DNA of 47,901 nucleotides from an uncultured Bacteroidota bacterium (lineage in GTDB: Bacteria; Bacteroidota; Bacteroidia; AKYH767-A; OLB10), in NCBI GenBank assembly GCA_903847585.1, contig CAINEC010000183.1, forward strand, positions 1-47,901. Direction: 5' to 3'. Of this stretch, positions 1 to 47,901 are shown piece by piece. Below the pieces are notes generated by a model. The model ran no database searches and had not been told where the DNA came from. It saw only the letters and a list, made by a program, of their open reading frames with translations. Position 1 is the stretch's first letter; the number at the start of each line of letters is the position of its first letter. The translations under genes were made by a program, and so were the position numbers.

Positions 1-36
1 ATGGATTTCTTAGGAAGAGATAAAGCAGATTTTTAA
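1..36 (+). CDS. C-terminal end of an upstream gene, probably gldK (partial)
   Basis: Frame 1 is open from the window edge and reads MDFLGRDKADF before a TAA at 34-36; the other two forward frames stop within the first 25 bases. In Bacteroidota the gene directly before gldL is nearly always gldK (porK), the lipoprotein that forms the periplasmic ring with GldN. The identity is inferred only from this synteny, since eleven residues are too few to recognise a family. The 88 bases between this stop and gldL show no terminator, which fits one operon. Confidence 0.45.
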   Translation: MDFLGRDKADF

Positions 37-124
37 TTAGAACCATTCAATATGCGAAAATTAACCACTTCGCAAAACAATTAACCAATATCAATCTTAA
101 ACAAAACCTTAAAAACTAAAAAAA

Positions 125-793
125 ATGGGATTAGCGCAAATTACCCAAAGTAAAGGGTTCAAGTCATTCATGGGAAAATTATACGGTTTGGGTGCAGCCG
201 TAGTAATTTTGGGAGCTTTATTTAAAATTCAGCACTGGGAAGGTGCCGGTTTAATGTTAACAATTGGTCTATTGACTGAGGCTGTTATCTTTTTCTTTTC
301 AGCATTTGAGCCACCACATGAAGAAGTGGATTGGTCATTAGTTTATCCTGAATTAGCAGGAATGCATGAGCCAGGAGCAGACCGTCATAAAAAAGTGAAA
401 TCAGGGGATCCCGTTTCTCAACAGTTAGATAAAATGTTATCGGAGGCTAAAATAGGTCCTGAATTAATTGAAAGTTTAGGTACTGGTTTACGCTCTTTAA
501 GTGAGAATACATCTAAGATGGCATCTGTTACAAATGCAGCTATCGCAACGGATGAATATGCTAAAAATGTAGCAAACGCTTCTAAAGAAGTTACTGCTTT
601 AGCAAATTCATATAAGTCAGCTTCTGCTACTTTATCAAGCTTAAGCGCTTCAAATGAGGCATTATTATCAAACTTAAACAGCACAGTTGAAGACACTAAA
701 AAGTATAAAGAAGAAGTAGGTAAGTTAGCTAAGAACTTATCATCTTTAAATACAATTTATGGCAACATGTTAACTGCTATGGGTAATAAATAA
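125..793 (+). CDS. gldL: GldL, inner-membrane motor stator subunit of the type IX secretion system
   Basis: GldL (PorL) forms with GldM the proton-driven motor that powers type IX secretion and gliding. The 222-residue protein starts with a short cytoplasmic stretch, then two closely spaced membrane helices (about residues 18-35 and 42-60), followed by a long hydrophilic cytoplasmic domain rich in Ala, Ser and Lys that looks helical. Charged residues inside the helices, K34 in the KIQHWEG turn and E52 in helix 2, are typical of the family; E52 probably corresponds to the intramembrane Glu shown to matter in Flavobacterium GldL. The length matches known GldL. It sits between the putative gldK tail and gldM, 53 bases ahead of gldM, in the conserved gldKLMN order. 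Confidence 0.95.
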   Translation: MGLAQITQSKGFKSFMGKLYGLGAAVVILGALFKIQHWEGAGLMLTIGLLTEAVIFFFSAFEPPHEEVDWSLVYPELAGMHEPGADRHKKVKSGDPVSQQLDKMLSEAKIGPELIESLGTGLRSLSENTSKMASVTNAAIATDEYAKNVANASKEVTALANSYKSASATLSSLSASNEALLSNLNSTVEDTKKYKEEVGKLAKNLSSLNTIYGNMLTAMGNK

Positions 794-846
794 TCCAGGT
801 CATTATACTTATCAAATATTTCTAACCTTTAATTTGAACTAAGAAA

Positions 847-2445
847 ATGGCAGGTAATAATTTATCCCCTAGGCAGAAGATGATTGGTATGATGTACCTC
901 GTGTTAACAGCCCTGTTAGCATTGAATACATCAAAGGAAATCATCAACGCATTCGTTACTATTAACTCAAGTTTGGAGTTTTCGGTGCAAAATATGACAT
1001 CGAAAAACAACTTGTCTTATAGTACGTTCGATAAGAAAATGGAAACGGAGGCAGACAAAACTCGTCCGTTTTATGACAGAGCACAGAAAGTTCGTAAACT
1101 TTCTAAAGACATCAATTCATATATCGATAAATTAAAAGAAGAATTGATCATTGCAACTGATAAAGTTCCAGCTGGTCAAAAGGTCGAATTGATTGATGTT
1201 AAGGCAAAAGATAACTACGACGAACCAACACGTGTTATGTGTGGTGACAAGCAAGATGGTCGTGGTAAGAAAGCAACTGATTTGAAGAACAAAATTGAAG
1301 AGTTCAAGAAGAATGTAGTTGCTGCATTAGACCCTAAAGATCAGGCAAACTGGAAGATGAAACTAGACGATATGTTTAGAACGTCTGACCCAGATCCTAA
1401 AAACAAGGGTGACAAATTCGTAATTGAAGAAGGTAAGCGTACATGGGAGATGGCTAATTTCTATCACAACCCAGTTGTTGCTTCTGTTTGTCAGTTAACT
1501 AAATTCCAATTAGACGTTAAGAATGCTGAATCAGATGTAGTAAACCATTTATTAGCATCTATTAACGCAACCGACTTAAAATTCTCTGACGTAGTTGCTA
1601 AAGTTGTAGCACCTACTAGTTATGTAATCATAGGACAAGAGTATACAGCTGATGTATTCCTTGCGGCTTATGATAGAACTTCAACTCCAGAAATTGTTGT
1701 TGGTGGATCAACTTTGAAAGTTGAGGATGGAATGGGTAAGTACACAACTTCTCCTCGCTCTCCAGGTGAGCAAAAGTGGTCTGGTAAGATTCGTTTGAGA
1801 GGTAGTGATGGACAATTAAAAGAGTATCCATTCGAATCTTCTTACATGGTTTCGGCTCCAAGTGCTTCGGTTTCTGCTGATTCATTAAATGTATTCTATA
1901 TTGGTATTGATAACCCTGTTACGATTTCTGTACCTGGTGTTCCTGCTGAGAACGTTTCTTACAGTGCAAGCGGAGTAAGTTTATCTGCTGCTGGTGGAAA
2001 AGGAAGATATATCGCTCGTGTAAGTGCTGGTCGTGAAGCTACGATTAATGTAACTGCTAAAATGGGTGAGAAATCAATGTCAATGGGTTCATTCCGTTTC
2101 AGAATTAAGAGTGTTCCTGCTCCAATCGCACGTATTTATGGTGCTAAGAGTGGTAAGATTTCTAAAACTACCTTAAATTCTATGGGTGGTGTTTCTGCTG
2201 ATATGGGTGATTTCTTATTCAACATTCCTGCTAAAGTAACGTCATTCAAAATGACTGTTGTTTACAAAGGTGGTTCAAGAGCAAATCTTGTTGATGAGCC
2301 AGCTAACAGTAGTGCATTTACGTCGAATATGAAAGCTGCAATGCAAGCTTGTAAGCCTGGCGATAAAGTTCTTATCGATAACATCGTAGGATCGGTAGCT
2401 GGTCAAACAAAATCATTGGAGTCAATTATCCTTACAGTAAATTAA
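847..2445 (+). CDS. gldM: GldM, periplasm-spanning motor shaft of the type IX secretion system
   Basis: GldM (PorM) has one N-terminal membrane helix that pairs with GldL and a long periplasmic part of four domains that reaches the GldK/GldN ring. The 532-residue protein opens with MAGNNLSPRQKMIGMMYLV, the family signature, including R9 just before the helix (about residues 11-28), the Arg thought to pair with the GldL intramembrane Glu. A helical, Lys/Glu-rich first periplasmic domain (about 30-225) is followed by beta-rich Ser/Gly/Val segments to the end (about 240-532), matching the D1 to D4 architecture. The length is slightly above that of Flavobacterium GldM. It lies between gldL and gldN with short gaps and no internal terminator. 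Confidence 0.96.
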   Translation: MAGNNLSPRQKMIGMMYLVLTALLALNTSKEIINAFVTINSSLEFSVQNMTSKNNLSYSTFDKKMETEADKTRPFYDRAQKVRKLSKDINSYIDKLKEELIIATDKVPAGQKVELIDVKAKDNYDEPTRVMCGDKQDGRGKKATDLKNKIEEFKKNVVAALDPKDQANWKMKLDDMFRTSDPDPKNKGDKFVIEEGKRTWEMANFYHNPVVASVCQLTKFQLDVKNAESDVVNHLLASINATDLKFSDVVAKVVAPTSYVIIGQEYTADVFLAAYDRTSTPEIVVGGSTLKVEDGMGKYTTSPRSPGEQKWSGKIRLRGSDGQLKEYPFESSYMVSAPSASVSADSLNVFYIGIDNPVTISVPGVPAENVSYSASGVSLSAAGGKGRYIARVSAGREATINVTAKMGEKSMSMGSFRFRIKSVPAPIARIYGAKSGKISKTTLNSMGGVSADMGDFLFNIPAKVTSFKMTVVYKGGSRANLVDEPANSSAFTSNMKAAMQACKPGDKVLIDNIVGSVAGQTKSLESIILTVN

Positions 2446-2494
2446 TAATTCAACCAACCTGAACCATCCAACATTGTAAAAACGATAAAAATTA

Positions 2495-3382
2495 ATGACA
2501 ATGAAAAAGTTCATCTTATTAGCAGTATTGTTTTCTGCAACTATTCAGTTAGCATCAGCTCAGAATAGTATCCTTTCAGGAGGAATTGAAGACAGAGAGC
2601 ATATCTATCGTAGAGAAAGTGCGATGGACAGGAAGGTAGTTCCTTATCCTCCATTAAGAGAAGCAGATGTAATGTGGTCAAAGAGAATCTGGCGTGCAAT
2701 TGATTTGCATGAAAAGATTAATGCCCCATTAAGATTTCCACTTGCTGATGGTAGTGGAGCTAGTTCTTCAAGAGATCGTAAGAATCTAATTCTTACATTA
2801 ATTGATGCTGTTAAAGAAGGTTCTGTAACTGCTTATTCCGCAATTGATGATCAGTTTACTATGCCTTTAACAGCTACTGAATTCTCTAAGGTAATCAGTG
2901 GGGATTCAGTACACATCGAATCAAGACCTGATCCAGATAATCCTGATTATATCGTAATGATTGACTCAGTTGAGCCATTTAACTCTGATCGTGTAACTCG
3001 TTACAATATGAAAGAAGAATGGTTCTTTGATAAGCAACGTTCAGTAATGGATGTTAGAATTATCGGAATCTGTCCTGTAATTGAAGTGAAGAAAGAAGGA
3101 TTAGATGAGAAATTAACAAAGCCATTGTTCTGGGTGTATTTTCCAGAAGGCCGTTCAGCTTTAGTTCATTCTGAAGTTGGTAATAGATACAACTCTTCTC
3201 AGCGTTTAACATTCGACGATATCTTTACGAAGCGTATGTTTAACAGCTTTATTACTAAGGAAGAAAATATCTATGACCGACCAATCGACACTTATAGAAC
3301 AACTCCTATGGATCGATTATTAGAAGCTGAAAAGATTAAGCAGGAAATGGTTAATTTCGAAATTGGACTTTGGGATTATTAA
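2495..3382 (+). CDS. gldN: GldN, periplasmic ring component of the type IX secretion system
   Basis: GldN (PorN) associates with the lipoprotein GldK to form the large periplasmic ring that receives the GldM shaft. The 295-residue protein has a Sec signal peptide (KKFILLAVLFSATIQLASAQ, cleavage near residue 24), then the family-typical stretch of conserved Arg/Tyr/Pro residues (EHIYRRESAMDRKVVPYPPL) and motifs such as VMWSKRIWRAIDLHEKIN and DDIFTKRMFNSFI. Two ATGs (2495 and 2501) are possible; both leave the signal peptide intact, and the second gives the more usual MKK start. It is the last gene of the gldKLMN operon, followed after 15 bases by a strong terminator. Confidence 0.95.
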   Translation: MTMKKFILLAVLFSATIQLASAQNSILSGGIEDREHIYRRESAMDRKVVPYPPLREADVMWSKRIWRAIDLHEKINAPLRFPLADGSGASSSRDRKNLILTLIDAVKEGSVTAYSAIDDQFTMPLTATEFSKVISGDSVHIESRPDPDNPDYIVMIDSVEPFNSDRVTRYNMKEEWFFDKQRSVMDVRIIGICPVIEVKKEGLDEKLTKPLFWVYFPEGRSALVHSEVGNRYNSSQRLTFDDIFTKRMFNSFITKEENIYDRPIDTYRTTPMDRLLEAEKIKQEMVNFEIGLWDY

Positions 3383-3397
3383 AATTCTAATAGCATA

Positions 3398-3432
3398 AAA
3401 AAATCCCCTGAGAGTTTCTCAGGGGATTTTTT
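3398..3432. terminator. bidirectional rho-independent terminator between gldN and the convergent lipoprotein gene
   Basis: A perfect 9-bp stem (CCCCTGAGA at 3405-3413, TCTCAGGGG at 3417-3425) with a 3-base loop is flanked by an A-run on the left and a T-run on the right. It can therefore stop transcripts from both directions. It overlaps the TAA of the minus-strand gene at 3431-3433. Confidence 0.93.
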
Positions 3433-3880
3433 ATTTAATGTCTAATTGATTAATTACTACCATTGGGCCAGGACAGAAATTACTGTGACAATCTCTGCAT
3501 GTACTCACCAGATTGTTATGCGCTTTTATTTTAATGCTATCTGACTTATCTGCTGTTTCATTTAATTCGATAATGCGTTGCTGATAGAGTTTTGCGTATC
3601 CATCATAAATTGCCTTATCAATTTCTTCATCTGTTTTCTTCGCAGTAAGTAAATCGTCAATTTCTTTAGGTGCTGCAACGATTCCTTTTCCTGCTTTCAA
3701 TGCATCACGGTTCTCTGCTAAATGAGTTGCCATTTTGCGCATAATTAGCGATAGTTCACTTGATCCATTTGGGTTTAAGTCGCCCTCTTTAGTGCAACTT
3801 TCTTTTTGATCACTAGATGTATTGCAAGCAGCGAGAAACATTGCGCTGATAGTACAAATGCGAATTAAGTTCTTCTTCAT
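3431..3880 (-). CDS. small lipoprotein with a c-type heme motif (CxxCH)
   Basis: This 149-residue protein has a lipoprotein signal (FLAAC, lipidated Cys at residue 19) and one C-terminal CRDCH motif (C128, C131, H132), the covalent heme c attachment site, followed by SNFCPGP. The middle is helical and charged, which resembles a small helical-bundle cytochrome, though I do not recognise the family. It would sit as a monoheme lipoprotein in the periplasm or on the outer membrane. The start codon abuts the TAA of the upstream PAP2 gene with no gap, so the two are probably translated from one mRNA. The redox role is inference; another use of the CxxCH, such as metal binding, is not excluded. Confidence 0.75.
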   Translation of the reverse strand: MKKNLIRICTISAMFLAACNTSSDQKESCTKEGDLNPNGSSELSLIMRKMATHLAENRDALKAGKGIVAAPKEIDDLLTAKKTDEEIDKAIYDGYAKLYQQRIIELNETADKSDSIKIKAHNNLVSTCRDCHSNFCPGPMVVINQLDIK

Positions 3881-4702
3881 TTAAAATTGTTTTATAAGGT
3901 TGATACTTGCTTTTGATGTAGTTGCCGATGGAAATACATGCCAAGTATTTTGATGTTGCTTAAAGGTAAAGTTTCCTATTGCATATCCCAAAATACTTCC
4001 AACAAATATATCAGAAGCCCAGTGTTTATCTAGTCCAATTCTCGACATGCCAACTAGTGATGCGAGTCCGTATGAAGTAATACCCACCCATTTTTTATCT
4101 CTATATTCTTTAGCGATTACAGTAGCCATTGAAAATGCAGTAATGGTATGTCCCGAAGGGAATGAATGAAAGGCAGAGCCTTCTTCAAGTCGATTAAACA
4201 GGTGAAAGCGACCTTGATGGTCGGTGTAAAAAGGACGTTCTCTTCCTGCTATTGTTTTTAACACGAATACGACTATTCCTGCATGCACAATTGCTTTGCT
4301 AGAGAGATAACCTGTCTCAATACTTTTATGGTTTTTGAAAATTAATCCATTCAAAACAAATAGTGATGATATTCCCACGTTAACAGCACCATCACCAAGG
4401 TAAGTAATGTTCTTGTTGATGGAATTAACAGTAGATTGATGGTTGTTTAAATAATTGAATTCACGACGAATCGGTTGGTCAATTGTATAGATTATACCTA
4501 ATCCTGCGGCTGCTGGTAAGATATAATTCCAATCTTTTTTTTTGATTTTTATCGGACTCGTCCAAATCAATTTTTCTTCTTTGAAAAAACTATTGATGCT
4601 GTTTTTGATTCCGAACTCACCATTAGCTAGATGATTGCGGCTTTGGCAAAAGACATGAGTGAAAAAAAACAAATGAATAAATAGTAAGACAGCTCTCATC
4701 AT
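3881..4702 (-). CDS. PAP2-family membrane or secreted phosphatase
   Basis: The 273-residue protein carries all three signatures of the PAP2/acid phosphatase superfamily: KTIAGRERP (Kx6RP, about residue 150), SFPSGHT (PSGH, about 181) and SRIGLDKHWASD (SRx5Hx3D, about 221, with the His that forms the phospho-enzyme partner). It has an N-terminal signal sequence ending near FCQS and several hydrophobic segments in the core. Family members hydrolyse lipid phosphates such as undecaprenyl pyrophosphate or phosphatidic acid; the substrate here cannot be told. It lies 41 bases downstream of the PorE-like gene of the first secretion cassette and directly before the CxxCH lipoprotein, so it is probably cotranscribed with them. 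Confidence 0.88.
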   Translation of the reverse strand: MMRAVLLFIHLFFFTHVFCQSRNHLANGEFGIKNSINSFFKEEKLIWTSPIKIKKKDWNYILPAAAGLGIIYTIDQPIRREFNYLNNHQSTVNSINKNITYLGDGAVNVGISSLFVLNGLIFKNHKSIETGYLSSKAIVHAGIVVFVLKTIAGRERPFYTDHQGRFHLFNRLEEGSAFHSFPSGHTITAFSMATVIAKEYRDKKWVGITSYGLASLVGMSRIGLDKHWASDIFVGSILGYAIGNFTFKQHQNTWHVFPSATTSKASINLIKQF

Positions 4703-4743
4703 ATTTCTGACTGCTAATCTACTAAAAATTAAAACTTAAATAA

Positions 4744-6636
4744 TTACTTTGAAATGCCACTCACGAAAACTTCAGTTCTGCGATTTAACTGATGCATTTC
4801 TTCGGTACATGGGATATCATTACCGCAGTTGTTGACAAGAATGCCTTCACCCAACCAAGCTGATTTCGCAATTTGCTTTTTAGGTATACCATGAAGCAGT
4901 AAAAATTGTTCTATAGAATTTGTTCGTCGTTGTGATAACTTCTCGTTATAGTTTACACTTGCTCTGCTATCGGTAAAAGAAGTAATCGTAATTTTTAATT
5001 CAGGATGCGCTTTTAGAAAGTCAACAATGTCGTTAACTTCTTTAGCCATATCTTTTCTGATATCACTTTTGTCTAGATCATAGTAAATGATTTTATACCA
5101 GGAAGAGTATGCAGCACCATCATTCTTTTTTAAATTGAATTGATAATCGTTTTTAAATTCATTGAACACAACTTCTTTCGAATTAAATCCGTCTTTTACA
5201 ATTTTAATTTTATTTATTCCACTATCTATTTCAGCCATACCATTGCTGTCGGATATACTCATAATATTGCCTTGACTATCGGTAATTTTTACTCCTGTCA
5301 ATGGTGAATTTTCAGCTTTGTCTATGATTGTTATTATACGTTTTTCGCTAGTGTCTTCTTTCTTTTCTTGCTTTATATCTGATGAAGTTGTTTTGATTTC
5401 ATCATTGGTTTCAATATCAGATTTTACAAACTTGAAAATATCATCATTCAATCCATGGTTAATTCTGTTGGATGAAAAATGGCCACATTTATTCTTGTTA
5501 TCATAAATCAGATGAAAATCGTCGGCAGTTGAATTTAAAGGTGCACCAACATTTATAGGTGTTAAATAATTTTCATTAATACTTTTTGTGAAGTATAAAT
5601 CTAATCCTCCGATACCAATCAAGCCATCTGAAGAGAAATAAATAGTACCATCTTGCAATAGAGTAGGGAACACTTCATTTCCGAGTGTATTAATTTGAGC
5701 ACCTAAATTGACAGGTGTACTCCATCCTTTTTTTGTTTTATGCGAAATATAAATATCCATTCCACCAAATCCTCCAGGCATATTGCTAGAAAAATAAATA
5801 GTGTTGCCATCTTCACTAACTGCAGGATGCGCAACGTTATAGTCGATGTTGTTAAATGGAATATCTTTTTGTTTTGTCCATTTTGAATCAATAAATTTAT
5901 AATGGACAATTTTTAATTTAAACTTTTTTTCAGAAGATAGTTGATCATTGTCAGCGTAGTTTTCTGTAAGCCAAAGATCTTTTGATTTGTTACTAAAACA
6001 CAACGGGCCAAGATTGAATTTGCATTTTATTTCAGGTGAAAATAGTATAGGTGCAGACCAATTTTTATTAATGTTTTCGCAATAAAATAAATTTAAAAAA
6101 GATTGGTTCGTCCAGGAGTGCTTTCGCTCAACAACTTTATTAGTCGGTCTGCTAGAACAAAATACAAATCCGTTTTTAAATTGCACAAGGCCCATGTCAG
6201 CAAATTCTGTATTGATTGTTAGTGCATCAATTTTATAAAGTGCAGTATCATTGTATAAAGCATCAATTTTATTTTTTAGAATAGTATAATCAATTTTTAG
6301 AATTCCTTGTTCTGAAAGCAATTTGATTTTTGTATAGTCTTTCTTTTGAATTAATAAGTTCAAATAGTAGTTACAGTAAATTTCTTCCTTAGTTGCAGAA
6401 CTAACTTCATTCAGAAAGGATTCTGATTTAAAAAGTTGATTAGTTAATCGGTAGCAATTAATTATTTTCTTTTTATCATCAATTGTAAAATCATTTGTAT
6501 TACAACTTTCATATTTTTTAATTGCATTGATATAATCACCTTGTAAATACAACTTGTTAGCTTGTTCAATATCTTTTTGCTGGGCTAACGCTAGCTGACA
6601 AAATAAAATGGATAAAGTAAATAACAGGTAACGCAT
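4744..6636 (-). CDS. PorE-like OmpA-family protein (TPR, beta-propeller, carboxypeptidase-regulatory and OmpA domains), cassette 1
   Basis: The domain order over 630 residues is: signal peptide (ends ALAQ, about residue 19), TPR-like helices (20-110), a PD40/WD40-like propeller (about 150-405, with repeats of the type GNTIYFSSNMPGGFGGMDIY), a carboxypeptidase-regulatory-like domain (about 435-500) and a C-terminal OmpA domain (about 515-630). The OmpA part keeps the peptidoglycan-binding Asp and Arg (FTDSRA, LSQRRT) and a Cys pair before NRRTEVF. This is the architecture of PorE, the periplasmic T9SS protein that tethers PorP-type proteins to peptidoglycan. It has a type I signal peptide, unlike its lipoprotein paralogue at 37023-38912. 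It starts only 2 bases after the PorP/SprF stop. Confidence 0.9.
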   Translation of the reverse strand: MRYLLFTLSILFCQLALAQQKDIEQANKLYLQGDYINAIKKYESCNTNDFTIDDKKKIINCYRLTNQLFKSESFLNEVSSATKEEIYCNYYLNLLIQKKDYTKIKLLSEQGILKIDYTILKNKIDALYNDTALYKIDALTINTEFADMGLVQFKNGFVFCSSRPTNKVVERKHSWTNQSFLNLFYCENINKNWSAPILFSPEIKCKFNLGPLCFSNKSKDLWLTENYADNDQLSSEKKFKLKIVHYKFIDSKWTKQKDIPFNNIDYNVAHPAVSEDGNTIYFSSNMPGGFGGMDIYISHKTKKGWSTPVNLGAQINTLGNEVFPTLLQDGTIYFSSDGLIGIGGLDLYFTKSINENYLTPINVGAPLNSTADDFHLIYDNKNKCGHFSSNRINHGLNDDIFKFVKSDIETNDEIKTTSSDIKQEKKEDTSEKRIITIIDKAENSPLTGVKITDSQGNIMSISDSNGMAEIDSGINKIKIVKDGFNSKEVVFNEFKNDYQFNLKKNDGAAYSSWYKIIYYDLDKSDIRKDMAKEVNDIVDFLKAHPELKITITSFTDSRASVNYNEKLSQRRTNSIEQFLLLHGIPKKQIAKSAWLGEGILVNNCGNDIPCTEEMHQLNRRTEVFVSGISK

Positions 6637-6638
6637 TT

Positions 6639-7562
6639 TTAAAAATACCTAGGAGTTACTACATTGTTTTTATCGAATGAAAAATCGTAGCCAATAGTAA
6701 TTTCATGTGTTCCTGAATTAACTCTTTTTAATTGACTAATCGTATAATCGAATGAATACCCCATTCGTAATTGCTTGTTTATTTGCATCGACAACAACGC
6801 CGCCCACGAGTCTTTTGCTCTGTAGTTAGCCCCAATCCATATTGATTCATTAAATAAAATATGTGCGCCAATATCAGATGAGACAGGAGCACCTTTAACG
6901 CCCTTAAGCATGAATGTTGCTTTGATTTTTATGCCATCATTGATTGGATGAACATATCCTCCCATCATGAAATAATGCCAATTGTCGATGTTAACAGTAT
7001 TCAACGATTTGCTGGTTGAAGGGTCAACTTTATTGGTAATCATTCTTGGAATAGACAATCCGATATAAGCGTTCGGTTGGTTATAATAAATTCCAAATCC
7101 AGTATTCGGAACAGTAATTCGCGGTGTGCCTAAGAAAGTAACATCGCCGATATCTTGTGTTTTTACATCACCTAATTGTTCTTGGTGGTTAACAAGTCCG
7201 CCTTGTAAACCCATTGCTAAATTTCCTTTGGGTAAATGAATACGATAAGCGTAAGTTCCAAAAACATAAAAATCATGTATCACCGAAATTTCATCGTTCA
7301 TGATAGCAAGGCCAAATGCTGATTTCTGATTTCTGAAAGGCATATGTCCGCTGAATGTTTGTGTTTTTGGAGCACCATCCATTCCCACCCATTGGTTGCG
7401 ATAAGCTGCAGTGAATGCTGCGTGATCACGACTACCTGCATATGCTGGATTAATAAATGTTTCATTAAACATATATTGCGTAAACTGAGGTTCAAACTGA
7501 GCAAATGCTTCAGATGAACCTATCAGGAACACAAATAAAATGATATGTTTAATTTGTTTCAT
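6639..7562 (-). CDS. PorP/SprF-family outer-membrane protein, cassette 1
   Basis: PorP/SprF proteins are outer-membrane beta-barrels that help secrete or display specific T9SS cargo; in Flavobacterium johnsoniae SprF is required for the SprB adhesin. The 307-residue protein has a signal peptide ending AFAQ and the family N-terminal signature QYMFNETFINPAYAGS, then YRNQWVGMDGAP, alternating hydrophobic beta-strands, and a terminal GYDFSF...TPRYF. It lies 7 bases after the SprB-repeat adhesin gene and 2 bases before the PorE-like gene, so it is probably the dedicated partner of that adhesin. The pairing is inferred from position. Confidence 0.93.
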   Translation of the reverse strand: MKQIKHIILFVFLIGSSEAFAQFEPQFTQYMFNETFINPAYAGSRDHAAFTAAYRNQWVGMDGAPKTQTFSGHMPFRNQKSAFGLAIMNDEISVIHDFYVFGTYAYRIHLPKGNLAMGLQGGLVNHQEQLGDVKTQDIGDVTFLGTPRITVPNTGFGIYYNQPNAYIGLSIPRMITNKVDPSTSKSLNTVNIDNWHYFMMGGYVHPINDGIKIKATFMLKGVKGAPVSSDIGAHILFNESIWIGANYRAKDSWAALLSMQINKQLRMGYSFDYTISQLKRVNSGTHEITIGYDFSFDKNNVVTPRYF

Positions 7563-7569
7563 TTACTGT

Positions 7570-10500
7570 TTATCTTTTTAAAACCACATATCCACTAAGT
7601 GGCTTCCCTTCGTTATTTAAATCGATTAGGAAATAATAAGTTCCTTCTGGTAAGTCTTGTCCCATCAATGCACCATTCACATTGCACTTGCCATCCCATT
7701 TATTATCATAATTTTTTTGTTTGAATACTAAGCTTCCCCATCTGTTATAGATGAATACTACATTACCATCAAAATCTTCTATGCCTTTAATATGGAAGTA
7801 ATCATTGATGCCATCATTATTTGGAGAAAATCCGTTGGGCGCATCGATTGAATCACACATAACAGAAACTTTTACTGTTGCTGTTGCTGAACATCCATAT
7901 TGATCTGTAATGGTTACAGTATAGTCAGTAGAGAAATCAGGTGTAACGGTAGGATCTGAAAAGTTTGCATTGTCAATGTTGATAGCAGGAGTCCATTGGT
8001 AATTAACCCCACCACTAGCATGCAGTTGTGCGCTCTCACCTTGACAAATGATTAAATCGTTATTCACTTGGACATGATTTAAGGCATGTACAATAATTTC
8101 AATATTATTTGATTGATATGCGCCACATGCAGTTGAAACGATTACATAGTAAGTACCGCCAACAGGAGTGGTAAATGTCGATGTAGTTGCGCCGTTTAAT
8201 GGTTCATTGTTATAATACCATTGATAGGTGGCTGCTGGTAAAGAGTCGCATTGAAGGTTTGCATATTCACCAACACAAATTTCATTGCTTGCCTGCACTT
8301 GTGCATGAACGTTAGTGATATCTGTAATAGTTTTTGAAAATTCCTTTGAGCAACCGTTAGCATCCGTTACCGTAACGGTATAAGTCCCTGCAGTAAGATT
8401 ATTAATTGAATTATTATTGTTTCCATTACTCCATAAATATTGGTATGGAGAATTTCCTCCATTAACATTTATGCTTATAAATCCTGTTTGGCCAGTTGCA
8501 CAATTAATGTTTTGTGAACTAGGTGTAATTGATAATGGAATTTGATTGTTGTTAACTACTATTGATTCATTTCTAGAACATCCATTGACATCAGTTACTG
8601 TGACGGAATAGTTGCCATTAACATTGTTAGTTATAGATGCTGATGTTGCTCCAGTATTCCATAAATAAGTATAAGGGGCTAAGCCACCTAATATATTCGT
8701 ATAAATTATTGAATTACTTGCTGAGCATGGAGAGCTGCCATTGGTAATGCTTAAAATTAAAATACTATCCGGCTCATTAATCTGATACGACTTGTTGATT
8801 GAACATCCATTCATATCGGAAACAGTAACACTATAAATGCCTGCTTTAAGATTATTGATTCGTTTTGTTGTTGAATCATTGCTCCATAAATAAGTGTAAT
8901 TACCTAATGAACCATTAACAAATAACTCGATTGCTCCAGTTGAATCTCCTTTGCAGGCTACATGATATTGGCTCGCTGTAATTTGTAAAGGTGAAAGTGG
9001 TTGAGAAATGCTAACACTTTTCGTACCTGCACACCCGTTAGCATCTGTAATGGTTACTGTATAAACACCCTGTACGAGATTGTTAATTAATCCTGTAGTT
9101 GAATTGTTACTCCATAAATAGGAGTAAGGAGTAGTTCCGCCAGTTATTATTGTGTTGATTGAGCCACTGCTATCACCAAAGCATTTAACATCAGAAGTGG
9201 TAAAGTCAACCGTTATGCTATCAACTGTGCTATTAATTGTAAATGTAGCTTGCGTGCTACACCCAAACGCATCTGTATAGTTTACAGAGTAGTTTCCAGC
9301 TGCTAAATTATTGACGTTGCTTTGTGTTAATCCATTACTCCATGTAATAGTATATGGAGCAATTCCACCTGTTGCATTAGTGTTTATCCAGCCGTTATTG
9401 CTTCCAGCGCAAGTAATGTTTCCTATTGTTGAAGTGATTGCCAATGAACTTGAGTTGTTCAATTGGTTTGATATTGTACTTGTACATCCATTTGCATCCG
9501 TTACTAAAACAGAATAATTTCCCGCAATTAATTGTTGGATGTCTTTTGTTGTTGCTCCATTATTCCATGTATAAGTATAAGGCGCAGTTCCTCCAGAAAT
9601 GTTTAGTTGTATCGCGCCGTTGTTAAGTCCTTGGCAAGTTGGATGAATAATAGTAGAGGTTAATGCAATTCCATTGTTGGTTAGTTGAAAAGTTTGATTA
9701 TTCGTACAACCATTTTGATCAGTAGCAGTAACAGAGTATGTGCCTGCCGTTATGTTTGTTATGTTTGATGTTGTTGCACCATTATTCCAGAGATAAGAAT
9801 AGTTTCCAGATGCCTGAACAGATAATTGTGAACTTGTCGAATTGTTACATGAATTGTTTGATGATGTAACTATAAACTGTGGTCCATTAACTAAGATAGA
9901 ATATGAAAATGTTTGAACGCCGTTTGTCGGACATGCATCATCCTTTACAGTTATCGTAAATGTATGTGGAATATTGCTAATGTCAGATGCAGATGGTGTC
10001 CAGCAAAAGTTTAAGCTTGGTCGATTACCTGCAGTAATCACATAGCTTGCATTTGGAATTCCGTTGTTGCAACTTAATGTTATTGATTGTATATTGTCAA
10101 GATCAATTGAGTTGACTGTAAAACATATTTGTTGATTAGCACAGATTGATGTAGTAAAGTTATTTCCTCCATTAATTCCTGAAAGTGTAGGTAGATTATT
10201 GTTACATGTTTGTGTATATACCTGCATATCACGAATTACACTACCAATAAATTGTCCGTTGCGATATTCTTTCACACGAATTGCCATTACCCCAATTTGC
10301 ATTTGATTTGGAGTAAAGTTGATGTCGCCATTCATGCTGTTTAAAGCAAATGGAGTAGAAGATGAAATTGGATTTATTACGCTCGAAGGTGGAATAAAAG
10401 TGACTGTTGAATTAGATCCTGTTTTCGGTGTGATTAATTCGTAAAACAATGAATCGCCATCTGGTTCTACAACTCCATGATTGTAGTTGAAATTTTGTCC

Positions 10501-11070
10501 TAAGCAAACAAAGGCAACAGGACTATTTGTAAAATCAGGAGATGAATTATTGATAGAAAGTAAGTTATTCAACTTTGCTTCAACGTATAAAACGGAATTG
10601 GATGAACAAGGACTATTAATCGTAGTAATTGAACAATTTCTGCAACAGATGCTATAGCTGAATGTCCAATCGCTTTGTTGCGATGGTAATGTAACAACAG
10701 TGGAGTAAGTCCATTTTTTTATTCCAGTTGCAACTCCTCCATTACAAGTTGTTGAAGTAGTTGAGCAAGGGAATGTAATTTCTTGTCCGTTAGCACCAGA
10801 AACTTTATTTGCAGAGACATTGAAATTAAAATTTCCATTCTGCGATTTGCAATTTACAGTAACGCTATTGGGTTCGGCAACACCACCGCAATCGCGATAA
10901 AATGTAACTGTGACTTCGTACTGATTTCCCGAAAGGTATTTGTATTTAATATCAGCTCCGGCAGAGTGGGTAGCAAAGGCCGATTGCATATTTAACATCA
11001 AAATACAAGTTACCATCCATCTGATAATAGATAGTGCTTTTTTGAATTTATTATTTGATGTCGATAGCAT
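7570..11070 (-). CDS. SprB-repeat surface adhesin with gliding-associated C-terminal (CHU_C, type B) domain
   Basis: The 1166-residue protein has a signal peptide ending AFATHSAG, an N-terminal module of about 370 residues with conserved Cys (FYRDCGG, SYSICCRNC) seen in Bacteroidota adhesins, then seven SprB-type repeats of about 75 residues (core YLWSNG...TVTDANGC), two Ig-like segments, and a C-terminal CHU_C domain (APNGFSPNNDGINDYF, FIYNRWGSLVF, WDGK, LPEGTYYFLIDL) ending in VVLKR. CHU_C is a type B T9SS sorting domain, so the protein is expected on the cell surface or released. It heads a three-gene unit with PorP/SprF and PorE-like proteins. A 49-base inverted repeat lies in its leader. 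The ligand is unknown. Confidence 0.92.
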   Translation of the reverse strand: MLSTSNNKFKKALSIIRWMVTCILMLNMQSAFATHSAGADIKYKYLSGNQYEVTVTFYRDCGGVAEPNSVTVNCKSQNGNFNFNVSANKVSGANGQEITFPCSTTSTTCNGGVATGIKKWTYSTVVTLPSQQSDWTFSYSICCRNCSITTINSPCSSNSVLYVEAKLNNLLSINNSSPDFTNSPVAFVCLGQNFNYNHGVVEPDGDSLFYELITPKTGSNSTVTFIPPSSVINPISSSTPFALNSMNGDINFTPNQMQIGVMAIRVKEYRNGQFIGSVIRDMQVYTQTCNNNLPTLSGINGGNNFTTSICANQQICFTVNSIDLDNIQSITLSCNNGIPNASYVITAGNRPSLNFCWTPSASDISNIPHTFTITVKDDACPTNGVQTFSYSILVNGPQFIVTSSNNSCNNSTSSQLSVQASGNYSYLWNNGATTSNITNITAGTYSVTATDQNGCTNNQTFQLTNNGIALTSTIIHPTCQGLNNGAIQLNISGGTAPYTYTWNNGATTKDIQQLIAGNYSVLVTDANGCTSTISNQLNNSSSLAITSTIGNITCAGSNNGWINTNATGGIAPYTITWSNGLTQSNVNNLAAGNYSVNYTDAFGCSTQATFTINSTVDSITVDFTTSDVKCFGDSSGSINTIITGGTTPYSYLWSNNSTTGLINNLVQGVYTVTITDANGCAGTKSVSISQPLSPLQITASQYHVACKGDSTGAIELFVNGSLGNYTYLWSNDSTTKRINNLKAGIYSVTVSDMNGCSINKSYQINEPDSILILSITNGSSPCSASNSIIYTNILGGLAPYTYLWNTGATSASITNNVNGNYSVTVTDVNGCSRNESIVVNNNQIPLSITPSSQNINCATGQTGFISINVNGGNSPYQYLWSNGNNNNSINNLTAGTYTVTVTDANGCSKEFSKTITDITNVHAQVQASNEICVGEYANLQCDSLPAATYQWYYNNEPLNGATTSTFTTPVGGTYYVIVSTACGAYQSNNIEIIVHALNHVQVNNDLIICQGESAQLHASGGVNYQWTPAINIDNANFSDPTVTPDFSTDYTVTITDQYGCSATATVKVSVMCDSIDAPNGFSPNNDGINDYFHIKGIEDFDGNVVFIYNRWGSLVFKQKNYDNKWDGKCNVNGALMGQDLPEGTYYFLIDLNNEGKPLSGYVVLKR

Positions 11071-11072
11071 TT

Positions 11073-11121
11073 CGAATAAAGGCTGATTCAGGTTTAATAG
11101 ATTTTAACCTGCCCTTATTCG
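11073..11121 (-). promoter_or_regulatory. inverted repeat in the leader of the cassette-1 adhesin gene
   Basis: Two nested arm pairs are visible: CGAATAA (11073-11079) with TTATTCG (11115-11121), and CAGGTT (11089-11094) with AACCTG (11106-11111). The structure ends 2 bases before the adhesin ATG on the minus strand and has no T-run, so it is not an ordinary terminator. It could act as an mRNA leader structure affecting translation, or as a protein binding site. Confidence 0.5.
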
Positions 11122-11124
11122 TAA

Positions 11125-11132
11125 GAAAGATA
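11125..11132 (-). promoter_or_regulatory. possible -7 element of the cassette-1 adhesin promoter
   Basis: Read on the minus strand this is TATCTTTC, one base from the Bacteroidota consensus TAnnTTTG. A TTTT lies about 22 bases upstream, where a TTTG is expected at -33. Transcription from here would place the inverted repeat 11073-11121 in the 5' leader. The match is weak and the region is AT-rich. Confidence 0.3.
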
Positions 11133-11166
11133 AAAAAGTTGCCTTTTTAAGAGGAAAATGTGCTGA

Positions 11167-12000
11167 TTAAATCACATTTAAACGGAAGCGGAACCAAGAG
11201 GATAGCAATAAAGCAAATTTCTCCTTGTTTGGAACCCTAATTCTGACATCTTTGATAGTTGATGCTGGGACTTGTTTGATCTTCCGAAGTAAAGCCTGGT
11301 AATAGATATAGGCCACATAAACTCCAAAGCGAGCTTCAATTGGTAGTTGCTTAATTCCTTCAAACGCTAGCTTGAAATCCTCTTCAATTTCCTGCTCCAA
11401 TTTTAATTTAGTTTTATCACAGAAAAAGTTAAAATCAACTTCAGGGAAATAAACTCTTCCACGCTCGGCATAATCGCTTTTCATGTCACGTAAAAAATTC
11501 ACCTTTTGAAATGCTGCGCCTAAATGTTTCGCTGGAGCTTTTAATCGATCATATTCAGCATTATCACCATTACAAAATACTCTCAAACACATCAAACCAA
11601 CAACTTCTGCTGAGCCATAAATGTATTCGTTGTATTTACCATCATCGTAAGTTGAATGATAAAGATCCATTTCCATACTTTTCAAAAAGGCTTCGATTAA
11701 ATCATAATCGATGTTGTACTGATGAACAACATTTTGAAAGGCATGTAACACAGGATTTGTGCTGATTTTATTTTCAAGTGCTTCGTAAGTATCCGCTTTG
11801 AATTTTGTAAGCAAATCGGTTTTGTTGTGACCGTGAAAAGTATCTACAATTTCATCAGCCACTCTCACAAATCCATAAATTGAATAAATTGGGTCGTGAA
11901 GTTTTTTATGAAGTGTGCGAATGCCCAAAGTAAAAGATGTACTGTAATTATGCGTAATCTTTCTGCTTATTTCAGTACAGGTTTTAGTGTATAGTTCCAT
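11167..12000 (-). CDS. crtB: phytoene synthase CrtB
   Basis: Phytoene synthase joins two geranylgeranyl diphosphates into phytoene, the first committed step of C40 carotenoid synthesis. The 277-residue protein is of usual length and has both Asp-rich substrate-binding motifs: VADEIVD (D49 to D53) and FLRDMKSD (D172, D176) within GAAFQKVNFLRD, followed by the family motif GRVYFP. Its start overlaps the end of crtI by 17 bases, so the pair is translationally coupled. A squalene-synthase-like enzyme shares this fold, but the crtI neighbour makes phytoene synthase much more likely. Confidence 0.94.
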   Translation of the reverse strand: MELYTKTCTEISRKITHNYSTSFTLGIRTLHKKLHDPIYSIYGFVRVADEIVDTFHGHNKTDLLTKFKADTYEALENKISTNPVLHAFQNVVHQYNIDYDLIEAFLKSMEMDLYHSTYDDGKYNEYIYGSAEVVGLMCLRVFCNGDNAEYDRLKAPAKHLGAAFQKVNFLRDMKSDYAERGRVYFPEVDFNFFCDKTKLKLEQEIEEDFKLAFEGIKQLPIEARFGVYVAYIYYQALLRKIKQVPASTIKDVRIRVPNKEKFALLLSSWFRFRLNVI

Positions 12001-13468
12001 GATCTTGTAAAATGCGTTCTGTTACTAAGCGAGAGCCGATTACCACGATTGGCAACCCTGTTCCAGGTATTGTACTGGCTCCAACATAATAGAGGTTTGA
12101 TAATTTTTCGTCTTTGTTAGCAGGTCTGAAACCGCCAATCTGATTTAGCCCATGAGCTAACCCTAATCCACTTCCTCTGTATAAATTAAAATTGTTTTGC
12201 CATTCAACAGGCGATAAAATCGTTTGCGTTACAATGTTTGAAGAGATATCATAACCAACTCTTTCTGATAAATCTTTAATAATTGTTTTGGCTAATTCTT
12301 CTGAATCGCTCCAATCTGGTTTGTAGCGTAAATCAGGAACTGGACAAAGGATAAATAAATTTTCATGTCCTTCAGGCGCACATCCAGGGTTTGAACGCGA
12401 GCTAACATTTACGTAGTAATAAGGCTTATTAGGACTTACCGATGTTTTGAAAATTTTATCTGCATATTCTTTAAAGTTATTTCCAAGGAAATAATTATGA
12501 TGATGCAAATTCTCTAATTTTCCTTTAACGCCTAGGTAGATGGTGAATGGAGACAGGGTCCAGTCCATTTGATCCAACTTAGGTTCAGAATATTCTTTTC
12601 TTTTCAGTACTTGTCCTCGGAATGAAGCTGCATCAGCATTACAAACAATGATATCTGCAGTAAAGCGCTCGCCATTTTTAGAAATCGCAGCTATTGCTTT
12701 TCCATCCTTCTCTTCAATTTCTACAATTTCAGTATTGAATTTAAATTCAACTCCTTTTGCTTCTAAAATCTTTCTGATTTCAGTCACGATTTTATACATA
12801 CCACCTTGTACGTTCCAATAACCGTCATGAACTAATTCAGTATAGTTAAGAAGCGTGTAAACTGCAGGCGTTTGAAATGGGGTAGAGCCAAGGAAGAAAG
12901 AAACTAAGGAGAATATTACTTTCACCTCTTCGGAATCGAAATTCTTTTCTAGTTCCGACCACATCGAACGGAACATTTTAGGTCCGTGTTTGAAAGGAAC
13001 TCTTGTCAATTGAGCAAGGTAGTCAAGCTTTGAATTGAAGTTTTGCTTGACAACAATATTCTCTGTGTCGTGAAATAATTTTCCAGCGGCATCTAAGTAT
13101 TTACGAACCTTTTGCTCTAAGTGGGGTTCAATATTCTCGAATTCCTTTTCAAGCTTTTTTAAATCCTTGTGCATCATGAAAGGCTTTTCTTTTCCTTCAA
13201 AATACACGGAATAGAGAGGGTTTAATTCGTTTAATTGCAGCGGGTTTGCGATTCCGATATAGTCGAATAACTCTTTGAATTCGTAAGACATACTAAAAAA
13301 TGAAGGTCCCATATCGAAGCTGAAACCATCTTTTTCAATGATGTTTAAACGACCTCCCGGTGTGCTGAATTTTTCTATTATTTTAACGTCGTAGCCATTC
13401 TTTGTGAGACGTAAAGCAGTTGCAAGTGAGCCTAAACCTGACCCAATAATGAGGACACTTTTTTTCAT
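11984..13468 (-). CDS. crtI: phytoene desaturase CrtI
   Basis: CrtI is an FAD enzyme that desaturates phytoene toward lycopene. The 494-residue protein has an N-terminal dinucleotide-binding motif (VLIIGSGLGSLATALRL, GxGxxG type), the flavin amine oxidase signature PGGRLNIIEKDGFSFDMGPS around residues 38-57, and the C-terminal CrtI motif (YYVGASTIPGTGLPIVVIGS) near residues 460-480. Its 3' end overlaps crtB by 17 bases. It is the first gene of this two-gene unit and is divergent from nuoA across a 251-base spacer. Other CrtI-type oxidoreductases cannot be excluded from sequence alone, but crtB adjacency argues for phytoene as the substrate. No cyclase or hydroxylase gene lies in the window. 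Confidence 0.94.
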   Translation of the reverse strand: MKKSVLIIGSGLGSLATALRLTKNGYDVKIIEKFSTPGGRLNIIEKDGFSFDMGPSFFSMSYEFKELFDYIGIANPLQLNELNPLYSVYFEGKEKPFMMHKDLKKLEKEFENIEPHLEQKVRKYLDAAGKLFHDTENIVVKQNFNSKLDYLAQLTRVPFKHGPKMFRSMWSELEKNFDSEEVKVIFSLVSFFLGSTPFQTPAVYTLLNYTELVHDGYWNVQGGMYKIVTEIRKILEAKGVEFKFNTEIVEIEEKDGKAIAAISKNGERFTADIIVCNADAASFRGQVLKRKEYSEPKLDQMDWTLSPFTIYLGVKGKLENLHHHNYFLGNNFKEYADKIFKTSVSPNKPYYYVNVSSRSNPGCAPEGHENLFILCPVPDLRYKPDWSDSEELAKTIIKDLSERVGYDISSNIVTQTILSPVEWQNNFNLYRGSGLGLAHGLNQIGGFRPANKDEKLSNLYYVGASTIPGTGLPIVVIGSRLVTERILQDHGTIH

Positions 13469-13719
13469 ACCAATAAAACGATAACAAATTTCTGGGAAGA
13501 ATGTTTAGGCGGTTTCGCTGTCTAATCGGGAAATGTCAAAAACTACTTTCAAAAATCAGTTGAAAATTAAGCAATTATTGGATGCAAGCAGGAGTTAACA
13601 ACAAATTATTACAATCCTGTTAAAAATCAAGATTGATTTGTTATTTACACTCGAAAAAAAAAGGTAAATTCGCACCCGAAACTTTAACAGAAAATTATTG
13701 TTACTGATATCAAACAATT
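13469..13719. other. divergent intergenic region between crtI and nuoA
   Basis: This 251-base AT-rich spacer must hold the promoters of both crtIB (minus) and the nuo operon (plus). The only candidate I can point to is the one upstream of nuoA at 13637-13672. No clear -7 element for crtI, no strong hairpin and no coding potential were seen. Confidence 0.6.
13637..13672 (+). promoter_or_regulatory. candidate promoter of the nuo operon
   Basis: TTTG at 13637-13640 and TAAATTCG at 13665-13672 resemble the Bacteroidota -33 (TTTG) and -7 (TAnnTTTG) elements, the latter with one mismatch. The 24-base spacing is a little long. Transcription would start about 40 bases before the nuoA ATG. Confidence 0.35.
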
Positions 13720-14100
13720 ATGATTTTACTAAGCGCTCCTATCGACTACCTTCCAATTGCAATGATGTTTGTTGTTGCTATCGGTTTCGTTTTAATTACC
13801 ATGTTTGCAACGCATCTACTTGGTCCTAAGCGTAAATCGAGTATAAAACTTGAAACTTTTGAGTGCGGAATTGAGTCGCAAGGTAATTCCCGACTTCCAT
13901 TTTCGATCAAGTATTTTTTGATTGCTATCTTATTTGTGTTGTTTGATGTGGAGGTAATTTTTATGTATCCATGGGCGGTAAATTTTGCAGAGTGGAGCAA
14001 AGTAGGACTAGCTGCATTCGGTGAAATGCTTGTTTTCTTAGGATTGTTGATCCTTGGATTGATTTACATTATTAAAAAAGGCGCCCTTAAGTGGGAGTAA
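13720..14100 (+). CDS. nuoA: NADH-quinone oxidoreductase subunit A
   Basis: NuoA is a small membrane subunit of respiratory complex I next to the quinone chamber. The 126-residue protein has three membrane helices (about residues 10-30, 66-86 and 93-116) and the family signature in the first loop: [20 protein letters not shown], with the conserved Cys in ECGIE, then [18 protein letters not shown] with the intramembrane Asp and Glu. It is the first gene of a 14-gene nuo operon and lies 13 bases before nuoB. Confidence 0.95.
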
Positions 14101-14113
14101 TAATACATTCATC

Positions 14114-14650
14114 ATGTCTGAAAATAATCAAAAGTTAGAAGGGTTTGAAGGACCAGGATTCCTGGCAACTTCCCTCGATAAAGCAGTTGGAATGGCAAGA
14201 AAGAATTCAATCTGGCCGCTTCCTTTTGCTACCTCTTGTTGCGGAATTGAGTTCATGGCAACGATGGCTTCCACTTACGATTTCGGTCGTTTTGGTGCTG
14301 AGCGTTTGAGTTTTTCTCCTCGTCAGGCTGACTTGCTGATGGTGATGGGAACAATCTCAAAGAAAATGGGACCGGTACTTCGTCAGGTGTATGAGCAAAT
14401 GGCAGAACCTAAATGGGTAATTGCTGTTGGTGCTTGTGCTTCTACTGGTGGAATATTCGATACTTACAGTGTACTGCAAGGTATTGATCGTATCATTCCA
14501 GTAGATGTTTATGTGCCTGGTTGTCCTCCTCGTCCTGAGCAAATTATCGACGGCGTATTAAAAATTCAAGAATTAGTTCAAAATGAATCGTTGCGTAGAA
14601 GAAATTCTCCAGAGTATCAGGAATTATTAGCTTCTTACGGTATCGAGTAA
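14114..14650 (+). CDS. nuoB: NADH-quinone oxidoreductase subunit B
   Basis: NuoB holds the terminal [4Fe-4S] cluster N2 that hands electrons to quinone. The 178-residue protein shows the full ligand set: the adjacent pair C42-C43 in [11 protein letters not shown]108 in VGACASTGG and C137 in VPGCPPRPE. The motif [17 protein letters not shown] is also typical. It is cytoplasmic, bound at the membrane interface with NuoD. The gap to nuoC is 13 bases. Confidence 0.96.
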
Positions 14651-14663
14651 TTAAATAATTATC

Positions 14664-15167
14664 ATGTCCTCATTAACACAGGAATACATCACAGAAAAAC
14701 TGCAATCGAAATTTGAAGGTGCAATTCAGAGTATTGAAATGCTACACGATTTTTTAACGATTACAGTTGAAAAAAGCAGTTTGAAGTCGATTATGAAATT
14801 TTTACATGACGACGAATCGTTGAATTTTCATTTTCTTACTACGCTATGCGGATTACATTTTCCTGATCAGGCGGCTCAGTTCGGAATGATGTATCAGTTG
14901 CATAATATGCCTGCTAATTTTCGAATCAGAATAAAATCATTTACCAATGACAGCGAGCCTGTATTTGATACGATGTCAGACATCTGGCCTGCTGCAAACT
15001 GGCAAGAGCGTGAGACGCATGATTTCTACGGATTCCGTTTTCATGGTCACCCTGATATGAGAAGAATTCTGAATATGGATTCATTGGTTGGATGGCCAAT
15101 GCGCAAGGAGTTCCCGTTGGAAGATCCTTTCAGAGGAGATAAAGATGATAAAATGTTTGGCCGTTAA
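14664..15167 (+). CDS. nuoC: NADH-quinone oxidoreductase subunit C
   Basis: NuoC is a 30-kDa-type connecting subunit of the peripheral arm. The 167-residue protein has the family signature WPAANWQERETHDFYGFRFH and the following HPDMRRILN and MRKEFPLED segments. It is a separate gene here rather than fused to nuoD as in Escherichia coli. It binds no cofactor. The nuoD start follows after 11 bases. Confidence 0.95.
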   Translation: MSSLTQEYITEKLQSKFEGAIQSIEMLHDFLTITVEKSSLKSIMKFLHDDESLNFHFLTTLCGLHFPDQAAQFGMMYQLHNMPANFRIRIKSFTNDSEPVFDTMSDIWPAANWQERETHDFYGFRFHGHPDMRRILNMDSLVGWPMRKEFPLEDPFRGDKDDKMFGR

Positions 15168-15178
15168 TATTTACTAAG

Positions 15179-16384
15179 ATGAACTCAAACAAAGAAATTC
15201 TCAAAGAGAAAGAATATACAATCCTGAATTTAGGTCCAACGCATCCAGCAACGCATGGTATTTTTCAAAATGTCATGAAGATGGATGGTGAGTTAATTGT
15301 AGAGGCAGAGCCAACTATCGGTTATATTCATAGAGCTTTCGAAAAGTTAGCAGAGCGCAGACCGTATAATCAGATTACTCCTATTACCGATCGATTAAAT
15401 TATTGCTCATCACCAATTAATAATATGGGATGGCATATGACGGTTGAGAAGTTGGCAGGAATAGAAATCCCAAAGCGCGTTCAATATTTACGTGTGATCA
15501 TAATGGAATTAGCGCGTATTGCGGATCACATTATTTGTAACTCCGTTATTGGAGTAGATAGTGGTGCAATGACGGGATTCTTATATGTTTTTCAATGGAG
15601 AGAATTTATCTATGAAATTTATGAAGAGTTGTGTGGTGCGCGTTTGACAACGAACATTGGTCGTATTGGTGGACTTGAAAGAGATTTTACTCCACTTGCA
15701 TGGGAGAAGATTCATAAATTATTAAAAGAGTTTCCAGAAGGATTAAAAGAGTTTGAAAACTTATTGGTGCGTAATCGCATCTTTATGGATAGAACAATTA
15801 ACTGCGGACCTATCACTGCCGAGCGTGCATTGCAATACGGATTTACGGGTCCGAATTTACGTGCTGCGGGTGTAGATTATGATGTGCGCGTGATGAATCC
15901 GTATTCAGGATACGAAGATTTTACTTTTGATATTCCACTAGGAACAAATGGTGATACTTACGATCGTTTTATGGTTCGTGAGCAGGAGATGTGGCAGAGC
16001 TTAAGCATTATTCGTCAGGCAGTAGAAAAATTAGAGAAGATGGAAGATAAGACAACTTTCCATGCTGATGTTCCTAATTTCTTCTTGCCAGAGAAAGAAG
16101 ATGTTTACAATACGATGGAAGGATTGATTTATCACTTTAAGATTGTGATGGGTGAAACTGAAATGCCGAAAGGAGAAGTGTATCACGCAGTAGAAGGTGG
16201 TAATGGTGAATTGGGATTCTATTTAGTGAGTGATGGAGGAAGAACGCCTTATCGTTTACATTTCCGTCGTCCTTGCTTTATCTACTATCAGGCATATCCT
16301 GAAATGGTTAAAGGTGCATTCTTAAGTGATGCTATTTTAACAATGAGTTCAATGAATGTAATCGCAGGCGAATTAGACGCTTAA
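15179..16384 (+). CDS. nuoD: NADH-quinone oxidoreductase subunit D
   Basis: NuoD (49-kDa subunit) forms the quinone-binding pocket with NuoB. The 401-residue protein has the N-terminal LGPTHPATHG loop with H26 and the region TDRLNYCSS with Y75, which match the His and Tyr that contact the quinone head group in Thermus Nqo4. Other family blocks are GYIHRAFEKLAERRPY and EGGNGELGFYLVSDG. The C-terminus reads SSMNVIAGELDA, a variant of the usual GEVDR ending. It is a stand-alone gene of normal length within the operon. Confidence 0.95.
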   Translation: MNSNKEILKEKEYTILNLGPTHPATHGIFQNVMKMDGELIVEAEPTIGYIHRAFEKLAERRPYNQITPITDRLNYCSSPINNMGWHMTVEKLAGIEIPKRVQYLRVIIMELARIADHIICNSVIGVDSGAMTGFLYVFQWREFIYEIYEELCGARLTTNIGRIGGLERDFTPLAWEKIHKLLKEFPEGLKEFENLLVRNRIFMDRTINCGPITAERALQYGFTGPNLRAAGVDYDVRVMNPYSGYEDFTFDIPLGTNGDTYDRFMVREQEMWQSLSIIRQAVEKLEKMEDKTTFHADVPNFFLPEKEDVYNTMEGLIYHFKIVMGETEMPKGEVYHAVEGGNGELGFYLVSDGGRTPYRLHFRRPCFIYYQAYPEMVKGAFLSDAILTMSSMNVIAGELDA

Positions 16385-16406
16385 TATTAAATCACAAGAT
16401 TTAAAT

Positions 16407-16949
16407 ATGAATAACGAAAATAAATTAAAGTTCAGCAACGAGGCTCTTGCTTTATCGCAACGAATGATAAAAAGATATCCGGAAGGAAAGCAAAAGTCAG
16501 CATTGATTCCTTTGTTGCATGTAGCGCAAGCTGAGTTTGGCGGATGGTTAAGTTCAGACGCAATGGACTATGTTGCTTCGCTTTTAAATATTACACCAAT
16601 TGAAGTGTATGAAGTAGCTTCTTTCTATTCAATGTTTAACTTAAAGCCGGTTGGAAAATGTGTAATTGAAGTTTGTCACACAGGTCCTTGTTGGTTATTA
16701 GGTTCTGATGATATCGTAAAATATATAGAGAAAAAACTATCAATCAAAGCAGGTCAAACAACTGCTGATGGAATGTTTACTTTAAAAACTGTAGAGTGTC
16801 TTGCTTCATGTGGTACTGCACCAATGATGCAGATAGGCGAGACGTATCACGAGAATTTGACATTAGAAAAAGTGGATAATATCATTCATGAGTGCAGAGC
16901 AACAGTAGTGGAGCCAGTTTCTCATTGGTCAAAAAAAGAAATTAAATAA
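16407..16949 (+). CDS. nuoE: NADH-quinone oxidoreductase subunit E
   Basis: NuoE is the 24-kDa thioredoxin-like subunit that carries the [2Fe-2S] cluster N1a near the NADH site. The 180-residue protein has the four ligands C90 and C95 (EVCHTGPCW) and C131 and C135 (VECLASCGTAP). The N-terminal part is helical, as usual. It partners with NuoF, whose gene begins 26 bases downstream. Confidence 0.95.
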   Translation: MNNENKLKFSNEALALSQRMIKRYPEGKQKSALIPLLHVAQAEFGGWLSSDAMDYVASLLNITPIEVYEVASFYSMFNLKPVGKCVIEVCHTGPCWLLGSDDIVKYIEKKLSIKAGQTTADGMFTLKTVECLASCGTAPMMQIGETYHENLTLEKVDNIIHECRATVVEPVSHWSKKEIK

Positions 16950-16975
16950 CCGGCAACCAATTTATAAAAATCAAA

Positions 16976-18322
16976 ATGGGACGTAAATTACTAACCGAAA
17001 ATATAAATGTACCGGGCATTCAATCACTCGATGTTTATCGTAAGCATGGTGGATACGATGGATTGAAAAAAGCATTAGGCATGTCTCCGGATGCTATCGT
17101 TGAAGAAGTAAAAAAATCAGGATTAAGAGGTCGTGGTGGAGCAGGATTCCCAACAGGGATGAAGTGGAGTTTCTTAGCAAAGCCTGATGGTGTACCTCGT
17201 CATTTAGTGTGTAATGCGGATGAGTCGGAACCAGGAACTTTCAAAGATCGTTACATGATGGAGCGTATTCCTCACTTGTTAATTGAGGGTATGGCCATTG
17301 GTAGTTTTGCATTAGGCGCTAATACTTCGTATATCTATATCCGTGGTGAATTATTATATGTTTTTCATATTCTACAAAAAGCAATTGATGAGGCTTATGC
17401 AGCAGGATTGTTAGGAAAGAATATCATGGGTAGCGGATTCGATTTCGATTTACATGTTCATTGTGGTGCAGGAGCTTATATCTGCGGAGAAGAAACGGCA
17501 TTAATTGAATCATTGGAAGGAAAGCGTGGTAATCCGCGTATCAAACCTCCATTCCCAGCTATTCAAGGTTTATGGCAGCGTCCAACAGTGGTGAATAATG
17601 TAGAAAGTGTTATGGCTGTTGTTCCAATTGTGAAAATGGGGGGTGATGAGTACGCTAAGATTGGAGTAGGAAAAAGTACTGGAACAAAATTAATTTCTGC
17701 ATGTGGTCATATTAATAAACCAGGTGTGTATGAAATCGAATTAGGAATTCCAGTAGAAGAATTTATTTATTCAGACGAATATTGTGGTGGAATTCGCAAT
17801 GGAAAAGATTTGAAAGCAGTTGTTGCTGGAGGTTCTTCTGTGCCTATTTTACCAAAAGATTTAATATTAAAATTAGCCAATGGCGAGCCTCGATTAATGA
17901 CGTATGAGTCATTGTCTGATGGCGGATTTATTACAGGAACGATGTTGGGTTCAGGTGGGTTTATTGTGATGGATGAAGATACTAGTGTCGTTAAAAACTT
18001 ATATACATTCAGTCGTTTCTATCATCACGAAAGTTGCGGACAATGTTCTCCTTGTAGAGAGGGAACAGGATGGATGGAAAAGGTTCTTCATAAAATTTTA
18101 GATGGGCATGGAACATTAGAAGATGTTGATTTGCTATGGGATATCCAATCAAAAATTGAAGGAAAAACTATTTGTCCATTAGGTGAAGCAGCTGCATGGC
18201 CGGTAGCAAGTGCTATCCGTCATTTCCGCAGCGAATTCGAAGAGTATGTAAAGAATCCATCATCCATTAAAAAAGATAATCACTATTACCGATTGAATAA
18301 TATTTCACCGGAAGTAGCATAA
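16976..18322 (+). CDS. nuoF: NADH-quinone oxidoreductase subunit F (NADH and FMN binding)
   Basis: NuoF oxidises NADH with FMN and passes electrons to cluster N3. The 448-residue protein has the glycine-rich FMN/NADH motif GLRGRGGAGFPTGMKW (about residues 48-65), the NADESEPGTFKDR block, CGAGAYICGEETAL, and the N3 ligands C354, C357 and C360 (SCGQCSPCREG) with C400 (ICPLGEAAAWP). The length and order match the family. It stands between nuoE and nuoG. Confidence 0.96.
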   Translation: MGRKLLTENINVPGIQSLDVYRKHGGYDGLKKALGMSPDAIVEEVKKSGLRGRGGAGFPTGMKWSFLAKPDGVPRHLVCNADESEPGTFKDRYMMERIPHLLIEGMAIGSFALGANTSYIYIRGELLYVFHILQKAIDEAYAAGLLGKNIMGSGFDFDLHVHCGAGAYICGEETALIESLEGKRGNPRIKPPFPAIQGLWQRPTVVNNVESVMAVVPIVKMGGDEYAKIGVGKSTGTKLISACGHINKPGVYEIELGIPVEEFIYSDEYCGGIRNGKDLKAVVAGGSSVPILPKDLILKLANGEPRLMTYESLSDGGFITGTMLGSGGFIVMDEDTSVVKNLYTFSRFYHHESCGQCSPCREGTGWMEKVLHKILDGHGTLEDVDLLWDIQSKIEGKTICPLGEAAAWPVASAIRHFRSEFEEYVKNPSSIKKDNHYYRLNNISPEVA

Positions 18323-18334
18323 GAAAATATTGAT

Positions 18335-19312
18335 ATGCCTAAAGTAACCATCGACGGTCATTCTATAGAAGTTCCAGAGGGAACAACCATCTTGCAGGCA
18401 GCGCGCATGATAGGAGGAGATATTGTACCTCCTGCAATGTGTTATTATTCGAAGTTGAAAACGAGTGGAGGATATTGCCGTACCTGCATTGTGAAAGTAA
18501 CTAAGGGTTCTGAAAAAGATCCTCGTCCAATGCCTAAGCCTGTTGCTTCTTGTAGAACAACAGTGATGGATGGAATGGAAGTTCAAAATACAACTGCTCC
18601 TGATTTATTAGAAGCTCGTAAAGGAGTAGTAGAATTTTTATTGTTAAATCATCCACTTGATTGTCCTGTTTGTGATCAGGCAGGTGAATGTCATTTGCAA
18701 GATTTAAGTTACCAGCACGGACTTGCTAAATCTCGTTATGAGTTTAAGCGTCGTGAGTTTGAAAAGATTGATATCGGTGAGAACATTAAGTTGCACATGA
18801 CTCGTTGCATTCTTTGCTATCGTTGTGTGAAGGTAGCTGATCAAGTATGTGATTCACGTGTGCATGGTGTGATTAACAGAGGAGATGTAGCTGAGATTTC
18901 TACTTACATTGAAAAATCATTAGACAGTGATTTCTCAGGTAATGTAATTGATGTTTGTCCAGTGGGTGCATTAACAGATCGCACGTTCCGATTTAAGAGT
19001 CGTGTATGGTTTACTAACCCAATGAATGCACATCGTAACTGTACGAAGTGTTCTGGTAAAACAGTTTTGTGGACGAGTGGTGATGATGTGTTGCGTGTAT
19101 CGGCTCGTAAAGATGTTCATGGAGAAGTGGAAGAGTGGATTTGTAATGAATGTCGTTTTGAAAAGAAAGAAAAATCAGATTGGACAATTGAAGGTCCTCG
19201 TCATATTGACCGCAAGTCAGTTATTTCTGCTAATCACTATGAAGTGAAGAAGCAATTAAAGATTGATGTATCGAATCAAAAATCAATTGATGAGCGTGCT
19301 CACAATAATTAA
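18335..19312 (+). CDS. nuoG: NADH-quinone oxidoreductase subunit G, short form without the molybdopterin-type domain
   Basis: NuoG relays electrons from NuoF to NuoB. The 325-residue protein has an N-terminal ferredoxin domain with [2Fe-2S] ligands C36, C48, C51 and C73, the His-Cys cluster N5 (H106, C110, C113, C119 in HPLDCPVCDQAGEC) and cluster N4 (C158, C161, C164 and C208). It then ends after a short region with two further CxxC pairs (C236/C239 and C270/C273). The large molybdopterin-oxidoreductase-like domain of E. coli NuoG (about 900 residues in total) is absent. I recall short NuoG as usual in Bacteroidota, so it is probably functional, not truncated. Neighbouring genes are intact and in frame order. 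Confidence 0.93.
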   Translation: MPKVTIDGHSIEVPEGTTILQAARMIGGDIVPPAMCYYSKLKTSGGYCRTCIVKVTKGSEKDPRPMPKPVASCRTTVMDGMEVQNTTAPDLLEARKGVVEFLLLNHPLDCPVCDQAGECHLQDLSYQHGLAKSRYEFKRREFEKIDIGENIKLHMTRCILCYRCVKVADQVCDSRVHGVINRGDVAEISTYIEKSLDSDFSGNVIDVCPVGALTDRTFRFKSRVWFTNPMNAHRNCTKCSGKTVLWTSGDDVLRVSARKDVHGEVEEWICNECRFEKKEKSDWTIEGPRHIDRKSVISANHYEVKKQLKIDVSNQKSIDERAHNN

Positions 19313-19342
19313 TATTTAAGTTATCTCGATTAAAATCAGAAT

Positions 19343-20377
19343 ATGGAATTCTTATTAATAAAATTTGTGCTCGTTGTTATAGTGTTCGCGGTATCGTTAG
19401 GTATTGCAGCCTATTCAACTTATGCAGAGCGCAAAATCGCAGCGTTTTTACAGGACCGAGTTGGGCCAGATAGAGCAGGTCCTTTTGGATTGTTACAACC
19501 ATTAGCTGATGGAGTAAAGATGTTCATGAAAGAGGAAATTATTCCTTCTAATGCAGATCGTTTATTGTTTATCCTTGGTCCTTGTATTATGATGATGACT
19601 GCTTGTATGACTGGCGTTGTTATTCCTTGGGGACATGGATTAGAAATCAACGGTACTTTTTATCCTGTGCAGATTACTGATATTAATATTGGAATTTTAT
19701 ACGTGTTTGGTGTTGTGTCAATTGGTGTTTACGGAATTATGATAGGTGGGTGGGCATCGAATAATAAGTACTCATTAATGGGTGCTATTCGTGCTTCATC
19801 TCAAATGATTAGTTACGAATTAGCAATGGGTATGGCAGTGATTGCATTAATCATGACAACAGGAACCTTAAGTGTTCGTGAAATGGTAGAGCAGCAACAC
19901 GGAATTCACTGGAACGTATTCACGCAACCGTTAGGAGTTATTTTATTTATTGTTTGTGCATTTGCAGAGTGTAATCGTACACCTTTCGATTTACCAGAGT
20001 GTGAAACAGAATTAGTAGGTGGGTATCATACAGAGTACAGCTCGATGAAACTAGGATTCTATTTATTTGCAGAGTACATCAATATGTTTATCAGTTCTGC
20101 AATTATTGCATCCTTATATTTTGGTGGTTATAATTTTCCATTCATTGATCAGTTAGGTTTATCACCAAATATGTTATCGATAGTTGGAACATTAATTTTC
20201 TTCGGAAAAATTTTCTTCTTCATTTTCTTCTTCATGTGGATTCGTTGGACGATCCCAAGATTTAGATATGATCAATTGATGCACCTTGGATGGAGAACAA
20301 TGATTCCATTGGGAATTCTTAATATTCTAGGCACAGGTATTTATGTGCTTTACAAAAACGGACAATTACATTTTTAA
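19343..20377 (+). CDS. nuoH: NADH-quinone oxidoreductase subunit H
   Basis: NuoH is the membrane subunit that joins the two arms and forms the entrance of the quinone chamber. The 344-residue protein has about eight hydrophobic helices and both family signatures: ERKIAAFLQDRVGPDRAGPF (about residues 29-48) and the Glu-rich loop AECNRTPFDLPECETELVGG (about 209-228). Length is typical. Confidence 0.95.
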   Translation: MEFLLIKFVLVVIVFAVSLGIAAYSTYAERKIAAFLQDRVGPDRAGPFGLLQPLADGVKMFMKEEIIPSNADRLLFILGPCIMMMTACMTGVVIPWGHGLEINGTFYPVQITDINIGILYVFGVVSIGVYGIMIGGWASNNKYSLMGAIRASSQMISYELAMGMAVIALIMTTGTLSVREMVEQQHGIHWNVFTQPLGVILFIVCAFAECNRTPFDLPECETELVGGYHTEYSSMKLGFYLFAEYINMFISSAIIASLYFGGYNFPFIDQLGLSPNMLSIVGTLIFFGKIFFFIFFFMWIRWTIPRFRYDQLMHLGWRTMIPLGILNILGTGIYVLYKNGQLHF

Positions 20378-20398
20378 TAATCAGATAAGAAAGCAATC

Positions 20399-20938
20399 AT
20401 GCAACTTACCAATCGATCAAAAGTCGTAGTAAATAAAGAGATGACCTTTGCAGAGAAAATTTATCTGCCGGCGATTCTTAGCGGTTTACTTATTACTATA
20501 AAACATTTATTTCGCAAGAAAGCAACGGTAAAATACCCTGAACAAACTCGTCCTGTTGCACCCGTTTACAGAGGATGGCATGTGTTGAAGAGAGATGAGC
20601 AAGGTCGTGAAAATTGTACTGCTTGCGGATTATGCGCAGTAGCTTGTCCGGCTGAAGCCATTACAATGACAGCAGCAGAACGTAAAAAAGGAGAAGAGCA
20701 TTTATATCGCGAGGAAAAATATGCAGCAGTATATGAAATCAACATGCTTCGTTGTATCTATTGTGGATTATGCGAAGAAGCTTGTCCGAAGGAAGCAATT
20801 TTCTTAACTGATAGAATGGTGCCTTCTGATATGGTTCGTACCAATTTTATTTTCGGAAAAGATAAATTAGTAGAAGGAACAGAAGCGGATAAGCGTATTG
20901 ATGTTTCTCTAAGAGCTAAAGCACATCGTCATCAGTAA
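20399..20938 (+). CDS. nuoI: NADH-quinone oxidoreductase subunit I, two [4Fe-4S] clusters
   Basis: NuoI carries clusters N6a and N6b, which connect NuoG to NuoB. The 179-residue protein has two complete ferredoxin motifs: C73, C76, C79, C83 (CTACGLCAVACP) and C119, C122, C125, C129 (CIYCGLCEEACP). An amphipathic N-terminal helix (about residues 17-39) would lie on the membrane. It is placed normally between nuoH and nuoJ. Confidence 0.95.
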   Translation: MQLTNRSKVVVNKEMTFAEKIYLPAILSGLLITIKHLFRKKATVKYPEQTRPVAPVYRGWHVLKRDEQGRENCTACGLCAVACPAEAITMTAAERKKGEEHLYREEKYAAVYEINMLRCIYCGLCEEACPKEAIFLTDRMVPSDMVRTNFIFGKDKLVEGTEADKRIDVSLRAKAHRHQ

Positions 20939-20957
20939 TTACTAAAAAAATATTATT

Positions 20958-21455
20958 TTGAATCCATCATTACCATTCTTCGTACTTGCAACTCTATCGG
21001 TGTTTAGCGCATTGATGGTTGTATTGTCTCGTAAACCAGTCCACAGTGTATTGTATTTGATATTCTGTTTTTTTACAATTGGGGGACATTATTTATTATT
21101 GAATGCTCAGTTTTTATTTGCTGTACATATTATCGTTTACGCAGGAGCAATCATGGTTCTCTTCTTATTTACGTTGATGTTTATCAATATGAATAAAGAA
21201 TTAGAACCTCATAAAACAAATTTACTTAAAGGAGCAGCTACCGTCGCCGCTGGATGCTTATTACTAGTGATGGTAGGTGTTACAAAAGGTGCAGAATCAT
21301 TAGCAGCAAATTCTAATCGTACAGATGTTGGAACCGTTGCTAACTTAGGGAAAGCATTATATGGTCAGTACTTATTACCATTCGAATTAATCTCCATCTT
21401 GTTATTAGCAGCAATGGTTGGAGCAGTATTACTTGGAAAAAAATCTGTTGAATAA
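20958..21455 (+). CDS. nuoJ: NADH-quinone oxidoreductase subunit J, probable TTG start
   Basis: NuoJ is a five-helix membrane subunit with a pi-bulge helix important for coupling. The 165-residue protein shows the family block [20 protein letters not shown] and the conserved [16 protein letters not shown] helix 3. No ATG precedes the first helix; the reading frame starts at TTG 20958, giving [20 protein letters not shown], which matches the usual N-terminus. The first in-frame ATG would remove most of helix 1. An ATT just upstream is a less likely start. The stop is one base before the nuoK ATG. Confidence 0.93.
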
Positions 21456-21456
21456 G

Positions 21457-21777
21457 ATGAATTCTATACTACAATATATACCGTTGAATTATTACGTAGC
21501 ATTAGCTGCTATTTTATTCGCGATTGGTGTCATGGGCGTATTGTTTCGCCGTAACGCAATTATCATTTTCATGTGCATTGAGTTAATGTTAAATGCCGTG
21601 AATATGTTACTTACAGCATTCTCTACCTTTCATGGTGATGAATCAGGACAAGTGATGGTATTCTTTATCATGGCTGTTGCAGCTGCTGAAGTGGCTGTTG
21701 GATTAGCAATACTTGTAATGATCTATAACAATATCCGAACAGTAGATATTGATGAATTAAATAAACTAAAAGGATAA
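21457..21777 (+). CDS. nuoK: NADH-quinone oxidoreductase subunit K
   Basis: NuoK is a small three-helix proton-channel subunit related to Mrp antiporter MrpC. From the ATG at 21457 the protein has 106 residues and carries the two helix glutamates in [15 protein letters not shown] and [16 protein letters not shown] longer frame starting at 21418 would add 13 residues inside nuoJ and is not supported by the usual length of about 100 residues. The start lies one base after the nuoJ stop. Confidence 0.94.
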
Positions 21778-21802
21778 TTAAATTTAAATACACGAACTCC
21801 AA

Positions 21803-23698
21803 ATGATGGTTCAATTTGCCTGGTTAATACCTCTGCTTCCGCTACTGGGATTTATAATAGTGGGAGTTTTAAATAAAAGACTCAATGTTGCAATGAGTGG
21901 TGGAATCGCTACTGCAGCTGTATTCATTTCGTTTATCATCTCTGCACTCATATTCGGCGAGGTTGCTCAAGAAGGATCAGTTCCTGAAAGAGTAGTCCTT
22001 TTTGATTGGATAAGTTCTGGCAACTTATCAATTCCGTTTTCATTTCTAATAGATCGTTTATCTGTTATCATGTTAATGGTGGTGACAGGGGTAGGTACAT
22101 TAATTCATTTGTACTCGATTGGATACATGAGTCATGAACAAGATCATCCGCGATTCTTTTCGTACTTGAATTTGTTCGTGTTCTTTATGTTGTTGTTAGT
22201 ATTAGGATCTAACTACATCGTAATGTTTGTTGGTTGGGAAGGAGTAGGATTATGTTCTTATTTATTGATTGGCTTCTGGTTTAAAAATATCGAGTATAGT
22301 AATGCTGCTAAAAAAGCATTCATCATGAATCGTATTGGTGATTTAGGATTGTTGCTTGGTGTGTTTTTAATGTACATGACTTTTGGAAGTGTGAATTTTA
22401 GTGAGGTATTCAGTGCGGCATCTAACTTACCTCAAAACAACACTGCGGTAACAGCAATTTGTTTACTGTTGTTTGTTGGAGCAATGGGTAAGAGTGCTCA
22501 AATTCCCTTGTATACATGGTTGCCTGATGCAATGGCAGGTCCCACTCCTGTATCTGCATTGATTCACGCGGCTACCATGGTTACTGCGGGTATATACATG
22601 GTCGTTAGATCGAACGTATTATACGCATTAAGTCCTGATGCATCTTCAATCGTTGCTTTCGTTGGAATTGCAACAGCTTTCTTTGCTGCTACCATCGGAT
22701 TAAAGCAAAACGATATTAAAAAAGTATTGGCGTACTCAACGGTAAGTCAGTTAGGATATATGTTTGTTGCATTAGGAGTAGGAGCATATCAAACAGCCTT
22801 GTTCCATGTTATCACACATGCTTTCTTTAAAGCATTATTGTTCCTAGGAGCAGGTAGTGTAATTCACGCAATGAGCGGCGAGCAAGATATCCGAAGAATG
22901 GGAGCTTTGAAAAAAGCATTACCAATAACACATTTAACATTCTTGATTGGAACATTAGCCATTGCTGGTCTACCTCCTTTTGCAGGGTTCTTCTCAAAAG
23001 ATGAAATATTAGCAAAGGTTTGGATGTATTCACCAATTATGTTTGTAATTCTTGCCATCACATCAGTACTAACGGCAGTGTATATGTTTCGTTTGTATTG
23101 GTTAACGTTCTATGGTGAGTTCAGAGGTTCAGAACATCAAAAAAGTCATTTGCATGAGTCGCCAGGAACTATGACAATACCATTAATTGTATTGGCGGTA
23201 TTATCTGCTGTTGGTGGATTTATTGGAATGCCAGAGTTGTTTCATGCACCTCACTTCTTGAATGAGTTTTTAGCGCCAATTATTTTTAAAACATCTCATG
23301 AAGAAGCAAGTCATACATTTGAAATTATGTTGATGTCAGTTTCTGTGGTGTTGTTAGCAGTCATTATGTATGCAACATATAGTTACTATGTTACTAAGAA
23401 AGTGAAGCCAGAAGAAGACAGTGAAGAGTTGGATAGCTTCGCGAAGTTATTAGCGAATAAATATTATGTAGATGAAGTGTATGCTGCATTAATCACAAAG
23501 CCACTTGATAAGTTAGCTGCTTTCGTTTATAAGTACATTGACCAAGGTCTGATCGATGGAACTGTAAATGGAACCGGTACTGCATTGAATAATGTAAGCG
23601 GACAATTAAGAAAAATTCAAACTGGTCACATCGGGGCGTATGTATTTGCAATGGTGATTGGTATTATTACAATTTTAGTTTTAACAATGATAATTTAA
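21803..23698 (+). CDS. nuoL: NADH-quinone oxidoreductase subunit L, antiporter-like proton channel
   Basis: NuoL is the distal proton-pumping subunit with the long lateral helix. The 631-residue protein has many membrane helices and the antiporter-family blocks VGWEGVGLCSYLLIGFWF, KSAQIPLYTWLPDAMAGPTP, ALIHAATMVTAGIYM and HVITHAFFKALLFLGAGSVI, holding the conserved Glu, Lys and His of the proton path. The C-terminal part includes the amphipathic region and final helix. Two adjacent ATGs (21803, 21806) could serve as start. Confidence 0.95.
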   Translation: MMVQFAWLIPLLPLLGFIIVGVLNKRLNVAMSGGIATAAVFISFIISALIFGEVAQEGSVPERVVLFDWISSGNLSIPFSFLIDRLSVIMLMVVTGVGTLIHLYSIGYMSHEQDHPRFFSYLNLFVFFMLLLVLGSNYIVMFVGWEGVGLCSYLLIGFWFKNIEYSNAAKKAFIMNRIGDLGLLLGVFLMYMTFGSVNFSEVFSAASNLPQNNTAVTAICLLLFVGAMGKSAQIPLYTWLPDAMAGPTPVSALIHAATMVTAGIYMVVRSNVLYALSPDASSIVAFVGIATAFFAATIGLKQNDIKKVLAYSTVSQLGYMFVALGVGAYQTALFHVITHAFFKALLFLGAGSVIHAMSGEQDIRRMGALKKALPITHLTFLIGTLAIAGLPPFAGFFSKDEILAKVWMYSPIMFVILAITSVLTAVYMFRLYWLTFYGEFRGSEHQKSHLHESPGTMTIPLIVLAVLSAVGGFIGMPELFHAPHFLNEFLAPIIFKTSHEEASHTFEIMLMSVSVVLLAVIMYATYSYYVTKKVKPEEDSEELDSFAKLLANKYYVDEVYAALITKPLDKLAAFVYKYIDQGLIDGTVNGTGTALNNVSGQLRKIQTGHIGAYVFAMVIGIITILVLTMII

Positions 23699-23706
23699 AC
23701 AGCGGA

Positions 23707-25161
23707 ATGATAACACTACTATTACTCTTCGTACCGCTCGTTGCTTCATTAGCTTGTTTGCTTTTAGATAAAGCAAAAGTGAAAGTGTTTGCATTGGGTA
23801 CATCACTCGTTAACTTCGGAATATTAGTTTATTCCCTTACGTTGTTTAAGTCGGATATGTCATACCAGTTTCTTGTTGATTACTGGTGGGTGAAAGATTT
23901 AGGAATTAGCTTTAAGCTTGGATTAGATGGGATCAGTATTTTGTTAGTTGCATTGACTAACTTCTTGATGCCTTTAATTATTTTAAGTTCATTCCGTACG
24001 GAATATAAAAACGCAACTGCTTTTTATTCATTGATGTTGTTTATGCAATTTGCCTTGATTGGTGTATTTGCAGCATTAGATGGATTCTTGTTTTATATCT
24101 TCTGGGAGTTAGCACTTATTCCAATCTACTTTATTTGTTTATTCTGGGGCGGCGAAGATCGCGTACGAATTACATTAAAGTTTTTCATCTATACCTTAAC
24201 AGGTTCATTGTTGATGTTAGTCGGATTAATTTATGTCTACTTACAAACACCAGGAACACATTCGTTCGATATTAATGTACTTTATTCAACAGCTTTAACT
24301 GTAACTGATCAGTCGTGGTTATTCTGGTGCTTCTTTTTAGCTTTCGCGATTAAAATTCCAATCTTTCCTTTACATAGCTGGCAAGCTGATACCTACACAG
24401 ACTCTCCTACACAAGGGACAATGTTGTTATCAGGTATCATGTTGAAAATGGGATTGTATGGTTTGATTCGTTGGATGATTCCATTTTTGCCAGAAGGATT
24501 AGCGCAATGGGGAAATACCGCAATGATATTATCAATCATCGGTGTTGTTTATGCATCAGTGATGGCGTTAGTACAAAAAGATTTCAAACGTTTAATTGCA
24601 TATTCTTCTGTTGCTCACGTTGGATTAATTGCTGCCGGTATATTTTCTTTAACGATTCAGGGAATGCAAGGTGCAATGGCACAAATGCTAGCACATGGTG
24701 TGAATGTGGTAGGTATCTTCTTTATTTCTGATATCATCTTCCGAAGAATGAAAACAAGAAATTTAGATGAGCTAGGTGGATTAGCAAATAATACACGAGT
24801 GTTTACAATTCTATATTTAATCATTTTATTAGGATCTGTGGCGTTACCACTTACTAATGGATTCGTGGGTGAATTTTTATTATTAAATGGCGTTTATCAA
24901 TATAATGCTTGGATGGCTGCCATTGCTGGATTAACAGTAATCTTAGGAGCTGTTTACATGCTGCGTTCATATCAGAAAATCATGTTGGGTGAGCCTCACG
25001 CACGTAGTATCGAGTTTACAGGCTTGCATCAAACAGAGAAAATTGTATTAGTAGTAGTTGCATTGGCGATCATCGCTGGTGGTATATATCCAAAACCAAT
25101 TCTTCAGGTTGCAGGACCAGCATTAGAAGATTTATTGGCACAAGTAAAAGACATTAATTGA
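23707..25161 (+). CDS. nuoM: NADH-quinone oxidoreductase subunit M, antiporter-like proton channel
   Basis: NuoM is one of three homologous proton pumps in complex I. The 484-residue protein has roughly 14 helices and the family blocks FYIFWELALIPIYF (essential Glu in helix 5), KIPIFPLHSWQADTYTDSPT (key Lys and the broken helix) and SSVAHVGLIAAGIFS. Only 8 bases separate it from nuoL. Its stop lies 2 bases before the nuoN ATG. Confidence 0.95.
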   Translation: MITLLLLFVPLVASLACLLLDKAKVKVFALGTSLVNFGILVYSLTLFKSDMSYQFLVDYWWVKDLGISFKLGLDGISILLVALTNFLMPLIILSSFRTEYKNATAFYSLMLFMQFALIGVFAALDGFLFYIFWELALIPIYFICLFWGGEDRVRITLKFFIYTLTGSLLMLVGLIYVYLQTPGTHSFDINVLYSTALTVTDQSWLFWCFFLAFAIKIPIFPLHSWQADTYTDSPTQGTMLLSGIMLKMGLYGLIRWMIPFLPEGLAQWGNTAMILSIIGVVYASVMALVQKDFKRLIAYSSVAHVGLIAAGIFSLTIQGMQGAMAQMLAHGVNVVGIFFISDIIFRRMKTRNLDELGGLANNTRVFTILYLIILLGSVALPLTNGFVGEFLLLNGVYQYNAWMAAIAGLTVILGAVYMLRSYQKIMLGEPHARSIEFTGLHQTEKIVLVVVALAIIAGGIYPKPILQVAGPALEDLLAQVKDIN

Positions 25162-25163
25162 TT

Positions 25164-26543
25164 ATGAATACACTTATCATAATATCCCTATTAGGTGTGG
25201 TGGCTATGATGGCCGATGCACTTCGTTTTAAGAAAATATTACTACCAATTATTGTAGCGGGTTTAGTTGCAGGACTTGGATTTGCAATTTCATCATGGAA
25301 TACTAACTTGTCGTATTACCATGATATGGTTTTGTTTAATAATTATTCCTTAGCATTTTCTTCGTTGATGATTGTGGTGACGTTGCTGTGGATGATTATA
25401 TCAAAGCATTATTTTTCATCGTCATCTAATATGGCAGAGCATGCTGCATTGGTATTATTTGTTTTAACAGGCGCCATTATCATGACAGCCTTTGCTGATC
25501 TTTCGATGTTTTTTGTAGGATTAGAAATATTATCGATTAGTCTTTATGTATTAGCTGCGAGTAATAAATCAGAGTTGCGTTCTAACGAAGCAGGGATGAA
25601 ATACTTCTTGATGGGAGCATTTGCAACTGGATTTTTATTATTCGGAATTGCATTAATTTATGGAGCAACTGCAACATTTAACCTTGCTAAAATCGCATCT
25701 TATATTTCCGTTTCGCAAGCTGCAGGTAATACACCAATGTTTGTTTATGCAGGCGTTTTACTAATAATGGTTGGCTTGTTATTTAAGGTGTCTGCTGCGC
25801 CTTTTCATTTTTGGGCACCAGATGTTTATGAGGGAGCACCAACCGTGATAACGGCGTTTATGGCTACTGTAGTTAAAACAGCTGCATTTGCTGCTTTCTA
25901 TCGCATGTTCAGTACCTGCTTTGTTGAAATTACAGGGTTCTGGTCAAATACGATGGCTATCATTGCTGCTTCAACTATGATTGGAGGTAATATTTTGGCA
26001 GTTTATCAAACGAGTTTAAAGAGAATGATGGCTTATTCAAGTATTGCTCATGCAGGATATATGTTGATGGCGATTGTTGCGATGAATAAAATTTCGGCAA
26101 GTTCTATTTTCCTTTATACAGCTTCCTATTCGATAGCAAGTATGGGGATGTTTGCATTGATGCAGGCAATGACAGCTTCAGGCGATGAATCTGTTAATTC
26201 ATTGAAAGGGTTATCAAAAAATAACAAAGGAATCATCGTATTTATTAGCGCTTTAGTCTTCTCAATGGCGGGTATTCCTCCAATGGCGGGCTTCTTTGCC
26301 AAGTACTATATTTTCCTAGGGGCAATGCAGTCGGGTTATCAGTGGTTGACGTTGATAGCTGTATTGTCTTCGTTAATAGGGGTTTATTATTATTTCAGAG
26401 TGATTTTTGTTTCTCTGCAGGATAATGAGAATGGAGCAGGACATGTCTTGAATAAAGGCCAATGGACATTAATTGTACTTAGTGCGTTAATTTCATTATT
26501 GATTGGAGTTATCCCAAGTCTGCTGTTGACACTTTCTCTATAA
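25164..26543 (+). CDS. nuoN: NADH-quinone oxidoreductase subunit N, antiporter-like proton channel
   Basis: NuoN is the proton-pumping subunit next to NuoK. From the ATG at 25164 it has 459 residues, many helices, and the blocks FVGLEILSISLYVLAA (helix 5 Glu), FKVSAAPFHFWAPDVYEGAP (Lys and broken helix) and SSIAHAGYMLMAIVA. A TTG two codons upstream, overlapping the nuoM stop, is less likely as start. It ends the nuo operon; no T-rich terminator follows before the giant adhesin gene 105 bases on. Confidence 0.95.
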   Translation: MNTLIIISLLGVVAMMADALRFKKILLPIIVAGLVAGLGFAISSWNTNLSYYHDMVLFNNYSLAFSSLMIVVTLLWMIISKHYFSSSSNMAEHAALVLFVLTGAIIMTAFADLSMFFVGLEILSISLYVLAASNKSELRSNEAGMKYFLMGAFATGFLLFGIALIYGATATFNLAKIASYISVSQAAGNTPMFVYAGVLLIMVGLLFKVSAAPFHFWAPDVYEGAPTVITAFMATVVKTAAFAAFYRMFSTCFVEITGFWSNTMAIIAASTMIGGNILAVYQTSLKRMMAYSSIAHAGYMLMAIVAMNKISASSIFLYTASYSIASMGMFALMQAMTASGDESVNSLKGLSKNNKGIIVFISALVFSMAGIPPMAGFFAKYYIFLGAMQSGYQWLTLIAVLSSLIGVYYYFRVIFVSLQDNENGAGHVLNKGQWTLIVLSALISLLIGVIPSLLLTLSL

Positions 26544-26550
26544 TCAGTAA

Positions 26551-26578
26551 TTTTCTTAGGTTAATTTTTTTAAATTTG
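26551..26578 (+). promoter_or_regulatory. candidate promoter of the giant adhesin cassette
   Basis: TAAATTTG at 26571-26578 is an exact match to the Bacteroidota -7 consensus TAnnTTTG. The -33 position carries TTTT (26551-26554), three of four bases of TTTG, with a 16-base spacer, slightly short. Transcription would start near 26585, inside or just before the hairpin at 26583-26599. Confidence 0.5.
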
Positions 26579-26582
26579 TAAG

Positions 26583-26615
26583 GACGGGTTTTATCCGTCT
26601 AAAGTTAAATTTAAC
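26583..26615 (+). promoter_or_regulatory. structured 5' leader of the giant adhesin gene
   Basis: A 5-bp stem (GACGG at 26583-26587, CCGTC at 26595-26599) is followed by the 12-base perfect palindrome GTTAAATTTAAC at about 26604-26615. There is no T-run, so termination of nuo is unlikely. These elements would lie at or near the start of the mRNA and could affect stability or translation. The function is unknown. Confidence 0.4.
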
Positions 26616-26648
26616 CGTTATCGTATTAGAGTTAGGAAGCTATTGACT

Positions 26649-29600
26649 ATGACAATAAAAAGTATTTGCAAGTATTTTTTTGCTTTTTTTTCAGTTTTAT
26701 TTTTTGGTGTTAATGGCTATGCATTTGCGAAAAATCAGGCAGGGAATATCGTTGCCACAGATTCAGTAACGAATGTTTTATGTAATGGCGGCAGTAATGG
26801 GGCAATTGATTTGACGGTATCCGGTCCAAATGCACCTTTTACATTTTTATGGTCTAACAACGAAACAACAGAAGATATTGCAAACTTAGTTGCAGGGAAT
26901 TACGCAGTAACCATCTTCGATGCTATTGGCGATAGTTTGAATCTGAATCTTGTAGTTAATGAACCTTTGCCAATAACAATATCTTCAAATGTTACATCTG
27001 TAACTTGCTTTGGAGGAAGTGATGGTTCAATTTCCTTGAGTGTATCAGGAGGAACAGGTAGTTATAATTATTTATGGAGTAATAGCGAAACGCTCTCTTC
27101 TATTTCGAATTTAATCGCAGGCAGTTATTCTGTTTCAGTTACAGATTCACTTGGCTGTAATGCATTTGAAGTAATTGCTATTGGACAACCAACAGCAATA
27201 AATATTATTGGAAATGTTACTGACATACTTTGTAATGGTGGGATTGATGGTAGTGTTGATGTAAGTGTATCAGGAGGGTCAGGTTCATATTCATATTCAT
27301 GGAGTAATGGAGTGTTGACACAAGATATAAATGCCATAGGTACTGGTACTTATACGTTGACTGTTTCTGATTTTAACGGATGTACAAATTCTTCTAGCTT
27401 CAATGTGAATCAGCCATCTCCAATATCAATCAACGCGACGGTGAATTCGATCAATTGTTTTGGTAATGCTGATGGTGCGATTAATATTACATCGAATGGT
27501 GGTACAGGAACTTTAAATTATTTATGGAGTGATGCTTCAATCAATGAAGATTTAAGTGGTGTTGTTGCAGGTGTTTATTCTTTAACAATCACAGATGCTA
27601 ATGGATGTACTAAGGATACCTCTATACAAATTACTCAAAATCCAGCAATAATAATTTCAGGTGTTGTTTCAGATGTTACTTGTAATGGATCATCAGATGG
27701 TTCAATTCAAGCAACTGCAATTGGGGGCAGTGGTGTTTATACTTTTACTTGGGATAACTCAATCGATTCACAGAATCTGAATGGTGTAATAGCAAATAAT
27801 TATTCTCTTGTAGTTGAGGATAATTTAGGTTGTGTAGTGTCACAAATATTTACGGTTAATGAGCCTTCAGTAATTTTCATCAATAATACTATTAGTGATG
27901 TTACATGCTTTGGTTTAAATAACGGTCAAATCAATATCACTTCAATTGGTGGAGTTGGAAATTATTCTTACTTATGGAATAATGCTTCAGTTGATTCATT
28001 ATTGCAGAATATCATTGCTGGAAATTACGCTGTTGTTGCGACAGATGGAAATGGTTGTACAGCTGCTGAATCATATACAGTTAATCAGCCTAGTCAATTG
28101 ATTTTATCTGATGTGATAAATGCTGTTCAATGTAATGGTGGATCAGATGGTAGTATCGACTTGACTGTTACAGGTGGAAATCCTTCTTATTTATATTCAT
28201 GGTCGAATGGAAGTACGACGCAAGACATTAGTGGGCTTACAGCAGGAGTCTATACATTTACTGTAACTGATGCAAGTAATTGTTCGGCATCTTCAAATTA
28301 TACAATTACCCAACCAAGCTTGTTGACTGTATCGTTGAATGGTGTTAACCCTACTTGTGGAGCAGCTAATGGAAGTATATCCGCAACCGTTAGTGGTGGT
28401 ACGTCAGGATATAGTTATTTGTGGAGTAATGCATCAACCGCTTCGTCAATCAGTAATGTAGCTGCAGGAGTTTATACACTTACCATTACCGATGCTAATG
28501 GATGTACAGAGGCTCAGTCTTCTTCGTTAGTCAATCAAAACGGACCATCAATCACATCAGGTATTACAACCGATCCTTCCTGTAATGGCGGAAGTAATGG
28601 TTCTATCGATATCACGATTTCAGGAGGTACTAGTCCTTTTACTTATAGTTGGAGTAATGGACAGACAATTCAAGATGTTACTGGATTAACTGCAGGTTCA
28701 TATACCGTCACAGTGACTGATGCGAATAATTGTACTGCATCATCGAGTTATTCACTTACTCAACCAAGCTTGTTGACAGTATCGTTGAATAGTGTTAATC
28801 CTACCTGTGGAGCAGCTAATGGAAGTATATCCGCAACGGTTAGTGGTGGTACATCAGTTTATAGTTATTTGTGGAGTGATTTATCAAATGCCTCATCAAT
28901 TAGTAATATTGCTGCAGGAGTTTATACACTTACTGTTACCGATGCGAATGGCTGTACAACGGTTCAGTCTTCTTCGTTAGTCAATCAAAATGGACCATCA
29001 ATCACATCAAGTATAATAAGTGATCCTTTGTGTAATGGGGGAAGTGATGGTTCAATTGATATTACTATTTCAGGCGGAGTCGGTCCTTTTGTATATAGTT
29101 GGAGTAATGGTCAGACAAATCAAGATGCTTCGGGTTTGTCAGCAGGAACATATACAGTTACAATTACCGATGCGAATAGTTGCGTAAATAGTAATTCTTA
29201 TACAATCAACCAGCCATCTGCGCTAATCGCTAGTGTAAACACTATAGCAACAACATGTAATTTAAATAATGGATCAGCAACAGCTAGTGTTAGTGGTGGC
29301 ACAGGAGCATTTACCTACTTATGGAATAACGCAAGCATTTCTTCTTCTATCAGTAATGTTGCAGCGGGAAGTTATACGGTAACGATAACTGATGTAAATG
29401 GATGTTCAATTATTCGTTCAGCTACAGTCAGTGCAACCTTGCCTCCGGTGGTTGTTCAATCAGCATTAACAAATGTTCTGTGTAATGGTGATAGTACTGG
29501 ATCCATTTCAATTACGATCAATAACGGTACAGCCCCTTTTACATTTGTTTGGTCGAATGGTGCTACTACACAAAATATTTCCAACATAAAAAACGGAACA

Positions 29601-32600
29601 TATACCGTTACTGTTACTGATGCCAACGGATGTACGAATGTAAAATCGTTTACCATTACTCAGCCAACATTTTTATCGCTTGCGAATTTTAGCAGTGTAA
29701 ATACTACCTGCGGGCAAGCAAATGGTTCTGCACAAGTAATTCCTGCGGGTGGGGTGAGTCCATATACTTATTTGTGGAGTAATGGTAATGTGACAAATCA
29801 GATTTTAAATGTTGGAGTAGGCTCTTACTCGGTTACTGTAACAGATAACAACGGATGTACACGCAGAAGAAATTTCTCGATTACTAATACTAACGGTCCT
29901 GCAGTAACGCTATTGTCACAAACCAACATAAATTGTTTTGGGTCTGCGACGGGAGCAATAGCTATTTCTGTAAGTGGAGGGTTAGCGCCCTATAACTATT
30001 TATGGTCGAATGCTGCAACAAGTCAAAATATCAGTGGATTAGTTGCTGGTGATTATACTATAACTGTCACCGATGCTAATAACTGTACGGCCACTGTGGT
30101 ATATACTATTACTCAGTTGGCTGCTTTGGCAATAAATCCAACTATCAATAATGCTGGGTGTTTGGCTAGTTCTGGTTCAATATCAACGGCTGTATCTGGT
30201 GGAACTATTCCTTATACCTATGACTGGAGTAATGGTAATACAACAACTTCTATCAGTAATTTAAATGCAGGAAATTATTCTTTGACAGTTACAGATAATA
30301 ATGGATGTACTGCCTTTTGGAGTGGTTCAGTTGTTGGTGCAGGATCTCCATCTGCAAGTTTTACTGTAATTGACGTAACATGTTTTGGGTTTACTGATGG
30401 TTCAATTACTAGTTCGACAAGTGGAGGAAATCCTCCTTATACTTACTTGTGGAATAATGGTAGTACAGGATCAGGCATTAGTAATTTGGATGCAGGTAGT
30501 TATTCAGTAACGATTACTGATCAGAGCGGATGTACCGCTTTCTATACTCAAACGGTTCAAAGTCCGCTGCCGCTAAATATTACCACTAACATTACCAATG
30601 TAAATTGTTTTAATGGAAATACTGGTAGTATTCAATTAACAGTAACTGGTGGTACAAGTCCGTATTCGTATTTATGGAATAATTCATCAACATCGAATCC
30701 AATTACTAATTTATCAGCTGGCACTTATAATGTAACTGTAACGGATGACCTCGGTTGTACGATAAACCGTACGTATGGTGTAAGTGAAAATACGGCTATA
30801 CAACGTGCCACATGGGTTGTAATAGATAACAACTGTTACGGAGGAACAATAGGTTCAATTAACCAATCCTTTATAGGTGGAGGTGGAGTTTATACATATT
30901 TGTGGAGTAATGGCGCAACCACAGAAGATTTAGCCAACTTGGCTGCTGGAACGTATACCATCACTGTAACAGATAATTTAGGATGTAGCAATTCGTTTAC
31001 TTATACCGTTGCTGAACCTGCAGCAATTGTTGCATCGATAACTTCTACAAACACGACATGTGGTTTAGCAAATGGGATTGCAAGTGTTTCTGCTTCGGGT
31101 GGTACTGGTCAGCTTTCTTATTTGTGGAGTAATAGTCAAACGACTTCTTCAATAACAAATCTATTAGCGGGTAGTTATTCTGTAACAGTAACAGATGCTA
31201 ATGGATGTACTGTATCACGCAATGTAACATTGACAAATCAGGTAGGTCCATCAATTACTTCCGGAATAATAACAGATCCTTTATGTAATGGTGGGAGTAA
31301 TGGATCGATTAATATTTCAGTTAGCGGAGGTACAGTGCTTTTAAATTATGCATGGAGTAGTGGTCAAACAACTCAAGATATTAATGGACTAATAGCTGGA
31401 AATTATACAGTAACTATTACTGATGCTAACAATTGTTCTACTACTGGAAGTTATGTAGTTAATCAACCTTCTGCAATTACAGCATCTTTTACTTCAACAC
31501 CTTCCACGTGTAACCAGAATAATGGATCATTAGTAGTAACTCCTTCTGGAGGAACACCTGGTTATTCATATGTATGGAATGGAGGTAGTACATCTTCAAC
31601 AATTAATAACCTTGCTGCCGGAATCTATACTGTTACAATTACAGATTTACATGCTTGTACGTTGGTTCAAAATTCTACAGTGTTATCACAGCCATCGCCA
31701 GTAGTAGTTCAAAACACCTTAACCAATGTTCTCTGTAGTGGTGATAGCACTGGTGCGATAACTATCAGTATTAATAGTGGTACATTGCCATTTAATTTTT
31801 TATGGTCAAATGGAGCTACATCACAAAACATTTCAAATTTAACAAATGGTACATACAATGTTACAGTTACTGATGCAAATGGATGTACTGGCACTAAGTC
31901 GTTTTTCATTTCACAACCAGCCTTTTTATCGTTAGCGAATTATACAGTTGTGAATTCAACTTGTGGTCAGGCAAATGGTTCGGCTCAGGTTACGCCTGTG
32001 GGTGGAGTTAGTCCTTACGCTTATTTATGGAGCAATGGTTCAATTGCTAATCAAGTATTAAATGTATCAGCAGGAACTTATTCTGTGACAGTTACCGATG
32101 CAAACGGTTGCTCGCGTCGTAGAAATGTAATTGTACAAAATACTAACGGGCCCGTATTAACGCTTTCTAACCAAACCAATGTTACTTGTTATGCGGGTAA
32201 TAATGGTGCATTAGATGTTTTAGTTACAGCAGGAGTTAGTCCATATACTTACTTATGGTCTAATGGTGCAACCACGCAGGATATTTCAAACATTGGAGCT
32301 GGTGATTATACTATTACTATTACAGATGCAAATGGATGTATTGCTGGTCAACAATTTACTATCAGTCAAAACGATTCTATAGCAATTCAAGCTACTATAA
32401 TTGATGCTAATTGTGGACAAAGTACTGGTGCAATTAGTTTAAACGTTTCAGGAGGTACTGCTCCATATTCGTACAACTGGAGTAGCGGTGGTACAAATAG
32501 TTCAATTAATAATTTGATTGCCGGAACTTATACAATTACAATAACAGATGCCTTACTATGTGCAAAGCAAAGTACATTTGTTGTGGCTGATATTCCTGGG

Positions 32601-35600
32601 CCTTCTATTGTACTTGATACCATCGTCAATGCAACATGTTATAATCAGGCAATAGGGTCAATTCAGATTTCTATTACAAATGGTACAGCCCCATTTATTT
32701 ATCAGTGGAGTAATGGTATTACTTCACAAGATAATTTAAATGTTATTGCTGGTAATTATACATTAACAGTTACTGATGATAATGGTTGTAGTATTGTTGA
32801 AAATTATACCGTTTTACAACCAGCTCAAATTCAAGCTACATTTAATGTTACCAATGCTAATTGTAATTTATCGAATGGTTCAGCAACAGTTACTGCGAGT
32901 GGAGGTGTAGGTGGTTATACTTATATATGGAGTAATGGGGTAAATGGAAATACAATTTCTAATCAGTCGTTAGGTAATTATTCAGTTATTATTACTGATG
33001 CTAACAATTGCGCAGTAGTTGATTCTGTAAATATTTTTAATTCTGGACAGGCTGCTGTTAATCTTGTAACGCAAATTAATCCTATTTGTAATGGATCAGC
33101 TAACGGACAACTTACGGTAACTGTACAAGGCGGTTTAGGTCCTTATCAATTGCAATGGTCGAATGGTGAAACTGCTTATTCAAATACTAACCTTGTTGCT
33201 GGAAACTATATTTTAACGGTTACTGATATTACGGGTTGTTCATCACAAACTTCCTATTCGCTTATAGAGCCTGATCCAATTGCAATTGCTTTTGTTGTTA
33301 CAGAGGAGCATTGTGCTCAAGGTGATGGGTCGATAAATGCAACGATTTCAGGAGGTAATGGTCAGTATACTTACTTATGGTCTAATAGCTCTTCCAATTC
33401 ATTGCTTACGGGTTTAACGAATGGCAACTATTCACTAACGGTAACGGATATCCTTGGATGTTCGGCTACTGGAAGTCAGGCCGTAAATAATATTCCTTCA
33501 CCAATTGTTGCTCAAACACAAGTGACAGATGCTATATGCTTTAACAGCGCTACTGGTGTAATTGATATTTCTGTTCAAGGTGGAGTTAGTCCTTATACTT
33601 ATTTGTGGAGTAATAATGAAATAACTCAAGATGTTGTAAATGTAAGTGCTGGTAGTTATTCAGTAACAGTTACCGATAATTTTGGATGTACAGTTAGAAG
33701 GAGTTTTGTTGTTGCTCAGCCAGATTCAATTGTTATTAGTGCAATGATTGATAACGCTGGATGTGGTAACAACAATGGTGAAATTATGATAGCTGTTGCA
33801 GGAGGTGTAGGTCCTTATTCTTATAATTGGTCTAACGGATTAACCAACGATACAATTCAAAACTTGTATGCTGGAGTTTATTCTGTGATAGTTTCAGATG
33901 GGAATAATTGTAATGCACAACAGACTTTTGCGGTGAATAATATAAGTTCTACTAATGTCATTCGTGATTCGATAGTTAACGTGAGTTGCAATAATCAATC
34001 AAACGGAGGTATCTATTTGAGCATCGATCAGGGAGAGCCACCATATACGTATGAGTGGTCAACTGGTGCAACAACTTTAAATTTAACAAATCAGCCTGCT
34101 GGGCAATATGTACTAACTGTTACAGATAATAATGGTTGTATAAGTATTTACATCGATACAATCACGCAACCAGATCCTTTTCAATTATTGTCGTTTGTCA
34201 ATAATCCGAAATGTAATATTAGTAATGGTGATATAACTGTAATTCCTTCAGGTGGAACACAGCCTTATAGTTATTTATGGAATACTGGTCAGACGTCATC
34301 AACGATTGCTGGATTAAATACTGGGACATACATATTAACTGTAACGGATGTTTTTGGTTGTTCTACTAGTTACACTGATTCAGTTGTAAATTCAGGTAGT
34401 CCTGCTATAAATCTTCTTCAATTAGATTCTGTTAGTTGCAATGGATTAAGTGATGGAAGTATCAATGTCGATATTTCTGGTGGTATCGCTCCCTATTTTT
34501 ATCAATGGGTTGGAACAAGTCAGATAACAGAAGATTTATCAAATATCCCTGCAGGAATTTATTCGTTAATTGTAACGGATGATGTTGGATGTACCATAAG
34601 TCAGTCATATACCGTTAGTCAGCCAAATCAAATACAAGTAAATTTATTAGCTGTGCAAAACGCAAGCTGTGGAAGTAATAATGGTTCAGCTGTAGTAACT
34701 GCTCAAGGAGGTACTGGGAACTTTAATTATTATTGGTCGAATGCAAGTAATAACGATACCTTGTCGAATGTGGGAGCAGGAAGTTATACATTAGTGGCTG
34801 TTGATGGCAGTGGCTGTTCTTCATCAATAATAGTAAACGTAAGTAATATCAATGGTCCTGTAATCGCGGCAGTCGATTCTGGAAATGTAACTTGTCCAAA
34901 TGTAAACGATGGGTTTATAAATATTACTGTAACCGGCGGGACACAGCCTTATCAATTTGCTTGGAGCAATCTATCTGATACAATAGCATCCGTTGTTAAT
35001 TTAACTGGAGGAAGCTACACACTAACGGTTACGGATGCACTAAATTGTATTGCGGTAAGAACTGTTACAATTGAAAAGCCTCTGCCAATTTCTGTAAATG
35101 GATTTACACCAGCATTGAACTCTCCGTATAACTTGTCTTGCTACAGAAGTGAAGATGGATCTATTATTTTAAATGTAGCAGGAGGGACTTCCCCTTATAA
35201 TTTTGTTTGGAGTAATGGTGCTGTTTCGCAAAACATTTCATCTTTACAAGCGGGTACATATACTGTTTATTTGACCGATAATAATGGGTGTACAAAGGAT
35301 TCCACTTTCTTCATAACAGAGCCTCCCCAGTTATTAGCTAATGCTGGAACTGATTTTAATGTTTGCGGTCAAACGCAAGCTAATCTAAATGCTGCAATTC
35401 CGATTTACGGAATTGGTGGTTGGGTTTTATCGGCAGGGCCTTCTGCTGTTTCGTTTACAGATTCAACTAGCAATACTTCTTTGATATCTAATCTTTCGTT
35501 TGGTGATTATCAACTTCAATGGATTGTATCCGATGGGGTGTGTTCTGACTCCGATATGGTGTTGGTTAATGTTTCTTCTGAAATTATTGCCCAGGCAGGA

Positions 35601-36104
35601 AGTGATAAAATACTTTGTGGAAATCAAATTAATTTAAATGGTACTCGACCTCAATTTGGATATGGTTATTGGAGTGATTCTTCATCGGCAATTATTGCTG
35701 ATACAGCTGATCCATTTACGTTAGTTTCTAATCTGAATTATGGAGTTAATATTTTCAATTGGATAGTGGTGAATGGAACTTGCCGTGATACTGGTACTGT
35801 AAATGTTTTTGTTCGCGATTCAATTGATTGCCTCGATCCTGTATTGTTGCCAAATGCATTTACTCCCAACAATGACGGGTACAACGATTTCTTCGAGATA
35901 AAAGGAATACAAGATTTTCTTGATAATGAAATTACCATTTTTAATCGATGGGGCTTAGTAGTTTACAATACGGAAAACTATTTTAATACTTGGGATGGTA
36001 GAGATAATAATGGAAATATGTTGTCAGATGGAACTTATTTCGCTGTGTTGAAATTAAGGACTATCAATAAATTTTATAAAACATACATTGATTTAAGACG
36101 ATGA
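26649..36104 (+). CDS. giant SprB-like adhesin with 38 tandem repeats and CHU_C (type B) sorting domain
   Basis: From the ATG at 26649 (a TTG at 26643 is also in frame) the protein has about 3151 residues. It has a signal peptide ending near YAFAKNQ, then 38 SprB-type repeats of about 75 residues by hand count, each built as C-x4/5-G(S/A), SGG, YLWSNG, AGxYxVTVTDANGC. All but the first keep two Cys. Two Ig-like segments (each with CG and a GxW block) precede a C-terminal CHU_C domain (LPNAFTPNNDGYNDFF, FNRWGLVVY, WDGRD) ending in DLRR. The family is exported by T9SS and, in F. johnsoniae SprB, moves along the cell surface during gliding. Two repeat subtypes alternate and a large block is duplicated (see findings). 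The stop overlaps the next ATG by 4 bases, so it is coupled to its PorP/SprF partner. Confidence 0.93.
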   Translation: MTIKSICKYFFAFFSVLFFGVNGYAFAKNQAGNIVATDSVTNVLCNGGSNGAIDLTVSGPNAPFTFLWSNNETTEDIANLVAGNYAVTIFDAIGDSLNLNLVVNEPLPITISSNVTSVTCFGGSDGSISLSVSGGTGSYNYLWSNSETLSSISNLIAGSYSVSVTDSLGCNAFEVIAIGQPTAINIIGNVTDILCNGGIDGSVDVSVSGGSGSYSYSWSNGVLTQDINAIGTGTYTLTVSDFNGCTNSSSFNVNQPSPISINATVNSINCFGNADGAINITSNGGTGTLNYLWSDASINEDLSGVVAGVYSLTITDANGCTKDTSIQITQNPAIIISGVVSDVTCNGSSDGSIQATAIGGSGVYTFTWDNSIDSQNLNGVIANNYSLVVEDNLGCVVSQIFTVNEPSVIFINNTISDVTCFGLNNGQINITSIGGVGNYSYLWNNASVDSLLQNIIAGNYAVVATDGNGCTAAESYTVNQPSQLILSDVINAVQCNGGSDGSIDLTVTGGNPSYLYSWSNGSTTQDISGLTAGVYTFTVTDASNCSASSNYTITQPSLLTVSLNGVNPTCGAANGSISATVSGGTSGYSYLWSNASTASSISNVAAGVYTLTITDANGCTEAQSSSLVNQNGPSITSGITTDPSCNGGSNGSIDITISGGTSPFTYSWSNGQTIQDVTGLTAGSYTVTVTDANNCTASSSYSLTQPSLLTVSLNSVNPTCGAANGSISATVSGGTSVYSYLWSDLSNASSISNIAAGVYTLTVTDANGCTTVQSSSLVNQNGPSITSSIISDPLCNGGSDGSIDITISGGVGPFVYSWSNGQTNQDASGLSAGTYTVTITDANSCVNSNSYTINQPSALIASVNTIATTCNLNNGSATASVSGGTGAFTYLWNNASISSSISNVAAGSYTVTITDVNGCSIIRSATVSATLPPVVVQSALTNVLCNGDSTGSISITINNGTAPFTFVWSNGATTQNISNIKNGTYTVTVTDANGCTNVKSFTITQPTFLSLANFSSVNTTCGQANGSAQVIPAGGVSPYTYLWSNGNVTNQILNVGVGSYSVTVTDNNGCTRRRNFSITNTNGPAVTLLSQTNINCFGSATGAIAISVSGGLAPYNYLWSNAATSQNISGLVAGDYTITVTDANNCTATVVYTITQLAALAINPTINNAGCLASSGSISTAVSGGTIPYTYDWSNGNTTTSISNLNAGNYSLTVTDNNGCTAFWSGSVVGAGSPSASFTVIDVTCFGFTDGSITSSTSGGNPPYTYLWNNGSTGSGISNLDAGSYSVTITDQSGCTAFYTQTVQSPLPLNITTNITNVNCFNGNTGSIQLTVTGGTSPYSYLWNNSSTSNPITNLSAGTYNVTVTDDLGCTINRTYGVSENTAIQRATWVVIDNNCYGGTIGSINQSFIGGGGVYTYLWSNGATTEDLANLAAGTYTITVTDNLGCSNSFTYTVAEPAAIVASITSTNTTCGLANGIASVSASGGTGQLSYLWSNSQTTSSITNLLAGSYSVTVTDANGCTVSRNVTLTNQVGPSITSGIITDPLCNGGSNGSINISVSGGTVLLNYAWSSGQTTQDINGLIAGNYTVTITDANNCSTTGSYVVNQPSAITASFTSTPSTCNQNNGSLVVTPSGGTPGYSYVWNGGSTSSTINNLAAGIYTVTITDLHACTLVQNSTVLSQPSPVVVQNTLTNVLCSGDSTGAITISINSGTLPFNFLWSNGATSQNISNLTNGTYNVTVTDANGCTGTKSFFISQPAFLSLANYTVVNSTCGQANGSAQVTPVGGVSPYAYLWSNGSIANQVLNVSAGTYSVTVTDANGCSRRRNVIVQNTNGPVLTLSNQTNVTCYAGNNGALDVLVTAGVSPYTYLWSNGATTQDISNIGAGDYTITITDANGCIAGQQFTISQNDSIAIQATIIDANCGQSTGAISLNVSGGTAPYSYNWSSGGTNSSINNLIAGTYTITITDALLCAKQSTFVVADIPGPSIVLDTIVNATCYNQAIGSIQISITNGTAPFIYQWSNGITSQDNLNVIAGNYTLTVTDDNGCSIVENYTVLQPAQIQATFNVTNANCNLSNGSATVTASGGVGGYTYIWSNGVNGNTISNQSLGNYSVIITDANNCAVVDSVNIFNSGQAAVNLVTQINPICNGSANGQLTVTVQGGLGPYQLQWSNGETAYSNTNLVAGNYILTVTDITGCSSQTSYSLIEPDPIAIAFVVTEEHCAQGDGSINATISGGNGQYTYLWSNSSSNSLLTGLTNGNYSLTVTDILGCSATGSQAVNNIPSPIVAQTQVTDAICFNSATGVIDISVQGGVSPYTYLWSNNEITQDVVNVSAGSYSVTVTDNFGCTVRRSFVVAQPDSIVISAMIDNAGCGNNNGEIMIAVAGGVGPYSYNWSNGLTNDTIQNLYAGVYSVIVSDGNNCNAQQTFAVNNISSTNVIRDSIVNVSCNNQSNGGIYLSIDQGEPPYTYEWSTGATTLNLTNQPAGQYVLTVTDNNGCISIYIDTITQPDPFQLLSFVNNPKCNISNGDITVIPSGGTQPYSYLWNTGQTSSTIAGLNTGTYILTVTDVFGCSTSYTDSVVNSGSPAINLLQLDSVSCNGLSDGSINVDISGGIAPYFYQWVGTSQITEDLSNIPAGIYSLIVTDDVGCTISQSYTVSQPNQIQVNLLAVQNASCGSNNGSAVVTAQGGTGNFNYYWSNASNNDTLSNVGAGSYTLVAVDGSGCSSSIIVNVSNINGPVIAAVDSGNVTCPNVNDGFINITVTGGTQPYQFAWSNLSDTIASVVNLTGGSYTLTVTDALNCIAVRTVTIEKPLPISVNGFTPALNSPYNLSCYRSEDGSIILNVAGGTSPYNFVWSNGAVSQNISSLQAGTYTVYLTDNNGCTKDSTFFITEPPQLLANAGTDFNVCGQTQANLNAAIPIYGIGGWVLSAGPSAVSFTDSTSNTSLISNLSFGDYQLQWIVSDGVCSDSDMVLVNVSSEIIAQAGSDKILCGNQINLNGTRPQFGYGYWSDSSSAIIADTADPFTLVSNLNYGVNIFNWIVVNGTCRDTGTVNVFVRDSIDCLDPVLLPNAFTPNNDGYNDFFEIKGIQDFLDNEITIFNRWGLVVYNTENYFNTWDGRDNNGNMLSDGTYFAVLKLRTINKFYKTYIDLRR
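28770..30347 (+). repeat. internal block A of the giant adhesin gene (repeats 10-16)
   Basis: Seven consecutive SprB repeats, starting at LLTVSLNSVNPTC, 1578 bases long. Each repeat resembles the one 2253 bases downstream (block 31023-32600) in sequence and subtype, for example FLSLANFSSVNTTCGQANGS against FLSLANYTVVNSTCGQANGS. Confidence 0.85.
31023..32600 (+). repeat. internal block B of the giant adhesin gene (repeats 20-26)
   Basis: Seven consecutive SprB repeats of exactly the same total length (1578 bases) as block 28770-30347, in the same order. It is the downstream copy of a segmental duplication with an offset of 2253 bases (751 codons), now diverged. Confidence 0.85.
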
Positions 36105-37021
36105 AACGGATACTAATAGCTGTCTTTTTATGTTGTTCGTCATACTTAATGGCGCAGCAAACGCCGTTGGTTAGTCATTATATGTTTAACGGACTAGTGC
36201 TTAATCCTGCTTATGCTGGAAGTAAAGAGTTTGTGAGTACTACAATGATGTATCGTAAGCAATGGGTTGGATTTGAAGGAGCGCCAGTTACATATTCAGG
36301 AAGTGTGCATGGATTGTTACCCAAGAAAAAATTGGGGATGGGGGCATTTATTCAGAAGGATAGAATTGGAAAAACAAATCAAACGGATGTTTATGTTTCT
36401 ACAGCTTATCACTTACCATTAGGGGATGTGAGTAAATTAAGTGTAGGATTACAGTTAGGTGCAACCAATTTTAATTCTAACGTTGTTGAATTAACGTATT
36501 GGGATCCGGGTGATAAGGTTTTTGACTATAACACGTTTACATCGTTTTTGCCGAATGCTGGATTTGGAGCTTATTTCTATCGTCCATTGTTCTATGCAGG
36601 ACTTTCAGTTCCATATCTCGTTAATTACAAACCATCTGAAAATCGCGAAGAGGAAACAAAACAAATTCATCATTTAGGTAGACGTATGTACATGACTGTT
36701 GGAGGTGTTATTGAAACTGAGGGCGACATTAAGATTAAGCCTTCCTTATTGTTAAAGAAAGAAGGGAGTTCTAAAATGCAATATGATTTAAATGTGAATG
36801 TACTATTCAATGAAATATTTTGGGTAGGAGCTTCGTATCGATCAAAAGAAGCAATCGTTGCATTGTTCGAATATCAGATAAACAGAAAGTTCAGAGTGGG
36901 TTATTCGTATGATATTACACTTGGTGGTATTAGTAATTATAATTCTGGCTCACATGAATTGATGCTTGGTTATGATTTTGGATACCCAGTTTTAAAAATT
37001 AAATCACCACGCTATTTTTAA
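36101..37021 (+). CDS. PorP/SprF-family outer-membrane protein, cassette 2
   Basis: The 306-residue protein has a signal peptide ending LMAQQ, the family signature SHYMFNGLVLNPAYAGS followed by YRKQWVGFEGAP, amphipathic beta-strands and the ending YDFGYP...SPRYF. Known SprF proteins help their cognate SprB-type adhesin through T9SS. The ATG overlaps the adhesin stop by 4 bases (ATGA), which implies coupled synthesis with the giant adhesin, and the PorE-like gene starts 1 base after its stop. It is a paralogue of the gene at 6639-7562, of nearly equal length. Confidence 0.93.
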   Translation: MKRILIAVFLCCSSYLMAQQTPLVSHYMFNGLVLNPAYAGSKEFVSTTMMYRKQWVGFEGAPVTYSGSVHGLLPKKKLGMGAFIQKDRIGKTNQTDVYVSTAYHLPLGDVSKLSVGLQLGATNFNSNVVELTYWDPGDKVFDYNTFTSFLPNAGFGAYFYRPLFYAGLSVPYLVNYKPSENREEETKQIHHLGRRMYMTVGGVIETEGDIKIKPSLLLKKEGSSKMQYDLNVNVLFNEIFWVGASYRSKEAIVALFEYQINRKFRVGYSYDITLGGISNYNSGSHELMLGYDFGYPVLKIKSPRYF

Positions 37022-37022
37022 T

Positions 37023-38912
37023 ATGAAAAATAAGAGCTTTACATATCTCTTGGTGCTGGTGCTGTTTAGCGGTTGCGTAAATATTCGTCTTCGTACTGCA
37101 AATGAAAATTATACATTAGCGGCTTATGCGCCTGCAGTAGAAGATTATGAATTTGTTTTATCTAAACGATTTGAACGTGATGCCGCAATTAATCTGGCGG
37201 ATTGCTATTACAATATGGGTAATGCAATTAAAACAGAATTCTGGTATAAAAAACTTTTTACCTATCCTAATCCAAAGGTAGAATGGAATTATCGCTTAGG
37301 TGATGCGCTTGTTAAAAATGGGAAATACCAGGAAGCAAAGAAATATTTAGAGGTTTATTCAACAGTAAATGTTTCTGATAATAAAATTAAAAATCTATTA
37401 ACTGTTTGTGATAGCTCCTTCTTATTATATTTTGATACTTTGCTGTATGATGTTAAGCCAATTCGTTATTGCAATGAAGGCGTTAATGTGTTTAGCCCAA
37501 CTTATTATAAGAATGGAATTTTATTTGTCTCCGATATGCACCATAAAGGAATGTCGAATTTGAAATCTGACATTTCAGGAAATCAATACTTCGATTTATT
37601 TTATGGCGAGAAATCAAGCAATGGAAATTGGATGGAAGCAGTACCTCTTGGAGGTGATGTGAATGGGAAATTTAATGAAGGTCCGTTGGCGTTTGATAAA
37701 GAATCTGGAAAGCTTTATTTTACAAGGAACAATTACATCAGTAATAAGATTGAAAAAAATAAGAAGAGTTTTAATGTTTTAAAAATATTTGAAGCTAATA
37801 TTGAAAACACATCAGCAACGATTGTTGGTTCGTTAAAGTTGGGTAATGATGAATATTCAGTAGGACATCCAACTTTAAATTCAAAAGGTGATGTAATGTA
37901 TTTTATTGCTAATCTCCCTTGGGGTTATGGAGGAACTGATATTTATAAATCAACAAAAATTAATAATGTATGGAGTGCTCCTGAAAATTTAGGCAATTCC
38001 ATTAATTCTTCAGGTAATGAAATGTTCCCTTTCATTTTTAATGATTCTACGATTTATTTTTCGTCGGATGGTAATTTTGGTTTAGGAGGTTTAGATATTT
38101 ACGAGTCGAGTTTTATCAATGGTACTTGGACAACTCCTTATAATATTGGTTATCCTGTTAACTCTTCGCAAGATGATTTCGGATATATCTGCGATAGTAC
38201 TGGATATAAGGGATTGTTTTCTACTAGTCGTGGAGATGGCTTTGATAAAATTTATGAGTTTACAAGAATTCCTCCACAAATTGTTGTTCGCATTCAAACG
38301 TTTGATCAGTTATCTCACGATGGAATCGAAAATACTTCGATTGCAATATTCAAAGATGGAAAGCCGTATAAAAAGTATAACTGTGATGCGAATGGTAGAT
38401 TAACATTTATGGTTGAGCCAGAGCATTCATTCGAGATCAAATGTCGTGATCAGTTCCACTATCAGAAAAAATATACGATTGACACACGTGGTGCAAAACA
38501 ATCTGATACAATTGATGTGAAGTTCGATTTGAAACAAATTGAAATTAATAAGCCATTTATCTGGTACGGTATTTCATTTAATAAGAAAACAACTAATCTT
38601 CTACCTTCATCAGAAGAACCATTACAATTGCTTGCTACGATTTTAAAAGATAATCCAGGATTGAAAGTTGAAATAGGTTCTTATACTGATGTGCGTGGTG
38701 GTGATGGAGAAAACAGAACGCTTACTAATCAACGTGCACAGTTGGTTAAGCAGAGTTTAATAAAAGCAGGCGTGAATGCATCGCAGATGGAATTTAAAGG
38801 ACATGGGTCTGAAAAAATCCTTAATCAATGTAAGGGTGGTTTGTTGTGTATCGAAGAAGATCATCAGGTAAATAATCGTATTGAGATTACTGTGTTGTCA
38901 GTAACGGAATAA
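37023..38912 (+). CDS. PorE-like OmpA-family lipoprotein, cassette 2
   Basis: The 629-residue protein has a lipobox (LFSGC, lipidated Cys at residue 18), TPR-like helices (about 25-120), a PD40-type propeller (about 150-415, with repeats such as GDVMYFIANLPWGYGGTDIY), a carboxypeptidase-regulatory-like domain (about 425-500) and an OmpA domain at the C-terminus. The peptidoglycan-binding Asp and Arg (YTDVRG, TNQRAQ) and the Cys pair before VNNRIEI are kept. This is the PorE architecture, which anchors PorP-type proteins to peptidoglycan. It differs from the cassette-1 paralogue in being a lipoprotein and in lacking the usual YFDxDK strand (it reads YGISFNKKT). It is followed by rarA after only 6 bases. 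Confidence 0.9.
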   Translation: MKNKSFTYLLVLVLFSGCVNIRLRTANENYTLAAYAPAVEDYEFVLSKRFERDAAINLADCYYNMGNAIKTEFWYKKLFTYPNPKVEWNYRLGDALVKNGKYQEAKKYLEVYSTVNVSDNKIKNLLTVCDSSFLLYFDTLLYDVKPIRYCNEGVNVFSPTYYKNGILFVSDMHHKGMSNLKSDISGNQYFDLFYGEKSSNGNWMEAVPLGGDVNGKFNEGPLAFDKESGKLYFTRNNYISNKIEKNKKSFNVLKIFEANIENTSATIVGSLKLGNDEYSVGHPTLNSKGDVMYFIANLPWGYGGTDIYKSTKINNVWSAPENLGNSINSSGNEMFPFIFNDSTIYFSSDGNFGLGGLDIYESSFINGTWTTPYNIGYPVNSSQDDFGYICDSTGYKGLFSTSRGDGFDKIYEFTRIPPQIVVRIQTFDQLSHDGIENTSIAIFKDGKPYKKYNCDANGRLTFMVEPEHSFEIKCRDQFHYQKKYTIDTRGAKQSDTIDVKFDLKQIEINKPFIWYGISFNKKTTNLLPSSEEPLQLLATILKDNPGLKVEIGSYTDVRGGDGENRTLTNQRAQLVKQSLIKAGVNASQMEFKGHGSEKILNQCKGGLLCIEEDHQVNNRIEITVLSVTE

Positions 38913-38918
38913 AACAAT

Positions 38919-40181
38919 ATGAATCATATTCCATTAGCCGAGCGACTACGACCTAAATCTTTAAATGATATTGTAGGTCAGTCTCATTTAACCGGAGACA
39001 ATGGAGTTGTCAGAAAGTTTATTGAAAGTAAGACCATGCCCTCCATTATTTTTTGGGGTGAGCCTGGTATTGGTAAAACATCTTTAGCAAATATCATTTC
39101 TGCTGAAATTGGTTTACCGATGTTTACATTGAGTGCAATCAATGCAGGTGTTAAAGATGTACGGGATGTGATTGAGAAGGCAAAACAAAATGGCAAGTCA
39201 ATTTTATTTATCGATGAAATTCATCGCTTTAATAAATCACAGCAGGATTCACTCTTAGGTGCAGTAGAGCAGGGGATAATTATTTTAATTGGTGCAACTA
39301 CTGAGAATCCATCCTTTGAAGTTATTCGTCCTTTGCTATCGCGATGCCAGGTTTATATTTTAAATCCTTTAACTGAAAAAGATTTATTGCAGATTGTTGA
39401 GTTTGCGATTCGCAATGATGAATTGCTTTCGAAGAAAAATATTGTGGTGAAAGAGACTGCTGCAATGTTTAAAATATCCGGTGGTGATGGAAGGAAACTT
39501 TTAAATGTATTAGAACTTGTATGTACTGCATCAGATAATGATACAATTGAAATTACGGATGAGCTTGTCTTAAAATTATCACATCAGCGCATTGCGCAAT
39601 ACGATAAAAATGGAGAACAGCATTATGATATTATTTCTGCATTCATAAAATCACTTCGTGGTAGTGATCCTAATGCAGCTGTTTATTGGATGACAAGAAT
39701 GTTGAGAGGTGGTGAAGATCCAAAGTTTATTGCGCGTAGAATGCTGGTGCTTGCTAGTGAGGATATTGGTAATGCAAATCCTAATGCACTGCTTATAGCA
39801 ACGGCTTGTTTTCAAGCTGTTGAAATGATTGGTTATCCGGAGTGCGCATTGAACTTATCGCAGACAGCTATTTATTTAGCTTCCTCTCCAAAGAGTAATG
39901 CTTCTTATATGGCTTATAAGAAAGCTCAGAAGCTTATTCAGGAATACGGTGATCCATCAGTTCCTTTACATCTAAGAAACCCTGTAACATCGTTTATGAA
40001 AGAAATAAACTATGGTGAAGGGTATGAATACGCTCATAATTACGAGAATAATTTTGTCGATTTAGAGTTTATGCCTGATACATTGAAGAATGTTCGCATT
40101 TATGAGCCAGGTAATAATGCCCGCGAACAAGAGTTAAGAAAGTTCTTGAAAGATCGTTGGAAGGACAAATACGGATACTGA
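38919..40181 (+). CDS. rarA: replication-associated recombination ATPase RarA (MgsA)
   Basis: RarA is a clamp-loader-like AAA+ ATPase that acts at stalled replication forks. The 420-residue protein begins LAERLRPKSLNDIVGQSHL, the usual RarA start, with Walker A GEPGIGKTS (47-55), Walker B LFIDEIHRF (D99, E100), the sensor region TTENPSFEV and the C-terminal tetramerisation part with SEDIGNANPNALLIA and LSQTAIYLASSPKSN. Length is slightly below that of the E. coli protein. The 6-base spacing to the PorE-like gene suggests it may be read from the adhesin cassette mRNA; I saw no functional link. Confidence 0.94.
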   Translation: MNHIPLAERLRPKSLNDIVGQSHLTGDNGVVRKFIESKTMPSIIFWGEPGIGKTSLANIISAEIGLPMFTLSAINAGVKDVRDVIEKAKQNGKSILFIDEIHRFNKSQQDSLLGAVEQGIIILIGATTENPSFEVIRPLLSRCQVYILNPLTEKDLLQIVEFAIRNDELLSKKNIVVKETAAMFKISGGDGRKLLNVLELVCTASDNDTIEITDELVLKLSHQRIAQYDKNGEQHYDIISAFIKSLRGSDPNAAVYWMTRMLRGGEDPKFIARRMLVLASEDIGNANPNALLIATACFQAVEMIGYPECALNLSQTAIYLASSPKSNASYMAYKKAQKLIQEYGDPSVPLHLRNPVTSFMKEINYGEGYEYAHNYENNFVDLEFMPDTLKNVRIYEPGNNAREQELRKFLKDRWKDKYGY

Positions 40182-40203
40182 CTTATTTTACTATTTTCGT
40201 TGA

Positions 40204-41220
40204 ATGCCGCATATCGAGCAACACAAGTCGCTTAAAAAATATAATACCTTCGGATTAGATGTTAATGCCGATTTTTTTACTTCAATTAATTCAATTGATG
40301 AATTAGTTGAGGTGTTGAACAGCGAACAGTTTTTGTCTATGCCTAAAATGTTTTTAGGCGGAGGGAGTAATGTATTGTTGACGAAAGATTATCACGGATT
40401 AATTATTCATAATTACTTAAAGGGAATTGACCTTGTAAAACGTGAAGAGGATTTTGTGTATGTGAAAGCTGCGTCGGGTGAAGTATGGCACGACTTCGTT
40501 TTATATTGCATTGATAACGGTTTTGGTGGGGTAGAGAATATGAGCTTGATTCCTGGAAGTGTTGGTGCAGGTCCTATGCAAAATATTGGTGCATATGGAG
40601 TAGAGATGAAAGATGTATTTCATGAATTGGAGGCATTTAATTTAACTACGCTTCAAATAGAAAAATTTAATAATGCTGATTGTAAATTTGGCTATCGCGA
40701 AAGCGTTTTCAAAAACGAAAAGAAAGGTCAGTATTTTATTACATCGGTTACTTTCCGATTGAATTTAAATCCAACAGTTAATACAACTTACGGAGCTATT
40801 CAGCAGCAATTAAGTGTAATGAATGTGGAGCATCCAACCATTAAAAATGTGAGTGATGCTGTTATTGCCATTCGTAGTTCGAAGTTGCCGAATCCTGCTG
40901 TACTTGGAAATTCAGGTTCGTTTTTCAAGAATCCTGAAATAAGTGCGTCCGAATATGAAAGATTAAAGAATGAATTCCCTAACGTTATCGCCTATCCGAC
41001 AAATGCTGGATTTAAAGTAGCTGCGGGATGGTTAATTGAACAATGTGGTTGGAAAGGGAAGGTGGTTGGTAGCTGTGGCTCTCACAAAGATCAGGCGCTG
41101 GTGTTGGTTAATTACGGTAATGCAAGTGGCGATGAAATTTATCAGTTGGCATTAGCAATACAAGATTCTGTTTTTGAAAAGTTTCAAGTGAAAATTATTC
41201 CTGAGGTGAATATTATTTAA
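40204..41220 (+). CDS. murB: UDP-N-acetylenolpyruvoylglucosamine reductase MurB (type I)
   Basis: MurB reduces UDP-GlcNAc-enolpyruvate to UDP-MurNAc with NADPH and FAD, a cytoplasmic step of peptidoglycan synthesis. The 338-residue protein matches the E. coli-type enzyme in length and motifs: FAD-binding LGGGSNVLLTKDY, IPGSVGAGPMQNIGAYGVE, FGYRESVFK, the catalytic Ser in VLGNSGSFFKNP and the C-terminal Glu in IIPEVNII (E334). It starts 22 bases after rarA. Confidence 0.95.
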   Translation: MPHIEQHKSLKKYNTFGLDVNADFFTSINSIDELVEVLNSEQFLSMPKMFLGGGSNVLLTKDYHGLIIHNYLKGIDLVKREEDFVYVKAASGEVWHDFVLYCIDNGFGGVENMSLIPGSVGAGPMQNIGAYGVEMKDVFHELEAFNLTTLQIEKFNNADCKFGYRESVFKNEKKGQYFITSVTFRLNLNPTVNTTYGAIQQQLSVMNVEHPTIKNVSDAVIAIRSSKLPNPAVLGNSGSFFKNPEISASEYERLKNEFPNVIAYPTNAGFKVAAGWLIEQCGWKGKVVGSCGSHKDQALVLVNYGNASGDEIYQLALAIQDSVFEKFQVKIIPEVNII

Positions 41221-41515
41221 CGAAGTCAATTACAAAAAACAAAGGTCAGTTTATAGACAGTTTTTTCCTTGCTTGTGTTTCATTAACTTCTCTTACTATT
41301 TGCTGGATGTAAGAAAATACTTTATGGCTGGATAAGCTGAATCGAAATTCATTCATAATGTTGATGCGGATTGTAAATTATACTTCCTTATTAATTCATG
41401 TTTTTTTCTGTTCAGGATAACTTTTATCGGCTTTGGTTGTTTTTTAAATATATTTCTTGAATTTTTTAAAATAAATGGCCAAATTGCAATCCAATAAATT
41501 GACAAATCTAATTTT
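41221..41515. other. intergenic region between murB and the T9SS-sorted CxxCH protein
   Basis: These 295 AT-rich bases hold no plausible gene. No strong hairpin terminator follows murB. TATATTTC at 41449-41456 is one base from the TAnnTTTG -7 consensus and could start transcription of the next gene, but no well-spaced TTTG accompanies it. Confidence 0.55.
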
Positions 41516-43084
41516 ATGAAAAGAAAGTTATTGTTTTCAATGGTAATTATTGTTACCGTTACCTTGAGTTTTATTTCCACACTTACTGTAAGTTTGCCAA
41601 CGGGAGCGCCAGCAGGTGTTGCTAATGACCCTGCATCAGGTTCAAGCAATTGCACAAATTGTCATGCTGGGACTGCTACTGCAGTTACTGGCTGGATAAC
41701 TTCTAATATCCCTGCAAGCGGATATGTACCGGGAACAACTTATACGATAACAGGAACAATTACTTCGCCTGGAAGGACAATTTTCGGATTTGAAATTTCA
41801 CCACAAAATCCGAACGGAACTTTGATTGGTACTTTAATTATTACCAATGCAACAGCAACAAAAATTGTGGGTGCAAAGTATGTAACACATACGCAAGCTG
41901 GTAATTCTGGCACTAATACACGCTCATGGTCGTTTAACTGGACAGCACCAACAACTGGTGTCGGTCCCGTTACTTTTTATGGATCATTCTTGGGAGGAAA
42001 TAATAGTGGAAGCACATCGGGTGATTTAACTTACATTACTTCATCAACGTTTCAACAAGCTATTCCTTGTAATGTAAACGCAATCATAACAGCAAGCGCT
42101 GATACATTATGTCCGCAGGATACAGCAACTTTAACCGCATCTGGTGGCTCAACATATTTATGGTCTACAGGAGCAACAACTGCATCTATTAAAGCTGTTG
42201 GAGGTACTTATACTGTAACAGCTACATCGGCTGCAGGATGTACTGCATCAACTTCAAAAACGATTGTTAAGAAAACCACTGCAGCTCCAACAGGTTTATT
42301 TACTACTAATGTTTTTGGTACTAATGTAAAAATCAATTGGACAAAAAACACATGTGCAACAGGATATAAAATCATGTATCATGAACTTACAAGTGCGACA
42401 TGGAAAACAATTACGCTTGCGGATACAAATACGAAAACAATCTATAATTTAACTCCTTTAACAGCTTATGAATATAAAATGGCTTCGGTATTTGGAAGTG
42501 TTATTTCGAATTATGGTACGCTAAAAACATTTACTACGCAATGTGATTGCGTAAAACCAACCGTAACACCAACTGTTCTTTCAAATTCAAGTGTTAAATT
42601 TTCATGGATAGACGATGCATGTTCTATTGATCACCGAATTCAATATAAAAAGACGACAACTACTTTTTATACTACTAAGTTAGTTTATGATAGTTTGGGT
42701 ATTTCAAATACAACAATCACTGGTTTAACGCCTAATACAACCTATCAGTACCGAGTACGCACTGATTGCAATGCTTCAGGTACATTTAATTCAGGCTATA
42801 CAACATTAGGTACTTTCTCTACACCATTACGTTTAGGTGAAGGCAATAGTCAAATATTAAATATTTATCCGAATCCTTCTCAAGGCTTAGTAACAATCAA
42901 TTATTCAGATGCTTATTCATTGCGCATATTTAATATGTTAGGAGAGGTGGTGTACTCAAATGATGTGAATAGTAATACTCATCCATTAACAATCGATTTA
43001 ACGAATTTGAGTAACGGAATTTATATGGTAAGTGTAACAGCTGATGGAGAAGGAATGTCGCAGCGACTAGAAATTCAAAAGTAA
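41516..43084 (+). CDS. T9SS-sorted secreted protein with choice-of-anchor V-like CxxCH domain and fibronectin III domains
   Basis: The 522-residue protein has an N-terminal signal helix (about 5-26), then a domain of about 150 residues that begins with CTNCH (C46, C49, H50) and resembles the choice-of-anchor V domain, where the CxxCH suggests heme c. It continues with an Ig-like segment (about 185-255), two fibronectin type III domains (about 258-345 and 348-440) and a type A T9SS sorting domain (LNIYPNPSQGLVTINY, LRIFNMLGEVVY, LSNGIYMVSV) ending in EIQK. It should be exported through T9SS and anchored or released. It stands alone, with a terminator after it. Heme binding is inferred from the motif only. 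Confidence 0.85.
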   Translation: MKRKLLFSMVIIVTVTLSFISTLTVSLPTGAPAGVANDPASGSSNCTNCHAGTATAVTGWITSNIPASGYVPGTTYTITGTITSPGRTIFGFEISPQNPNGTLIGTLIITNATATKIVGAKYVTHTQAGNSGTNTRSWSFNWTAPTTGVGPVTFYGSFLGGNNSGSTSGDLTYITSSTFQQAIPCNVNAIITASADTLCPQDTATLTASGGSTYLWSTGATTASIKAVGGTYTVTATSAAGCTASTSKTIVKKTTAAPTGLFTTNVFGTNVKINWTKNTCATGYKIMYHELTSATWKTITLADTNTKTIYNLTPLTAYEYKMASVFGSVISNYGTLKTFTTQCDCVKPTVTPTVLSNSSVKFSWIDDACSIDHRIQYKKTTTTFYTTKLVYDSLGISNTTITGLTPNTTYQYRVRTDCNASGTFNSGYTTLGTFSTPLRLGEGNSQILNIYPNPSQGLVTINYSDAYSLRIFNMLGEVVYSNDVNSNTHPLTIDLTNLSNGIYMVSVTADGEGMSQRLEIQK

Positions 43085-43105
43085 TCCCCCATTTTCATGT
43101 TTTAG

Positions 43106-43136
43106 AACGGTGGTAAATTTTGCCACCGTTTTTTTT
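43106..43136 (+). terminator. rho-independent terminator after the T9SS-sorted CxxCH protein
   Basis: AACGGTGG (43106-43113) pairs perfectly with CCACCGTT (43123-43130) around a 9-base loop and is followed by a T-run to 43136. It separates the secreted protein gene from the histidine kinase gene. Confidence 0.92.
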
Positions 43137-43152
43137 ATTAATGATACTCGCT

Positions 43153-43160
43153 TACATTTG
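43153..43160 (+). promoter_or_regulatory. -7 promoter element of the hybrid histidine kinase operon
   Basis: TACATTTG is an exact match to the Bacteroidota -7 consensus TAnnTTTG. It lies downstream of the preceding terminator and would start transcription near 43167, about 25 bases before the ATG at 43192. No good -33 TTTG at standard spacing is visible because the terminator T-run occupies that place. Confidence 0.5.
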
Positions 43161-43191
43161 TGTATTATCTTTACCATTCAATTCTACTGTA

Positions 43192-44847
43192 ATGAACATC
43201 GAATATATCCAAGGTTGCTCCCTGTTTAATGGTATTTCTCAATCTATTGTTGAGGAGATTTTATATGAATCAGAAATTAAAATTTATCAACCAGGGGAGG
43301 TGTTAAACCATAAGGGCGATATACCTTCCGCTTTATTTATTATTGAAAGTGGAACTGCAAGTATTTTCAATGAAGATGTTTTATTAGCAGAGCTTCCGCC
43401 TCTTTCCATGATGGGAGAAAGTGTTATTGCCGATGGACATGCAGTAGCAACTATTATTGCTAAAACAACTTTAACAGTAGTTGAAATTAAGAAAGATAAA
43501 TTCTTTGCATTAGCCAATAAATATCCAGCATTAGTTTTTAATGTTTTTAATACAACTTTTAGTCGATTAAGATCATCGAATGATAGTGCATTAATTGAAG
43601 CTCGTAATCGTGAACGAAAGTTGGAGCAAGAAGTACAGGAGCGTACAAAAGAGCTGAATGAGACCTTAGACGAATTAACGAAAACGAATTACGAGTTAAA
43701 TGAAACGAAAACGAATTTAATTCAAACGCAAAAGTTTCGTGATCAGTTTATGGCGAATATGAGTCATGAGATTCGTACTCCTATGAATGCTATTGTAGGA
43801 TTAACTAATCTATTGACAAAGTCACCGCTTAATGCTCAACAAGCAAAGTATTTAGAAGTGATTAAAAAGAGTGGAGAAAATCTTTTAGTGATAATCAATG
43901 ATATTCTTGACTTATCTAAAATTGAAGCAGGTAAAATGGAATTAGAACAACGTCCATTTCCATTGAGAAGCACTTTAGAAAATGTTCGATTGATTTTAAA
44001 TATCCGAGCAGAAGAAAAAGGAGTTTTTTTGAATGAAATTATTGATAGCAAACTTCCCGATTATGTTGTTGGTGATGAAACAAGATTTACACAGGTAATT
44101 ACTAATCTTGTTGGTAATGCGATTAAATTTACAGAGAAAGGTGGTGTGACATTGAAAGCGGAGGTGTTAAATATTGATACAGTAAACGCTAGAATAAAGT
44201 TCAGTGTAATCGACACAGGTATTGGAATTCCTCAGGATAAATTGGCAAAGATTTTTGAGAGCTTTAGTCAGGCATCAGACGATACCACTCGTAAATTTGG
44301 TGGTACTGGTTTAGGGTTGACGATCTCAAAACAATTAGTTGAATTGCATCATAGTTCTTTAGAAGTAACCTCAGTTCCTGATGTAGGATCGACATTTTAT
44401 TTTACCGTTGATTTTAAAATCGCAGAGGCCCCTGTTGTGAAAGAACAAGCATCTGAGGCTAACGGTGTCGATGTTACGAACAAACGCATTTTATTGGTGG
44501 AAGATAATATGTTTAATCAAATGGTGGCAGTTGATTCCATCAAAGAGATATTTCCAACAATCGAAATTGATGTCGCTGATCATGGAGCAAAGGCAATAGC
44601 TATGGTAAAGGAAAATGCATACTCAATGGTTTTTATGGATGTGCAACTTCCAGATATGGATGGATTTCAAATTACTCGCGAGATTCGCAAACTGGGATTT
44701 GATCAGTTACGAATTTGTGCAATGACTGCCAGTGTGTTGAAAGAGCAGGTAGATGCATGTTTCGATGCAGGTATGGATGACTACATGATGAAGCCGTTTA
44801 CACCTGAGTTATTAAAAGAAAAGTTAATCATAAATCTTTCGGCATGA
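43192..44847 (+). CDS. hybrid histidine kinase with cyclic-nucleotide-binding-like input domain and receiver domain
   Basis: From the ATG at 43192 the protein has 551 residues: an N-terminal cNMP-binding-like beta-roll (about 1-125, IYQPGEVLNHKGDIPSALFI, PPLSMMGESVIADG), a coiled coil (about 135-185), the HisKA dimerisation domain with H192 in MSHEIRTPMN, an HATPase domain with N-box TNLVGNAIKF and G-boxes DTGIGIP and GGTGLGL, and a C-terminal receiver (LLVEDN, phospho-acceptor D483 in FMDVQLPDMDG, K534 in MKPF). No membrane segment is present, so it is a cytoplasmic sensor. The frame can extend to 43120, but that lies in the upstream terminator. It overlaps the HD gene by 4 bases. Whether it binds a nucleotide is unknown. 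Confidence 0.9.
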   Translation: MNIEYIQGCSLFNGISQSIVEEILYESEIKIYQPGEVLNHKGDIPSALFIIESGTASIFNEDVLLAELPPLSMMGESVIADGHAVATIIAKTTLTVVEIKKDKFFALANKYPALVFNVFNTTFSRLRSSNDSALIEARNRERKLEQEVQERTKELNETLDELTKTNYELNETKTNLIQTQKFRDQFMANMSHEIRTPMNAIVGLTNLLTKSPLNAQQAKYLEVIKKSGENLLVIINDILDLSKIEAGKMELEQRPFPLRSTLENVRLILNIRAEEKGVFLNEIIDSKLPDYVVGDETRFTQVITNLVGNAIKFTEKGGVTLKAEVLNIDTVNARIKFSVIDTGIGIPQDKLAKIFESFSQASDDTTRKFGGTGLGLTISKQLVELHHSSLEVTSVPDVGSTFYFTVDFKIAEAPVVKEQASEANGVDVTNKRILLVEDNMFNQMVAVDSIKEIFPTIEIDVADHGAKAIAMVKENAYSMVFMDVQLPDMDGFQITREIRKLGFDQLRICAMTASVLKEQVDACFDAGMDDYMMKPFTPELLKEKLIINLSA

Positions 44848-45422
44848 AGCAGCGATATTTTGATTTAAAAACAGCGATTTTGAATAAGCTCGATAAGGAA
44901 TTGCCAAAGCAATTTTATTATCATAGCTATTCTCATACGGTTGATATGCACGATGCGGCTGCACGTATTGCAGATTATGAGAATATTTCTGATGATGACA
45001 AAGAGTTGGTATTAGTCGCGGCCCTATTTCACGATGCTGGATTTATTATCAATCGCGATGATCATGAAATGCATAGCTGTAACATTACAAAGGAATTATT
45101 GCCTTCTTATAATTATACTTCTGAAGAAATTGCAATTGTTTGCGACATTATTATGGCGACTAAAATGCCAGTGTCGCCAAAAAATAAATTAGAAGAAATT
45201 ATCTGTGATGCAGATCTCGATTATCTTGGTCGTGATGACTTTAAAGAGATTGGAGATTTGCTTTTTCGTGAATTAAAAGAAGGTGGAGCATTACAAGATC
45301 TAAATGAATGGAACCAAGTACAAATTCGTTTTTTAACCAGCCATCGGTATTTTACTTCCTTCGGGAAAATGAATCGCGAGGATAAAAAGCAAGAGAATTT
45401 GAGAGGATTGTTGGGGGAGTAG
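44844..45422 (+). CDS. HD-domain phosphohydrolase
   Basis: The 192-residue protein has the metal ligands of the HD superfamily: H31 (SYSHTVDM), H63-D64 (LFHDAG) and a distal Asp in ICDADLDYLG (about 122-124), plus HEMHS (74-78). Such proteins hydrolyse phosphoester bonds in nucleotides or second messengers. The ATG overlaps the histidine kinase stop by 4 bases (ATGA), so both are made together; this suggests a shared signalling task, but the substrate is not evident. No signal peptide or membrane helix is seen. Confidence 0.85.
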   Translation: MKQRYFDLKTAILNKLDKELPKQFYYHSYSHTVDMHDAAARIADYENISDDDKELVLVAALFHDAGFIINRDDHEMHSCNITKELLPSYNYTSEEIAIVCDIIMATKMPVSPKNKLEEIICDADLDYLGRDDFKEIGDLLFRELKEGGALQDLNEWNQVQIRFLTSHRYFTSFGKMNREDKKQENLRGLLGE

Positions 45423-45496
45423 GTTGAATTTCTTTTCTTATATCCTTGATTTTGCGGTATTAAAGTATTTCGCCAGATTTTTTTTGGACCTTTTAC

Positions 45497-45525
45497 TTTT
45501 ACAATCATAAACTTGTCTATATTTG
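45497..45525 (+). promoter_or_regulatory. promoter of the initiator tRNA gene
   Basis: TATATTTG at 45518-45525 matches the -7 consensus TAnnTTTG exactly, and TTTT at 45497-45500 sits 17 bases upstream near the -33 position. Transcription would start about 8 bases before the tRNA. Confidence 0.6.
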
Positions 45526-45539
45526 CACCTCACAAATAG

Positions 45540-45611
<72 letters not shown>

Positions 45612-45614
45612 CCG

Positions 45615-45650
45615 AAAAAAACCGAGGCGAAAGCCTCGGTTTTTATTTTT
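45615..45650 (+). terminator. rho-independent terminator of the tRNA gene
   Basis: A perfect stem ACCGAGGC (45621-45628) and GCCTCGGT (45633-45640) with a GAAA tetraloop is preceded by an A-run and followed by TTTTATTTTT. Confidence 0.93.
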
Positions 45651-45747
45651 TAGGCCACTTCGTGCTTGCACGAAAAGAGGACAAAAAATAAAAACTGGAA
45701 ATTGCGTAGCAAGTTCGGTTTTCTGTTGAGTAAAGCCACTCCCATAA

Positions 45748-45910
45748 AGGTCCGCGGTGAAAAAGCGAAGCAATTCACCGCAATCCTGAATTTATTTTTA
45801 AAGCAGGTGCGGGTTTAAACCCACACCTGCTTAGTATTTTATTGACCTGTCTGAAATCTTGTGCGAATAAATTGTCATTTTCAAACAGGCGCGGGTTTAA
45901 ACCCGTGCCT
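45748..45910 (+). repeat. 163-base palindrome-rich repeat, copy 1
   Basis: The element contains three inverted repeats: GCGGTGA with TCACCGC; GCAGGTGCGGGTTT with AAACCCACACCTGC; and AGGCGCGGGTTT with AAACCCGTGCCT. It recurs at 46697-46859 in the same orientation and at exactly the same length, with about 14 mismatches by hand alignment. It resembles REP-like extragenic elements. No transposase is nearby. Confidence 0.88.
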
Positions 45911-45918
45911 CATAGGTA

Positions 45919-45960
45919 TCACCGCAATCCTGAATTTATTTTTAAAGCAGGTGTGGGTTT
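45919..45960 (+). repeat. partial copy of the 163-base repeat
   Basis: TCACCGCAATCCTGAAT through GCAGGTGTGGGTTT repeats the middle part of the element, then the sequence switches abruptly to GCCTGAAGTG at 45961, so the second palindrome has lost its right arm. Confidence 0.8.
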
Positions 45961-45989
45961 GCCTGAAGTGTGCTTGCGCTACAACAGGC
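45961..45989 (+). repeat. small repeat GCCTGAAGTGTGCTT, copy 1
   Basis: The 15-base word GCCTGAAGTGTGCTT followed by ACAGGC a little later forms a GCCTG/CAGGC hairpin. The same word occurs at 46651-46665 with a similar downstream CAGGC. Confidence 0.7.
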
Positions 45990-46009
45990 TAATACCTGCG
46001 TTAATTGAT

Positions 46010-46486
46010 TCAATTTCCTGTATTGGCTGCGCGAGCTTTTTCGAGACGTTTTGCATAATCTTTAAAAAAAGGTCCGTACGCACCGCCTTCAAATCCTACT
46101 GGATATTTTTTACCTGTTGATTTATCGATTATATAGGCAGAATAACTCCAGCTAGCCGACATCCTTGTATCGCCCATTCCTGATGCTTCATTCCATATTG
46201 CACGGGTGTACATAACAAAGCGATACTCATCAGTATTGCTGTATTTACTATCGTCTGCATTTTCCACCATCTCAAATTTACCCTTATAGTATTCAGTAAA
46301 TATTTTCTGGATCTTTTCATTTTGCTTGTTCATCTTAACAAGTTTAACAATCAGCAATGTTGAGTTCGATTTCCCAAAATCAGGAGGAACACCTTCATCG
46401 CCTTTCAGCGCTAAAGAGAACGACGAGAAAACGGATAAAGCAATCACTAAGAGGATTGTGCGGGAATAGATATTTAGTCGATTCAT
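46010..46486 (-). CDS. small secreted protein of unknown function
   Basis: I do not recognise this protein. From the ATG at 46486 it has 158 residues with a clear signal peptide (TILLVIALSVFSSFSLA, about residues 10-26). The mature part is mixed helix and strand with a Lys-rich helix (KMNKQNEKIQKIFTEYYKGK), a Tyr/Trp-rich strand region (YRFVMYTRAIWNEA, SASWSYSAYIID) and a Gly-rich GFEGGAYGPFF near the end. The frame could extend 15 codons upstream, but an exact -7 promoter motif lies in that extension. It is the only gene in a repeat-rich island and ends 21 bases from a repeat. Confidence 0.7.
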   Translation of the reverse strand: MNRLNIYSRTILLVIALSVFSSFSLALKGDEGVPPDFGKSNSTLLIVKLVKMNKQNEKIQKIFTEYYKGKFEMVENADDSKYSNTDEYRFVMYTRAIWNEASGMGDTRMSASWSYSAYIIDKSTGKKYPVGFEGGAYGPFFKDYAKRLEKARAANTGN

Positions 46487-46500
46487 AGTTTGGCTTTTTT

Positions 46501-46508
46501 CAAAAATA
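46501..46508 (-). promoter_or_regulatory. -7 promoter element of the small secreted protein gene
   Basis: Read on the minus strand, TATTTTTG matches TAnnTTTG exactly, and CTTG lies 20 bases further upstream near the -33 position. The leader to the ATG at 46486 would be only about 8 bases, which argues against the longer reading frame to 46531. Confidence 0.5.
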
Positions 46509-46650
46509 TATAAAAATGTATTATCGACCAAGTTTTAATTTTTCAACCATTTTGCTTGTTATAAGTTCAATGCTTTAGCCCCAACCCAACATATCTATTT
46601 GTCCGCTTGTTAATTTGGATGAATTGTAAATCTCACAGTGGCACTGGTTA

Positions 46651-46691
46651 GCCTGAAGTGTGCTTTATCTAATACAGGCACGTGCCTGTAA
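46651..46691 (+). repeat. small repeat GCCTGAAGTGTGCTT, copy 2
   Basis: It starts with the same 15-base word as 45961-45975, then contains the perfect palindrome CAGGCACGTGCCTG at 46676-46689. It sits just 5 bases before the 163-base repeat copy 2. Confidence 0.7.
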
Positions 46692-46696
46692 TTTTT

Positions 46697-46859
46697 AGGT
46701 CCGCGGTGAATAAGCGCAGCGTGTCACCGCAATCCTGAATCTATTTTTAAAGCAGGTGTGGGTTTAAACCCGCACCTGCTTAGTATTTTATTGACCTGTC
46801 TGAAATCTTGTGCGAATAAATTGCAATTTTCAATCAGGTGCGGGTTTAAACCCACGCCT
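46697..46859 (+). repeat. 163-base palindrome-rich repeat, copy 2
   Basis: Same length and orientation as 45748-45910, offset by 949 bases. The GCGGTGA/TCACCGC stem is unchanged while its loop differs at five of about fourteen positions. The other palindromes are centred on GGGTTTAAACCC in both copies. Confidence 0.88.
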
Positions 46860-46903
46860 GTTTGCAATTAACACCATCGTAATGATGTTGAAATAAAGGG
46901 TCA

Positions 46904-46936
46904 CAAAAAAAGGCCTGTTTTTCAACAGACCTTTTT
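46904..46936 (-). terminator. rho-independent terminator of the DUF4397 protein gene
   Basis: CTGTT (46915-46919) pairs with AACAG (46924-46928) around TTTC, extended past one C-A mismatch by AAAAAGG with CCTTTTT. On the minus strand it ends in a T-run 19 bases after the stop codon at 46955. Confidence 0.85.
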
Positions 46937-46954
46937 CTAAAAGTAAAACCTAAA

Positions 46955-47901
46955 TTAATTTTCAATAACTAAGCTAGTAGTTTTTACTGATTCGTTTGAT
47001 TGAATCATTACTTCGTACAAGCCAGAACTTAAATCAGCAGTTGAAATTGCTAATAAATTATTGCCTGTCATTAAATCGTTGTAAGTTGTTCTCGCTACTA
47101 AAGATCCAGTAGTATTAAAAATGCTAATTACAACATCAGACTTTTCTTTTAAGTCAATAGAAACGTTTAAGTTGTCTTTAGCAGGATTAGGGAATAAATT
47201 TAATTGAGCGATTGTATTATTTTCATTTAATCCTGTAGTTACTAAAGGTAACGGAATTAAGTTTCCACCAGCAGGTAAAGCAACCCATAATCCGAAGCCA
47301 GCGCCATTGCTATTGTTAGCAGGATTTAAGAATCCAGAAGCAAGAACTACAGCAGATGCGCCTTGTAAGCTTAAAGTAGAAAGCGGTGCACTGTAAGCAG
47401 CTACTGTTGTAGTGCCTGCATTGTCTCTTACTTCTACAACATAATCATTTGTAGGTAATTCTAAGTATCCTTCAAAATCGCTATATACAAAGTTGTTAAA
47501 TAACTGACCAGCACCAACACCAGTTTCCCAAACAGAAACAGCTGGAGCATCAGTAGAACCATGACAAACTAATAAGTCAGTGTTTGTACTTGTAGTTGCA
47601 GACTCACGTCCACCAGCAAATACGTGTAAGTCGAAAGGAATAGCAGGAGTGTAACCTGAAGGACTCACAATACCATTAGCAACGATTACATATTTTTCGC
47701 CTGAAGCTAAACTGTAGTTGAAAGTTGCGATTGCATCACTCACTGAAGTACTTGTTGAAGGAGCGATTGCAACAGAAATTTGTACACCAGCAGGAACATC
47801 AATAAATGGAGTAGCTGTTCTGAATGCAAAATCATCGATAGCTAAACCGCCATTTAAATAAACGTCAACTGTACTAGCTGCAGCATCTGCAGAATTATGA
47901 A
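46955..47901 (-). CDS. T9SS-sorted secreted protein with DUF4397 domains (5' end outside window)
   Basis: The frame is open to the window edge, so the N-terminus is missing; an internal GTG at 47743 is not the start. The 315 visible residues contain the end of one DUF4397 domain (VDVYLNGG, DDFAFRTATPFIDVPAGVQI, YVIVANGI) and a second related copy (LLVCHGSTDAPAVSVWE, EGYLELPTNDYVVEVRD). The C-terminus is a type A T9SS sorting domain (LNLFPNPAKDNLNVSI, ISIFNTTGSLVART, LSSGLYEVMI) ending in VIEN. It is expected on the cell surface or released. The function of DUF4397 is not known. A terminator follows. Confidence 0.9.
   Translation of the reverse strand, partial: HNSADAAASTVDVYLNGGLAIDDFAFRTATPFIDVPAGVQISVAIAPSTSTSVSDAIATFNYSLASGEKYVIVANGIVSPSGYTPAIPFDLHVFAGGRESATTSTNTDLLVCHGSTDAPAVSVWETGVGAGQLFNNFVYSDFEGYLELPTNDYVVEVRDNAGTTTVAAYSAPLSTLSLQGASAVVLASGFLNPANNSNGAGFGLWVALPAGGNLIPLPLVTTGLNENNTIAQLNLFPNPAKDNLNVSIDLKEKSDVVISIFNTTGSLVARTTYNDLMTGNNLLAISTADLSSGLYEVMIQSNESVKTTSLVIEN

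Follow-up and report, generated by a model that had tools for sequence, protein, structure and literature searches.

How very long SprB-type single chains under large force stay straight and intact is the question raised by a giant adhesin gene in the 47,901-nucleotide stretch of Bacteroidota DNA analyzed here (the window). The gene, at positions 26649 to 36104 of the plus strand (ATG at 26649, in a frame open from 26643), encodes a type B T9SS cargo of 3,151 residues, comprising 38 SprB repeats, 2 more cysteine-bearing modules and a sorting domain. The product matches the SprB family of Pfam (PF13573) with 1141.8 bits in 36 stretches, against a curated cut-off of 28, and its C-terminal domain (35847 to 36089) scores 54.4 bits with the type B sorting profile TIGR04131 (cut-off 35) and 85.7 bits with CHU_C (cut-off 27).

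Two repeat subtypes and their order

The repeats were delimited at their first cysteine (Cys1), which anchors 38 units with a period of 75 residues. An earlier note on this DNA had divided them by hand into types A and B according to the loop that follows Cys1, and this division holds throughout, the distance from Cys1 to Gly being 5 residues in 24/24 A repeats and 4 residues in 14/14 B repeats. The order of labels agrees with that given there. Repeats 1 to 7 (26757 to 28331) are all of type A, the first of them lacking the second cysteine (Cys2); B and A then take turns from repeat 8 to repeat 36 (28332 to 34868), with B at the even positions, except for repeat 18 (30582 to 30809), a single A at a B position; and the array ends in 2 A repeats, 37 and 38 (34869 to 35339). 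With the loop columns masked, average-linkage clustering into 2 groups returned exactly the same string, exception 18 included, and with these columns removed the labels of nearest neighbors agreed in 97% of cases. When the C-terminal end of the repeat was masked as well, the two-group split disappeared and the agreement was 82%, indicating that most of the A/B signal resides in the loop and the repeat end. Nor are the labels randomly placed along the chain, since 28 of the 37 steps are changes of type, a number exceeded by none of 200,000 shuffles (p about 7e-5).

Repeat identity follows the same rhythm, reaching 0.44 at lag 2 versus 0.37 at lags 1 and 3 (z of 5.5 at lag 2 and −2.1 at lag 1), so that even lags exceed odd ones, as in a two-domain super-repeat. 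Tandem Ig domains obey a rule of low identity between neighbors, which has been linked to the avoidance of misfolding, and the lower identity at lag 1 would fit an alternation that serves to keep adjacent domains unlike. The difference is small, however, and the SprB arrays of 2 other proteins (L042 and L059) have neighbors that are 74–87% identical; we regard this explanation as quite unlikely.

A and B differ most diagnostically at the repeat end, in a mid-repeat segment (TQDI versus SSSI) and in the residues before Cys1. Consistent with the ends that the earlier note had ascribed to type A, [QE]P closes 18 of the 24 A repeats versus 1 of the 14 B repeats, and 13 of the 14 B repeats have GP/SP-like ends. 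For most A repeats, the spacing is 50 from Cys1 to Cys2 and 25 from Cys2 to the next Cys1, whereas for most B repeats it is 49 and 26; thus, the residue lost in the B loop is offset by one gained in the linker, and the period remains constant at 75. We also considered repeat ends specific to the junction and rejected this idea, because A repeats end in QP whichever type comes next, showing that the end belongs to the domain and not to the pair. Type B is absent, as previously noted, from a second adhesin in the window (cassette 1; 7570 to 11070, minus strand), in which 5 of the 7 repeats have the loop of 5 residues and 2 lack the Gly. That alternation is not obligatory is evident from the break at repeat 18 and from the AA neighbors that relatives have toward the N-terminal side.

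Conservation and duplication of the A-B order

The search of other Bacteroidota that the earlier note had proposed recovered the same alternation in syntenic orthologues (16/16 arrays), which come from 16 further genomes within the family to which the window belongs. The genome carrying the window is a draft with an estimated contamination of 4.3%, but the pattern recurs in these independent genomes. Each of the 18 loci fetched has the adhesin gene together with SprF-like and PorE-like genes, and in the 6 loci that extend far enough, NuoN is located upstream. Complete arrays, that is, unbroken ones with a visible N-terminal end, contain 46, 39, 37, 35, 35, 29, and 28 repeats; 6 relatives with 6–19 repeats, which are truncated by contig ends or broken frames, were excluded from this comparison. 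Among adjacent repeats of the family orthologues, 318 pairs are AB or BA, 77 are AA and only 1 is BB. A classifier that did not use the loop separated the 2 types completely when each family protein was held out in turn (AUC 1.000; 151 and 129 repeats).

The closest complete relative (G302, 80% identical over the C-terminal part) has an array shorter by exactly 10 repeats, and its repeats 6–28 correspond one to one to repeats 16–38 of the window, including an A repeat (its repeat 8) at the position of the exceptional repeat 18. In the window, repeats 10–16 (28782 to 30356), which fall mostly within the stretch missing in the relative, resemble repeats 20–26 (31035 to 32612), pointing to duplication of a block at lag 10, or 5 dimers. 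Repeats 10–14 and 20–24 of the window both find their best match in repeats 10–14 of the relative, the exception being repeat 12, a near tie. Repeats 20–38 pair one to one with those of 3 relatives (G301, G302, and G298), and every type is kept. Given that dS between repeats 20–37 and these relatives amounts to 1.1–1.6 (dN/dS 0.11–0.35), the A/B types have outlived saturation at silent sites, and purifying selection may hold the type of each repeat once it has formed. Repeat-level alignment gaps relative to more distant family members were discarded as unreliable, since orthology no longer runs one to one at that distance.

The distance matrices of the A and B repeats of the same dimer are correlated (Mantel r of 0.59 and 0.62, p<0.0005); thus, the 2 halves of a dimer have been duplicated together. 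Hence, the earlier proposal of a true unit formed by 2 repeats (about 150 residues) is supported as far as duplication and conservation are concerned. We propose that the array gains and loses repeats mostly as whole A-B dimers and that its register is kept because repeats pair best with their own type during recombination.

Beyond the family, the short-loop repeats were more B-like outside the loop in 27 of 27 proteins from other Bacteroidota loci, each with at least 3 repeats of either loop length, making B a phylum-wide subtype. Some arrays in the phylum sample are all A and others all or nearly all B, although the sample leans toward A-B pairs, one of the search patterns having been B-like, and its frequencies do not amount to a census. 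Super-repeats were detected in 19 of the 86 arrays with at least 12 repeats, with periods of 2 (n = 7), 3 (n = 5), 5 (n = 2), 6 (n = 1), and 7 (n = 4); 6 of the 7 period-2 arrays are those of the window and its family. Two arrays of approximately 60 repeats (L126 and L130, with L181 and L182), located beside SprF genes with a CPC tail, display a seven-domain super-repeat with blocks that are 84–99% identical, suggesting that period 7 in these arrays stems partly from recent duplication; the alternation in the window family is much older. Individual arrays offer further variations. In L126, 5 repeats are 100% identical at lag 5. The array of Chitinophaga barathri (L079; 48 repeats) has a clear period of 2 (identity of 0.65 at lag 2 versus 0.59 at lag 1) even though no short loop was scored in any of its repeats. 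Super-repeats of 6, 5, and 7 domains are found in L132, L135, and L064, respectively, and a second SprB-repeat protein of the window's own genome, on another contig, is partly alternating (identity of 0.51 at lag 2 versus 0.41 at lag 1). Searches of the open-access literature yielded no account of SprB repeats that alternate, form super-repeats or are linked by interdomain disulfides.

The alternation could also be purely historical, the product of neutral duplication of an A-B dimer with no structural role, in which case the register would be kept only by the need of recombination for similarity. The co-duplication of dimers and the 10-repeat difference between the window and its closest complete relative are what such a history would leave behind, and unrelated arrays have arrived at periods of 3, 5, 6, and 7, some of them through nearly identical recent blocks. 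By contrast, neutrality does not readily account for types that stay fixed at one-to-one positions across saturated synonymous divergence, nor for the near lack of BB in the family (1 of about 396 pairs) when such pairs are common elsewhere (89 pairs). We consider this a serious possibility, falling somewhat short of an even chance.

Predicted fold and cysteine covariation

Four-domain models of the A-B-A-B and A-A-A-A arrangements (pLDDT of 94.1 and 95.9, pTM of 0.67 and 0.71, respectively) both display one six-strand Ig-like domain per 75-residue repeat, and the order of the strands does not differ between A and B. As a unit of folding, the pair therefore finds no support. Among solved structures, the 4 tandem domains are best matched by fragments of the grappling hook protein A (GhpA) from Aureispira sp. 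CCB-QB1 (9fls, 9flw and others), with Z of 11.9–12.0 over 285–287 residues and 20–24% identity; the superposition of the tandem Ig-like domains with Z of 11.9 spans 287 residues at an rmsd of 9.8. Tandem fibronectin type III domains (1fnf) match with Z of 9.8. The rmsd to GhpA (8.3–9.8 for A-B-A-B and 6.5–8.4 for A-A-A-A) was too weak as evidence on geometry and was set aside. In the models, the loop that follows the first strand carries Cys1, and the one that precedes the last strand carries Cys2. In a fibronectin-III-like topology, such loops lie at opposite poles of the domain, with Cys1 toward the next domain and Cys2 toward the previous one, which predicts a bond between Cys1 of repeat i and Cys2 of repeat i+1.

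The distribution of cysteines agrees with this prediction. Cys2 of repeat i+1 is missing in 10 of 1,241 clean adjacent pairs, and in all 10, which come from 7 proteins, Cys1 of repeat i is missing too; 6 further clean pairs lack Cys1 in repeat i and have Cys2 in repeat i+1. In the unfiltered set, 33 of the 46 internal repeats without Cys2 come after a repeat with Cys1, many of these being irregular or divergent domains. Joint loss of Cys1 and Cys2 inside one repeat was not found (0/41). By corrected mutual information, the pair formed by Cys1 of repeat i and Cys2 of repeat i+1 ranks 8 of 5625 inter-repeat column pairs, as against z of 0.0 for the 2 cysteines of the same repeat, although several top pairs are same-column ones, which reflect the shared ancestry of neighbors, and couplings of this size are therefore partly phylogenetic.

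The ends of the arrays are informative as well. A canonical Cys2 is absent from 16 of the 17 first domains behind a signal peptide versus 107 of 1942 internal repeats (p of 4e-19; the 17 are not independent, as they include several members of the window family), and the sole exception, L103, has a cysteine at its mature N-terminus. The mature N-terminus apparently starts with Cys (AQC) in L043, L082, and L103, the first repeat of which may keep a Cys2-like cysteine. In the adhesin of Acidiluteibacter ferrifornacis (L063), repeats 3–13 carry one cysteine each, Cys1 and Cys2 by turns, and all 14 cysteines of its 13 repeats can pair only between repeats i and i+1, in which case a staple would be possible at no more than every second joint. 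Under the same scheme, all 80 mature cysteines of the window adhesin can find a partner: repeat 1 lacks Cys2, and beyond the 2 cysteine-bearing modules that follow the array (approximately 35340 to 35828), a lone cysteine before the sorting domain (codon at 35829 to 35831) remains as the proposed partner for the Cys1 of the last module. This cysteine is kept in 7 full-length orthologues, and the cysteine count is even in 6 of the 7 full-length orthologues counted.

The covariation thus suggests that neighboring domains are stapled by disulfides from Cys1 of one to Cys2 of the next, and the 2 cysteines of one repeat appear not to be partners. If they were, the co-losses would have to be accidents of array history. 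That most repeats have both cysteines fits either scheme, whereas the single-cysteine repeats of L063, the first domains without Cys2, the confinement of co-loss to an offset of +1 in 7 proteins and the expected position of the 2 loops at opposite poles all speak against a bond within the domain, which we hold to be highly improbable.

Several of the sites that distinguish A from B are located at the same putative joint. The A/B sites at the loop and the linker covary with the residue 2 before Cys2 of the next repeat (z of 5.0 for columns 9 and 56 and 5.6 for columns 69 and 56, column 56 being that of repeat i+1). In A repeats elsewhere, this residue is Asn in 531 of 717 cases (74%) after A versus 44 of 119 (37%) after B. 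This concentration of sites at the joint and their covariation with the next repeat speak against a purely historical origin and suggest that A and B are probably 2 versions of a disulfide-stapled joint to the next domain, alternating along the rod. A different role would arise if each domain were twisted by approximately 180 degrees relative to the previous one, placing A on one side of the rod and B on the other, with 2 faces for binding or self-association. Strict alternation would yield 2 such faces, and the A/B sites include a strand region away from the joint (the TQDI/SSSI segment), but arrays with periods of 3, 5, and 7 would require other twists, and we deem a two-faced rod unlikely.

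Under the joint-based reading, A and B would be 2 old subtypes of the SprB repeat, each repeat folding as its own Ig-like domain, that differ mainly where domains meet: in the Cys1 loop (5 or 4 residues), in the outgoing linker (QP or GP, with 1 additional residue in B) and at a few nearby positions. With Cys1 of each domain bonded to Cys2 of the following one, the stalk would be a chain of stapled joints in which the 2 versions take turns. We think it somewhat more probable than otherwise that SprB-repeat adhesins across Bacteroidota are built in this way, as chains of Ig-like domains with such staples, with subtypes representing joint types and ordered super-repeats of 2 to 7 domains setting the mechanical pattern of the rod. 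If so, the joint rather than the domain would be the functional unit, the adhesin would not be a row of beads on a string, and super-repeat length would become a readable property of each adhesin. The scheme also provides a simple rule that can be checked in any genome, namely, that the first domain lacks Cys2.

Export, anchoring and comparison with known systems

Immediately downstream of the adhesin gene, on the same strand, lies a gene for an outer-membrane partner of the PorP/SprF family (36101 to 37021; TIGR03519, 279.5 bits), followed by one for a protein with TPR, PD40, and OmpA domains (37023 to 38912), which is PorE-like only, as it scores 325 bits with NF052230, for which the cut-off is 600. 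The genome encodes the T9SS translocon, with SprA at 2639 bits, and a GldJ barely above its cut-off (461 versus 458 bits). PorP-like proteins are the binding partners of type B cargos, in a complex that in Porphyromonas gingivalis also includes PorE (PMC9143113). In Flavobacterium johnsoniae, a C-terminal CxC links SprF to GldK (PMC12635249). No C-terminal CxC was found in the SprF-like partner of the window adhesin, which has no cysteine beyond its signal peptide and thus differs from the SprF of SprB-type gliding adhesins. The SprF-like protein of cassette 1 (6639 to 7562, minus strand) has no cysteines at all. Given a partner without CxC, the stalk is just as likely to be statically anchored as to move in the manner of a gliding adhesin. 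It may leave the cell through the T9SS as type B cargo and be anchored by the products of the 2 neighboring genes, the SprF-like barrel and the PorE-like OmpA protein. Taken together, a stalk of two-domain super-repeats with stapled joints, growing by dimers, exported by the T9SS and anchored at the surface is the best overall explanation of the locus, and one that we consider likely.

SprB of F. johnsoniae and other PF13573 proteins resemble the window adhesin in the repeat family, the type B T9SS sorting domain and the adjoining PorP/SprF-family gene. The window differs in its A/B period of 2, whereas the 2 arrays from genomes with a CPC tail on SprF show period 7, and, compared with F. johnsoniae SprF, in the lack of the C-terminal CxC in its partner. 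GhpA, the best fold match, is also detectable by sequence (E of 6e-18). It is nevertheless a different protein with more irregular domains, and the hook oligomer is a feature of GhpA, to which the window adhesin is compared by fold and sequence only.

The A-band of titin consists of tandem Ig-type domains that arose by recursive duplication, in units of 7 and 11 domains (PMC10665226). The window adhesin shares with it tandem Ig-type domains arranged in repeats of repeats. Unlike in titin, its unit comprises 2 domains of one fold, has no known ruler function and would be joined by cysteine staples. In SasG and Aap of staphylococci, the stalk is composed of 2 kinds of domain, E and G5, in alternation. 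These proteins form an elongated adhesin stalk (PMC4458895) and, in being a long stalk of 2 alternating domain kinds, are similar to the adhesin described here. However, E and G5 are different folds, whereas A and B have the same predicted strand order.
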